Assembly: GCF_000787575.1 (NCBI RefSeq)
Contig: NW_012236511.1
Coordinates: 248,001 to 312,000, forward strand
From: Acytostelium subglobosum LB1
Lineage: Eukaryota > Evosea > Eumycetozoa > Acytosteliales > Acytosteliaceae
Length of the DNA stretch: 64,000 nt
Direction: 5' to 3'
Positions 1 through 64,000 of the stretch are shown here, one piece after another (position 1 is the stretch's first letter; each line of letters opens with the position of its first letter). Below the pieces are notes generated by a model, which saw nothing but the letters and a program-made list of their open reading frames with translations, did no database searches and had not been told where the DNA came from. Both the position numbers and the translations under genes were made by a program.

Positions 1-352
1 GAGCTGCTTGAGCGACGGTGATGAGATCGGCTTTGGGTCCATCATAGTCGATGCACTCGGCGGGCGACACCTTGTACTCGACGTTGGACGAGTCGGAGAC
101 GGCGCTGCCAATCTGACCAGCGGATGGATCGAATCCAATCACCTTCTCAAAGAACTTGGCAATCTCGACGGTGGCCTGACCAGTGCCACAGCCAATGTCA
201 AACGCAAGCTTGCGAGGCGTGTTGGCCGTGTGTTTCTTGAGCACCTCGAACAACTCTGGTGGGTACGTTGGTCTGAACGTGCGGTACGAGTCGCTCACCT
301 TGCCAAAGTGATCAACAAATGTTGTTGATGGTTGTGATGATGATGTTGACAT
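1..352 (-). CDS. SAM-dependent methyltransferase, N-terminal part (cut by window start)
   Basis: The reverse strand reads from an ATG at 352-350 without interruption to the window edge, giving about 117 residues and no stop. After a Ser/Thr-rich start (MSTSSSQPSTTF) comes VDHFGKVSDSYRTFRPTYP, then the class I methyltransferase motif I, AFDIGCGTGQAT, and an acidic motif II (VIGFDPSAGQI). This arrangement is that of the Methyltransf_11 family of small cytosolic methyltransferases that resemble trans-aconitate or UbiE-type enzymes and are common in dictyostelids. The C-terminal half that would bind the acceptor substrate lies outside the window, so the substrate is unknown. The start was chosen because it is the first ATG in the frame and homology begins soon after it. 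Confidence 0.85.
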   Translation of the reverse strand, partial: MSTSSSQPSTTFVDHFGKVSDSYRTFRPTYPPELFEVLKKHTANTPRKLAFDIGCGTGQATVEIAKFFEKVIGFDPSAGQIGSAVSDSSNVEYKVSPAECIDYDGPKADLITVAQAA

Positions 353-721
353 TGATCGTTTGTTGTTGGAAAGTCGTTGGATTTGAATGAATGATGTTGT
401 TGATGTTGTGATGGCTCTGGCCCTCGAGTACCTTTAGTGTGTCGGGTCCAACATGCAGACTTGGGTAAGTATCAGTTGTTTGTATCCATGTATCACTGTT
501 CAACATACATTGAATGAATGGTTGATTGATTGATGTATGATTTGATTGATGTGGATCACTGATTGAGAGATCTTATAACTTTTGGTTTTAGACCGCAGGC
601 CCCAGGCTGAGTCCCTACTACCAAAAAAGGAAACCCAAAACACTCATTGCAATCAAGTGATTCAGACCCTGATCAAGGTAATATTACATTATATTACATG
701 GCATGTATTAAATGACGTGGA

Positions 722-1784
722 TCAATCAATTGATTGATTGAATAATTGCGATGAGTTAGCCTCATTCGGCCTCATTCGGCCGCATTGGACTTGGTTGGGG
801 TCATAAAGGTTACCATCAAGCATGAATCTCTGGATATAGGGCCGAACTATTGACTTGAAATCTTGACTTGACTTGTTGTGAGGATTGTCTTGTTGAGTGT
901 GATGTGGAACTATGACTATTCTTGGACATTTGCCAATCTGATGTGTGTTCATCCCCCAAGGATTGATCAACTTATCTTCCAATTTAACAAAGTTGAGTAC
1001 TTGTAACCCTCCTCCATGGCCATGTTCGCTGCCTCGGTCTGGGTTGTTGTCATCGTCATATTCATCCACTGAGATGAAGTAAGCGGAGGTAGTTCTTACT
1101 TGGATTGGAGTCGAGATAGTCAATCCATTGTTGTGCCACGAGATATGATGTCTTGGTGTAGCTGCCTCCATTGACCGCAGCCATTCGAAGCACGTCCTTG
1201 ACAAGGCCACGGTAGTCCCGGCCCACGAATCGCTCATCAACATGAGTCGAGTGATAGACGTAGTGCAGGTTGTTTCCGTCGCACAGGTTGTCCGACATCC
1301 ACACCATGTCGCGGCCAGCATTCACCAAGTTGCGCATTCCCATGCCGTTGACATAGCCAATGTGGCCTGTTGATGGATCGATTCCAAGACACTCTGCTCG
1401 CGACATGTATTGTGAGCCGAGGCCTCCTTCGCCAAACTCGAATGACAGGCATTGAATAGGGTATAGTCCTTTGTTTCCCAAGTGTCCAAGTCGATGCATT
1501 GCTCTGGCCAGGCAATGCATGTCACCAAACACATTGCATTCGCCCCAATTCATTCCTGTTATTGTCGGGTCCAACATCTTGGCCAACTCCCAAACCTTAT
1601 AATAAACATCATTCTTTTGTTCCAATGTCAATGAATGGAATGATTCCAACAATATTGAATGATCAACTTCAATATTAATGTCATTAACTGCCAGATACTT
1701 TGTCGACTGACAATCATATGACTTTGCAAATGAATGTACTGAACTTGCTATTTTATCCTTTATCGCTTCAAATAACAATGACAT
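722..1784 (-). CDS. Hypothetical protein, possibly two exons
   Basis: I do not recognise this gene. From ATG at 1784 the reverse strand is open for 240 codons, ending at 1062. The middle part is rich in Gly, Asn, Trp and Met (for example MNWGECNVFGDMHCLARAMH and NGMGMRNLVNAGRDMVWMS) and looks like a globular soluble protein without signal peptide or membrane segment. A GTAAGA donor inside the last codons and a TCTCAG acceptor would define a 31-nt intron; splicing it continues the protein in frame through an acidic stretch (MDEYDDDNNPDRGSEHG) to a stop at 722-724. Both versions are possible. The far C-terminus of the longer form runs into a TCAATCAA repeat typical of spacer DNA, which argues for caution. 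Confidence 0.5.
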
Positions 1785-2445
1785 AACTTCTATCTCTATC
1801 TATATCTCTTATTATACATATATCAATGACATAAAGTAAATGTATTCATTCATTCATTCATTCATCCATTCAACGTGTCATGAGTCACTAACTCACTCAC
1901 TTCTTGACTTCCATGAAAGTGGTGACTTGTTCATCCAAGATTCTTCTCACTCGAGTCTTCAAACTTATGTTTGAGAAGGTATCTTCTCAACTCTTATGTT
2001 GATAGTGTGATTATTATTATTATCATTATTATTAGTTGGTTGTGTCACACATAACAGAATAAGGTCAGTGATGGTATGATGATGATAATGCCGATCATCA
2101 CGAATAAAGATATTTTTATTTTAGACGAATAAAAATGATAAATAAATAAAATAAATGAAATTGAATCACACACTAAACTCAACAACAAAAGGATTGGATT
2201 GGATTGGAAGGGGTTTGGGGCTTGCAAAGGTCCTTCATGATGGGTGATGTGTGGTCTAAAGGTGTACCTTGGGCTTTATAAATCACTCAACAATAATGAT
2301 GTTGATCACTGAATAATACTCCAACCATTCATTCATACATTCATTCGTCAATACATTTTATCAAACATTCAAACATACATACATATACTTAACTCAATAT
2401 GTCTCACTTGTAGAGATATACATAAACTATTATTTATTATCAAAC
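1785..2445. other. Intergenic region between divergent genes
   Basis: About 660 bp between the hypothetical gene on the reverse strand and the PQ-loop gene on the forward strand. It holds CATT and AAT microsatellites and AT-rich stretches, and presumably both promoters. I see no coding frame or RNA gene in it. Confidence 0.6.
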
Positions 2446-3775
2446 ATGGACAATGTAATATTAGCAAATATATTTGGTTTACTTGGTGCCGCAATATGGT
2501 CCGTTCAACTTGTGCCTCAAAGTATGTGTCATGTCATGTCATACATTAGTCATGTGCCATCACTCACTCACTCACATCACTCACATCACTCAATCACTCG
2601 ATCAATCAATCAAAAATACAGTACGACTCAATTATAAACAAGGTAGTGCAGATAATCAATCAATGTATTGTTCTGCATCATGGTACTTGTGCTCGGTATT
2701 CCTGGGGACATATCTAGTGTTTCAACAATCAACAATATCACTAATCATCCAAATAATCCTATTTGGTATATTCTGTTTCATCCTACTCTTCCAAGTCATC
2801 TATTATCAAAAGTATGTATGATTGGATGACGCCACATGGAATGATTCCAGCCTAACCCCCACCCAACCACCAACCCCAACCCCACAATCAAACAAAAGCA
2901 AACCAACAAAGAGTAATATGGCCAGCTATGTAGGTGGATTGATCGTGTTGACAGTGGTACTGGTTGGATTCCTTTATTTGATATTCAGTGATCAGACGAG
3001 GGCCGGGCGTCAGACCCGCGTATTTGATATAATCACATCAGTGGCATCAGCATGTTTGATGACACTTGGATTCATCCCACAGTTGATGGTGGTCTACAGG
3101 GCCAAGTCTGGCATGGGCATCAGCAAACTATTCATTGTACTCGATATGCTTGGAGGCATATTCGCCATCATCAGTCTGGGCTTCCGCCAGCCCTTTGACT
3201 ACCTGGCCATGCTCACCTATGTCGTCGTCCCGGCATTCCAGTCCATTCAACTGGCCATGGTGGTATACTATGGCGATGGCGATGGCAACAATGTCAATGG
3301 CGAGGGCAATGTCGAGAGCAAAGTTGGACGAGTCCAATTCGATAATGTCAAGGTCGTCGAGTTGGAGATGGATATGGAGATGTCCACTCACAAGCGACAG
3401 AGCATCGAAGAGGAAGAGGATGAGGACGACTCATTGGTTGGCGTTGGCGCTGATGTAGTCCGACCAGCGCCACTCTCACACACGACGACCATCATGCCAA
3501 TCGATAGTCTGATAGCAAGTCGAGCGATTCTCCAGCCATTGTCATTGTCCAGGGACTTTAACGAGCAGGTCAACATCCGTGCACATCCCAAGATATTCAC
3601 AAGTCTGTTAAGCTCATCGAGAATAGTGCCTGCTGTTGCAACCGAGACTCATGAGTTTGACCACATCATGCCAGAGTCCGAGTCCGACTCGGAGGACACC
3701 CAACTCAAACGCTCAATCACTCTACACCTACAACATCTACGATCATCAACATCATCAACTGCATCAGCCAAATGA
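2446..3775 (+). CDS. PQ-loop repeat membrane protein
   Basis: Three exons (2446-2521, 2622-2811, 2851-3775) give 396 residues. Exon 1 encodes a first transmembrane helix ending in the PQ motif (SVQLVPQ), continued across the intron as IRLNYKQGSADNQS; the second repeat holds GFIPQLMVVYRAKSGMG. Two PQ loops in a protein with about seven hydrophobic helices is the plan of lysosomal/vacuolar transporters of the PQLC2/Ypq/Stm1 group, which export cationic amino acids or related solutes. The last 150 residues are hydrophilic, acidic and serine-rich and probably cytosolic. Intron 2 is only 39 nt, but it is needed because the frame otherwise hits TGA at 2819-2821; both sides join in phase. The substrate cannot be told from the sequence. 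Confidence 0.85.
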
Positions 3776-5068
3776 GGTGATCATCTCATCCAACCCCAGC
3801 AGCTCCAACTCAAACTCCCAACTCATGCACCAACTCTCACACATCCAGTTTGCAAACTCATCGTGTGTGCTGATTGGCCTGTCTCGGGAATATCCAGTCA
3901 TCCTAGGGACGAACCCAAATGAGTCCATGCCTTAGACAATGTGATCAAGCCAGGTCAGGCCAGGTCCATCCTTAATCGAATCCAATCCAATTCACATGGC
4001 TGGCTGGCTGGCTGGTGGACTGTGTTTGAACTACCAAGTCAATCAAACGATCAATCAATCAATCAATCAGTCAGATGGAAACATTGTAGATATTTAGACA
4101 TACAAGTAGTAAATGATCGAACTAACATGGTTCAGTTGATGAATGATTCAACCAACAACAACAAACGACATCAATCAAAGTGATTGAATGATTGAATGAA
4201 TGAATGAACAAACACTCCAAATGATCATGATCAAAGAGAGACTGAACAAAACGGGGGAGCGGCATTGGAGACCACCAACCGGGGCTTGCACCCCACCAAA
4301 ACTACAAATAATGATCGCAACAGAGCCCATGCAACATGGTCTTGGGCTTGTCCCCTCTGATTCTTTTTTGTCAAATAAATCTAGCAGTGGGCTGAGGAAT
4401 GTGTGTGTGTGGTCTAGGCCTTGGACTTTGCGGTCCTCAGAGTCCACAGCACCCACACACACACACACAGACAACACAACAAGCAAACAGTTGTCCATGT
4501 CCTTCCTCACCACAACACACAAGTAAAACACTCATTCCTTGACAATCACATCACATCACATAGAGATAGATAGATATATATTTATACAAACACACAACAT
4601 AACACCGATTGCTTGTTTGTTTGCTTGTTCATTCATTCACTTTCATTCATTCATTCATTCAACCACCAAGCAGCAAACAGTAGTCATTGCAAAGAGGATG
4701 GTCAGGGGTGACTCCAACTGACCAACCAATCAATCAAACAACCAATCGATTTATCAATCAATCAATTAGTCATAGGGGCCAACTCAACTCAACTCAACTT
4801 AACCCATTCAGGCCTCAATCAATCCCCAACCCACTCTCTCCGACCCAACAGATAACACGTGACCCATCAAAGAACAACAACACAGATCTCAAACAATCCA
4901 CGACACAACACAACCCTTATTGTAAACTACATTATCTCTATCCTATCTCTTATCTCCATCTCATTGTATTATAGTCCATCATTCAATCAATCAAATAATA
5001 ATATTATCTATTTATATATATATATATATATATTAGAGAGAGACAAGACACAACAACAATAACAAATC
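3776..5068. other. Intergenic region upstream of RasGEF gene
   Basis: About 1.3 kb with no frame that looks coding. It contains TCAATCAA runs, CATT repeats near 4630-4665, a CA dinucleotide run near 4452-4471, an AT dinucleotide run near 5015-5034 just before the next start codon, and is probably 3' flank plus promoter. Confidence 0.6.
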
Positions 5069-8000
5069 ATGACAACAAGGATGCATAATGTCTTGGACAT
5101 TGAAGAGACATTCTCTTCAAAGTTGACATTGTCAAATGACGGAAATGGCAACAACGATGATATACAACAACAACAACAACAACCATCATCAACATCAACA
5201 TGTATTAATAACAACAACATCAACAATAATAATAATAATAATAATAATAATACAATTATATATGATAATAGCGATAAGATGAGTGTTGCAGACTTGAAGA
5301 GACAATTGAACAAACAGTTGTCGGAACAATTGATGATGACGACACCAAAGCAGAAGCCAGCACCAGCACCACGAGTACAGATATCACCATCATTCCAATC
5401 GTCGGCCGATGACTCGGCTCAGGTCACCATCCTGCCGCCATCCCCGCCACTCACATCAACAAGCCATCATCATAATGTTGCTGGTAACGCCAATCAATCT
5501 CCTCCAACACAATCACAACAACAACAGATATATGTACAACAAGTAGATCATCAATATCAACAACAACAAGTACAATATTCAGCGTCTTCTCCACAATATC
5601 CATCAAGTCCGGCGACGTCAAAGAAGCCATCGGCCAATCTTGTGCCATTCAAACATAAGCCATTGCCACTGCCTGGTAGCCCAGACTCATCTCCCGTCCA
5701 CTCACCTCCAGTTCCCCGAGCCAGACCACCACCACCCGGACGACCACACCTTCAGCAACAGCAACAGCAGCAGCAACAGCATCAACAACAACAACAACAA
5801 TATGATGATATTAATGATCAATTGATCATTCCAAGGCTTGACCTATACACAAGCCTGGCAGGCAGCACTGAGGAAATGATGAAGGCAGTATCAAACAACA
5901 ATAACAATGAGAGCAGTGACAGTGACGAGGAGTTGACACAAGAGGCATCCAATCGACTTGAGGAAGTCTCCAACCGAACAAAGGACTCACCTCGTCTGGT
6001 GTTTGAGTCCAAGTCAATCCCAAGCGAGATCACTATCCGCATGCTGTTCTCGTCCAGTCCCGGACTGAGTATGTCGACGCCCAATGTCACATCGCTCACC
6101 AACAGTCCGATGATGTTGTCATCCACACCGACAAAGCAACAGCAGCACCAGCAGAGGACTGTAGACGATCATAAGGATACAAAGCGAAAGGATGCCACGC
6201 CCATCAACAAGTGGAAGTCCACACCCAATATGGCGTCGCTGACGCCGCCCTCGTCGCCACTGTCTCCGTCATCTCCGCCACTCACACCCAACGCGCACTG
6301 CCACCAGGCCGAGAAGCACTTCAAGCTGTCACCATGCTCGACCGTCGACGAAGTTCTGTCCATCGCCATCCCCAACCTCATCCACCATCGCGGCCTACAC
6401 AACGCAAGATACACCAGCAACGAAGAATGGGAGACAGACATAAACCTGGGCGACTTTGAAGAGACAGTCAACAGCAGCATCGATAACAAACAACAACAGG
6501 GACAACAACAGCAACAGGGACAACAGCAGTCAAGTACACATTATAGTTATGCACTCTTCCGTCAGGTCGACCCGCTGACGCCTCTGCACAAGGAGCGCAC
6601 ACTGCTCGAGCTAGCGGTCAGGGAGTTCGAGCCACTCGAGCTAAAGACGGTGATACTGAACGTGATCTTTGTTAAGATACACATTCCGGGCTTCTCCGAG
6701 GGCCAGCTGCCCGCGCAGGCCATGCTCAAGCTGACGCAGTTCACGTCGATTCGCTCGATCATTCGCAAGCTGTGTCTCAAGTTCCACACATCGGTCGACA
6801 TCTCCCAGTACGGCATCTTCCTCGTCAACCAGAGCCACAACACCGAGATCATGCTGGACGAGGACGAGCTGTTCTCCACGTATCACATCTCGTCCCAGTC
6901 ACATCTCATCTTCCGCAGTCTGTCGCAGCTGACCGACACCACCATCATCCAGTCCAAGTCTCTGCAGGTCAAGATCCTGATCACAACACACAGCTCCCGC
7001 TTCAACTGTCTCACGCTCAGCTTCGACCCCAGCACCACCGTCTCCAAGGCCATCAAGATCACTGGTCTGCGCACAGGTCTCCTGGACAGCCTTAACAAAT
7101 GCGGCTTCTTCCTCACTCCAAGCGATGACGATGATGATGGATTCTGGCTGGACGAGGACATGACCCTTGAGTCTTATCACCTTAAGAACAATGTAAGTGT
7201 TGGAGTTGGATGATGCGCGACTGATAGATGGTCGAGGCTAACTCATCAATCACTCATTCAAACAGACAACTGTTGAGTTTAAGCAACGATGCAGGAAGTA
7301 TGTAGTGTCGATCAAGTCAAGGGACGTGAAGTGTACATTTAAATTCGATCAGTATGTGACGGTGGCCTCGTTGTTCCGCATGATTGTGCACAATGAGAAC
7401 ATTGCCAACGATAAGAACTTCTGCCTGGCGTTCAGAGACAATGGCGCCGTGCTCGATCAGAACCGCTCGTTGTGGTCCTACGATAATGAGAAGGAGATCG
7501 AGTTCAAGGAGCACCCCAACCGCCTGTACGTGTTTGGCAAGGATGGCGAGCAGAGCCTGGTCTATGTCGACTTTAACGACCCGGTCGAGGATGTCTGTCG
7601 CAAGCTATCGATCAACATGGGTATGCCACCCACACGTTCTCGCGCCTACACCCTCAAGAAGCTGGGCGAGGCTGAGAACGACATCAACGCCAAGATGACC
7701 CTGAAGCAGGTCGGCCTGCAGCCCAACGACAGAGTGATGTTGGAGATCCAACCAAAGGCTAAACCAGCCGCGACATCAACACCCATAGGCGACACCACGA
7801 CTACAACAACGACAACGACGACAGCAACTACAGCAACAACGACAACAACGACGACACAGGATAATGATCAATCTGCTGGAGCCGATCCAGTTGATGATGA
7901 GGAGGTGATTGCACGCGATGGATCGTCATCGTCATCATCGTCGTCGCATTCGTCACTGACACTGGTGGTGCCAGACTCGGAGCAGCTGGACCAACGCACG

Positions 8001-9562
8001 ATCTCAAACATCTGGGAGGAGCCGGCCGACTCGCCACTCAACATCATCTACGCCAAGACTGCGCCAACGCCCGACAACCCGTACCCAGCGATCGAGGCGG
8101 GCACACTCAACAAGCTGATCATCCGTTTGACGTCAGAGAACACGCACGACCTCATGTTCATGAAGGCGCTGCTCATGACCTACTCCTCGTACACGACGCC
8201 ACTCGTTCTGCTCGAGAAGCTCATCGAGCGTTTCAACGTGCCGACCAACGTCGACATTGATGAGCGTGAGAAGATGTCCATCCAGCTGCGTGTGGCCAAC
8301 GTCATCAAGTACTGGGTGGAGCATCACTACGAGGACTTTGGACACAGCACTACGAACAAGGTCGTGGAGTTTGTCGACAACCTGATACCGGTCACGGGTA
8401 CCAAGTTCCGCGATGCCATCCTGAAGCGCACGTGCATGATCAAGGGTGAGATGTCACGGACCAGGAGCAACGGAACGTTCACATCGCCACGCCCCTCTGT
8501 CAACTTGTCTAGCTCGCTCGAGCTGCCGTCGTCGCCCGTGCCTGTGATGGCTATCAAGTCCAACAACAAGAGGGGCAAGGACGCCGCTGGCAACTCCCTC
8601 TCTTCATCACCTCGCAAACGTCCAGAGTCGCGCATGAAGGGCATCAAGAACCCGAGCACTATATTCGACTTTGATGACGAGGAGATTGCCCGCCAGCTGA
8701 CGCTCTACGACTTCAACATCTACTCATCGATCAAACAGACCGAGTTCCTGAACCAGGCGTGGAACAAGCCGGCTGTGGCCGCCAAGAAGTCGCCACGCGT
8801 TCTCGAGATGATCAATCGATTCAACGAGGTCGGACTCTGGGTCACCAAGCTGATTCTGGAGCCGGATCGCGTAAAGACGCGTGCCAAGCGCATGGAGCGT
8901 GTCATCAAGATTGCCGAGAAACTCAGGGAGATGAAGAACTACAACACTCTGATGGCATTCCTTGGAGGCTTGAACAACTCTGCCATCCTGAGGCTCAAGT
9001 ATACCAAAGCAATTGTTGGAAGGAAGTACTTGGAGGTAAGTTAAGATAAGAGCACGGGGGTGGCCAGTCCCTTGGCCTCAACGCCAGTATCAAGTTACAG
9101 TTGACTAACTTCCACTCGCTCACTCACTCATCCACAGGCACTGGAAGACTTGGAAAAGGAAATGAGTTGCGAATCATCCTACAAGACATACAGAGAGTTA
9201 CTGCATAACACTGATCCACCTTGTGTCCCCTACATGTAAGTCAATCAAACATTCATCCCTTAATCACAATCACTCACTTACAATCAAACAATTATAGTGG
9301 AGTATACTTGACAGATCTTACATTTATAGAGGAGGGCAATCCCAATATCATTGGCAATAACTTGATCAACTTTTCAAAGTATACATTGATGTATAAGGTG
9401 ATATCAGAGGTTCAACAATATCAATGGTCCGAGTACAATCTGCATCCAGTCAATATCATCCAGTCGTTCATCAGCAATCTGCAGCCACCCAACGTGGAGG
9501 CACTGTATCAACTATCACTTCTCAAGGAGCCACGCAATGCACTAAAGTCCGATATCTATTGA
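5069..9562 (+). CDS. Ras guanine nucleotide exchange factor with talin-F0-like domain
   Basis: Four exons (5069-7192, 7266-9035, 9138-9235, 9298-9562) give 1,418 residues. Residues 1-480 are disordered, with Gln, Asn, Ser and Pro tracts. Residues about 530-830 hold ubiquitin-like folds; the segment LSFDPSTTVSKAIK...CGFFL...GFWLDEDMTLESYHLKNN followed by TVEFKQRCRKYVVSI closely follows the talin F0/F1 pattern. After a Thr-rich linker come the RasGEF N domain (NIIYAKTAPTPDNPYPAI...GTLNKLIIRLT) and the catalytic CDC25 domain, recognisable by IARQLTLYDFNIYSSI, MAFLGGLNNSAI and [20 protein letters not shown] across two introns. It should activate a Ras-family GTPase in the cytosol or at the cortex, with the talin-like part as a probable Rap/Ras or membrane docking module. 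All exon joins are in phase and the catalytic domain is complete. Confidence 0.93.
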
Positions 9563-9815
9563 TCATGATCAATATGGATATTAATGTAATGTTCATTCGA
9601 TTGGCAATAATTGGAATAAAGAATAATAATGACTTGACGGGTGTGTGACTCGTCAACATCATCAACCTTCTTTCGTGTTTGTGTGTTCGTTTTTGACCCA
9701 TAATCAAAGTAGTTTCACAAACACGAAAACGACGAGTAATGTAATTATGAATGAATAAGTGAATGTCGTTCATATTAATACATTAACAAATATATACATA
9801 TACATATAATATATA

Positions 9816-11354
9816 ATGGAAGGAGGAAATAATAGAGGAAGAGGAGGTGGAAGAGGAGGTGGAAGAGGAGGTGGCAGAGGAGGTTTTGGTGGAGGTAGAG
9901 GTGGACGTGGAGGCTTTGGCGGTGGCAGAGGAGGTTTTGGTGGAGAAGGCAGAGGACGTGGAGGCTTTGGCGGAGGCCGTGGCCGAGGAGGCTTTGGTGG
10001 AGAAGGCAGAGGACGTGGAGGCTTTGGTGGTGGCAGAGGAGGTAGCATCAGGCCAAGAAGCGAACCAACATCAGATCAAGACAACAATAACAATAATAAC
10101 AATAACATGGATCATACTACATCATCTCTATCTCGAGCAACAAAGAAGATCAAGTTGGATAATGATGTTGACATGTCTTCATCTACTGTTGACAACAGTT
10201 CAAACAGTAGCAACATCAAAAGTATTGGATATCTCAGAGTTGTACGATCAGAACCAGAGACATCAACAACAACAACATCAACAACATCCACCACATCATC
10301 ACAATCACCAATAATGTCAATTGATCCATCAACCATCAGTTCAAATTGGCAATCACTAAGTGTAAGTTGATAGAATGATCGATTGATTGGTCGAATGAGT
10401 GAGCGAAGTAATCTAACTCGCTTGCGACACAAACAGAAAACAATAGTACCATCAAAGAAGCCAACATCATATCGCGGAAAGAAGAATGACTCGACGTCAA
10501 CATCAACAACAGGAACAGTAACCGCACCATTGGTCGAGAAGTCGGTTTTCGATCTGATCATTCGTAACCCAGACGACAAAACAATCACCAAGGTATTGGC
10601 ACTGGATTGCGAGATGGTTGGCGTCGGCCCCAAGGGCAGCAAGGGCGTACTGGGCAGCATATGCATCATCAACGCCAACGGCAACACAATCTATAAAAGT
10701 TACGCGCAGCCACTGGACCCCGTGACGGACTACCGCACGCGCTGGTCCGGCCTCACCAAGAAGCACCTGGACAAGGCACCGCCCTTCCTCACCGTCCAGA
10801 AGGAGGTGGCCTCCATCATCAAAGATCACATCCTGGTCGGACACGACATCAAGTCCGACCTGGCCGTGCTGCTACTCAATCACCCACCACAGCTCATCAG
10901 AGACTCGCTGAACTTCCCCGCGCTCCAGTCATCGCGACTGATCACGCCAGAGGCCAAGCTGAATGGCGAGCGCAGGGCACCCTTTACCAAGATGCATGGC
11001 GTGTCACTGAAACAGCTGGCACTCGAGAAGCTTGGCGCCACTATTCAGAAGGGCGTCCATAACGCCGAGGAGGATGCGCTGACCAGTCTGCTGCTGTATA
11101 ACAAGTTCAAGAAGCAGTGGGAGATGCATGTGCGCTCCGTATTCTATCCAGCCAAGAAGACCCCAGAGCAGCGACGTCAAGATCGCGAGGAGAAATTGAA
11201 CAATGACAGCTATTTCGACAAGTCCAAGACATCATCGACAAAGTCCGAGTCATCGGCCATGATCATGGACATCCCATCAACAACCATCATTATGAACAAC
11301 GACCTTAGCGATGGCGATGACAATGGACAGGACAACTACGAAGACGATGAGTAA
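9816..11354 (+). CDS. rexo4: REX4-type RNA exonuclease with N-terminal RGG domain
   Basis: Two exons (9816-10361, 10437-11354) give 487 residues. Residues 1-75 are a glycine/arginine repeat of RGG, RGGFGG and RGRGG units, a domain known from nucleolar RNA-binding proteins. A low-complexity Asn/Ser/Thr linker follows. From about residue 240 the DEDDh exonuclease fold starts: VLALDCEMVGVGPKG (Exo I with Asp and Glu), DHILVGHDIKSDLAVL (Exo II) and HNAEEDALTSLLLY (Exo III with His and Asp). This is the REX4/XPMC2 family, which acts in rRNA precursor processing in the nucleolus. The C-terminus is Lys-rich then acidic. The intron removes an in-frame stop directly after its donor, and both exons join in frame. 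The RGG block is unusual for a REX4 protein. Confidence 0.92.
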
Positions 11355-11554
11355 TAAACCATTGGCGTTCCAGTCTCACTTAAGATCAAGAACATTGATT
11401 GATTGATTGATTGTGGGGTGATCTTGTGGGGCTTCCAAATCAGGTGATTGATGGCCTCACCCACAACAAGCCCCTTTGCTAAATGATCTAATATCTAATG
11501 AACCTTTCAATTTCATTTCATCCTACATACATATAAATACTAACCAAACAAATA

Positions 11555-13718
11555 ATGACATATTACAAGGATAATGTACATCCCGACTTGAAGGCTGAGA
11601 GGGCCAAGACCAGCTTCAACATCGAGACCCTCTACAAGTTCATCCACAACAATGATCCAAGTGTTCTAGAGCTAAAGGTATGTCATCGAAGTCACGTGTC
11701 AAGGGCATGGATCTTGGTCCAACCCCTCACTCACTCAATATCATCCTGGAACCATCCCACTCACATAATCAATCAATCTCGAACCCATCCAGAGAGCGAT
11801 CAGAGCAGAGTTTGAGAAGGACCAGGTGTTGTCTGGCAATCCAGAGTTCATCAACTTCTTGTCACGTGAGGAGCAGTTCAAACGAACGATGGATATTACA
11901 CATCGTCTCATTGATATGAAGAAGCGACTTAACTTGTTGGATGCGTCAAGCGTGGAGATACTGCGTGAGTGTTACAGCGAGACACCATTATTGCTGCACG
12001 ACGTTGTGTTTGTGCCCTGTCTGCGCTCACTCGCCTCTGACTCCCAGCTCAAGGTGTGGCTGCCACAGGCACTCAACTACAAGATGATCGGATCCTACTC
12101 ACAGACAGAGATGGGCCACGGCAGTAACGTACAGGCGCTCGAGACTACCGCGCACTACCACGCCGACACTGATGAGTTTGAGTTGCACTCGCCCACGCTC
12201 ACCTCCACCAAGTGGTGGGTCGGTGCGCTCGGCAAGATCTGCACGCACACAGTTGTCTTTGCCCAACTGTGGCTCAAGAATGAGAATGGCACGCTCACCA
12301 ACCACGGCCCGCACCCCTTCCTGCTGCAGGTGCGATCGACCAAGGACTACACCCCACTCAAGGGCATCAAGGTTGGCGACATTGGACCAAAGTATGGCTA
12401 CAACTGTGTGGACAATGGATTCATGCGCTTGGACAAGGTACGCATCCCGCGCGCCAACATGCTCAATCGATTCTTCAATGTGACTCGCGAGGGCAAGTAC
12501 GTGCCACCCGCGCATCCCCGCCTGGTCTACGCAGGCATGGTCAGCACTCGTGTCTACATTATTAGCGACTCGTGCGCGGCTGTCGGTCGCGCTGTCACCG
12601 TCGCCGCACGTTACTCTGCCGTGCGCCGACAGTTCTCTGGCGCGCCTAACACGCCCGAGCTTCAGGTGCTCGACTATGGCAACCAGCAGACGAGAATCAT
12701 TCCGGGCATAGCAACGGCCTACGCTCTGGTCTTTGTCGGCCGCCGACTCAAGGAGGTGTTCTCCAACGTGATGTACGCCGCCATGACGCGTAGCGACACC
12801 TCGCAGCTGCCAGAGATGCACGCCCTCACATCTGGTCTCAAGTCGCTGGTCACCTACATCACAGCCAAGCACATTGATGATGCCAGGCTGGCATGTGGCG
12901 GTCACGGCTATTCAATCATGTCTGGTCTACCACGTCTTTTGGTCAACTACAGTCATCTCATCACTGCCGAGGGTGAGAACAACCTCATGCCCCAACAGAC
13001 CACTCGCTACCTGTTGGCACGCTACAAGGATGTGATGATCAATGGCAAGAAACAGCTTGCCGAGTCTGTGCAGTATATTGTTCGCGAGGCTGACGACGCG
13101 TCACCCAAGACACTCACACAACTCTTGGATGGTGGCAAGCGCAAGCTCACCGATCTGGACGTGCTTGAGCACGTTCTTGGACATCGCGCCTACGCCCAAC
13201 TCGCGCGTCTGGCAGGTCTTATCCAGGCTGGCTTGGAGACGCGCCCACTTGGCGAGGTATGGTCCGAGTACAACATCGACGCGGTCAAGGTGAGCGACGC
13301 CCACTGCCAGCTTTACATCGTCCACTGCTTCGCCAGTTGTCTGACCACCGCTCCCCTTGACGCAAGACCCGTTTTGATCCGTCTGTGTCAGCTCTACGCA
13401 CTGGTCAACATCGAGAAGCTTGCAGCTGATGTACTCGTCGATGGCTACTTCACCCCGGAGCAGGTCGAGCTGGTGTCGGCAGAGGTGCGTCGTCTGCTCA
13501 AGGAGCTGCGTCCCGATGTCATTGGACTGGTGGACACATTCAACTATGCCGATCACACATTGGGCAGTGCACTTGGACGGTACGACGGCCAAGTCTACGA
13601 GGCAATCAATCATTTTGTCGCCAACAATCCACTCAACACTGCCGATGTCGGTATGAATGAGTTCATCCTCAATCCAGTACTTCTGGCACAAGGTGCCCCA
13701 CAACAATCCAGACTTTAA
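11555..13718 (+). CDS. acox: Peroxisomal acyl-CoA oxidase
   Basis: Two exons (11555-11677, 11793-13718) give 682 residues, the usual length for acyl-CoA oxidase. The first exon begins MTYYKDNVHPDLKAERAK and covers the N-terminal alpha domain; exon 2 contains the FAD/substrate motif GSYSQTEMGHGSNVQ, TKWWVGALGK, the nucleotide motif VRRQFSG and the conserved ACGGHGYSIMSGLP segment. The enzyme catalyses the first step of peroxisomal beta-oxidation, oxidising acyl-CoA to trans-2-enoyl-CoA with release of hydrogen peroxide. The protein ends in Ser-Arg-Leu, a functional variant of the peroxisomal targeting signal PTS1, which fits. GC content and codon bias of exon 2 are high, suggesting strong expression. 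No defect is seen. Confidence 0.95.
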
Positions 13719-13851
13719 AGTTTGTGATCAATCAATCAATCATGGATTATTTATACTAAAAGATATGATCAATCAATCTCCGACTCCATTTCCATGTTTT
13801 CCAATTCCCTGGCAGTCCAGTCCAGCCCAGTCCATTCCATTCCAGGTGGAC

Positions 13852-14220
13852 CTATCTGATTGACTTGATAGAGGCGACACCACTACCATTTGCTTTGTTG
13901 TTGTTGGTGGCAGTCACAACTGAGAATATTGAGAATGGAATGGGAGCACCAGATGTTGACCGTTTGGATGTTGTTGTTGTTGTGGTCAATGTTGTTGTTG
14001 TGGTCATTGTCGATGGTCTGATCTTCTTTGGTGACAATGAGCCCTTTTGTGGTGTGATGTCCTTCAAAGGTACTCTCTTCTTCATTGATGATGATGATGA
14101 CTTTGAACCAGGATTGAAGGTGGAATGAATTGGTGTGTATAGGCCAGTGGAAGGCTCAATGTTTTCTTTGTTGTCACTGTTGTTGAGAACTAAGTGGGAC
14201 TTGACAAACGTTGCTGACAT
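13852..14220 (-). CDS. Small protein with KEN box and D box (putative APC/C substrate)
   Basis: A single reverse-strand frame of 122 codons starting at ATG 14220. The protein is disordered and basic. Near residue 17 it has DNKENIEP, a textbook KEN degron, and near residue 48 KKRVPLKDITPQ, which fits the destruction box RxxLxxI and resembles the RxxLxDIxN boxes of mitotic cyclins. SPKK a few residues later is a good Cdk phosphorylation site. A Thr run and a Ser/Asn-rich end complete it. I do not recognise a full-length homologue; the motif set suggests a cell-cycle regulator destroyed by the anaphase-promoting complex (securin-, sororin- or inhibitor-like). It is the only open frame here whose reverse-strand composition is not simple repeat, so I think it is real, though further exons could exist upstream. 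Confidence 0.55.
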   Translation of the reverse strand: MSATFVKSHLVLNNSDNKENIEPSTGLYTPIHSTFNPGSKSSSSSMKKRVPLKDITPQKGSLSPKKIRPSTMTTTTTLTTTTTTSKRSTSGAPIPFSIFSVVTATNNNKANGSGVASIKSIR

Positions 14221-17200
14221 TTTGTTGTTGTGTTGTTGTGGTTGTTGTTGTAGTTGGACGGAATATTATTATTATGGTATTGTTGTTGTTGGATTGATGG
14301 TTGGTTGGTGGAAAAAAAAAAAAAAGAAGGTTGTGTAATATTACTCGGGATATAATAAATATATATATTGATATAATAATATAATATAATATAATATATA
14401 TATAATACTTACTACTAAATATAGATTGGCTCCAAATTAATATCCTTCTAATTTAAAATATATCATAATGTGTTGTTATAATATAATAATAATTATGTAT
14501 GAATATGAATATAAATATATATATATATAGATATATAAATAATATGATTGATTCAAGTCCTAATCTGGATATGATTGATGGACTTGATTGAACAAATAAA
14601 AAGCCTGGTTGTTTGACTTTGACTTTTTGTGGGGGTGTGTGATTGGGGTGGATTCGTGTTTTGTGGGATTGATCTGATCAGATGCTGGACTCTGGCACTG
14701 GGCAAAGCGAACTGACTGACTGACTGTACAGGTAGGTTGTTTGATTGTAGGAACTGATCGGCTGACACTGAATTGTCTCAACAAGGAATTAGAGGAAGGT
14801 AGGCGTCTGACCTAACAACCTTTATTCTTGAGAGAAGTGAGTGAGATAGAGAGGACTCACTATGAGGGGGTAGGGCAAAGGTACTATAATGTTAACTTAA
14901 CTAATACTACTGCTACTGCTGATACTACTACGACTACCACTTCTACAACTACTACTACTACTACTGCTATGTAAATATGATTGGAGGATGTACAAAAAAA
15001 ATGGGCGATACACGTGATGCAAGTGTTGTGTCTTTGTCTTTGGCGAACCAGTTTGCAAAACAAGTAAAGTTATGCGTGAATGGTGAAGTTACTTGAATGC
15101 GGGAAATGGATGTTGTTGTGTTGTTGTTGGACAATGTTGTGTAGAAGTAGTAGAGCAACCAAATGACTACTATTTTACAACAACTTACAAACTAACAAAC
15201 AAATGTTTATAAACATATATATATGAACATATACTGACTGACTGACTGACTGGATGGACAACAAACAATTTATACTCGATAGATCTCTTAATGCATTTTT
15301 TGCCCGCGTCGTCGCTGTCGCAGGAGCAATAGTAACAAACTCTGTGAAAGTATGAATGAGGTACACGACAGGTGAGGCTGCCCTCCCGCCCATCAATCAA
15401 CTTTGTTGTGTTTGTGATCTATCCCAATCTATAAAGTAGTAATTCCTATCATCATTCATTCATTCACTTGAGTTATTGTTGTTGTTGTTGTTGTTGTTAT
15501 TGATGATGTTGTTTGTTTGTGTTGGTGTTTGGTGTTGGCATTTGATGCTGTGGCATTGGCCCTGACAGCCTGGATAGATGGTCACAATGAATTTAACCTA
15601 TCATATATATTGAGGGAGTGCACTCACTACTCCCAATCAATCAATCAATCAATCAATCATCACATCATCATAATAATAATCAAAGTTCAAAAAGCAAACA
15701 AACAAACAAACAACAGTCAGTCAACAATAACAACAACATAATTAATAATCGGCGCCTTAGTCGCCGTTGCCCGACGCAGTAGGGTGTCGACATCTTTGTT
15801 GCCTCCTTTGACCAGGCAGCAAGACCATTCAGTCAGGCAGGCAGGTCCTTCATCTGTACCTGCCACAACATAAATGCAACCGGTTATCTGAAATAATGTG
15901 TGGGCATTGGTGGATGGGGGGAATCGTCGACTTCTTTGTTGTGTGTGTGCGCGTCGAGGTGGATGTGTGTGGCTGCCAGTGAGTGAATGAATGAGCCAGA
16001 CAGAGCAGATGCATGCATGAGCTCTAGCACATGATCTTGCTAGCAGACTATTATGTGTAGTGGTGATACAAATACGCTTGTATGTTATACAATAGGGCAA
16101 TATATATTGGATTGAATGGACCATTCATCCATCTGGATTGGATTGAATTGGATTGGATTGGATTGTGAAGTGAAGGGAACTAGTAGAAGTTATCTGGATA
16201 TATAACAAGTGGATAACAAGCAAGACAATGACATATGATAGCGCGATCTTATTATGTTTGGATCTTATCTTACCTGTGAATGAACTTTAATAATGTTACA
16301 AAGTTTGTTGTTGTTGGTACAAGACTTGACTTGACTTGACTTGACTTGACTTGACTTGATTGATTGTAGGTATACGCAACTTGATGTGTACACACTACTA
16401 CAACTGGCTGACTGATTGATTGATCGATTGATTGATTGATGTCTGTCACTGTTGTTGTTGTTGAAGTTGTTGTTGATGGATGCTTCAGTGAATGATTATA
16501 ATCATAGTAATAATGAAGTGAAGTGAAGTGATATGATGTGAGGATAGGCGTTTAATTGAAAGAGAGAAAGAGAGAGAGAGAGACCTGCAACTTGGAGGTC
16601 CTTACAACTAACCTGTTGACCGATTGATATCAACCTCATGCGGTCACATCATCATCTTCCGAGTCCGCACAAAAGTATCTATAAACGAGTGGACTCTCTC
16701 TCTGTCGCATTCATTCATCAGCTGTAGGATCGATCAGATGATTCACATCAGTCAGTCAGTCAGGCACACAAGCACCTGGTGTGGCATCCTGCGTGCAATC
16801 AATACGGTGTCCTTCCCATTATGCCATCAAATAGGCGAGTGGACAGGCCTCGCCGCGTTAAAGGACACCCACACAACGCACGCACACAAGTGCACTTGCG
16901 ACGCATGATCAGCTGATCTGACGAACTGATAGTTTGGAAAATGGTTCACAGAAGATTGGTGACAATGGATGGCGCCCACTCTGTGCACTTCGCCCTCAAC
17001 TTTCTGATCGAACAAGTGATCATCATCATTCATCTAATCACTTTGTTTATGTTTATGTTTATGCCCAAAGTTGGTCCAACACGACAATTGCCAACTACAA
17101 CAAGTATCTCCACCTGGCCCCCAATGAATGAGTAAGGTGGGGGGCGAGGCTGGGAGCGGAGATCCAGTGGAGCATACATCAATCTTTGGGGATGATCCCA

Positions 17201-17297
17201 GTACCAGGATATCTAAAGCCAAAACAAGACAAAAGTGTGATTAGACAGACTTGATGATGATGTACACTAATAATAATACTACGTTTAAGTGTTTATT
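14221..17297. other. Long intergenic region with microsatellites
   Basis: About 3 kb between the KEN-box gene and the cathepsin gene without a supported gene. It contains an AT-rich tract (14336-14550), trinucleotide CTA and GTT runs, seven copies of ACTTG at about 16322-16357, TTGATTGA runs, and a TGATCAGCTGATC palindrome at 16906-16918. A 135-codon reverse frame at 15717-16124 shows no protein-like composition. Non-coding RNA genes may hide here but I see no tRNA or known small RNA signature. Confidence 0.5.
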
Positions 17298-18224
17298 TTA
17301 AACGTTGGCTTGGGCAGCTGATGAATCACGGTCGATACCACACATGTTGACACCACGCTCAATCCAGAAGAAACCATCCATACCCCAGTCGGTTCCCCAG
17401 GAGTTCTGGACAATCCAGTAGTCGAGGTTGGAGGCGTCGTCGTGACCCCATCCAATGATCTTGATGGCGTGACCTCCAAGGTACTTGGCGGTTGGGGACT
17501 GGACGTAGACACCGGAGGTGTAGGTCATGAAGTCGTCGTAGACGTCCATGGATCCCTCGATCGAGCCGTAGGCAACAAGGTTGGCCTGGATGGCAGAGAC
17601 GGAGTTCATGGTCTGGAGGGTGAGGGTCTTGGCCTTGTAGAGGGTGTAGGTGGAGCCGTCAGAACAGGTCTTCTGGCAGGGTGGCTCGGTGCCGTTGGCG
17701 CCAGAGGTGTATGGGAAACAGTCGTAGGTTGGCAGACCCTTGGCCTCCATGTACTCCCAAGCAGCCTGGGGGATACCTCCGTTGCAGCCCTGGTTGAGGA
17801 CGGTGTCACAGGAGACGAGAGCCTGTGGGGAGAGGGTGACGTTGATGGCGCCCTTGGAGGCAATGCAGAAACGGTCGGAAAGGGACTCGGAGGCACCGAA
17901 AGCCCAGCATGAACCACACTGGCCCTGGTTGAGGACGGCGTGGATGCAACCTGGCCAGTTGGTACGGGCGTCAAAGGCGGCTGGGATGTCAGCAACGACG
18001 GCTGGTCCCTCTGGAGTGTTTCTTGGCTTCTTGGTTCCGAGCAAGGAGACGACGTCACCGATGGTGGCGCTCTCGAATCTTGCGTTACGGCCGGCAACCC
18101 ATGAGGCACCCTTGGCGTTGTGGCTCTGGATGAAGCGGTCGTTCAAAATCTTGGCGTTGAAGTCATAAGCGCTGACAGCGGCGATGATTGCGAGGGCAAT
18201 CAAGACAGTGGAGAAGAATCTCAT
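17298..18224 (-). CDS. ctsB: Cathepsin B-like cysteine protease
   Basis: A single exon of 308 residues. The N-terminus MRFFSTVLIALAIIAAVSA is a signal peptide, followed by a short propeptide. The mature papain-fold domain has the catalytic Cys in NQGQCGSCWAFGASES, the motif CNGGIPQAAWEYM, the catalytic His in GGHAIKIIGWG and the Asn in VQNSWGTDWG. The spacing CNGG and the terminal MCGIDRDSSAAQANV identify the cathepsin B branch (family C1A). It should work in lysosomes or be secreted. The segment that forms the occluding loop in animal cathepsin B is largely missing between TSGANGTEPPC and CSDGSTY, so carboxydipeptidase activity is unlikely. Codon usage is strongly biased to GC-ending codons, a sign of high expression. 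Confidence 0.95.
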   Translation of the reverse strand: MRFFSTVLIALAIIAAVSAYDFNAKILNDRFIQSHNAKGASWVAGRNARFESATIGDVVSLLGTKKPRNTPEGPAVVADIPAAFDARTNWPGCIHAVLNQGQCGSCWAFGASESLSDRFCIASKGAINVTLSPQALVSCDTVLNQGCNGGIPQAAWEYMEAKGLPTYDCFPYTSGANGTEPPCQKTCSDGSTYTLYKAKTLTLQTMNSVSAIQANLVAYGSIEGSMDVYDDFMTYTSGVYVQSPTAKYLGGHAIKIIGWGHDDASNLDYWIVQNSWGTDWGMDGFFWIERGVNMCGIDRDSSAAQANV

Positions 18225-18918
18225 TGTGTGTGATTGTATGTATGTATATATTGTTATAATAATAAGTTATAATAAGTTGAATTGAAATGAATGAATGGTC
18301 AGTCTTTGCGTTGGTCCTAGGATTGGCTAGCCAATCCTTGCGCATGCCACTCAATCAGTCAATCACACACACAGTCACTCATGGATTCTTCAATCTATCC
18401 ATCAAATCCAAATAAAGAAATCAAATTAATTCAAAATAATAACAAAAAAGTAAGTGGAAGCTTGTAATGCCGACATACAAAGTCAATCGTGTAGGGATTG
18501 AAATGTCCAAGGAGGTATCCCTCTCACAGAAGTTGACGCGCGATACTTCTTTCGTGGACCTTGCGACCCCCCAACAAGCCACCCAAATCCAAAAAAACCT
18601 ACAATTATCGCATTCTTGTGATTCCAATTCGTCCCGTTGTCGGGTTGGTTGATGGTCCTTCAGAGGGGCGGGCACCTATGCATCCACATCTGCAGCATCA
18701 TCGGGTGTAATTTAAATTGATAGCCATGATCATCATCCGTATCTATCTATCTATCTGTTTCTTCCTTCCTTGCACAGATACAACAATGGACCATCAATCA
18801 CGTGACTCACTCACTCATTCATTCACTCTATTGATCTGATCATTTGCATTTTGGATTGATGGTATTGATTGATGGACCATCCAGATAGTATTGGAAACAG
18901 ATAAATGACATGTATTAC
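18225..18918. other. Intergenic region
   Basis: About 700 bp between the cathepsin start codon and the end of the Msp1 gene. It contains a CTAT microsatellite near 18742 and TCAC/TCAA runs. Short open frames near 18467-18652 lack any protein-like signature. The part next to 18224 should hold the strong cathepsin promoter. Confidence 0.5.
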
Positions 18919-20369
18919 TTATTGACGCGTTAAATTCTTAAGATGTTTGCCAAGTATTGAGTTGATATCAGCCATCGATATCTTAATCTTATCGTCAATG
19001 TGATCACTGTTGAGTATATGGTCGATAGAGCGAGTACTGTTTCCATTGGCATCATCATTAATCCTCCTCTTTAGCGCAACTATACATGTAATGGTTGTTA
19101 GTCAAGGTTGGACGAGTTAACGAAGGAGGAGGTAGTGTGTATGTATGCATACCATTGGAAGCATCCCTTGTGATCTCTCCAAGGTCTGATCCAGACAGTC
19201 CAGCAGTCTTCTGCGCCAGCTGTTTAAAGTCTACATCTTCATCATGGTGATTGCGCAACATCTAGGATCATCGGTCAAGGTTATATATTAGTCTCTGATG
19301 ATTGATTGATTGGATAATCGCGAATGACTGAATGAATGAATGACACATACAATACGCAATATTCTCTCTCTTGCTGCCTCGTTTGGCAGGCCTACTTTGA
19401 TCCTCTTTGGTAGTCTACGGATGAATGCATCATCGATTGAATCATATCTGTTTGTTGCTCCAATAATAACAATCCTAGCGTTTGAAGTCGTCAGACCATC
19501 CCACATCCTAATGATTGAGAATATGAATGAATGAATGAGTCAATGTGATCCAGATCCATGAATGATCGCGTCAATGACAAACATACTGCAATAGAGTTGA
19601 TCTCTTGGTAATGTTGTGATCTGATGTTAAAAGATCACGATTGCCAACCATTGAGTCGATCTCATCAAAGAAGATAATGATTGGTTGTAACTTCTGAGCG
19701 ACTGAGAATATTGCTGCAATGACCTTTGGTGTCTCACCATAGAACTTGCTCTCGATGACTGCTTCACTAATGTTCAAAAAGAAGTACTTGGCCTCCTTTG
19801 CAATGGCCTTGGCCAGCATAGTCTAAGTTCCACATTGATTGATTGAGTGAGTGAGTAATTGAACATCGTCATCGTCATTGTCTTGGGAGAGGGTCATACC
19901 TTGCCTGTACCTGGTGGACCATGTAATAGGATACCACGAGGTAGTTTGAATAGAGTGCTGTTGTTGGTACGCACTGCTTTGTCCAATGGTAGGAATATAG
20001 TATCCTTTATATCTTGAATGATTTCATCTAGACCTCCAATATCATTGAATGATGATGATATAGTATATGGATCGATCAAGTTACACATCACTTCCATCTC
20101 ATGTACATTAAAGTCTATCTTCATTAATTGATCCCTATTCTTTATAAACCGACATACATACAAACATGATGTTGATGTTAGTCATTCATATCACATGTCA
20201 TTCATTCATTACATTGACATACAGGATGATCTTTAATTGCATCGAAATATGATTTCTTCTTCTCTGTAACATCTTTATCCATTATATATCTAAGTAGATG
20301 GTATGTTCCTATGAACAATACTGCCATTGATACAACAGTACCTATTATCTGATGAACATCTGATCCCAT
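18919..20369 (-). CDS. atad1: Msp1/ATAD1-type AAA ATPase of the mitochondrial outer membrane
   Basis: Six exons on the reverse strand (20369-20223, 20139-19900, 19822-19587, 19507-19351, 19261-19153, 19079-18919) give 349 residues, all joined in phase. Residues 8-28 form a single N-terminal membrane helix ([19 protein letters not shown]), as in Msp1/ATAD1, which sits in the mitochondrial or peroxisomal membrane and pulls out mislocalised tail-anchored proteins. The AAA module follows: [15 protein letters not shown], Walker A GPPGTGKT across intron 2, Walker [12 protein letters not shown], sensor 1 [16 protein letters not shown] and the arginine finger region [12 protein letters not shown]. 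Sensor 2 and the small domain end with [20 protein letters not shown]. Length matches the family. Substrate specificity is inferred from the family. Confidence 0.93.
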
Positions 20370-20805
20370 GTCTTATTATAACTAATACTATTATACTACT
20401 CGAATATATATATATATATATATATATTATATACTAATTATTTGTTGTCAAGTGATAAAGAAAGTGATGAATAACTGAGTCATTGACCCAAACATTGTAA
20501 ACTAAAGGGGGTATCATGAAATTAGTTGTAGGCAAGGGCAAGGGCAAGGGTTAGGGCAAGGGTAAGGGCAAGGGTTAGGGTAGAGTATAATAAGTTAGCC
20601 AAAGTGTTGTTCTTTATATATATATATATATATGTATTTTTATATGTATCTCATTGATTGATGATAGTTTATTAATCAATTGTTTCTCCAAACATTCATT
20701 CTCATTAATTCACCCATTCATTCATTCAACTCAACTAAACAACAAACATAAATGTACATACATACTACAACTACAACTACAACTACTACTATATGATAAT
20801 ATATA
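20370..20805. promoter_or_regulatory. Divergent promoter region with G-rich repeat
   Basis: The 436 bp between the start codons of the Msp1 gene (reverse) and the CCDC130 gene (forward) must hold both promoters. It contains two AT dinucleotide runs (20405-20426 and 20616-20632) and, between them, the G-rich telomere-like array listed separately. I see no gene. Confidence 0.55.
20531..20583 (+). repeat. Telomere-like G-rich hexamer array
   Basis: A run of GGG triplets separated by three bases (GGGCAA, GGGTTA, GGGTAA units), at least eight consecutive units. Such spacing can form a G-quadruplex on the forward strand. Confidence 0.85.
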
Positions 20806-21910
20806 ATGTCTCAAGCAACTAATAAGTATTACCCACCAGATTGGGACCCAAAGAAGGGTTCAGTTAATAAGTTTGTTGGGAAGCATCCATTGGGACAGAG
20901 AGCAAGAAAGATTGATCAAGGTATATTGGTGGTGCGATTCGAGATGCCATTCCCAGGAGGTGCCTGGTGTCTAAAGTGTGACAATCACATCGGACGAGGC
21001 GTACGCTACAACGCCGAGAAGAAGTCCGTTGGCAAATACCTCTCCTCAACCATCCACTCCTTTCGCATGAAGTGTCATCTTTGCGACAATCGCTTTGAGA
21101 TACATACTGATCCAGAGGTAAGTACTACTATGATTGATTGAGTGATGGAAGTGATGTGATATGAGACTGACACCATTCCCATGTCACAACGATTAGCATA
21201 CTGACTTCAAGATTGTCTCTGGACTTAGGAGAAGAGAGGAGGCTGGCGAGGAAGAGGAAGATGATGGAGCGGTCATACGTGTGAGGTCCGCTGAGGAGAA
21301 GGAGTTGCTAAAGACTGATCCAATATTTAGATTGCAAGAGAGGAAGAAGGACGCGGAACAAGGCAAGCAGATGACATCAATGTTGTCCGATTTATACAAG
21401 GTGACAAATAGTAGATCAAAGGATGATTATCAATTGTCATCATTGTTAAGGAAGGGATTTAGAGAGGACAAGAAGAAGGACGCTCTGGAGAAGAAGGAAC
21501 GTGAGGACCGAGGCATCACCATCGATCTCTTGCCAACCTCCCATGAAGATATTGTCGAGGCATCAAAGACTAGCTTCTACGGTGCTACCAAGAGGAAAGC
21601 CGATCAACTCCAATCGATGAAGAATGAGGATGTTAGGACTTCATCAATTTTCAAACAGTCATCTTCATCATCCTTGTCCTCATCTTCGTCATCGTCTTCA
21701 AAGTTATCCACATCATCATCGTCGAAATCAACATCGACATTGACAAACGATAAGAGAAAGGACATATTACTCAAACGATCAAGACTGGATCCATCACTTC
21801 TCAAACATTCTTCATCAGTTGGATCAGGATCACCTTTCTCCACAAGTCTGTTTGGTGGCAGTGGCACCACTACCTCAACAACATCAACAAGTTCATCCAC
21901 ATCAAAGTGA
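20806..21910 (+). CDS. ccdc130: CCDC130/Saf4 family splicing factor (Cwc16)
   Basis: Two exons (20806-21117, 21197-21910) give 341 residues. The N-terminal half is the conserved Yju2/Cwc16 domain: NKYYPPDWDPKKGS, HPLGQRARKIDQGILVVRFE, then a four-cysteine zinc site formed by WCLKCDNHIGRGVRYNAEKK and MKCHLCDNRFEIHTDPE. The KYYPPD start and the CDNHIG spacing match the CCDC130/Saf4 branch rather than CCDC94/Yju2. These proteins bind the catalytic spliceosome and help with suboptimal splice sites. The second half is a charged coiled coil followed by a Ser-rich, Lys-rich low-complexity tail typical of dictyostelid proteins. The exon join falls inside TDPE-HTDFKIVSG, in phase 0. It acts in the nucleus. 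Confidence 0.93.
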
Positions 21911-22728
21911 TCATTGATCAATCAATCAATCAATCAATCTTTTGGATTGATATCAACAAGTTCCAATATTGGTATTGACATCCATTCTCTCTCCATGGAT
22001 GGGCACACAGTGACACATGACCTATCCTTGGACATGAATGACAATGTGATGTGTTGCTTGAGGACTGCAACAACTCACCTCAACGTTGCGTGTTGGTAGT
22101 TACCATTACCATATACCAGACTCGGGTTGGCCAATTGCCAGTCTGTCCTGGACCAAGGACAAACACAAGTCCTTGACTCTCCCAACAGAACAGAAGTTCG
22201 CCAAAAGCAGAAGTTCCATTAAACCCAATTTCATTTTTTTTGTTTCTGAATTGGCTGACAGAAGGCGAGGTCGTAATGAGAGGGGAGTGTCTACAATTGA
22301 ACGAGCGACAACATTCATAGTCCTTTTGTTTCCAGACACAGACAACAGGTAGGTAGAAGAGAATATTATATATATTGTATACCACGACTATCTCGCTCGC
22401 GATCAACGACAAACAACATTCATTGCGATTCAGTGCGTCAAGACAAGAGACCAGAGACCAAGCCGACAACACTATGACTTTGTCATAACAACTTGGAGAC
22501 CTTCATGATTATACAATATAGACATTCGAATAACAGGAAGCGAACATGATGATCACAATACAGAACCTATGAACGAATGAATGAAAAACAGTCGCAATGC
22601 TGTTACTTTGACAAGGATGTTGAAGAGAAGAGAAAAGAGAGAGAAGAGAGATGATCGTGGATACAATATTGATACGAATGAACAAATGAACAACATACTT
22701 ATATACGTATATCATTCAATTAGATATA
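21911..22728. other. Intergenic region upstream of NAC beta
   Basis: About 800 bp. It starts with a TCAATCAA run and holds several short open frames on both strands (for example 22080-22472 reverse) with no recognisable protein features. The AG-rich stretch near 22621-22650 lies shortly before the NAC beta start and may belong to its promoter or leader. Confidence 0.5.
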
Positions 22729-23269
22729 ATGGAGGTTAACATTGAGAAGTTGAACAAATTGGCTGCCCAGGTCAGAACTGGTGGTCCAGGCTCAGTCCGC
22801 AGAAAGAAGAGAGTCGTTCACAACAACACTGGTAACGACAGCAGACAGCTCCAGGCTAAGTTCCAGTCCCTTGGAATCAGACCAACCCCTGGCATCGATG
22901 AGGTCAACCTCTTCAAGGCCGACGGCACCATCATCCACTTTGACAACCCAAGCGTCATGACTGCCCAAAAGACCTTTGTCGTCTCTGGTACCGCTCAGCA
23001 CAAGCGTACGTACACTGGATAGGATATGACACAGGATACAGTGGCAACATCAACTAACACTCACTCACTCAATCAATCGATCAATCAATCATTTGGATTA
23101 ATGATAAACAGAAATCCAGGAGCTCCTCCCAGGTATCCTCCAGCATATGGGTGCTGAGTACCTCTCCAACCTCACCAAGATTGCCGCTCAGATGCAAGGC
23201 AAGGGTGCTGTCCAGCAGGACTCTGATGATGTCCCAGAGCTAGTTGGCAACTTCGACCAGACTGCCTAA
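22729..23269 (+). CDS. nacB: Nascent polypeptide-associated complex subunit beta (BTF3)
   Basis: Two exons (22729-23005, 23112-23269) give 144 residues. The N-terminus has the ribosome-binding basic motif GSVRRKKRVVH, followed by the NAC domain (LQAKFQSLGIRPTPGIDEVN, FKADGTIIHFDNPSVMTAQ) that dimerises with NAC alpha. The C-terminal segment QIQELLPGILQHMGAEYL is also conserved. The complex binds nascent chains at the ribosome exit tunnel and prevents wrong targeting to the ER. The intron has a GTACGT donor and splits a Gln codon. Codon bias is strong, as expected for an abundant protein. Confidence 0.95.
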
Positions 23270-23403
23270 ACAGTAGTAGTAAAGTAAACATACAAGTATA
23301 CCTAAGATTCATTCATCTTCTCTCTTCGCATTCTTGTTATGTATGTCAACTTGAGCTGATCTTTATTGCATCGCGATCATCATGACCGCCCGCTTTCCTT
23401 CAT

Positions 23404-24748
23404 TTAGTTGGTGGTAGTTGATGTGTCGGAGGTTGTTCCGGTGGTCGAGCCGGTGGTGGATGTGGAGGCGTGCGACGAGGATGAGTGAGATGAGTCGTCG
23501 ACAAACTTGCCAGAGGTGTTGTTGGCAAAGAAGTACAGTTTGAGCAGCAGGGCAAGACCAAGGTGCAAGGCAGCGACCACGGCACAGATGATTAGTGCTC
23601 GCTTGGTGGCATCGCCCTTGAGCGGTGTGAAGATGTTGGTCACGAGGAATGCGCCAGAGACGACGGCGCTCACTCCAATGACAATCCATTGCACAATGCC
23701 AATTGGAATGATGCAGAGGATCGATGCTGGAATGAAAATGAACAGTGAGTAGCCATAGATACACATCATCTCCAACAGACGAACGCCCAGCTTCATCCAC
23801 TTGAACACTCCCCAGAGTATCAATGGAATAATGAGTGCATATCCAATGATGGAGATAGCACTGTAAACCAATCTATGGAAGTCGACTTCCCATGCTATTA
23901 TATGATTGATTGATTGATTGATTGATTGAGTGTTTGAATGTGGGATGGTTCCATGATTGATTGATTGATTGATTGATTGAGTGAGTGAACATGTTAGTGC
24001 TGGCGCGTCCAAGCTGGTCACATGTCATATAGAATCATACTCTTGTGATTGGTGTGGAAGTATTCATTGAGGTTGGCAGTCACAGCGATAAAGAGTACAA
24101 GGGTGATTGTGATCCACCATGGTCCGTACATGTCAGGGTTCTCACGTACCATCTCAAAAAAGGAGAACTTGATTGGGAGCATCGAGCGTAGGATACGATG
24201 ACCGACCTCGACAGTATCGACATTGAACAGGAATCTGTAGTATTGTGGCTGATAGAATCCATATTTCTTCTCTTCACCTGTCGCCTCGTTGTTCAAAGGC
24301 TCGTGTGAGAAGTCGCCTTGAGGTACACCTCCACCTCCAATCCTATCCTTGTTTGAAGTTGATGATGATGATGATGTCGATGGATTGATATCTATCGATG
24401 AATGATCGAAGCCTATTATGTTGTCATACATTGTTTGATTGTTTGATTGATTGTTAGCGAATGTTGAGTGGCCACTCACAAGGGACGACGAATGAACATA
24501 CTCTGGAATTGAAGATCTGGTTGATAGGTTGTTGATTGTTGTGGAGGTGCGCTAGAGAAGTCATCAAAGTTTACATTGGTATTTGTGAATATAGCTTGTG
24601 GTTGACTGGTATACATGTTCTGTGGCTGATGTTGCTGCTGTGGCTGATTCATCGGTTGATGTATATTATTATCATGTGTCGTTATAGGAAGTTCCTCCGT
24701 ATAAAACGGATTACCATCATTCATATTCTTATTATTATTATATGACAT
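23404..24748 (-). CDS. yipf1: Yip1-domain Golgi membrane protein (YIPF1/YIPF2-like)
   Basis: Three exons on the reverse strand (24748-24502, 24412-24041, 23894-23404) give 369 residues. The N-terminal 150 residues are Gln/Asn/Ser-rich and cytosolic. The motif KKYGFYQPQYYRFLFNVDT and MLPIKFSFFE precede five predicted membrane helices (WWITITLVLFIAVTANL, AISIIGYALIIPLILWGVF, YGYSLFIFIPASILCIIPI, IVIGVSAVVSGAFLV, ALIICAVVAALHLGLALLL), the Yip1 fold. YIPF1/2 proteins cycle in the Golgi and bind Rab GTPases. The C-terminus is a Ser/Thr-rich tail. Donors are GTATGT and GTATGA, acceptors AATAG, and each join restores frame with one leftover base. The intron before exon 3 contains TCAATCAA runs in the sense direction. 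Confidence 0.9.
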
Positions 24749-24945
24749 GACTACTCCTCTTCTCTTCTCTTCTTCTCTTCTCTTCTGTTATCTTTATATA
24801 TAAATATATTAATATAACAATGAATTGTGTGATTAATGAATGAATGAAGACTTGTTGGACTTGTCTGACTTCAACAAAAATCAAAAAAGGTGTGAGATCC
24901 AAGCCAGCTGGCATCACCTGTGTCTTGCGGAATGAACTTTGAGAT

Positions 24946-25000
24946 CAAGGGCAAGGGCAAGGGTGAGGGTAAGGGCGAGGGTAAGGGTAGGGTAAGGGTT
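24946..25000 (+). repeat. Second telomere-like G-rich hexamer array
   Basis: GGGCAA, GGGTGA, GGGTAA, GGGCGA and GGGTA units, about nine GGG triplets in a row with 3-nt spacing, between the YIPF gene start and the ankyrin locus end. Same strand and type as the array at 20531-20583. Confidence 0.85.
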
Positions 25001-28000
25001 TATTGTAAACAAACTGTTGACTTGGAAAGTGATGTAATGATAGTATCACATATGTTAATGATGCCAATACTTCCATTGTCAGAGGCATAGTAACGAATAC
25101 TATTGAGTATGGGAATTAGGTATTGTGGATCGATCTTTGCTTGATTGAATGGTGATGAATCACCTTCAAGTAGATAGTGTACCATTGATACTGGTTGTTG
25201 TCCAATGCCTTGTGTATCGAGGACAAGGATGGCAGATGTCTTTGAAGTTGCTCGCTTGTTGTGCATCGTTGGTGAACGAGACGAATAACGTCCAGGTGTC
25301 CTTGTTCACATGCCCAATCAACCAGTTTGGACAATGTATGATAGTGATCACCATCCAACTTGTAGTATTGCTTGTCAATGAGGAATGTGAGCACATGTAT
25401 GTTGGTGATCTTCAATGGGATGACGTCCAGTGCTGTGAGGACACGTTCGTTACCAACTTTGTCAGATGATACCTTGGCCGCCATATGGATTATATACTCA
25501 ATCGATTCAGTGCCATTATATTTGATGCACTCTTCAATCAAATCCGAGATGACCTCACTTCTTAGCGTATAATGTAAGTTCTTTGGCTTGGTATCATAGT
25601 CTGTGAGGTGGGATAGCACTAACTTGATGGTGTCCACTGACTTGGAGGCAGCTATCTTCAATGCCTTGACGAGGTCTCTCTCATTTGCAAGTTTCCATTA
25701 CCATGTTTTGTCAGCATATTGGCCAACTCGATGAATGTGCTCTCGGTAACGTCGCTGTTGGGCATACCCAATTGCTCGATCAATGGACAGAAGAGGCCGA
25801 TGCTGGGAGTCAGTTTATCCTTTCTTCCGGCCTCTTCCATCCTGCTCCCACTGACTCCACAGTGCCACATCTCTCCATATGAGGGTTCGGCGGATGATTG
25901 GTGATGATATTCTTGGCCATGTCAATATCACCAATATCCAGTGCTGTCGCCAATGCTGCTGTATAGTTGGTGTTGTACACCTGGCCATCGTTGCGCTCAA
26001 TCATTTCGATGAGCAAATTGTTTCCAGCTCTGATTGCGCTGGCCATCACCTGATTGTACCGGCCATTGACGGTTGGTCGTAGTGCAAGCAAGAGTTCAAT
26101 CAACTCGATTGACAAGATACTGTGGTGGATGCTGGAGATGCATATCTCATCTCGATCACGGCGGAACGAATGATTGCCCGTATCTTGGGTTGATGACTTT
26201 GCTGGGAGTGGAGAGCTGAGGATGTAGTTGAGAATGTCCAAGTGGCCAGCTCTCAATGCATCCTCAATATACCCCCAAGGTTTGAATGTGTCGCCCAGCA
26301 ACTCTTGTGCACGAAGCAGAATGTTGAAATGTCCTTGGACACTGCTTCACTACAATGATACGTCAATGACCTCATGGCCTCATCGAGATGTGGCGAAGGG
26401 ACATGTGCCATTACCAAGTTTAACGATTCGACGTTGCCATGCTGGCAACATAACTTAATGAGTGACTTGATATAGTATCTGCTATGTTGATCTGCAGCAT
26501 CCTCACTATCACCATTATCGCCCTCATTGCCATCATCGCCATCGCCAGGTGATTGGCTGACCAGGATCTCAACGACTGGTGTTATGTTGAGCTCGATGGC
26601 CTTGAGAAGGAGTACTTTGCCAGTCCTGGTCGTGAGGAGCTTGTTCTTGAGCATCAGTTGTAGCATCTCGACCGCCCATGATTGCTTGAGCGATGCATCG
26701 ACCATGATCTCTGTGAAACTACTCTTCAATGTCTTATCGCCCCATCTCGATTTGTTTCGATCGCCGTCGTCATCCACAAGGCTGAGTTGGATGTCCATCT
26801 CAATGAGCTTGCGGAGGAATGATGGGTGGCGGACATGTGCCAGCACGTTGCCGCTGATGGTGATGCCAGCTGGTTGAAGAGAGTCGAGAGTCAGGACATA
26901 CCTCTCCAACACACTCTCCCAATGTGGATGCGAGCAGGACGACACGTTGGTCACAAAGTGCTTGTCGAAACTGCCGTTTAGACACATGAGGGGATTGGCC
27001 AGAAGCACGTTCATAGCACGTGTATCACATCTGGCAAAGGCTTCAAGAAGTAAAGTCTTGTTGAGACGTAGCTTGTTGCCATTATCATTGTATGATTGAA
27101 GGAACCATTCCGTTGCGCCATATTTGATGTACTCACGCAGGTTGTGATTGTAAAGCAACTGCTTGCCAGTGATCACCTGCTTACGATCAATGCCATGTTT
27201 GTTATGAATCGATCCAATCTGTGACATGATCATCTTGCCGAGCTTCTCATCTCTCATCACCATGTGAAGTGTTGATTCCAACTTGAGTGAGGCCTTGGGT
27301 TGATCAATGTCCATCTCCTGATCGTGATCATCTTGTTGCCTTCTAAATGAGTGATTGAGTGAGTGAGTAAGTCAGAGTGATGGAGTGAATGATATATTGA
27401 TTGAGTGATGCATACACATAGGTTCCATCAAGTTTGTTGATGCGGTCTTTGCAGAGTTTGATGATGCGAGTGGTAACCATCTGATAGGCATAGTCAATCA
27501 TTGCATGAAGTGTTCGCAATTGATTTACTGTCGGCAAGTCAGTGAACGAAGGTGAGTCGAGATGCTTCTCAATAAAGAGGTAATGATTATTGTTGATATG
27601 GTTCATCAGTGATTGGGCATCAAGCTCAGGCACCTCCACCTCTGTATTGGCAAAGCGTTGTTGGATGTATTCCAGGTACCTAGAGTTGTTCTCAATCAAT
27701 GCTTGATAGAATATGTCCTGAAGATGATCGGTCCCCTCCAACTGCTCGTTGGTGAACAATGAGATAATGTGTTTGAACACCTCAAACGATGGGTTGCACA
27801 CTGCCCATGCACATATCTCTGGGTTGCTCTTGACGAATGGGAGTGTGTCCAGTATCAATGTCAGGTTGTCCATTGTGATTGGATGCCAAGCGATCAGTTT
27901 GAGTGCTGCTTTAGTAGCAACCGCTTCATCAGTTTGTTGGCTGGCCAGATGGAGGGCAATGTCCACGTGTCCACTCTGTACCGCCTTGGTCAGACTCCAG

Positions 28001-29319
28001 TCCATGTAGGGAAGATTGAAATGAGTGTGGATTCTCTGCATCAAGCCCAGGGAGGTCTCTGTGGCCAACTCAAACGTCCTGTCGAGCTTATCTGGCTCTG
28101 GTAGGTCGCAGTTGTCGATGAGTTGGCACACTATATCTGGGGTGATGTTGCTGCCTGGCTTGCCAATGGCCTTGACCATGTGGAGGAGTGACTTGCCCTT
28201 GAGAGTAAGACGTGGCGATCGATATGTAGTGATGAGCTGCGCCATTGACGTGGACATCTTCACGCACATCTTTGAATGGAGCACATCAATGCGATCGATA
28301 TGCCCATGGGAGGTTTCTCAATTCGGTCTCTCCTCCAGCGTGGTTGGCGACCCGATGATGATGATGATTCAGAGGCGAGATACTTGAAGAGATGGTTGAT
28401 CATTGTCGGATGTCCATGTTTGGCTGCCTTGCGTATTGCAATGTTGAGGTCTTTCTCCGTGACGTACTCTTTAGTGTTTGGTGAGTTGTAGAGGATGTCA
28501 AAGATGGCGATGTTGCCGTTGCTGGCACAGAACTTCAAGCTATCACTGACGGACCTGTCGAATAAAGAAGGTCTATTGTTTTCTGGGATGTTGTCGACTA
28601 TATACTGGAAGCTGTCCACAAGATTGCATCGTGCACAATGCACCATTGTGTTGCAAAACAGCGACCCCAACGGGTAGAGACTGTCGTACTCCTCGTGCAA
28701 CAACTTGAGCACACCAAGACTGATGCCATGTCTTCTCAGGCAGGATGACGAGAACGAGATCTCATTCATAAATGCGGTGTTCAGCGGGATATATTTGAGT
28801 AGCAGTCGGACGAAATTCTCGAACCGAACCCGGTCGCCTCATGAGATCTGGCAAACGGTGGTGCAGGGTAGCAGAGAGGTAGTGTTGGAGCATCTCGACA
28901 TTACCCGTGTCTAAAAGTCCTGATCCATCCTCTGCCCACATGACCATGTTGGGATGGGCCGCCAGTCTCTTGAATAACGCAGCGTTTTCAAATACCATGG
29001 ACCCGTACAGCAGTACATTGTTGATGGGGTAGTGGTCGGCCACTCTATCGAATGCCTCCAAGAACATTGCTGTGGCGTTGTATTGGAGCATGACGCTGAG
29101 GTCACCATCGGCATACAGTTTGCCACCTTTGATTGTTTTGTACACTTGATGGTCATCGCCAGGTGGTTGAGTGATGTCTGGCCTGGGCAGATTTATCCAT
29201 CGTTTGTGAATATCACTAACATGTCTAAAGATCAATCTACATAATACTTGATTGTGGAACACTGAATGAATACTAATATTTTTGTTGTTGTTGAAATCGC
29301 TTGAAGTCGCCAGCAACAT
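25000..29319 (-). pseudogene. Ankyrin-type repeat protein locus, duplicated halves, six apparent frameshifts
   Basis: A 4.3-kb reverse-strand locus starting at ATG 29319. Both halves begin with related segments (SIHSVFHNQVLCRLIFRHVS near 29270; STLHMVMRDEKLGKMIMSQI near 27280) and continue with ankyrin-like units such as GHVDIALHLASQQ, GHLDILNYILSS and GHLDVIRLVHQR. This is the plan of a large dictyostelid-specific ankyrin family. The halves are joined by a plausible 73-nt intron (27343-27415) that restores frame, so one double-length product is possible; two adjacent genes cannot be excluded. Coding sense jumps frame near 28840, 28315, 26340, 25850, 25690 and 25200 without usable introns. 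Between the jumps the frames remain clean, so this is either a young pseudogene or a stretch with assembly errors. Function unknown; ankyrin units bind proteins. Confidence 0.7.
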
Positions 29320-29862
29320 TATTTTGTTTGTTTGTTTCCAAAGTGGAAACAATTATCACTCACTTATTCTTGAATTGATTGAATGAATGATTGAACTTAG
29401 TATTTGATTTGAATGATTATATAAGTAGTGGAGGTATGTTATCAATTGATCGGTTGTGATATTGAATTGACAGTTACCTGGTGCCACCTTTGCAAAAGGG
29501 ATTTGCCTCATTTGGAAGTTCGGTTCTGAACTCAATCAATATTTGAGTAAACATTGTTATGAGTTGATTGACATGTCCATCCAAATGGATGGTTGGAGTA
29601 GTGATTGAAATTAGCCAATCATGGCCTCAAAAGACCATTAAAGATAGTTCAAAACAGACTTGAACTTCTCATCACTTCAATTTAATTTTATTATCAAGGT
29701 GTGTAGTGAAGTTTGAAAAGAAGTGAATAGTGAACATCAACTCAAATCAACTTCATCATCACTTACACACTCACACAAACATATATTAACATAAACATAA
29801 ACATACTTATACTTTTACATATACATACATATAACTTAATATATATATAATTACATAAAGAT
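29320..29862. promoter_or_regulatory. Divergent spacer upstream of psmA7 and ankyrin locus
   Basis: About 540 bp between two divergent start codons. It contains TTGATTGA runs and an AT-rich ATATA stretch (29757-29860) immediately before the proteasome gene. No gene is seen. Confidence 0.55.
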
Positions 29863-30807
29863 ATGTCATCAGCAAGATACGATAGAGCTATTACAGTGTT
29901 CTCACCAGATGGACATTTATTCCAAGTAGAGTACGCTATGGAGGCCGTGAGAAAGGGAACGGTCGCCGTTGGTGTACGTGGAAAGGATGTCATTGTATTG
30001 GGTGCTGAGAAGAAGTCCACTGCCAAGCTCCAAGACTCACGTTCAGCCAAGAAGATTGTAAAGATTGACGATCATATCTGTCTAACATTTGCTGGTCTGA
30101 CAGCTGACTCTCGTGTTCTAATCAACAAGGTAAAGTAATCATTATCATTGATTGATTGACTGATTGATTGAATGATCACTAACATGTTATTATCTCATAC
30201 TCATACATCATCATCATCATCATCTTCAAAAAGGCATTGATCGAATGTCAATCATACAGACTGTCTTTGGATGATACTCCATCAGTTGAGTACATCTCTA
30301 AATATATCGCAGGAATCCAACAGGTATGATCATGAATGAATGAATGAGTAGTAATAGTAATATGATTGATTGATCACTCACACAAACATAATCATACATA
30401 TAATATATATATAGAGATACACACAGAGTGGAGGAGTTAGACCATTTGGTATATCTACTTTGATCGTTGGCTTTGACTCTGATGGAACACCAAACTTGTT
30501 CCAGACTGACCCATCTGGTTCGTTCTCCTCGTGGAAGGCTGCCGCCATTGGCAGGAACTCAAAGACAGTGAGCGAGTTCCTCGAGAAGAACTATACAGAC
30601 ACCTCTGATCACGAGTCGATCAAGCTGGCAGTCAAAGCGCTGCTGGAGGTCGTCGAGTCTGGAAACAAGAATATCGAAATCGTCGTCATCAGGAGGAATC
30701 AGCCCATCCAGCAGATGGACGAGGCCGACGTCGAGAAGCTGGTCGATGAGGTCGAGAAGGAGAAGGACGAGGAGAAAGTCGAGTCTGGTGTCGCTCCCAA
30801 GAAGTAA
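29863..30807 (+). CDS. psmA7: 20S proteasome subunit alpha type-7 (alpha4)
   Basis: Three exons (29863-30129, 30234-30323, 30415-30807) give 249 residues. The N-terminal alpha signature is complete: [20 protein letters not shown]. Later parts ([78 protein letters not shown]) match alpha4/PSMA7, a structural ring subunit that gates the 20S core. The C-terminal tail is a Lys/Glu-rich helix, as in homologues. Splice joins fall exactly at NK-ALIECQ and QQ-RYTQSGG. The product acts in cytosol and nucleus. Confidence 0.96.
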
Positions 30808-30949
30808 ATGGATTGAATGATTACTTCACTCCATCGATGTACCAACTTGATTCATTCATAACTTCAACAACATGCGCCATGTCCAACACTCAGAGAGATG
30901 ATTGTATAGAAAGAGGAACGATCGGATGCATGGTCCATCCTTCCATCCA

Positions 30950-30972
30950 TTAACCCTAATAAACCCTACCCG
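30950..30972 (-). repeat. Short telomere-like tract
   Basis: Between the convergent psmA7 and WDR33 3' ends the forward strand has TAACCCTAATAAACCCTACCC, that is G-rich GGGTAGGGTTTA/TTAGGGTTA on the reverse strand. It has only four GGG groups and may be chance. Confidence 0.5.
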
Positions 30973-31078
30973 CGGTATCATGGTCGATTGACACTTTATT
31001 AATTAATTGAGAATGATTGAATGATTGATTGATTGAATACTTGAGGTTACTAGTCTAACACCCTTGGACAGGGTTGGT

Positions 31079-33217
31079 TTATTTGCGAGCTTGCTTGCCA
31101 AAGGCTGGAGGTGGCTGCACAATGTGACTGGGAGGCGGTGATATGATATGACCACCAACTGGCGGCTGCATTTGTTGCTGTTGGAATTGTTGTGGCGGGT
31201 GGAAGGGCTGTCCCTGGAATGGTGCCTGTTGTGCATTCATCGGTGGTGAGTGCTGCTGTTGCTGCATATTCTGGAATTGCATTGCGTGTTGTTGTTGTTG
31301 ATGCATCTGGACAGGAGATGGTATTGGAGGGATTGCATGCTGCATTGGCTGCATTGGAGGCTGATGGGGGTATCCTTGGTTGGGAGGGTATCCGCCAGCA
31401 GGGCCCATGTTATTGGGAGGTGATTGGGATTGATATTGAGGCGGAGGTTTGTGTTGGAATGGTTGATTCGGTTGTTGATATGCTGGTGGTTGTTGTTGTT
31501 GGTATGGGTTTGGTTGTTGATGATGTTGTTGAGGTTGAGGTGGTCTAAATGGTTGTTGTTGTTGATATGGATTGGGCATTTGAGTTGCCGCCGCCACCAC
31601 CATTGCTCTCTGATGTATGTGATAGGCCAGGAATGGATAGGCCTGGCAAACTGAACTCTGAACGGACATCAACGTCCTCTTCGTTCTCGGCGTCATTCGA
31701 TCCGCCGTGTGGATTGTTGTATCTGTCCTTCATTGTGTCGCCTGGTCGATTCCTACACCAGAACTTTGTAGTGTAGTCGTTGGAGCCACTGGCCAAGATG
31801 TGTCCGATTGGATGCCACGCTTAGCGACCAGACGCTGGCCTCGTGCGCCTGGTAGATCTCGCCCTGGTGCTGATCCTGGCCGACGATCCAGTACAGGATC
31901 GAGCCGTCAAAGCCACCGCTCACTAGCAGGTTCTCATGGAATGGATGCCAAGCCACGGACGTGACCTCCTTGCCGTGTCCCTTGAATGTCTGCATCTCGC
32001 GCATCGTCCTAATGTCGTAGAGCTTGAGCAGCTGATCGCGACTTGCGCTAACCAGCCAGTTGCCATTCTTGTTCCACTCGACCTGCACGATGGTGTTCTT
32101 GTGGCCGGTGAGCGTACTGATGAGGTCGCCGCTTCGCGCGTCCCAGACCTTGAGATGGTTGTCCTTGGAACCGGACGCGATCACCGACTTTTGAGGATGC
32201 CATGCCACGCACTTGATGTCCCAGCCGTGACCCTTGATCGCTCGCTCTTCAGTGCATCGCGCAAAGTCCCAGATCTTGATGTAGGCGTCGTCACTACACG
32301 ACGCGAACTTGAGGTCGGTTGGCGCGAACGTCAGGTCGCGCAGTGATTCGTTGTGTGCCTGGAACACCTTGACGTTGTTCATGTTTGGCTGCCAGTACTT
32401 GACCAATCCCGCGTCATCGCCCGATATCATCCAGTTCTCATTATGTGACCATGTGATTGCACGCACTGCCTTGTCATGTGCCTGCATGATAGTCTCAAAG
32501 TTGAACGTCAATCCATTCCACAATGTGAACTCTCCACTCGATGATCCCGTAATCAAACGTCTTCCCTCTGGTGTCCACTATTCATTCGAATGAAGTTGAT
32601 TGATTGAGTGATTGATTGGAATAGTTCCAGTGTTTGATTGATTGAGTGAGTAAGTGAGTGAGTGATTGATTGATTGTGTCACATGATGAAGTCGTCTAAC
32701 ATACAGTTACAGCATTGATTGGATATCTAACTTTGTTTGTCGATGTATGAATGAATCTTGTACATAAACTTGTTGTTGGATTGGAGTCTAGCGCGACTGG
32801 AGGAAGGATCTAATGTAGTCAAGTCGTGTGAGTCAATCAATGATGATGTCGATGTCGATGCTATCTTCTTCGCGATAACCATACCTCTTTGATATATATA
32901 GGGTCAGGCTGCACACCGTTAAAGTCTCTGTAGTCGCGTTGATATATTCTTGAGAGATGATACTTGATGAGTGTGGAGTTGAAGTCAACAGTCTTTCTAA
33001 CTACAGCCTTTCTCATTCGCTTGCCATCGTAAACCATCTTTGATGCTTGATAGTTGTTGTAACGATGATGATGATGTCTGTCACCGCCACCGCCTCTATC
33101 GCCTCCGCCTCCACCTCTTTCACCGCCATGATGTCTATCACCTCCTCTGTCGCCTCTATCACCTCGATCGCCTCTATCACCTCCTCCGCCTCCTCCACCG
33201 CCTGAGTAATGTGACAT
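31079..33217 (-). CDS. wdr33: WDR33/Pfs2 mRNA 3'-end processing factor
   Basis: Three exons on the reverse strand (33217-32885, 32809-32705, 32577-31079). Exon 1 starts with a Gly/Asp/Arg/His-rich stretch, then [20 protein letters not shown], the hallmark of WDR33. Exon 2 gives [14 protein letters not shown] and [15 protein letters not shown], exon 3 [20 protein letters not shown] and seven WD40 blades. WDR33 recognises the AAUAAA signal together with CPSF30 in the nuclear cleavage and polyadenylation complex. Two single-base shifts are needed: one at 31821-31822, where an extra A separates VWSL from [15 protein letters not shown], and one near 31580-31600 in a GGT/GGC run before the Gln/Pro-rich C-terminus. 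With both corrected the product would be about 644 residues. As the gene is essential, these are probably sequence errors. Confidence 0.9.
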
Positions 33218-33857
33218 TTTTATATATAAGAGTATGTATGTATGTGTATATGTACAAGGTAGTTGTGAATGAAAGAATGCAAGTTCATTTCAAAACTTCA
33301 TCAACTTTGTCGACTTCACCATTTTCTTTGTTTCCATTCATCTCTTTCACACAATCACAACTGATTGTAGTTGTATGTTATACTCTATCTCGACAGACAT
33401 TGATATATCATCAATATCAATTGGTTGTTAACCTATCTTTCATTAAATGATCATCAATCAATCAATCATTCAACCAGGATATCTATCAATTAATATTAAA
33501 GGTGATGATCATGTCGGGATTGCATCGATGGGTCATTTCAAGATATCACATGATTGATTGATTGATATTTATAAGTTTACTTAAACATATATTATTTACT
33601 TGGCCTGGAAGGTAGCTCCCAAGCCCTGGCTTGAACATGCACGAGGTGGGATGAACCAGGGGTGGTCGAGACCCTGGAACCAAATTTCCACCCTGCCCCT
33701 TTGATCTTTATTCATGCACCAGTCTCATCATTCACACTTCTTCTTCGCTCTACTTCTACATTCATCAATCTAGTTGTAGTTGTAGGTTGTTTGTTTGTTG
33801 TTGTATAATAGGTTGTATATAGTATTGTAGTAGTTTGTGCAATAGTTACAGAGAAGA
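33218..33857. promoter_or_regulatory. Divergent spacer between WDR33 and WDR7 genes
   Basis: About 640 bp between two start codons. It contains a TCAATCAA run (33450-33470) and a hairpin with arms CCAGGG (33656-33661) and CCCTGG (33672-33677) and a 10-nt loop. No gene seen. Confidence 0.55.
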
Positions 33858-36800
33858 ATGAACGGAGATGGTAATCATCATACCATTTACCTAGCACCAA
33901 CTGCTCAGCCAGCAGTTGCTTCATCACCAATACCAAACATAATAGAGAGTATCGTCAACAACAACAACAATAGTAGTAAACAACAACAACAACCAACATG
34001 TATACCAATGGTTGTTATTGACACTGTTGAGAACAACAACAACTCAACAACAACAACAACAACTAGCGCAAGTGTCAAGATGTCGATGCAACAATCGATA
34101 AGTAGGACTTCAACACCACCTTTATGTGTATCCAATGTTATGAATGCATCGACTACAAGAACAGACATTGTGCTGCCTTTGGTGTACTGGGCCGGTGCGC
34201 CCACTCACATCGTCACAAGCATCCTCATCACTCCAGACAAGTCCACAGTGATCACAGGTTCACAGAATGGACACATTGTAATCTCATCAGTATCAATTGA
34301 ACAACAACTTCAACAGCAACAGCAACAACTACAACTTCAACAACAGCAGTTCACTCCACGAATATTTACATTGGGTCATAATGGAGTGGCCGTCACATGT
34401 TTGGCAATGTGTGAGGTTGAGGACCATGAGGCTGTGGTCAGCACAGGCGCAGACGGCTCATTGTGCGTATGGAACATCAGTGATGGATACTGTCTGATTG
34501 CATCGGTGCCAGCATTCCTCCCCTGCTCGCCCTCATGTATGGTGTCACTGCCACACAACAAGCGAATGGTGGCCATTGTTGGCAATGGAGCAAACAGCAT
34601 CTATCTCGTTGATGTACAGTCTTTGAAGGTATGGGATCATCCCTCTATCCCTCTCATCCCTCTTTCCTCCTCCTAACCAACATGTACTTGACGACAGATC
34701 GTGGCCACACTCAATGATCATATCGATTGGATCACAAGTTTATACTCGTGCACTACCTCTGAGGATGCGACACCATTGCTTCTCAGCGGGAGTCTGGACG
34801 GTACGATTAGATTCTGGTCACTGAACGAAGGAGAGTATGATTACTCATTGCAATCGATCATCCTGACACCTGGTGGCGAAGGCAACTGCGACCCCAACGA
34901 GGCACCTCTCTGCTTCGAGCTCTCGCCGGATGGTAAATCACTCCTCGTCATATCCAAGGCGCATTGGTCTGTAAGTCTATGCTCTTCATGCCCTCACTAT
35001 CAATCACTCATTCAATCATTTGATCACATAGATATTCTCAACATGTAACACTCACAAGTTGATGTCGATCAAGTGCCCTTCATCACATGGTTGGTTTGGA
35101 GGCAAGTTCATTGATGACTCGACGTTGGTATTGGCATGGACTCGCGATGGACGCTCATTCCTTTACAGGCTGGACCAGTCCTATGCATGTCTCAAGACCT
35201 TCTCAATGGGCTATCCAATGCCCTTGGACGGCACATCACCAATCATCATTCAAACACAAACAGACAACATCTTGGCCAGCTCCTACACATTCGACAAAGA
35301 CATGGAACTATCCCATCTATCATCAGAGTATGTTGTTGTTGACATGCGGACGGTCCAGTGTACTCACTCAATCACTAACTTAATCAATCGATCAATCAAT
35401 CAGAGCTGCACCACCAACACTATTGATGTGCTTTGATAAGCAACAAGAGTACTCATCGGATAACATTACAAACAAGATTGGTGCTGCAATGTGTTGGGCA
35501 AACATATTCTTGACTGCTGATGTGTTTGGTCAGGTGCGTATATGGGTCATTCCACTCGATAGCAAAGCAACTGGACGCACACCAATATGTCCACCAACAT
35601 TGGTTGGCAACATAGCAGATGGCTGGCGAGTATCCGACATTAACGAGCCAACAGTCACAGCGTCACTAGTCATCGAGGACATGATGTTACTCATCAGAGG
35701 ATACGGTATGTTCGCGTCCGTCCACTCAACACTCACCCGATCACTAACTAACTATCGAATCCAGACGATGGCAGTATAAGTACATCTAAACTTCCAATGG
35801 ACAATCAAACAAAGTTCTATCCAGGATCACATATTGGACGCGTCAATTGTTTGATGTGCTCACCTAGTAGTACGAAGCGACATCTTTTCACAGCATCCAA
35901 TGATACAACAATCAAGGTTTGGGATCTGTCCACATTCCGCTTATTACACACATTCTCTCATCACACTGGTCCAGTCACCTCAATCTTCATACTACCACAG
36001 CCCAAGAAGAACACCCTTATCTCTGTATCCGAGGACAAGTCAATTGGAATGTACAGTATGGATGACTTACAATGGTATGTTCTTTCGCTCACACGCTCAA
36101 TCAATCAATCAATCATTAACTGACGTGCTCACTCACTCATAGCAAACACATATATGGCGTCCATTCACTCACGATCACTGGAGTGTATTGGAGACCTGAG
36201 CAAGGATACTTCATCGTGGAGACTATTGATGGTTCGGTATCGGTATGGGTGATTGCTTCGGGCGAGCTTGAAGGACGCGCCAAGGGAAAAATGGCAAGAG
36301 ACATCATTGAGAACGCCATCCCACTGAGTAGCTCGACAACTCACCTTGACGATCACTTCTTTGACGACTTCACCGAGCCAACTCAATCATTCGCATTCAC
36401 ACAAAAAGATGGTAAGTCCAGCCAGCCTATCATGCCGTCGCGACACAGCAATCACACTAACATCCACGCCATGAACAGAACCACCTATCCAGACTATCTT
36501 TTTAAACATCAATGTGATCTCTGAAGAGATCATCAAGTACACCGATATGCACGTCAAGTACAACTCATCATTCTCGGCTGTGGACGCTTCCCCGTCCACC
36601 GCGACAACATCGCCCATCTCCTTTGTTCAAGAGGAGCTCAATCAACTGGTGTCAATGTTCTCATATCTGATACCATGGGGCGTCAGCGCCAAGCTTGACG
36701 CCGTCTACGCAAACGACGTCCATCTGGCGCCCCCCGAACCACGCTTCTCATTCGGCCTGCTTGGCGAGGGCGGCAACCTCAGCTTCCTGACGCCCAAGGC

Positions 36801-38520
36801 CGCACGCATGCATGCCGCACTCCAATGCTCCGACTTCCTCACATCACAGATCACACTGGCCGCCGTGGCCATGAGCAGGACGATACTGCGCGTGGGTGGC
36901 ATGGAGACTATATGCGGACAGCTCTTAACATCGTACTGTGTGGACATACCCGACTCGCTCACATCATACATCTATCCTGACCTGTCCTACCTGGCGTCCT
37001 TCTGTTTGAACAGCACCGACGACATCATGTTCTCAGCGCGTACCATATTCAAGGTTAGTGTAGAGCGCATGCCAATCGAGCAACTACATGGTCTCATTGA
37101 TTATTATACAATACTATGTATGTACCTCATTCAATCAACACCACAACACATACTCACTCATATCTAATCACTTAGCCAATTGTGGATCACTTGGTATCTA
37201 TGAGAGAGACAGGATAATCATAGTCTTGGCCAAGATTATATCACATCGAAAGGAAGACCTACATCCAAAGTATGTAATTGATCACACCTTGGAATGATGA
37301 TCACACTGCTGACTCCTCAACCAACAACAACCAAAGCTTATCACTTAGGATTGGACAGGAACTACTTGCCCTGGTATTTGGAAACAAGGATCATCCAGTG
37401 TATTCAGCTGCCGTTGAATTGATTGGCAAGGGTTTCAAACTGTGGCGTGATGGTAAGTGATTCGTTGGATGATTGATTGGACTGGCCATGCCAAGATGTA
37501 GTACTCACACGCACATTCATACATCTGGAACAGGCATCAGGGACCAGGTCCCTCATCTCATCAAGTGTCTATTCACTCTGTCAATGCAGAATGATCTACT
37601 CTCAAACATTGCCACCAACTCTATTTTACTCATTGGATCACATGATACAATAGTATGTTTGAATGATTGATTGATCCATGACCATGGACGACCTACTGAC
37701 TCCATTCCACTCCCCACTCCAGCGCTTCATTCAAACTATTGGCGATGAGATAGCACATCATGAAGCACAGGCGATATCCAGCACTGTCCAAGCGATCATA
37801 TTGATTGGATTGTTGATCAAGAACAACGCCAACTCAGTCCTTCCATTCTTGCCAAATGTATTGGACTGCATTCTCAAGAGTCTAGATCAACACATGCCAG
37901 CGATACGCGAGGCATGTCTACGACACACCACATCAGTGTTGCATCTAATGGTGCAGCGATACCCCATGATGTCCTATCACAACGAATCGCAACGACTACT
38001 ACTTGGCACAATGGATGGCGCCATCGTCATGTACGATCTCAAATCTGCAACGATATGCAATCGACTTGATGGACATGAGCGAGCACACATCACGGCACTA
38101 TCATTCAATGACAATGGCAAAGAGTTTGCCTCATTCAGTTCCAAAGATTGCACACTCAAGATCTTCCAGACCAACAGCAGCTTCTTTGGTCTACTCGGCT
38201 CCCAACTCATCTGTACAAAGACTGTCAAGATACCAATGGATGAGGTTGCATCTAGGTCATCGTCATCGTCATTGTCCGCATCATTGCCATCATCTTCGTC
38301 CTCATCCTCCTCCAATACCCCCAATACCTCAGCAGCATCTTCAACATTATCATTATCATCATCATTATCCTCAACGACATCTGCGTCCTCTAGAAGACTT
38401 AGAGTTGAGAACACAAGAGTTCAATGGGTGACACCAATGCAGTTGTTACTCAAGACTGATTCCAACAGCTTCACACTAGACATTACAAGTAATGGTGTAA
38501 GTTGTAGCATTGTACATTAA
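33858..38520 (+). CDS. wdr7: WDR7 / rabconnectin-3 beta homologue
   Basis: Eleven exons (33858-34628, 34698-34970, 35059-35357, 35404-35705, 35765-36074, 36143-36411, 36479-37117, 37176-37269, 37349-37452, 37534-37652, 37723-38520) give 1,325 residues. A low-complexity N-terminus is followed by WD40 repeats (VSTGADGSLCVWNIS, LLSGSLDGTIRFWSL, FTASNDTTIKVWDL), the segment ITGVYWRPEQGYFIVETIDG, a helical central part, and C-terminal WD blades (LLLGTMDGAIVMYDL, FASFSSKDCTLKIF). This order is typical of WDR7, which with DMXL (rabconnectin-3 alpha) assembles and activates the V-ATPase on endosomes and other acidic organelles. Exon 9 could start earlier at 37337, which stays in frame and adds four residues. 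The last exon may lack a further small exon because GTAAGT occurs near its end. Confidence 0.88.
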
Positions 38521-38806
38521 CTTAATACACTTTATCTTTATCTTCGTTCATTCTTGTCCTTCATTGATGCGAATGACCCTTCATCCACACATTTTTTGTT
38601 AATTTTTTGTTTGAAACAAGATTGTTGGGGACCTTGCGAGTTGACGAAAACGAAGCTTTTGAGCATTGTTTTGCTCAACTCTCATTCATTCATTGACATC
38701 ATTCATTCATTCCCATCATTTTATATACTTATACATATATATATATATTATATTTATTAATCTTACGTATTATTAATAATAAGATTGATTAAATATATAT
38801 AGAACC
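38521..38806. promoter_or_regulatory. Spacer before CK2 alpha gene
   Basis: Short AT-rich spacer with CATT repeats and a TATATATATATA run at about 38733-38752, probably the 3' end of WDR7 and the promoter of CK2 alpha. No coding frame seen. Confidence 0.5.
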
Positions 38807-40095
38807 ATGGCAACACCTATGGTAACGAATTCTTCAAAGAGACATAAGAATAGAATATTGAGAAACAAGGCCAGAATATACTGCGATGTAAACTATAACA
38901 AACCAAAGGACTACTGGAACTATGAAGCACTCAATGTAGAATGGGGGTATGAATCAATCAATCAATCAAGAATGAATGAATGATCGCATGAATGACAGGT
39001 TCACTGACTCACTCAATCATCACTCAAACATCACTCAAACATAACATAACAGATCACAAGATGACTTTGAAGTAGTTAGAAAGATTGGACGTGGAAAGTA
39101 CTCAGAGGTGTTCGAGGGTGCACATGCAAAGACTAATGAGAAGTGCGTTATTAAGGTGTTGAAGCCTGTGAAGAAGAAGAAGATCAAGAGAGAGATTAAG
39201 ATCTTGCAGAACTTGTGTGGAGGACCGAATATCATCACGCTGTTGGACGTGGTGCGCGATCCCCAGTCAAAGACACCGTCTTTGATCTTTGAATACATCA
39301 ACAACACCGACTTTAAGCATCTGGCGCCCACGCTCACCGACTTTGACGTGCGCTTCTACATCCTGGAGCTGCTGCGCGCACTCGATTTCTGCCACTCCAA
39401 TGGCGTCATGCACAGAGACGTCAAGCCGAGCAACGTCATGGTCGATCATCAGAAGCGCAAGCTCTACCTCATCGACTGGGGTCTGGCCGAGTTCTACCAC
39501 CCCAACCAGGACTACAACGTTCGTGTTGCCTCGCGTCCCTACAAGGGACCAGAGCTCCTCGTCGACATGGAGGACTACGATTATAGTTTAGATATGTGGA
39601 GTCTTGGATGTATGTTTGCTGGAATCGTATGTATCATTCAATCATTCAATCATTCAATCAATCAATCGACTGACCATCAATCACACACACGCCACATAAT
39701 CAGCTGTTTGGACGCGACCCATTCTTCCACGGACATGACAACATCGATCAATTGGTCAAGATCGTCAAGATATTAGGTACAGAGGAGTTCTATCGTTACC
39801 TTGATAAATATGGAATCGTCATCGATAACTCTCTTCAGAACATCCTCGGCAAGTATGTGTGATTGGAACTATTCCAGCCTCAGCCCCAGCCCCGACTGAC
39901 TCACCATTCAATCAATCAATCAAACAAACTAGACATCCAAAGAAGCCTTGGGCAAGATTCGTTACAAGCGATAACCAGAGCCTGGCTGTTCCAGAGGCAA
40001 TTGATTTCTTGGACAAGTTACTGCGCTACGATCCAGCTGAGAGACTGACGACAAAGGAGGCCATGGAACATCCATATTTCAAACTTTTGTTATAG
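38807..40095 (+). CDS. csnk2a1: Casein kinase II catalytic subunit alpha
   Basis: Four exons (38807-38946, 39053-39626, 39704-39852, 39933-40095) give 341 residues, the usual CK2 alpha length. Recognisable parts: [20 protein letters not shown], the Gly loop [17 protein letters not shown]-like [18 protein letters not shown] with the CK2-specific Lys cluster, catalytic [12 protein letters not shown], the DWG variant of DFG ([12 protein letters not shown]), activation segment [17 protein letters not shown] and [20 protein letters not shown]. The enzyme is a constitutively active acidophilic Ser/Thr kinase forming a tetramer with CK2 beta in nucleus and cytosol. Every exon join reproduces the conserved sequence exactly, so the model is secure. 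Confidence 0.96.
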
Positions 40096-41697
40096 ACCAT
40101 CCATCAATCAACAAACAAACAAACAAACATAGATAGAATGAATGAATGAATGAATGGAGCGTCGACATTGCCATCCAGTCAGCCAGCCATCCATCCAGCC
40201 TTCATCAACGTTCGCGAACATACACACAACTACACACATCACAAGATACTTCACGTTGGGCGATTAAATATATCGGTCTACCTTTCCATTGCACGTAGGT
40301 GTGATTGGATAGAGTCACGACAATGGATGGCGATTGATCCGCCTCCCTCATCATCATCATCACCACATCACACATTCATTCATTCGTCCACACTCCTCTT
40401 TCATTCTTTAATCTCTTTATCTCATCAGGTCCTGATCCTATTACGAATTGGAGTTGTTCGAATCAATCAACCAATCACATGCTATTACTTAGATTATCCA
40501 TGCAAGCAATAAAGTATCCATCCAGTGAAAGGTCCAACATCGGATTCAACTACATGTCGATTCGAATGATTGATTGATTGAATGGGCGACCAGTACATCG
40601 TCATCCATCACTGCCCGCCAATCAACGCAACTTTCAGGATGTTGGCTGCTATCTAGACAGCAGGAAGTGGAAGTATACATGTGATCATGATCGACCAGAC
40701 GCGTGGAGGTCTCCACACATTCACATGGAGCTGTCCACCTCCACGGACGACGTGCATAAATCTTCCAATCACGTCCACCAATCAAGTGATCCGGATGTTT
40801 GATTGTCTGTTTGTCGTATATCTTTGTGATGTTGCTTGTGATCAAGTAGAGACCTTCTTGTTGTCTGACAACAATCCTTTTGTTTGGGTTTTGGCCTTTG
40901 CAGGATCATCTCCAAGTGAATGGTCACTACCTCTTTCCATCAGTGTTTTCCCCCACACACTCGCACACACACACACAAGATCAATCACTCATCACTCTCA
41001 ATTCAATCACTGAATGATAACCAAGGTTATTACACACACTTCCTACAACATACATACATACATACCAACATACATCCAGACAAGTGTGATACATCTTTCA
41101 CCTGCCCACTTAGAGATAAATAAGAAATCACTAAACATCAGGCAGGTCAGCTAATCATCTTTGGGCCACTACCACACACTTGTGATTGTCGCTTAAACCG
41201 TGTTGTCAATCAAGTAGGCACTCGAGTGTGTGAGTGATCGATCACCCCTTTGTTCGACTCTCGGGTTGGTGGTGGGCCTAGATAGGTCAGGCCACCTGAT
41301 GGGGCGGGAGGTGGACCAATGGTACACCGTGCCTGCCGTTGAGTAGAAGGACATTCTGCGCGCGCCCATTAATAGATACATGTAACAGTGTGGGCCATGT
41401 ATAAGACTTGCGTTTAAGTCCTATTTGTACCAACATACGTATATATCTTATATTTATCTATTTATATCTTCTAAAGTAGGTGCGATAGTGAGTGAGTGAG
41501 GGTGTCGGGTAGGTCTGCCTTGTGAACATCTCTCTTAAGGTAATACCTCTATATAAGGACAGAGTCTTTCCTGTCGTTTTGGACATCAATCAAGTAGTTA
41601 ATCAACAAACAAACAACCAATCAAACATATTCAAACATTCAAACATTCAAACAATCAATCACATACTTATCTTCACCAATCAATCCTTCCGATAATA
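40096..41697. other. Intergenic region, no supported gene
   Basis: About 1.6 kb. Short frames exist (for example 40578-40802 forward, with a Cys/His/Asp-rich segment beginning QDVGCYLDSRKWKYTCDHDR), but I cannot connect them to exons or a family. CACA and TACA microsatellites occur near 40965-41070, and the last 200 bp are rich in AAACATTCAAACA repeats before the matrix protein gene. Confidence 0.5.
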
Positions 41698-42892
41698 ATG
41701 TTTACCACTACCATCTTAATAATAATATGTCTATCCACCAGCTTGGTATCAATCACAAACTGTATGTAATGCCCGTACATATTAACTATCTGATCAGCTG
41801 ATTAATTGTTTCCTTTTTTGGTAATGATCAGCTGATCAGCAAATTTTCGGGATCATCCATAACTAACTCTTGTCCAAACGTTCTATCTTCTTTGTTCTCT
41901 CTTTCCTAGGTCAACTTGGAGGTATTGGCGGACTGATAGGAGGAGGAGGCTCCTCACCTTATAATCCATGTGCCTCTTGCAACAGCCACGACAAGTGTTA
42001 CTCCGATGTTTGTTCAATGTCCTCAGGATGTTTCCATAATCCAGTTGGTTGTGATGATAATAATATCTGTACGATTGACTCGTGCCATCCAGACACTGGA
42101 TGCATTCACACCCCAGTCAACTGCGGCCCATCGACCAACGGTACTCTGGACTACTGCGACACCAAGCTGGGCTGCCTGCACGTACCATACATCTGCTCCA
42201 ACGAATCCACCTGCGACACCAACAACACCAGCCAATGCGTCGATCAGTTCATCAAGGATGGCAAGTGCTGCCAGTCCCCCAAGTCCTGCAACGACTACAA
42301 CGCCTGCACGGCAGATGGCTGCCACCCAACCACCGGTTGCACACACACCAACATCACATGCAACGACAACAACCCTTGCACCGCCGACTCATGCTCGCCC
42401 ACCTCAGGTTGCGTCTACACCCCAATCAGCTGTGACGACAACAACAAGTGCACACTGGATAGTTGCAGTGCAACCACCGGCAACTGCGTCCACACTCCAG
42501 TCAACTGCAACGACGGCAATTCCAACACAATCGACACCTGCCAGCCCAACATTGGCTGCATCAATCGCCGCGTAAACTCTTGCAATGACAGCAACGCCTG
42601 CACTGTCGACACGCTCAACATCGCCACAGGACAATGCTCATACGCACCAAAGCAGTGTCCAGCCAGCACATTCTGCACTCAGTACGTGTGCAACCCAGTG
42701 TCTGGCTGCCAGGTCGTCACACCAAACTGCGACGATGGCAACCCCTGCACGACCGACGTCTGCGACTCCTCCAGCATGTCCTGCAAGCACATCCCAAAGA
42801 GCTGTTTCGATAACAACCGATGCACATCCGACACGTGCAATACATCTACTGGTCAATGTGTCTACAGCCCAATATCCAACTGTACTCTATAA
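41698..42892 (+). CDS. Secreted protein of Dictyostelium CTDC cysteine repeats
   Basis: Two exons (41698-41761, 41910-42892) give 348 residues. Exon 1 encodes a signal peptide (MFTTTILIIICLSTSLVSIT). After a Gly-rich spacer come about eleven repeats of roughly 24 residues with the pattern CDDNNxCTxDSCxxxxGCxHTPxxC, the Dicty_CTDC repeat found in ecmA/ecmB-type extracellular matrix proteins of stalk and slug sheath. No membrane anchor or GPI signal is visible at the C-terminus, so it is probably a secreted matrix or sheath component. Compared with ecmA and ecmB it is short. The 148-nt intron carries two related TGATCAGCTGAT palindromes. Exons are GC-rich and use preferred codons, suggesting strong stage-specific expression. 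Confidence 0.9.
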
Positions 42893-43234
42893 CATACATA
42901 GCATTGATTGAAAGACCAACCGAACGACATCCAGGTCACGCAGGTGACCATAGCCACACCGATTACCTTACTACTACTACTTATATACCACTACTTCTTT
43001 GTATCTCCAACCTTTTTGTACGACCGCCACCGATTACATCGCTTGTCCACCGCCAAGCCAACCAAGCTGGTGATGAATGGACCAAGCATGGGCATATTCG
43101 GAAGACCAAATATGCTAATCCAATCAATAAACATCATCCTGAGCTTTAATCAAATGATCGATTGTTGAATGAATGAATGATTATCCTGTACATGGTGGTC
43201 GACTTGGCTTCAACCTTGGCCTCAGTCCTGCTGC

Positions 43235-44382
43235 TTAGAGAGGCTGATAGCTGTATCTACTTCTTCTTCGGTCGCGATAGCACTTGACCAAGACGTAGAT
43301 GAGGAAGATTGAGATGGCCACGAATATCAATGAGAAGATGACGATCAACGCGATGATTGATGGCGATAGACCGTTGTTCTGATTTGGGAATGAGAGCACC
43401 TCGTAGTAGGGCGATCGACCGCCATCGCTCGTGATGTTGAGGTAGTAGGTGGCGGACGCTGAGAACTCCACAGTGGAGAAGCCACCAGATATCGCATTGT
43501 TGCTGCCAAGTATATAGTATTGAGCGTTGGTGTCGAAGTTGCCTGTGGACATTAGGTACAGCCATCCATCAAGTGTAAGATGGCCATCAACAAAGATGGG
43601 CGGCTTGGCAGGGATGCGCTGCAGGTCCGTCTCAATCATCAGGTCGACGCCAGGCGTCAACAAGAGGTCACCGCCAATGGTCAGTGTGCTATGGGACACG
43701 GACAGTCGCTGGAGGTGTGTGGCATTGACCTCGCCAAAGTATGCGTTGGGCGACTCGATCGTTACATATCCCTGGGATTGCACAAATGACGAGGTGATCT
43801 GTGGCGCGCGAAGATAGCTCAGCGACTTGACGCCGGCCACCAACGTACCGATGACCAACGGCGAGTTGATGTCGAACGATAGTGCAGACTGTTGTCCAAG
43901 AACATAGTCCGTGACATATGCCGACGAGTAGCCATCATTGATCGTAAGGTTGGAGTAGTCGCGTATGAACACTGTGGATGTTACCGTCATGTAGTTGAAC
44001 AGTACATTTCCACCAATGTCAATGTTTGACAATATAGTCTGTTCGGAGCAGTATATATACTGTAAAGGATCCGATGTCTTGAAACGCAGTAATACATTAG
44101 AGTTATTTGTTGGTGCTGTCGAGTTTAGCCAATTCAATGCATTGTTAAAGTCACAACCAGGTAGTTCTTGACAACTTATAGAGTCATTGAATATATAAGA
44201 ATCTTTATAATATTAAAGGCGAGGTCAGTAAGCGATTGATTGACTAATTGATTGATTGACATACTTGGAAAGAATGGCTGTGGTCCATCTGCCTCTACAT
44301 CCTCTTCAATGTTAGCATGTGTTGGATGATGTGCAATGCACACCAACAGAGTCAATGTGATGACAACAAGTCTCATCATCAT
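43235..44382 (-). CDS. Single-pass surface protein of unknown function
   Basis: Two exons on the reverse strand (44382-44265, 44202-43235) give 361 residues. Exon 1 is a signal peptide (MMMRLVVITLTLLVCIAHHP). The ectodomain has few cysteines, several N-glycosylation sites (NST, NLT, NAT, NIT) and a repeating beta-rich pattern (SNIDIGGNVLFNYMTVTST, LSVSHSTLTIGGDLLLTPG) that suggests a beta-helix or beta-solenoid. A membrane helix (SIIALIVIFSLIFVAISIFL) is followed by a short basic cytoplasmic tail ending YSYQPL. It belongs to the dictyostelid class of cell-surface proteins with solenoid ectodomains. Ligand or function unknown. The exon join restores an Asn codon in phase. Confidence 0.75.
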
Positions 44383-44609
44383 TATAAGTTATATATATCT
44401 TTATATAATGTAGTAGTATAAGTATGGCATCAATGCAATGTTTACAACAATGTGAGATTGTTTTGTATTTTGAACCAGAACACGACCTTTCTTGCTTCTC
44501 AAGGTGGAGGGCCAAAGATATTTCTCTTTCTCATAATTCATGAATAATCTCTCTCTCAAACACATTCATTCATTCATTCATTCACTCACGTAGTAACATT
44601 TATTTGTTA

Positions 44610-46113
44610 TTAGTTGTTTCTGGTTCTTCTTCTTCTGACGATGACTACAGCCAACACTGCAACAATTATAGCAACTCCGGCGACGACTCCAATGACAATA
44701 CCAACGATGGCACCAGTGCTGAGATCCTTTGACTTGCAAATGTCAGAGTGATCACCGTATACCGAACATCTACTCTCGATTTTGCAGTTCATCAAGTTGA
44801 CTCCAGCATTATTGACAACATTGTTGAATGTTATGCTTCCTCCACTGCACTGGATGAGACTGCTGTCTGGCGTGGGCAATGTGCTGTTCGAACTGGTCAC
44901 ACGGTTCTTGTCAAAGACAACATTGGTGAGTGTGACCTTGCTGGATGACAGTTCAACGACAAACGAGTCAACCAAAGTGTTGCCAGACAATGTACTGTTG
45001 ATCATTGTTGCATTCTTGCTGTTGTAGAGAGCCACAAGTCTACCGTCATTGCGTACGGTATTGTTTGTAACTGTCATGCGCTCAATGTACGCGGGTCCAC
45101 GGCTACTCACAACAAATGACGCGTTGATGTTGCCGTCAAAGATTGAATCGGTCAGGTGAAGCTGAGACAAAAAGTTGCTCACAATGGCGGTGTTGTGGTA
45201 GCTGTACCTGGGATCAACTCTGGCGACGTTCTGGTTGAATGTGCAATTGGTGATGATTGTTTGGTTGTTGGAGTCAGATCCCTTCACACTGATCATTTCT
45301 TCGTCAAAGGTGTTGTTGGTGAAGGTTGAGCCTGTGATCAATGTGTGGGCAGTGTTGGTCAAGATTATTGTGTTGACAATGTTGTTGGTGAACTTAACAT
45401 TGTTGATAGTGACATCATAAAAGAGAGTCCAAACAATTCCTCCCAGGATTGTTGCGGATAAGTTATGATTGGAGATCTCTCCACCATTCATGATAAGTGA
45501 TGGCCTTGAAATATTGGATGACGGTAGATTTTCATACGTGGTCATCATGATTGGAGTGTAATAGACCGATGGAGTCACACTGGTGAACGAGACATTGTTG
45601 AGTTCCACAGACAGGCCATATCCATTCGATCGGACGGACACATCGATCAACTTGATATTGTTGATCTTGACATTGGTGATGCAGTTTGGATAAGTTGCCA
45701 TTCCATCAACAAATAAAATATTGGGTGATGCGCTGAAGTCCATGACCACGTCATATTTGGATGATGATGGTAGTGTTGAAGGTTCAAAGGTAATGTTGGT
45801 GCAGGGAATGGGGACTCGGGCATTTCCAAAAGTATCATTGATAAGATGAAGTGGCAAGTATGTGCCTGGATTCATTATAATACGGAGTGATGTGATGTTG
45901 GAGTTGAGTGAAACAAGGTAGTTGAAAGATTGGATTGTTGCGGTGATGTTTGGACAAGCCAAGTTAGTCGATGATTCCAATCCACATACTAGCGATGTAT
46001 TAGTTGATAATGGATCAACATATAATATTGTTGGGGTGGTAGTTGATTGACAATAATTTATATATAAAGTACAAACAAATAAAGTTATATAATATTTGAT
46101 TATTTTTAATCAT
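44610..46113 (-). CDS. Beta-helix surface protein with C-terminal membrane anchor
   Basis: A long reverse-strand frame, open from about 46105 to the stop at 44610. The ectodomain of about 430 residues shows right-handed parallel beta-helix turns (pectin-lyase type) with many Asn sites: TNIKFTNNIVNTIILTNTA, GSTFTNNTFDEEMISVKG, NATMINSTLSGNTLVDSF. A membrane helix (AIVGIVIGVVAGVAIIVAVL) and tail RRRRTRNN follow. The natural start is ATG 46113-46111, which would give a signal peptide (MIK, then YYITLFVCTLYINYCQS) only if one base is dropped from the A5 run at 46102-46107. I infer a one-base homopolymer error. It lies next to another solenoid-like surface protein, so the two may form a small cluster. 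Function unknown; adhesion or recognition is possible. Confidence 0.75.
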
Positions 46114-46385
46114 TTTTGAAGATTAGAATATATATATATATTTATATTAATAGTTATAATTATTATTTGATTAAATGATCTTACTAAAACCACTCGAGTG
46201 AATATTTATATCAGAAATCTATCACTGTCCGGGAAATAATATATTAAGCAACATATGGGAGATACCTTTTACATTACTTTTTCGGAAATATTGATAAGTC
46301 CAAAAGTAACCGATACTTGACACATCTCTATTTTTCCTGGGTGTCAGGTACCGCGCACTAACTTGTGTCAGATCAGAAAGCACTG

Positions 46386-46419
46386 ACACCCACCTGAGGT
46401 AACACCCACCTGAGGTAAC
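46386..46419. repeat. 16-bp direct repeat x2
   Basis: ACACCCACCTGAGGTA occurs twice head to tail. Confidence 0.85.
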
Positions 46420-46517
46420 AAGAGTTTCGGGGGGTAATTTCCGTGGGTAGCCAGCTTCACCTGTTCGAGACCCTTGGCGTAGCAGTTAGTTATTATTTTG
46501 ATTTTTGCGAATTAAGT

Positions 46518-46573
46518 GTGTGAGGGTATGTCTGTGAGGGTATGTCTGTGAGGGTACGTCTGTGAGGGTATGA
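46518..46573. repeat. 14-bp tandem repeat x4
   Basis: TGTGAGGGTATGTC occurs four times with one C substitution and a changed last unit. Confidence 0.9.
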
Positions 46574-46614
46574 TGTCTCTTATGTGTATCTATGATTGTT
46601 ATTTATTGGTTATG

Positions 46615-47001
46615 TTATATTGTAATGTCATCACTCTGAGAAAGAGAGTTTAGATAGGACTTGCGTGCATCCTCTGGCCTAACACGTGGTAGTTTGAATG
46701 ACCGAGGATCAAACTTCAATGTGTTAACGAGGGACAGGGGCAACAGCGATTGGTGGTTGGACAAGATCCATTGTAGGTAGGACAGCACGAATACACCACA
46801 GTTGATAGTGTCCTCTGAGTGTTGATGACCAGTGTATATTGTGTTGCCGTGTGCACGCGAGATGTTATCAGTGCCAAATGTCAGATTGCTGATAATGAGG
46901 TTGCGGTACGTGTGGTCGATGTTTGCTGTTGTAGTGGGGCCATTCTTTTTATGCGCAAAGCTATCGACAATGTACTTCCACGTCCATCCTCTTGGGTGGA
47001 A
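46615..47001 (-). CDS. Ulp1-like cysteine protease, C-terminal part (5' end in gap)
   Basis: The reverse strand encodes about 129 residues from the gap edge to a stop at 46615. It has FHPRGWTWKYIVDSF, then NTIYTGHQHSEDTINCGVFV, where NCGVFVLSYL is the catalytic cysteine block of Ulp1/SENP-type (C48) proteases. The upstream His-Trp and Asp part of the catalytic site falls at or inside the N gap. C48 proteases of this sort are often carried by eukaryotic DNA transposons and large mobile elements as well as being host de-SUMOylases. The surroundings (tandem repeats, gap, AT-rich island) favour a mobile-element origin, but this is inference. The 5' end cannot be reconstructed. Confidence 0.6.
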   Translation of the reverse strand, partial: FHPRGWTWKYIVDSFAHKKNGPTTTANIDHTYRNLIISNLTFGTDNISRAHGNTIYTGHQHSEDTINCGVFVLSYLQWILSNHQSLLPLSLVNTLKFDPRSFKLPRVRPEDARKSYLNSLSQSDDITI

Positions 47002-47101
47002 NNNNNNNNNNNNNNNNNNNNNNNNNNNNNNNNNNNNNNNNNNNNNNNNNNNNNNNNNNNNNNNNNNNNNNNNNNNNNNNNNNNNNNNNNNNNNNNNNNN
47101 N
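47002..47101. other. Assembly gap (100 N)
   Basis: Exactly 100 undetermined bases, a conventional scaffold gap of unknown true size. It removes the 5' ends of the fragments on both sides. Confidence 0.99.
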
Positions 47102-47507
47102 AGCTGGCATGAAGGTGCTCGCTCAGACGAACCATGAAGGAGACAAGGATACATGGTGGGAGGGCGTCATCGTCTATGATCACTATCCCAACTACGTCGT
47201 CAAGTACAACCATAGGAAGTATCGTACGTCTGAAGAAACTGAACTCGTTCGAGTTGAGAGACTGCGGCTAATCAACAAGATACAGCTGACACAAGACGAT
47301 GACGTTTGCTTAGGAATGGATGTGCTGGTGTTCTATGACTCCAAGTACTACACTGGTCGCATTGTTGACGAGAGTTGTGGTCACATATCTACTGCCTCTG
47401 GAAGAGTAACAAAGAAGAGAAGGATACTGAAGAAGAGTATTACCATATATATATCTGTAATCAATGTTCATCACGATGCCAAATGGAACACACTGTTCAG
47501 ACTTTGA
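47102..47507 (+). CDS. Tudor/Agenet-like protein fragment (5' end in gap)
   Basis: A forward frame of about 134 residues begins in the gap and ends at 47507. It contains two related segments, GMKVLAQTNHEGDKDTWWEG followed by VIVYDHYPNYVVKYNHRKYR, and GMDVLVFYDSKYYTGRIVDE. The pattern (G-x-V-L-A/V ... W-x-G-x-I/V ... Y-x-V-x-Y/F) resembles Tudor or Agenet beta-barrels that read methylated histones or RNA. A GTATTA donor and a TTCAG acceptor at 47503-47507 could extend the gene by a short exon. It may belong to the same mobile element as the protease fragment, or be a host chromatin protein. I am not sure of either. Confidence 0.45.
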
Positions 47508-47747
47508 TCTCATCAACAACACACTCAATACAAAATAATTCAAATAAATGCAAGAATAATCTTATCGCTCATACAACTGGTCATTGCGGCCCGCACACTC
47601 AGTTGCCAAACCTGCCGCACAAAAATGAATTCGACTCTAAGTCGATGAATCTCCCACAGGAGTTGTATGCGTGGACACCTCCACGATTAATTTGTTGTGC
47701 TCATCCTCTAACCTCAACTTCCTGTTTATATATATATATATATATAT

Positions 47748-48047
47748 TCAATTCAACACACCTTTCTCCTGGTGATTGTTCTCTGTGTTTCCAATTGGTC
47801 TGTTTAGTGTGATGAATGAGTTTGCCACTGGTGCTGATGATTTGCTTATTGTTGGTTGCGGTGTTTGGGCGACATCGCCATCAACCTCCTCATCATCCTC
47901 CTCGTTGTTGGAAACTTTTCTGGATGTGGCAGCCTTCTTGTTGTTCTTCATTATACCCCATCCCTTTGTTATTACCCTCCAATGTGTAATTATGTACCCG
48001 CCAAAATCTATCTGAATTAATAATGATGATACTTTACTTATATTCAC
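47748..48047 (-). CDS. Hypothetical short acidic/basic protein
   Basis: A reverse frame of 99 codons with internal ATG at 47951. The part MKNNKKAATSRKVSNNEEDD and the following Pro/Gln/Ser-rich tail looks like the disordered N-terminus of a larger protein or a fragment of a mobile-element protein. No homologue is recognised and no continuing exon could be found. Kept only because its composition is less repetitive than that of the flanking DNA. Confidence 0.25.
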   Translation of the reverse strand: MNISKVSSLLIQIDFGGYIITHWRVITKGWGIMKNNKKAATSRKVSNNEEDDEEVDGDVAQTPQPTISKSSAPVANSFITLNRPIGNTENNHQEKGVLN

Positions 48048-48528
48048 AATAGTTAATCATATCCCTAGGGATCATTCACAATAGTCAATCATTCAAATTA
48101 TTCATTTTTGAATATTTTCAGAATATATTATACAAAAAAAAAATATATAGTTTGATTGTAACAAGATATGTATTTAACACTTACCTTAATCAATAAGTTA
48201 GTTGTTTGATATATTTTTTTGAATAATAAAACAGTTACTCAACCTTCCTCAATTCAAAGTCAGGGAACAAATATCCATTTTTGTACCATTTGAGGTAGAC
48301 CACATGACTTCGTCTTTCGTTAGTTAGTGAAAGTTCCCTCCATGACCCCAATTCATTGATTGGTTTTGGGAAAGAGTCTTCAAAGAAAGAAAAATGATGA
48401 TGGGTGTCCAAATAATAACTTGGAGATTGAGCTTCCTTAAGTGAATAGTTGTTTGTAATAAATCTAGATCAATTAGAATTAAACAATCATAAAAGGGATT
48501 ATTATGGTGAAACTCATCGATTTTAATG

Positions 48529-48962
48529 TATGAAATATATAACTAAATTTAATTCTAAAAATTCAAAATAAATATATCTTGTACAATAAATAAATTACTA
48601 TAACATATATTAATTTCATTATCAGGAACTTAAATTAAGACCATGTCATAGACAGGTAACAACTTTTTACTATTTTTTTATATTTTAAAATTACTGATTT
48701 AAGCATTTCCCTTCAATAGCGTAATCTAGTTACAAAAATAACTTTAATAAAATATATTTATAAATATTTTAAAACATAAAAAATTTTCAATCGATCAAAA
48801 AAAAATACTCAAAAGTTGTTACCAGTCGATGATTTCTAGATTTAATATCTTCTTCAAATTTAAGTTCATGATAGTGACATTCATATATGTTATAGTTCTT
48901 TATTTTATGTATAAGAAATATTTATTTTAGATTTATACAATGAAATTTAGTTATATACTTCG
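48529..48962. mobile_element. Foldback / MITE-like element with long inverted repeats
   Basis: Two arms of about 150-165 bp lie in opposite orientation around a spacer of about 115 bp. Left arm 48529-48681, right arm 48798-48962. Corresponding blocks, read from the outside inwards, include TATATAACTAAATTT (left 48535, right complement near 48957), ACTATAACATATAT, GAACTTAAATT, and GGTAACAACTTTT near the loop. The arms match imperfectly, with substitutions and small indels between blocks, so they are old. There is no coding capacity. A non-autonomous foldback or MITE-type element, or a hairpin small-RNA source, would explain it. Confidence 0.75.
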
Positions 48963-48965
48963 TTC

Positions 48966-48966
48966 G

Positions 48967-49018
<52 letters not shown>
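48966..49018. repeat. TTGA tetranucleotide run
   Basis: About thirteen uninterrupted copies of TTGA, the longest run of this widespread motif in the window. It abuts the right arm of the inverted repeat. Confidence 0.95.
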
Positions 49019-49019
<1 letters not shown>

Positions 49020-49200
49020 CGCTATCGATATCTCTGACTTGAATATAGATTATTTGAGTATATAATGAGATAGAGTGTTGTTGAACAAATAATGTATTAA
49101 TGAATGAGTTAGACCACCTAAAAGGGACTGATAAGGCCCTTATCTATCAGATACATCTGATCTATCCGACCGAACACCAATTTATTGATATTGGGCGAAA

Positions 49201-50592
49201 TTGTTAGATACCCGTACTACACTTGTCAAAAACGGATCATGCAAGAAGTCATATTCAACCTTCACTGCAGTATATCAACATTGCGTTATAAAGCATGGAT
49301 GCCCGTCAACGTATGCGACATGTCCAAACGATCGATATTATCGCGCGATACACACCACCTGTTTCAACTTCTTCAAGACGAATGAAGCCAGACACAAGTA
49401 CATGAAGAGGAAGATCGGCGATCATCAATGTGCCAATCGTAGCAGCTGTCCACACCGACACAATGATGGCAAGGGCCACAGAATCGTCCGATAAATACAA
49501 TGAGCACGCTGCTGGTAATCTTGACAATCTCCCGCTGGTGCTCAAGATGTGCATTTGTAATAACGACCATTGTGACAAGGAGTACAGGGGCCCCTACAGC
49601 GTGGCCACTCACTGCAAGATCGCTCACCTTTGTCCGGGCACTTACGCGACATGTCCAAACTATCGCATCTACCGCACCAAGAAGCTGGCGATGCCGGATG
49701 ACCCGGCGTCCATCAAGATGATGTTGGCCGATGGCTTAAGGCCATGCCCAAAGGATTCATGCTACCGGTACTTCTGGGATGCTCTATCAATTAAGAAACA
49801 TATCAAGAGTCAACACGGGAGGTGGAGGATGAAAGAAAAGACACTCGATGCCGACGACTGTAATGGTGATGGTCTAGATGATGAGGATAGTCATGATTAA
49901 GATGATGAAGATGCAGGTGATGATGATGAGGAAGATGACGATCAACATGATGATGAAGTCACAGAGCCGATCAAGATGATGCAGACTGATAGCCAGAAAG
50001 AAAAGAAGGAACAACATCGACGTGGCAGCAACAAACGACACTCTCCCAACGGATGCCAACACCAGGATTGCAATCATTCAGAGATAGAATATGCCAGGTT
50101 GCGCAAGCATTGCAGAGTGACACATAAATGTAGTTGGAGGTACGCGGAATGTCCAAACTACCAGACGCACTGCAAGAAAGCATTCAAAGCTGATTTGGAT
50201 GACCAAGAGTCCATTGCAATGTTGCTGGCCAGAAGATTCATAAGGTATACTCGCACCACCTGTGGACACTACTTTGTCACCAGCAGTGCCCTGCACACTC
50301 ACCTGATTCAGTATCATTTCAATGATGACCAAGACAACATAATCGAACAACAGGTTATTTCAAGGCAGAGAACAACATGGATATGGATATGGACATGGAC
50401 ATAATCTCACGATGTCCTCATGTTGGTTGTGATCAAACTGGACCACTGGATGAAATGATCGTTCATCTTGACATGAACATAAGTATCCAACATTGTTGCC
50501 AACACCTCATCATCAACAACAACATTGTGATGGATGCCAAATGGTTGGCCAGGGTGCCGATTGGCTGCTCATCTGAACCTCATGTTCAATAA
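49201..50592 (+). pseudogene. Broken gene of tandem Cys/His zinc modules
   Basis: At least three copies of a ~110-120-residue module lie in tandem. Each begins with a finger of form C-x4/5-C-x12-H-x4-H followed by a conserved block: HCVIKHGCPSTYATCPN (49270s), HCKIAHLCPGTYATCPNY (49610s) and HCRVTHKCSWRYAECPNY (50110s). Each unit then has a second C2H2-like finger (CPKDSCYRYFWDALSIKKH; TCGHYFVTSSALHTHLIQYH). A fourth partial unit starts CPHVGCDQTGPL at 50412. Units 1 and 2 are in different frames (shift near 49440-49490), units 2 and 3 share a frame but are separated by TAA at 49898-49900, and unit 4 is again shifted. I do not know this family. A DNA- or RNA-binding role is inferred only from the zinc-finger form; the region may derive from a mobile element. 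Confidence 0.6.
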
Positions 50593-50713
50593 AACCGAAA
50601 CCTATTCTGACACCAAGTCATCGCAACCTTGTCAACACTTTGAAGTTTTTGATGATCATTCATTCACTTTACACACTTATCTTTATAGTTATACATATAA
50701 AGATAAGACATTG

Positions 50714-51092
50714 CATGGAACGTAGTAGACATGTCTTTGAAGTAGGAGGAGAGGACAAAGTCAAGTTAGTTTGTCTAACTTGATCTCTAGAGTTGATTGT
50801 TCTTCAGATGCGATCGCGAACTCAGGGTACTGCAAACTTTGTCATCAAAGTCATGGGCAACTACAACAAACAAGTATGTATGTTTGATGAGTCATACATT
50901 TACCTCAATCATTCACTTTCATTTGTGATATATCTCAACTCAGCTCATCAATCAGTCGTACAACAACAATCTGAAAATTCGAGTTTGTCCACACAAACTT
51001 GGAAAGTAGAGTTTGTTCCAACTTTAATCCACGCTCAATCAATCAATCAATCATCAATCAATCAAGCATATATATATTTAGCAAAATTATAA
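50714..51092 (+). CDS. Possible small Cys-rich gene (low confidence)
   Basis: From ATG 50714 the frame reads MERSRHVFEVGGEDKVK; removing GTTAGT...CTCTAG (26 nt) joins it to VDCSSDAIANSGYCKLCHQS, and a second intron (GTATGT donor at about 50874, acceptor before 50942) would add HQSVVQQQSENSSLST. The Cys/His spacing resembles a short zinc site. The first intron would be very short, and the end runs into TCAATCAA repeats, so this is tentative. It may be a further remnant of the Cys/His locus just upstream. Confidence 0.25.
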
Positions 51093-51159
51093 TAATAATA
51101 ATACTAATATAATATATATATTTATATAGATATAGACAAAGAGATATAGAGATATTGAG

Positions 51160-51474
51160 ATGGATGTTAGATTGGTAATAACATTAATTATATTACTTAT
51201 TATTTTGATAAGGAAGGTGTTCAAGATGCATACAAAGAGAGATTTGATAAGATGGGCAGACACATTCTCAATGTTGAAAGATCCATTATCAAAACAACCT
51301 GTAAATATCAAGACAAAACTGGACAAATACATCATCAAGACACAACCGCCAATCGATGCCGCCAAAAGTCAGGAATCAACTCTCCAAGCACTCGTCAACA
51401 AGACCCATGACCTGACCTACGTCTTTTACCTCTTAATGAGGATGGATATGTATGTTTACAAAGTCCACACTCAC

Positions 51475-51514
<40 letters not shown>

Positions 51515-54500
51515 CTAACTAACTCAACTTAATAGTACCATTAAAGATGGAATACCCGACAAGTATCAATACTTTGCCGAAGTCGTGAGGAAGTCCCTTC
51601 TACCCGGCTACAAACTCGAGAGACCTAGTAATTTCGAGGATGTGTTCTTTATATTCTTATTAACTAATCTTGATAAAGATCGACTCGAACGACTTGAGCC
51701 CAAGATGAAGAACCTGTTGGTAGACATTGTCGTCTACTTCATTGACCAGAGTGATATGGACACTGACCTCAACATACTAGAGGTTCTAAAGGCGTTAATG
51801 TCATCTGGTTGCAACATGGATGTGTTGGCCAATGACGTTTGTGGTATGAAGAACAAGCTCACCTTCCTAAAGTTCTACATCAAGCACTTCATCCTTGATG
51901 TTGATGCCTCATCAGGAGTTACCAACGTACGTCGTTCTTTGTCCTTTCATCGATAGGCCGGGGATCGCTTGCTAACCTAAAACACAAACTAATCTAATCA
52001 AATAGAGTGAACGCAATATGGATATACTAGTCCGTATGACAGAGATATATAGTAAGAGTCTAGCCAACAATGATATTAAGACGCCAATCAATCAAAATGG
52101 TTGGAAGCATATCGGTGATCTCTTGGTCGTGAGAATTCGTAAGCCTTTCATTCAATCAATCATTATCATTCAATCAATCAATTGAGACTAATACCATTAC
52201 TCGACGACCCAACCGACCAATCATAGAGAATATAAAGAGTATTGTAGAACTCAAGCGCCTGTTGAAATTGAACCTTACGTTCAAACTAGAATTGTGGACA
52301 AACGTACTTCATCGATGCTTCTTTGTTAATTATCCAAAGGACTACGTCATTTACCTCGAGAATGAGGAGAATTACATTCTCGAGGCCATTGGAGAAACTA
52401 TCTATTCCATGGTACCATTCGCAGAACTAAATGATTGGTATGTTATTCATTCATTCATTCATTCATTCATATACTAATCAATCTGTCAATGAACCAATCA
52501 ATCATTAGTCTACTCCAATGTGATAAGTTCTACTATATGCTCAAGGGCAACATATTGAAAGAGAGGAGCATTGACTTTATCCCAATGGACAACAAGTTGA
52601 AGATACTTGGACTGGGACCATCTGACAAGCTATGCATCATATATCTTCAAGATCAGATACTAAAGACCACCAAAGATCCTGCCACCTACATTGAGTTCCT
52701 CATCAAATACCCAAATATCACCTATCCCATCAGGGAGGATTTTGAAGTAAGTTGCACTCCCTCTCTCAATCACTCAATCACTCACTCAATCACTCACTCA
52801 ATCACTCAATCGCTCACGACACATTAATGAAGGACGAGGAGTATATTGGAGAGTTTGCCAAAGAGTTGGAGCATCGCCAATCCATTGATGTAGCATTGTC
52901 AAAGGATGGAAACCAAACATATTACCATTATTGCCAACATTTTGCCAAGGATATGGTTGATGTTGTGAACTATGACAAGGAGTTTGGATATCCAAACTGT
53001 CTACTCAACCTACTCTATATCAACAGGATCATGCCTGATCTCATCACTGACGTTCAATCCAAGACCATGACCATACCTCTCCTTCATCGTATTGATCATC
53101 TCCTATCAATGTCAAGGAAACAGCCAGGTGAGCCATCACACTGGAAGGCGGAGACCTCTCAATTCAACATTTACAAGACACAGGTAAGTTGAAGTGTTCG
53201 TTCATTCGTCCATTCATTCAATCAAGTATACTAATATGGACCCTCACGTGATCAAAATAGCTACTTGACTCTATGAAAGGAATCATTACCCATTTATCCA
53301 AGGAGTATGATGGTACTCTGGAGAGGAAGAGTTTGTTGGAATCAATCAACTTGATGTTGACAAGGAGATATGGTGCAGGAAAGTCCATCATTACAACTTT
53401 GTTTTTGTTATTCTTAGTTCACGACAAGTTGACCAACATGTACTCTACACTCATCCAAGCACTCAATGCCCTATCCCCCATGTTTGTCATCAACACCAAC
53501 AACAACGCCAGTAATGACAGCAATGACTGCAATGACTATAATGACATGATAATGACCAACGATCAGTTGAAGACTAGGATTAATGAGTTGTCCCATCAAG
53601 AGACATTCACAATGATCAATCAATCATCACATCAGCTCATAGTTCACTTCAAGATCAATCACAAAGTTGACGCCAACAACAACAACATCAACAACATCTT
53701 CGACATAGTACTTCGATACTTCGTCCAACAATCAACAATGCCTGGCAAGAAGATTAACATGGACCATGTTTGCCACTGTACCAAGCAATTGATGGTGGAC
53801 ATCATCAACAAGAAGGTGTCGACCAATGTCGGTCCTGACCTCTACAAACAGTTGTCCGAGATCACCAACGCTGCCAACTTTGACGAGCAGCTCACTTTCA
53901 TGTATGTACAATGACCAACCTCTGTTCATACTCGTTCGTGCTCACTTATACTAACCACTCAATCAATCAACAAAGCATCCACTACCTTGGGCAAGATTCC
54001 AGCAAAACGATCACAGAGAATGACATAGGAAGCATCATGTCTTTCATCAGGGACGTTATATCCATTCATGGATATGACCAGAACCATGACGCATTGTTTG
54101 CATTCATCAAGTCCAACCAATACTTGAACTCAGTCATCATTGATTGTGATGAGAGCAGGAGTAGGATCATACAGATGATCGATCACTATCATGCTAATCC
54201 CAATGCCAACGACATCAGTGATCAGATTAAGAAGGAGCTTGGTGGAATGGACTACCAACAACTGGACATCTTCAGACATCTGCCGCCTCACCTGTTGGCA
54301 TTCCTTGACCACCATATACTCAACTTCAACCTTGCGTCCATTGCCATTCAATCAAACATTGCGCTCAACCCAGCAATGGCCACACTCTTTGACAACACTA
54401 AACAAGTCTACACGATATTGGAACCAATCACATCAATCACTGTATTAACGATATGTGATCTGTGTGAGTCTATTCGCAACAGGATGCGATCAACAGAGTT

Positions 54501-56072
54501 GGTCAACATCGTCAACATGCTCAGCTCAGTATCTAACAAAATTGATGACATTAGAATGCTGTTTCAGTCAGTGAACATGTTGTACAGACTACCAGCAGTG
54601 GGCAGCCTCAACTACCAGGAGTATGTCGATGGGCCCCTTGCTTATTGGTGCAGACAGCTTCAAGTCACAACCGATGACCATTCCAGATCATTCGGGCTAC
54701 TGCCCAATGCATCAGCACGTCGAACTCAATTGATCCACTACATACTCTTGGGATTGCAGTCGATCACACGTCCCAAGCAAGACCCATCATCGCCATCCTA
54801 TATCCGGATCAAACCCCTCAAGCTCTGCGTCAACCTCTATCAGTACTTCATGGACATTGATGATGACCAACATCCTCTTGGTCTACTTCTCCGCCAGGTT
54901 GACATCGGCACACGTCATATCTTGGCAATGATTGCCAGTATCTCCACAATGGAGGCCATTCATGCACCTCCACAGGTCAAGGACAACAAGGAGGAGGACC
55001 AGCCAAGTAATCTGATCAATCTTGTCCAAAGATATCCCGATCTGCCCATAAATGACATGTATGATATCATCTCAACAGTATTGAAGTACTCCAGCGATCA
55101 ATCAGACTTCCTTGTTCAGAAATCAATGTCCATGATCCTCCCAGACTCAATGCGACCAATCAAGTCGTCGGCTCATCCTTTGGCAACACTACTGATCAAC
55201 TGGGTCAGATTCAACAGGGATATGATCATGTCAACCAACCCAAGTATTGCACCCTGGTTGGACATCTTTGAACACGATTGCTCAGTACAAACGAATGGAT
55301 ACATCGACATTGATGCACTGCTATCCCAGCTGCGATTGACCAGCCAAGATCAAGCCCAAGCCCAAGCACAGCTCACACCAAGTGAATTGATGATTAACAT
55401 TTGGAAGCAGATATGTCCATCACTCAATCATTTTGGATGGCTACTCACACTTATGTGTCCGCGTCAAAGGCATGAGTCCAAGGACATCGCAGACTACCCC
55501 CAACTCCACTCCAAACAATTTGAAGCGCCTTTGAGTATCAAACAGACTCTATGTGATTGTGTTGCCATAGCGGCTGGAGCAGATAATGTAGAAGTAGTCA
55601 AATCTTCAAAGTACTTCATTGTGGACAGCAATGCATATTGGTCAACATGGAGTAACCTCCAAATTGATCTCAAGGAACATCTTCGAGGCATCAAACAACA
55701 ACAATCAATATATAATGTATGTAACTCATTCATTCTATCAATCATTCAATCTCTCCACCAACCTAACTAACATAACATAACATTGTTTATGAATATTAGG
55801 TCCAATCATACATATACCGCAGATGTGGACAATATGGAGCTGATGAGGCCGATGGCCGTCACGCTGGTGAATATGTAATGGTGATCAACACTGATGATAA
55901 TTATATTATTATTTGTACCTCAAGTAGTGCGGACCAGTCAATCACTAGGAGACGACTGTCCGAGTGTCCACAAGATATGTTCAACAACAACAACAATCAA
56001 CCTTTGATGGTGGTGTACTCAGCAGACTCGGAACATCAGTTTATCTTGGAATCCATCTTATTGAATAAATAA
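51160..56072 (+). CDS. Large protein of unknown function, N-terminal membrane helix
   Basis: Nine exons (51160-51449, 51536-51926, 52006-52138, 52227-52437, 52509-52746, 52833-53183, 53261-53901, 53976-55716, 55800-56072) give 1,422 residues, all joined in phase with GTATGT or GTAAGT donors. Residues 3-20 form a hydrophobic helix (VRLVITLIILLIILIRKVF), suggesting a signal anchor. The remainder is mostly helical, without repeats or known catalytic motifs; GAGKS near exon 7 lacks the rest of a P-loop. The last exon has CGQYGADEADGRHAGEYVMV followed by a beta-rich end, reminiscent of the His-box end of ubiquitin-specific proteases (GGHYxAYV), but no matching Cys box is seen. I do not recognise the family. 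It could be a degenerate USP-like scaffold or a dictyostelid-specific protein. Confidence 0.8.
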
Positions 56073-56424
56073 TAATATTTCCTTGAGAAGTCTCGTCTTC
56101 TCATCAATGACAATTTCATTGTCAGTAGCGATTGGAGTTAGGGTCTGGTACTGTTGCTGCTGTTGTTGTTGGTGTTGTAGTACATATGGAGCCTGGAGCT
56201 GTCCATTTGATGCACCTTGTTGCTGGAAGGTAGAAGCCTGTTGGAATTGTGGTTGGAATGGTGCACCCGCCTCCAGCAAGTTAATCTGTGGCTGTGGCAT
56301 GAAACCTTGTTGGTTGAATGGGTGATGTGGCTGGTGAGTGTCCATTGGGACTCCGTCGTGTGCCATTGAGACAGGTTGGGCATGACACCATAGGCGACTG
56401 GCAAGGGGAAATCTACTCTGATGC
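56058..56424 (-). pseudogene. C-terminal fragment of the small membrane-protein family (copy A)
   Basis: Reverse-strand remnant of a paralogue of the intact gene at 57955-58746. It contains GIRVDFPLPV, then after a one-base shift MAHDGVPMDTHQPHHPFNQQ and a Gln-rich tail ending DEKTRLLKEILLFIQ. The intact gene has the matching parts CIRVDFPSPV, MPHNGIPMDTLQPQHPFNQQ and DEKMSLLK. The N-terminal half with the membrane helices is missing: sequence homology stops at about 56425, exactly where the LINE begins. Its 3' end overlaps the end of the 1,422-residue gene by a few bases (convergent). Confidence 0.75.
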
Positions 56425-57512
56425 CTTTACGGGATATAGCTCCAACGTGTTCAATCGTTTCCTCAACACCCCAGCCCATCTCACCCATGGCTACCTGGAC
56501 TCGTGGAGAACTCAACACTGCAACGCCAGGAATCTCCTGGGAGGTATTCTTGCGGAAGAGACCAGTGAACTTGCCTCCCACACACCTTGGATGGAGTTCC
56601 GCTCCGCCCACCTCTCCAGCTATAGCGACAAGGTACCACTCTTGGACAGCAATGGTGTCACCCTCAACCTGAAGGACATCTATGCCATCCTCTGGAAGGC
56701 AAAGTATGGCTCAATCAGACTGACCGAGGGTCAATGGCAGCTCAGTGTCTTCCACGGCCTCAAGCTCCCAGACATCTTCAAGGTCATCAGCACCCTGAGA
56801 GGACCATCTTCACGTAACGCCCTCTTCAGGTTCTTCTCCCATACTCTCCCGATCAATCATATGAGAGCAGACTCTGACTGCCCTCTCTGTGGCAACTCCT
56901 GCACAGACCAACCCTACACTTTTCTTTGACTGCAGCAAAGTGGCGACCCAAGAAGCTATGCGCCCAGCCTTAGACCTAGTGAAGCAACGCTCTGGTATCA
57001 ATGTCAGAGAATGGAACATCAAAGCACTGGACATCTCCACGAAGTCTCGTCGCCCCAACCTTCCATTCATCCACTTTATGGCAATCATTGTCAACTACCT
57101 CTGGCACTATATCGCCAACCACCTCTTTGGCGACAAGGAGGCCCTGTTGACCAAGCTCAGCATGGTGTGCATCACATCATTCAAGTCGCTCCTCCGCCAG
57201 GAGTGGCGTTTCCTCATGTCCACGCTAACGAGTCACATCCTGGCCGGATGACCAGTCAACATCAAGAATGAGATTGCGAGTTCATTACCAAGTGGCACCT
57301 CAGCACTCGCAACCGCGACATCTGTCCTCCGCCTCTGCTGCCAACTATCAACAAACACTTGGTGGCCGAATTCAGAGGCCTACAGTAGAAAAGAAAAGAA
57401 AGAAAAAAATCAAGAAAAATTAAAATTGACTAATTTATATATATTATCCCGCCTCTTCAATGACGCCAATAATAATAAACTTCCACACTAGTCAAAAAAA
57501 AAAAAAAAAAAA
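56425..57512 (+). mobile_element. 5'-truncated non-LTR retrotransposon (LINE) with poly-A tail
   Basis: Forward-strand remnant of the C-terminal end of a LINE ORF2. Recognisable is the zf-RVT region after the reverse transcriptase: WKAKYGSIRLTEGQWQLSVF, ALFRFFSHTLPINHMRADSD, CPLCGNSC, then FFDCSKVA. One frameshift near 56920 separates the two halves of this zinc site; the second part reads on to a stop at 57251. A 3' region of about 240 bp ends in a run of about 19 A at 57494-57512, the hallmark of target-primed reverse transcription. The 5' truncation at about 56425 cuts into copy A of the membrane-protein family. The element is dead. Confidence 0.85.
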
Positions 57513-57523
57513 TTGGGAGATTC

Positions 57524-57718
57524 TTACACCGGTCTAACATTGTCAGTGTCGATTGGTGTTAGGATTAGATACTGTGGATGCTGTTGTTGTTGTTGTAGTG
57601 GTTGTACATAGTGCTTTAGATAAGGTGTTCCAGTCTGGAAGATCATAAGGTTAATTGGAAGCTGTGGCTGGGGAGTATCCATTTGGATTCTGGTTTTATT
57701 AAAGCTTGGTCTTCCCAT
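57524..57718 (-). pseudogene. Second C-terminal fragment of the membrane-protein family (copy B)
   Basis: Reverse-strand frame of 64 codons. NKTRIQMDTPQPQLPINL, a Gln run and YLILTPIDTDN parallel the C-terminus of the intact gene (GIPMDTLQPQHPFN ... PPIVTNND). It begins only about 10 bp beyond the LINE poly-A tail. No N-terminal part with membrane helices is found upstream, so it is a fragment. Confidence 0.65.
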
Positions 57719-57954
57719 TAGTCCGCATTGTCATCTTTTTGGTCATAATATTCACCAAACACGTTTATTTGTGACCAAGCCTGATGATGGCATGATTGAT
57801 TCTTGGATAGCCATATATGGAATTGGGAGATCTTAAGCCAACAACTTTATCAAGTCCAACACCTTGGTGTAGTGATTCCAAAGATCAATTGATTGATTGA
57901 GTGGAATAAGAATAATAATAATAATAAAACAAAGCAAGATTTATTGCCATAATA

Positions 57955-58746
57955 TTACTTGAGCAGACTCATCTTCTCATCAATGCCAATGTCATTGTTG
58001 GTAACGATTGGGGGCTGAGTCTGGTACTGTGGCTGCTGTTGTTGTGGTTGTTGCTGTACAAATGGAGCTTGGTACTGTCCATATGGTGCACCATGTTGCT
58101 GGTACTGTGGCTGGAAGGGAGCAGCCTGTTGGTATTGTGGCTGGAATGGTGCACCAGTCTGCTGGAAGTTCATCTGTGGCTGTGGCATGTAAGCCTGTTG
58201 GTTGAATGGATGCTGTGGCTGGAGAGTGTCCATTGGGATGCCGTTGTGTGGCATGAAGACTGGCTGGACGGGCATGACGCTGACGACTGGCGAGGGGAAG
58301 TCGACTCTGATGCACAATCTGGTGTGCTTGCGCTTGTGGTGGTTCTTTGAGTGCTTGTAGTACTTGGAGAAGGTGATGCCACGGGCGGCAAACTGGCAGT
58401 TGGCCTCGTTGAGGGCCAAGTCCACCAATCTGACTCTCTTTCTGTGTTGGAAGGCGGCGAGGATGATAAAGAGGATGAACGATCCGATGAAGAGACCGAT
58501 GAAGATTGGCCACAAAGAACCGTTGCCAGTCATCATTGTGATCATAAAGATGGCAAAGAAGACGAATGGGAGGCCCAGGCCCATAAACATCCACTTTCTA
58601 CCGCCTTGTTGTGCGAGCAAAGTATTTATACTCATCACAGTTCCCTGGAACTCTTGAATGGTCATCACACCATACAATTCCGATGGGTAACATGTACGAT
58701 ACAACTGAGAGTTGCATTCATCTGGTTTAATGTGAATGTGATTCAT
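57955..58746 (-). CDS. Membrane protein with Gln/Pro-rich C-terminus (intact copy C)
   Basis: Single exon, 263 residues. A conserved N-terminus (HIKPDECNSQLYRTCYPSEL, then YGVMTIQEFQGTVMSINTLL) is followed by two membrane helices (MFMGLGLPFVFFAIFMITMM and LWPIFIGLFIGSFILFIILA), a basic stretch with CQFAARGITFSKYYKHSKNH, and a Gln/Pro/Tyr-rich cytosolic-type tail of about 100 residues ending DEKMSLLK. Small two-helix proteins with this HIxPxxCxSQLYRTCYP start occur as a family in dictyostelids; function unknown to me. The tail contains repeated Q-Y-Q units such as FQPQYQQAAPFQPQYQQ. Two broken paralogues lie directly downstream. No signal peptide. Confidence 0.8.
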   Translation of the reverse strand: MNHIHIKPDECNSQLYRTCYPSELYGVMTIQEFQGTVMSINTLLAQQGGRKWMFMGLGLPFVFFAIFMITMMTGNGSLWPIFIGLFIGSFILFIILAAFQHRKRVRLVDLALNEANCQFAARGITFSKYYKHSKNHHKRKHTRLCIRVDFPSPVVSVMPVQPVFMPHNGIPMDTLQPQHPFNQQAYMPQPQMNFQQTGAPFQPQYQQAAPFQPQYQQHGAPYGQYQAPFVQQQPQQQQPQYQTQPPIVTNNDIGIDEKMSLLK

Positions 58747-59272
58747 TATTATTTTTGTTGTTTATATGTATGTGTTTAATTATGTACAAAGATTGAATTG
58801 AATGAATGGTTGAGCGCGTTCTGTTTTGGTTTTGTTGTCCCCTCATTTGGCATTTCCATCTCATCATCGAATATCAACATTATTATTTATTTGCGTTTCT
58901 TGACTCTTGAGGGAACAAGCGAAAGTCACATCACCCCACACACAAACATCCAAGTCCGCTCACACTTGGAAACCGCAACTTTGGTCGCGACCTAAAGATC
59001 ACCAACAACGAATCAACTCGTTGGCAACATATGAGTGAAGAATGGTTGGAAGAGAGGAAGCTGGGAAGGAAGTTGTTTGGAGAATGCCTTTGTCCTGACG
59101 CAATGGAGGTCACATGGTGAAGCTCCTGAATGGTCGACCAGAGTCGGGCGTTAACATCTAATTTATTAATGTATGTGTAATGCTGGTTGGTTGGTTGGTT
59201 GGTGTATATATATAAAATGTATACCTATATAATTTTGTTTGTCATCTTGATTGACAACTATATCTATTACTA
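58747..59272. other. Intergenic region
   Basis: About 520 bp between the start of the membrane-protein gene and the 3' end of the zinc-finger gene. Contains GTTG repeats near 59186 and no convincing coding frame. Confidence 0.5.
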
Positions 59273-59763
59273 CTATATCTTATTGATCTTTGACCCAGCG
59301 ATAACTGGATTGGCCTTGGCTAGAGCTGCCTTGCCGGCGGTCTTGTAGTCAAAGGAACACTCGTGCTTATCGGCGTATCGGTGGGTGGAACAATATACAT
59401 AGTCGCATCGACATTTGAAACCGAGCAATCCGACCTTCTTGGTACAGCTGAAACATCGAGTTGTGTCGACCTGTACCTTCTTGTCGTCTGCGGCAGGGTC
59501 CTCTGTGCTAGCCGTTTCGGTCTTATTATCCGTGCTATTGTTTGTCTGTTGCAATGGCTTTTCTTCTGACTTTGGATAATAGTCTCTATAGCATTTGGAG
59601 CACATATTTGCTGTCAGTGGATTTCTGTTGTTTGTTGAGAGTGTAAGATGTTTGTTAGAGATATTGTCCAGAATTATTGATTGATTGATACATACCCAAA
59701 GAAACCACAGTTGTTGGCACATTGGATTGGGGCCGAAGTCTTTTGTGTAGAATCACCTTCCAT
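59273..59763 (-). CDS. A20/AN1 zinc finger protein (ZFAND5/6-like)
   Basis: Two exons on the reverse strand (59763-59696, 59624-59273) give 139 residues. Residues 14-44 form an A20 finger split by the intron: IQCANNCGFFG, then NPLTANMCSKCYRDYY (C-x4-C-x11-C-x2-C). A Thr/Lys/Gln linker leads to the AN1 finger RCFSCTKKVGLLGFKCRCDY and YCSTHRYADKHECSFDY with all cysteines and histidines present. Proteins of this build bind ubiquitin through A20 and regulate stress responses and proteasome traffic; in animals they are ZFAND5/6, in plants SAPs. Length is typical. The family has small introns at this same GFFGNP position, supporting the model. Confidence 0.94.
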
Positions 59764-60908
59764 GATTGATCTTATGTGTTGTATAGTGTATATATGTGAT
59801 AATGTACAAAGATTGTTCTGATGACGAGTCTTCAATATTCAAAGTGAATGTCTGTTTGCTTTCAAAGTTTGTTCTGCTTCTATTCTTGTTGCGGTTGTTG
59901 TTTCGCTATTGCTGTTGTTGCTATGCTGTATGAATAGATAATAGATAATAATAATAATATAGGTCTAAGACTAAGCAATTGATAAAGGTTAGGTATTTGT
60001 GCTCGTTTGTTTGTGTTGTCGTTCAGAATGCGTGGATGAGGAGGACACAGATAATGTAGTAGGTGGCTTTGTTATTGGTTGGTTGTTGAATGAATTAGTT
60101 GAGTGAGTGTTTACGCGCGTATGTACAACAATAATATATATTATTATGTGTTTATGTGTGTATACAATTAAAATATATTTTATATGTGTGTGTTTGTGTA
60201 TGAATGAATGAATAATAATGAATGGATTAATGATGTTGCTTAACATCACAATTAATAATAATTGCGTGTGTGTGTGTGTTTGTTTGTGAGAGTGCGGTTG
60301 GGTTATCTCTGTCAACCCTGTGATGAAAATAGTAATGGTAATTGAATTACATTCAAACACACACACACATGCACTTAAGTGTTCAACGACCATCATGTCA
60401 TGTGTGTGTTTGTGTGTATATATGTAGTGGTTATAAATATAAATAGAATGATGTTCGTTGATGGTTGGATTGGTTATCTCTTCAAACAAATAAAATATGT
60501 TATATTATGGGATGTAGTGTGTAGTGAAGAGTAGTAGTAAATACTTACTTATATATTATAAGTGATGAAAAGATCGATCAACTGTTTGCTTAAAGGTAGT
60601 ATAAAGTTTATAACAAATATATGTTTATATTATATATCTCTAGTTAATGTATGAATGTTGTGTATTTGTAATGATTAAATAAAATGTACAAAAGTGTAAT
60701 GATGACAGTTCGCTTGTTTTGATCGTATTTGTAATTGTTTATAAGTTGGACAAAGTTGAGAATGAATCATTGCAGTTAGGATGAAGTCGCAATAATGAGT
60801 CAAACAGTGTGGTGCTTTGTTGTCTCCTCATTGCGCTGCGCAACCAAGTTCAACGAATATTAAATGGGTCTCCCAGGGTTTGAGATACAACGGTCATCGA
60901 AATTTCGT
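59764..60908. other. Intergenic region with simple repeats
   Basis: About 1.1 kb dominated by GTGT/CACA repeats (60175-60425), AT-rich stretches and TAA/TTG runs. A 166-codon reverse frame at 59989-60489 consists of His/Thr/Ile repeats from CACA dinucleotides and is not a gene. I see nothing else. Confidence 0.6.
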
Positions 60909-62582
60909 TCAATTGCACCATACATCTTGAAAAGGGTTGTTTGAGAACTTCAATGTTAACCTGTCCAGGAATGATTGAAGTGATTTTGGTCCTTCAATTC
61001 CAATATTAGATTGATGGATATGAGTAGTTGCCACCCATAGTGTTGATAAATAGTATAAGGTCCTCATCAATCGTATCTTCATATCCAAGTTGGTCCAGGA
61101 CACCACCAAAAAAAGAACCAATCTTAGAAGTTCGGACAACCATGCATACCTATCATTGTTAATTCATTGATTGATTAGTATTCATACTTATAATTATAGG
61201 GTGTGAAGAAGGTGGATCTACTTACTTCTTTCTATCAAATATTGATCCAAGAATTGAAATACTTATATAGACATAAACCAGTTGGAGTCCAAGCACCATC
61301 GGGATTGATCTCATGTCAATGTTTAGACAAATGAATGTAAACATGACAAGGATATTAAAGTGGACAAATGTGTAGATGTTGACTTCCAATGATATCGGCG
61401 GTCCTTTCCTTTCTTTCATCACTGGATTGGGAGGAGTGATAATAGCACCACTTGGTACCCAACCTGGTTTGTTGATAATAGACTTAAACTTGTTTGACCA
61501 ATATTTGAAACGTCGAACCTTATTCCTGATGTCAAAGTAATGATGAATCTGTACCCAAGTCGGATCATGACTTGTAAAAGCATAGGCAACCAATCCATAA
61601 ATAGGTTCTTCATCCTCTTCGACAAATGTTCCAAACAAACGATCCCAAATAATTAGTAATCTAAGTATTTGAAATACTTAGTGATTAGTTATTTGATACA
61701 TTGATATCATCGACATTATGATTGATCTTACCCTCCAAAGTTAATATCAAGATAGATGGCATTCCGAGCATGGTGCACTCTGTGGTGGGACGGCGTGTTC
61801 ATGATCCATTCAATAGGCCTTGGCAACTTTCTTATGTATTTTGTATGAATCCAGAACTGATAAATTGTGTTCATCTGTTTATGGAAGAAGTACATTTGAG
61901 GCGGGAACAATAGCCCAAGGGGAAGTACAAACATCCAACTGGTGTATATTTGGAATACATTTTGTCTTAGTCCTGTAGACAGATTGTATTTCTCACTTGA
62001 GTGATGTGTCATATGTGTTGCCCACATCCCTATGATGTTTATGGTCAGTATTGGATAACTTATATTCGAATATTATTTACCTACAGTTGATAATATGTAA
62101 ACATCTATGATGCCCTGATTGAGTGATAATAAAAAAGGTTATTTTAAGTATGAGAATGATTGATTGTTTCAGCGGATATCAACTTACAATAGAAAGCAAA
62201 GTCTACCAATAATAAACAAAATAAAGAGGCTAACTTGGAGTCTTCTGGAATGTCTACTAGTCGACAGTGCTCCCACATCCATATCACAATATAGAACTCT
62301 GTAGTTACCAATAGACTACATGGTATTAACTTCTCGATTAAAATTGTTGATAAACCTGTTGATAGACTTTATATAAGGTAAACATTTGATTGATTGATTT
62401 ATGGATTGATTGTCATCTAATCATTCATACCTTGTAAATGAATCGTTCCAAGAGTATGTATCATCATCGAAATAGAAGGATACAATATTCTCAACTATCA
62501 ACAATGCTATAAACCAAGGTAGAAATCTAATAGAGTAGTCTGGAAATTGATAATCAAGTATATATTTATAACTATCAAACAT
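60909..62582 (-). CDS. agmo: Alkylglycerol monooxygenase (fatty acid hydroxylase family)
   Basis: Six exons on the reverse strand (62582-62431, 62366-62188, 62114-62085, 62029-61732, 61660-61226, 61149-60909) give 444 residues, the length of human AGMO. The di-iron histidine boxes are present: FYWHHRCLHIIN spanning the 30-nt exon 3, HMTHHSSEKYNLSTGLRQN, and SHHRVHHARN. Then come INFGGLLIIWDRLFGTFVEE and the long C-terminal part with GVVAYAFTSH-like GLVAYAFTSHDPTWVQIHHY. Multiple hydrophobic helices place it in the ER. AGMO cleaves ether bonds of alkylglycerols using tetrahydrobiopterin, which dictyostelids make. All exon joins are in phase and rebuild the conserved motifs. Confidence 0.92.
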
Positions 62583-62938
62583 TATTATTTATTTCTATGT
62601 ACATGTATTCTAATTAGAAGTAATGTATGAGTTTATTGATCAATCATGTCTCTCTCCTCTATGCTAACATTAGTTGTTGGAAACATTAAGTGAATTTGAA
62701 CATCAAATTGTAGCCATTGAGGTCAAGCTTATCATACCCCCCAAAGAGCATGTCTTGGCATCCTTTGGACCAACCAGATTACAATCCTACACTATCACAC
62801 ACACTCAAACATCTTTACACTAAATTGGAACATTGCCTTTTTAAGTAATTGTGTTGTCCAAACAGAGTAGAGGACTTTGGCATCGATTGGATCAACAACA
62901 ATAAACTTAAGTTAAACTTATTATATTTTTATTATTGT
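62583..62938. other. Intergenic region
   Basis: About 350 bp between the AGMO start codon and the stop of the Trm10 gene. No coding frame and no notable repeats; it should contain the AGMO promoter. Confidence 0.5.
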
Positions 62939-64000
62939 TTATATTTGATTGCGATCTGGTTGGATGAATGTCTCGGGATTGGTACCTAGTTTGGCTGTTG
63001 TTGTTGGTGTCTCGGATTTTGTTGTAGAAGGAGGAGTAGTACTTGTAGTAGATGTTGTTGTTGTTGTGGTTGTTGCTGTATCATTGGCTGTTGTATCATT
63101 GGTTGTGGATGTTGCACTAATGGTCGATTGGTCAACATTCTTGTCTTCGTTGTTGTTCTCTCCTTCATCCTCCTCATTGTAGTCTTCGTCCTCGCCTTCA
63201 TTATCTGGATCATCAGATATCTTCCTAGCAGGTATAATCTGCTCGAACGACTGTTTCCAATCTCCATTCTGTGTATATGCTAGAAGTATTTCAAAGACTA
63301 ATGTACATAATGTTAGTGGACCATTCCTCGTCATCACTCAACAACAATGTAATATCGTATCTTACCATGATTGACTGTCAACACCTTGCGTGATGATAAT
63401 GTTATATATTCACTGATTGGTAGACGAGCTGTTGCGATACCTTGATCAGTTGCCTTCTTGTATGTGTATCCTTTGTATCGATTGTGATCTACGAATGATC
63501 CAATGATATATCGCTTGGTTGGGTCCAGTGTCTGGATAGAGTTTGGCGAGTCGGATGTGAGGTAGACCAGCTCCTGCTTGTCAAACAGCTCCATGTAGGT
63601 CTCAGTGTGCTTGGTCAGCTTCCAGTTGGCCACGCCAGACATTGACTCCATGGTGTCGCGCACCTTGCCCGTGTAGCCGGTGATGTCCACTTTGAGTGGA
63701 CGGTCGGCCTTGTTGTTGGCGCCGTACAGGTAGCACACCTGGTTGATGAGACTCTTCTCCTCCTTTGATCCCATCAGATGCGACATCTCCATGTCTAGAA
63801 TGACATTGCCGCTGTAGTCGATGGTGCTTGGGTCGCGTCTCTTCTTCCTCTTTCTAATCTCCTTCTCCTTGCGCTGCTCAGGTGTCATCTCCTGTTTCTT
63901 CCTCTTCAACTTCTCACGCTTCTTCTCTCTAAAGTACTCCTTCCTCTGATCCTTCATTTGATTCCATCTTTCAGCTTTCAACTGTCTCTTCAACTGGCCC
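62939..64000 (-). CDS. trmt10: Trm10 tRNA guanine-N1-methyltransferase (5' end outside window)
   Basis: Two exons visible on the reverse strand (beyond 64000 to 63366, and 63297-62939), about 330 residues. The visible start is a Lys/Arg/Glu-rich helix (KAERWNQMKDQRKEYFREK). The SPOUT domain follows: DMEMSHLMGSKEEKSLINQV, YLYGANNKADRPLKVDITGY, VYLTSDSPNS, YIIGSFVDHNRYKG with the Trm10 catalytic Asp in VDHNR, then ARLPISEYI, LTVNH-VFEILLAY across the 68-nt intron, and DWKQSFEQIIPARK. Trm10 methylates N1 of G9 (or A9) in tRNA. The C-terminal tail is acidic, then Thr/Ser-rich low complexity. The frame continues past the window end, so the N-terminus is missing. Confidence 0.93.

Follow-up and report, generated by a model that had tools for sequence, protein, structure and literature searches.

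A duplicated family of C2H2-like multi-finger genes with fast-changing helix positions, and a putatively decayed member, in a social amoeba

In the poly-zinc-finger genes of mammals, according to the accessible part of PMC2604467, replacement falls mostly on helix positions -1, 3 and 6 and less on positions 2 and 5. Expansion and contact-position replacement of the same kind are described for the FiNZ genes of fish in the excerpt available of PMC10547256, where zinc-finger targeting of transposons is called 'likely to be a metazoan innovation'. The diversity of C2H2 fingers has likewise been presented, in the accessible text of PMC5588721, as exclusive to metazoans and as explained by extra binding energy from non-contact residues. 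For dictyostelids, the corresponding portion of PMC6873476 counts 103 C2H2 factors, and that of PMC8535579 lists zinc-ion binding among the terms enriched in lineage-specific expansions, the same portion naming no amoeba zinc-finger family; in the part of PMC12714135 at hand, C2H2 factors are counted and called a less well defined family. Fast change of DNA-contact residues is a pattern described mainly in animals, and among the titles listed by our search of the literature, which covered mostly open-licence papers, there was no description of the family reported here or of fast-evolving finger contacts in Amoebozoa.

The window analysed here is a stretch of 64,000 nucleotides (G000:C35:248001-312000) from the genome of Acytostelium subglobosum LB1, which comprises 30.7 Mb in 56 contigs. 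On the forward strand, between 49.24 and 50.58 kb, it holds three degraded double-finger units, read in two frames, and a C-terminal module. The units are those proposed in an earlier reading of the letters without database searches (hereafter the sequence-only reading), and they were found at 49240-49452, 49556-49822 and 50054-50320. Unit 1, in frame 3, consists of a module A remnant (49240..49344), aligned with units of the related loci L034, L037 and L032, and a module B remnant (49345..49452), likewise placed by alignment. The former retains C...HC-x3-H-x-C...YATCPN and is without the first Cys of CxHxxC; the latter is also without its first Cys and keeps part of a Cys tail (HQCANRSSC); approximately 24 residues between the two are gone. 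Both C2H2 cores are present in unit 2 (frame 1), the His of CxHxxC is replaced in both modules (CNNDHC and CPKDSC), and there is no Cys tail. An acidic Asp/Glu-rich linker follows at 49853..49966, as acidic linkers do in the relatives, and has a TAA inside it (49898-49900). In unit 3, also in frame 1, the first Cys of module B is replaced. The C-terminal module is divided between a first part, RCPHVGCDQTGPLDEMIVHL, at 50410..50469 in frame 3, identified by comparison with L034, L037 and L032, and a last part at 50502..50576 in frame 2, which ends in CDGCQMVGQGADWLLI followed directly by a TGA stop codon (50574-50576); the relatives end alike. A 35-nt repeat with the YAxCPN block occurs three times, at 49300, 49631 and 50129.

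Several details of the sequence-only reading can be refined on this basis. Its end point of 50592 was right within 20 bases. The single TAA that it reported is there, whereas the two shifts are in fact three frame changes, one separating units 1 and 2 (3 to 1), one near 50350 (1 to 3) and one between 50469 and 50502 (3 to 2). The units also bear lesions, namely the deletion in unit 1, the lost His in unit 2 and the lost Cys in units 1 and 3.

When the open reading frame (ORF) of L034, a gene at C36:414686-416725, was compared by tblastn with positions 46001-53000 of the window, the match had E = 1e-47, far beyond chance. Searched against the genome, unit 2 of the window found 59 matches at E <= 0.001, three of which were the window's own units. 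Both results bear out the sequence-only reading of a repeat family of double Cys/His modules. The window copy is nearest to L034 by tblastn and in a tree of 42 units, in which support is given as ultrafast bootstrap/SH-aLRT. Unit 3 is the sister of L034 unit 4 (99/84), and unit 2, on a long branch, pairs weakly with L034 unit 2 (87/61); the top tblastn piece places it on L034 unit 3 instead. On either placement the window copy appears to have lost one middle unit relative to L034. In all 12 listed comparisons of window units with paralogues dS was at least 1.3, in six of them beyond estimate, so that the dN/dS of the window copy is saturated, and no row is listed for unit 2 against unit 3. As judged from its sequence, the window copy is an L034-like gene that has become a pseudogene.

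The surroundings of this copy include ordinary neighbours, such as a RasGEF gene at 7242-9041 of the window, and at 41867-42889 a Dicty_CTDC repeat protein (PF00526, 'Dictyostelium (slime mold) repeat', E = 3e-59). An ORF fragment on the reverse strand at 46648-46875, which we take to be C48/Ulp1-like, lies beside a run of 100 N (47002-47101) and has a 99% identical match inside a 521-aa ORF at C37:561752-561979; it may be part of a mobile element of recent origin and low copy number. Positions 48525-48968 form an imperfect palindrome of 444 bp, the 112-nt arms of which are 83% complementary.

The family has further copies in its own genome. With a unit of L042 as query 66 genome matches were obtained at E <= 0.01; the C-terminal module yielded 18 at E <= 0.05, among them two that are other modules. 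By our own count from the searches there are 19 family loci on seven contigs, with 14 of the 19 in two clusters: eight on C36 (183-466 kb) and six on C47 (42-119 kb), while C35 (the window), C40, C48, C54 and C56 have one each. A full member contains up to four two-module units and acidic linkers in which a basic motif resembling KRKR is common; the last residues of its C-terminal module are mostly WLLV or WLLI. Eight of the 19 loci (L031, L032_554, L034, L037, L038, L040, L041 and L042) have an uninterrupted ORF, 497-741 aa long, that encodes both finger units and the C-terminal module; in L031 the first finger is not preceded by an ATG. A further two ORFs (483 and 439 aa) extend to the C-terminal module without a proper start, and the remaining loci display one TGA, frame changes, truncations or a single module. 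With open members standing beside TGA-bearing, frame-broken and truncated loci, the family shows both duplication and decay. Units in the same position of different genes cluster together in the 42-unit tree (98/95 for first units, 99/98 for second units), and therefore whole multi-unit genes were duplicated. An all-against-all blastn comparison of 13 loci and 10 kb of the window (pieces of at least 60 nt) found similarity between loci confined to the family ORFs and to flanks of about 100 bases. Runs of three or more consecutive basic residues near an acidic stretch, recognised by eye at 12 or more of the 19 loci, suggest that the products may be nuclear proteins.

In L033 (C36:308556-310601), otherwise a long member, one TGA interrupts the frame at the codon of a conserved Cys, that of the HC motif; the gene seems to have died recently. 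Selenocysteine at this TGA was considered and set aside for a nonsense change, because the TGA of L035 stands at a place where a Cys would not be expected. Within the C36 array an inverted piece of a family unit (L032, 3843-3941 versus 7257-7347) lies beside a truncated gene, a sign of rearrangement between tandem copies. L046 (C47:104896-105411) is an ORF with a single module A (C-x5-C-x12-HC-x3-H-x-C...CPN), in which no module B was seen, and is either a small founder-like gene or a remnant. L040 is flanked by two genes similar to each other (C48:131109-132764 and 135853-137499, 76% in DNA), both oriented opposite to it, which by eye resemble B-box plus kelch proteins.

Module A has the form C-x-H-x2-C-x12-H-C-x3-H-x-C-x6-C-P-N and module B, with some variation, C-x-H-x2-C-x12-H-x4-H-x-C-x5-C-x2-C; a conserved block DDTxSIxMxLAxG (about 27-30 residues) is located between them. 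Both resemble C2H2 fingers (C-x4-C-x12-H-x4-H) and have in addition a further His (CxHxxC) and three further Cys. The second C2H2-like finger noted in the sequence-only reading is thus present, and in most relatives it is followed by a Cys tail, C-x5/6-C-x2-C, that window unit 2 is without. Ligand invariance in our alignment of 41 units is not counted as evidence, since the pattern by which the units were collected itself demands most ligands. Positions free of the pattern are nearly invariant as well: the Cys of HC and an Asp of the middle block in 41 of 41, and the His of CxHxxC in 40 of 41 A modules, the sole exception being window unit 2 (Asn). The C2H2 ligand spacing, C-x(2-5)-C-x12-H-x(3-5)-H, was assessed in 38 A and 43 B rows, for which the pattern demands x12 and, in B rows, x3-8 between the His, one of the 43 being a misparsed A module. 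The spacing is that of C2H2 fingers, with independent support from an omega of 0.016 for ligand codons in rows not chosen by pattern. Helix position 4 is hydrophobic (L/M/V/I) in 37 of 38 A modules versus 23 of 43 B rows, and C+4 is aromatic or hydrophobic in 41 of 43 B rows versus 26 of 38 A modules; the predicted C2H2 hydrophobic core is good at A helix position 4 and at B C+4, and partial at the other two.

The best matches among solved structures were GLI (E = 6e-4 for the whole sequence, no single stretch being significant) and YY1 (E = 0.05). That no named domain is known with this signature, as the sequence-only reading had it, agrees with the Pfam scans, in which no model, the C2H2 models included, rose over its cut-off in the window's zinc-finger pieces or the 10 long ORFs; a genome search with PF00096 listed four matches, all on C51 and none at a family locus. 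The Pfam cut-off sets a limit of detection and is not a property of the structure, and to call the units an ordinary known C2H2 family would be half true: the fold core is C2H2-like, the extra ligands and the Pfam score are not. No KRAB or other named N-terminal accessory domain was among the Pfam matches listed for the 10 ORFs at E <= 10, in a scan whose HMMER filters drop most matches above about 0.1. No relative of L040, the single query protein, was confirmed in the viral or prokaryote collection, and window unit 2 had no match among phages. Four proteins searched against NCBIfam and PHROGs gave nothing credible; the best hit, which covers 24 residues of L034 at E = 0.0023, is to a PHROG of unknown function.

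A tailed module has eight conserved Cys/His, twice the need of one zinc. In a hand-curated set of B-type modules, the His of CxHxxC is kept in 61 of 63 tailed versus three of nine tail-less modules (Fisher p = 1.4e-5), the nine being partly kin and several sharing one tail loss by descent; in the uncurated automatic table of 78 rows the counts are 55 of 57 tailed versus 12 of 21 tail-less (p = 6e-5). Curation dropped four rows that were in the wrong frame, came from another domain or were misparsed from module A, left out the frame-broken L036 row (CDQSEC) and an L040 C-terminal row with one Cys missing, and moved to the tailed class six rows in which the Cys is present at another spacing. The residues that replace this His in six tail-less modules are all different (I, V, Y, L, D and Q), suggesting separate losses. 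Module B of window unit 2 (CPKDSC) is tail-less and without the His. That the absence of the tail goes with loss of the His suggests a second zinc site, which would be formed by the CxHxxC His and the three Cys of the tail.

Helix positions -1, 2, 3 and 6 are the DNA-contact positions of C2H2 fingers. These were set beforehand in a codon likelihood model by site class (our own implementation), which was applied to paralogues of one genome. Among the listed pairs of the five-unit subfamily (subfamily 1) dN/dS was 0.33-0.52 rather than near 1, with 0.38 over 672 codons for L040 and L041. For this subfamily, represented by seven rows (L031, L033, two L036 loci, L037, L040 and L041) and eight modules, omega was 0.016 for ligand codons, 0.41 for the remaining finger sites, 0.49 outside the fingers and 0.93 at helix positions 1 and 5. 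At the contact positions it was 1.54, which is above 1 (p = 1e-4), above the other finger sites (p = 3e-26) and above positions 1 and 5 (p = 0.004). Of the 495 possible four-position sets between Cys and His the contact set ranked second, the first being 2, 3, 5 and 6 (1.55). Taken singly, the positions gave 1.20 (-1), 1.87 (2), 1.59 (3), 1.56 (6), 1.29 (5), 0.62 (1) and 0.27 (4), so that position -1 alone is not above 1 and position 5, no main contact, is among the fast ones. Contact omega varied by module from 0.53 to 3.9, falling below 0.7 in two of the eight, and was 1.85 in A and 1.32 in B modules. It was 1.44-1.53 in five leave-out sets (p 0.0003-0.005 versus 1) and 1.62 when a ninth module was added (p = 7e-6).

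With only the four uninterrupted genes (L031, L037, L040 and L041), contact omega was 1.19 and not above 1 (p = 0.25); the contacts still exceeded the other finger sites (p = 2e-11) and not positions 1 and 5 (p = 0.11). Subfamily 2, with three rows from L032 and L035 and seven modules, had a contact omega of 0.96, not above 1 (p = 0.84). This exceeds the 0.37 of the other finger sites (p = 3e-5) as well as the 0.41 of positions 1 and 5 (p = 0.015), but position 3 of this subfamily was slow (0.48). Since omega is not above 1 in either of these data sets, relaxed constraint on exposed helix residues may apply. Rearrangement of paralogues, which is seen here, and possible gene conversion can inflate such codon tests. 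The suggestion of a rapidly evolving family, made from the window, agrees with the fast evolution seen in this genome.

What the window copy represents can be judged from these results. A functional gene, expressed by way of introns or frame changes, would explain why the C-terminal ending is intact to the last residue, yet the three frame changes and the TAA show, by eye, no AT-rich intron-like gaps at these places, zinc ligands are lost in all three units, unit 1 is partly deleted, and there is one middle unit fewer than in L034; of all the readings we give this one the least credence. The sequence-only reading had entertained a part of a mobile element, the binding protein of a transposon with an inverted repeat and a C48 protease, and it is true that the C48-like ORF is approximately 2 kb away and that the palindrome adjoins. 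However, homology between members stops at the ORFs or within about 100 bases, with no shared element ends; a second copy of the palindrome was not found in the genome (by a search that skips very common words); and the one other match of the C48-like ORF is on C37, a contig with no listed family member. On these three grounds the transposon was rejected, and with many members being multi-unit single-ORF genes in clusters we hold it to be very improbable.

For the family as a whole, the modules could instead be zinc domains that bind protein or RNA, such as TAZ-like adaptors, and the fast helix positions would then be simply exposed and weakly constrained. The C-x4-C ... H ... C ... C-x2-C of the modules recalls the spacing of TAZ domains, the extra Cys after the second His would suit such a role, and a contact omega not above 1 in subfamily 2 and in the four uninterrupted genes of subfamily 1 is what relaxation predicts. 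Yet no TAZ model was among the matches listed in the Pfam scans of the 10 long ORFs or the 41 units (a TAZ search of the genome gave zero matches, as did its controls, and so carries no weight), omega is above 1 in subfamily 1 with all seven rows and in the five leave-out sets, and the fastest positions are nearly the C2H2 DNA-contact set. We consider adaptors of this kind unlikely, if conceivable. The fastest residues are largely those with which C2H2 fingers read DNA, and they occur in clustered, duplicating genes, which we read as the mark of retargeting DNA-binding regulators. From the sequences at hand, it is probable that this is a lineage-expanded, DNA-binding multi-finger family selected to change its targets and that it includes the window sequence as a decayed member.

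In this retargeting family each module would fold as a C2H2 finger whose helix reads DNA, and the His of CxHxxC together with the three extra Cys would hold a second zinc that braces the finger. The proteins would be nuclear regulators, perhaps repressors, duplicated and selected for new DNA targets, and duplicates no longer of use would decay, as the window copy would have done. By analogy, the best reading is that the family would work like KRAB or FiNZ genes, built on a new finger variant, with mobile elements as the obvious guess for its targets. A bolder proposal, which we advance as speculative and doubtful, is a diversifying zinc-finger defence that arose in a social amoeba independently of animals, in which a nuclear family of two-zinc fingers, clustered and of rapid turnover, would silence changing mobile elements; there, the added zinc site would brace the fold so that the DNA-contact residues are free to change. 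A dictyostelid family with fast contacts and an added ligand set would allow both metazoan-only ideas to be tested outside animals. Because standard Pfam models miss this class of finger here, dictyostelid C2H2 counts may also be too low.

Compared with canonical C2H2 fingers (PF00096 and PF13894), the modules share C-x4-C-x12-H-x4-H, the hydrophobic C+4 and, in A modules, the hydrophobic helix position 4; they differ in the CxHxxC His and the three extra Cys and score below the cut-off, so that PF00096 misses the family in its own genome. The zinc finger of FOXP proteins has the spacing of module A, C-x4-C-x12-HC-x3-H. Six of the 41 units gave a weak, non-significant match to the FOXP-CC model of Pfam (best E 0.049), whereas no forkhead domain was among the matches listed for the 10 long ORFs. 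Tandem CWCH2 fingers (Zic, Gli and Zap1), as presented in the accessible part of PMC2837044, resemble the amoeba units in that C2H2 fingers come in pairs and one residue enclosed by the two Cys is conserved, and GLI is the best structure match. That residue is Trp in CWCH2 and His in the amoeba A modules (40 of 41), and the amoeba units have in addition the extra Cys and a conserved block between the modules. The likeness to the KRAB-type and FiNZ families, as far as the excerpts of the sources go, is one of a lineage-specific expansion of multi-finger genes, with replacement concentrated at the DNA-contact positions of the helix. Excess replacement at the contacts was found in subfamily 1 with all seven rows, while in subfamily 2 the contacts only exceed the other finger sites. 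In contrast to KRAB, FiNZ and ZAD proteins, the amoeba family has no KRAB or named accessory domain among the Pfam matches listed, its fingers have extra ligands and are spaced in two-module units, and its host is not an animal. Since no accessory domain is listed and the finger has added ligands, the amoeba family is not a member of the KRAB-type or FiNZ families, like which it appears to work.
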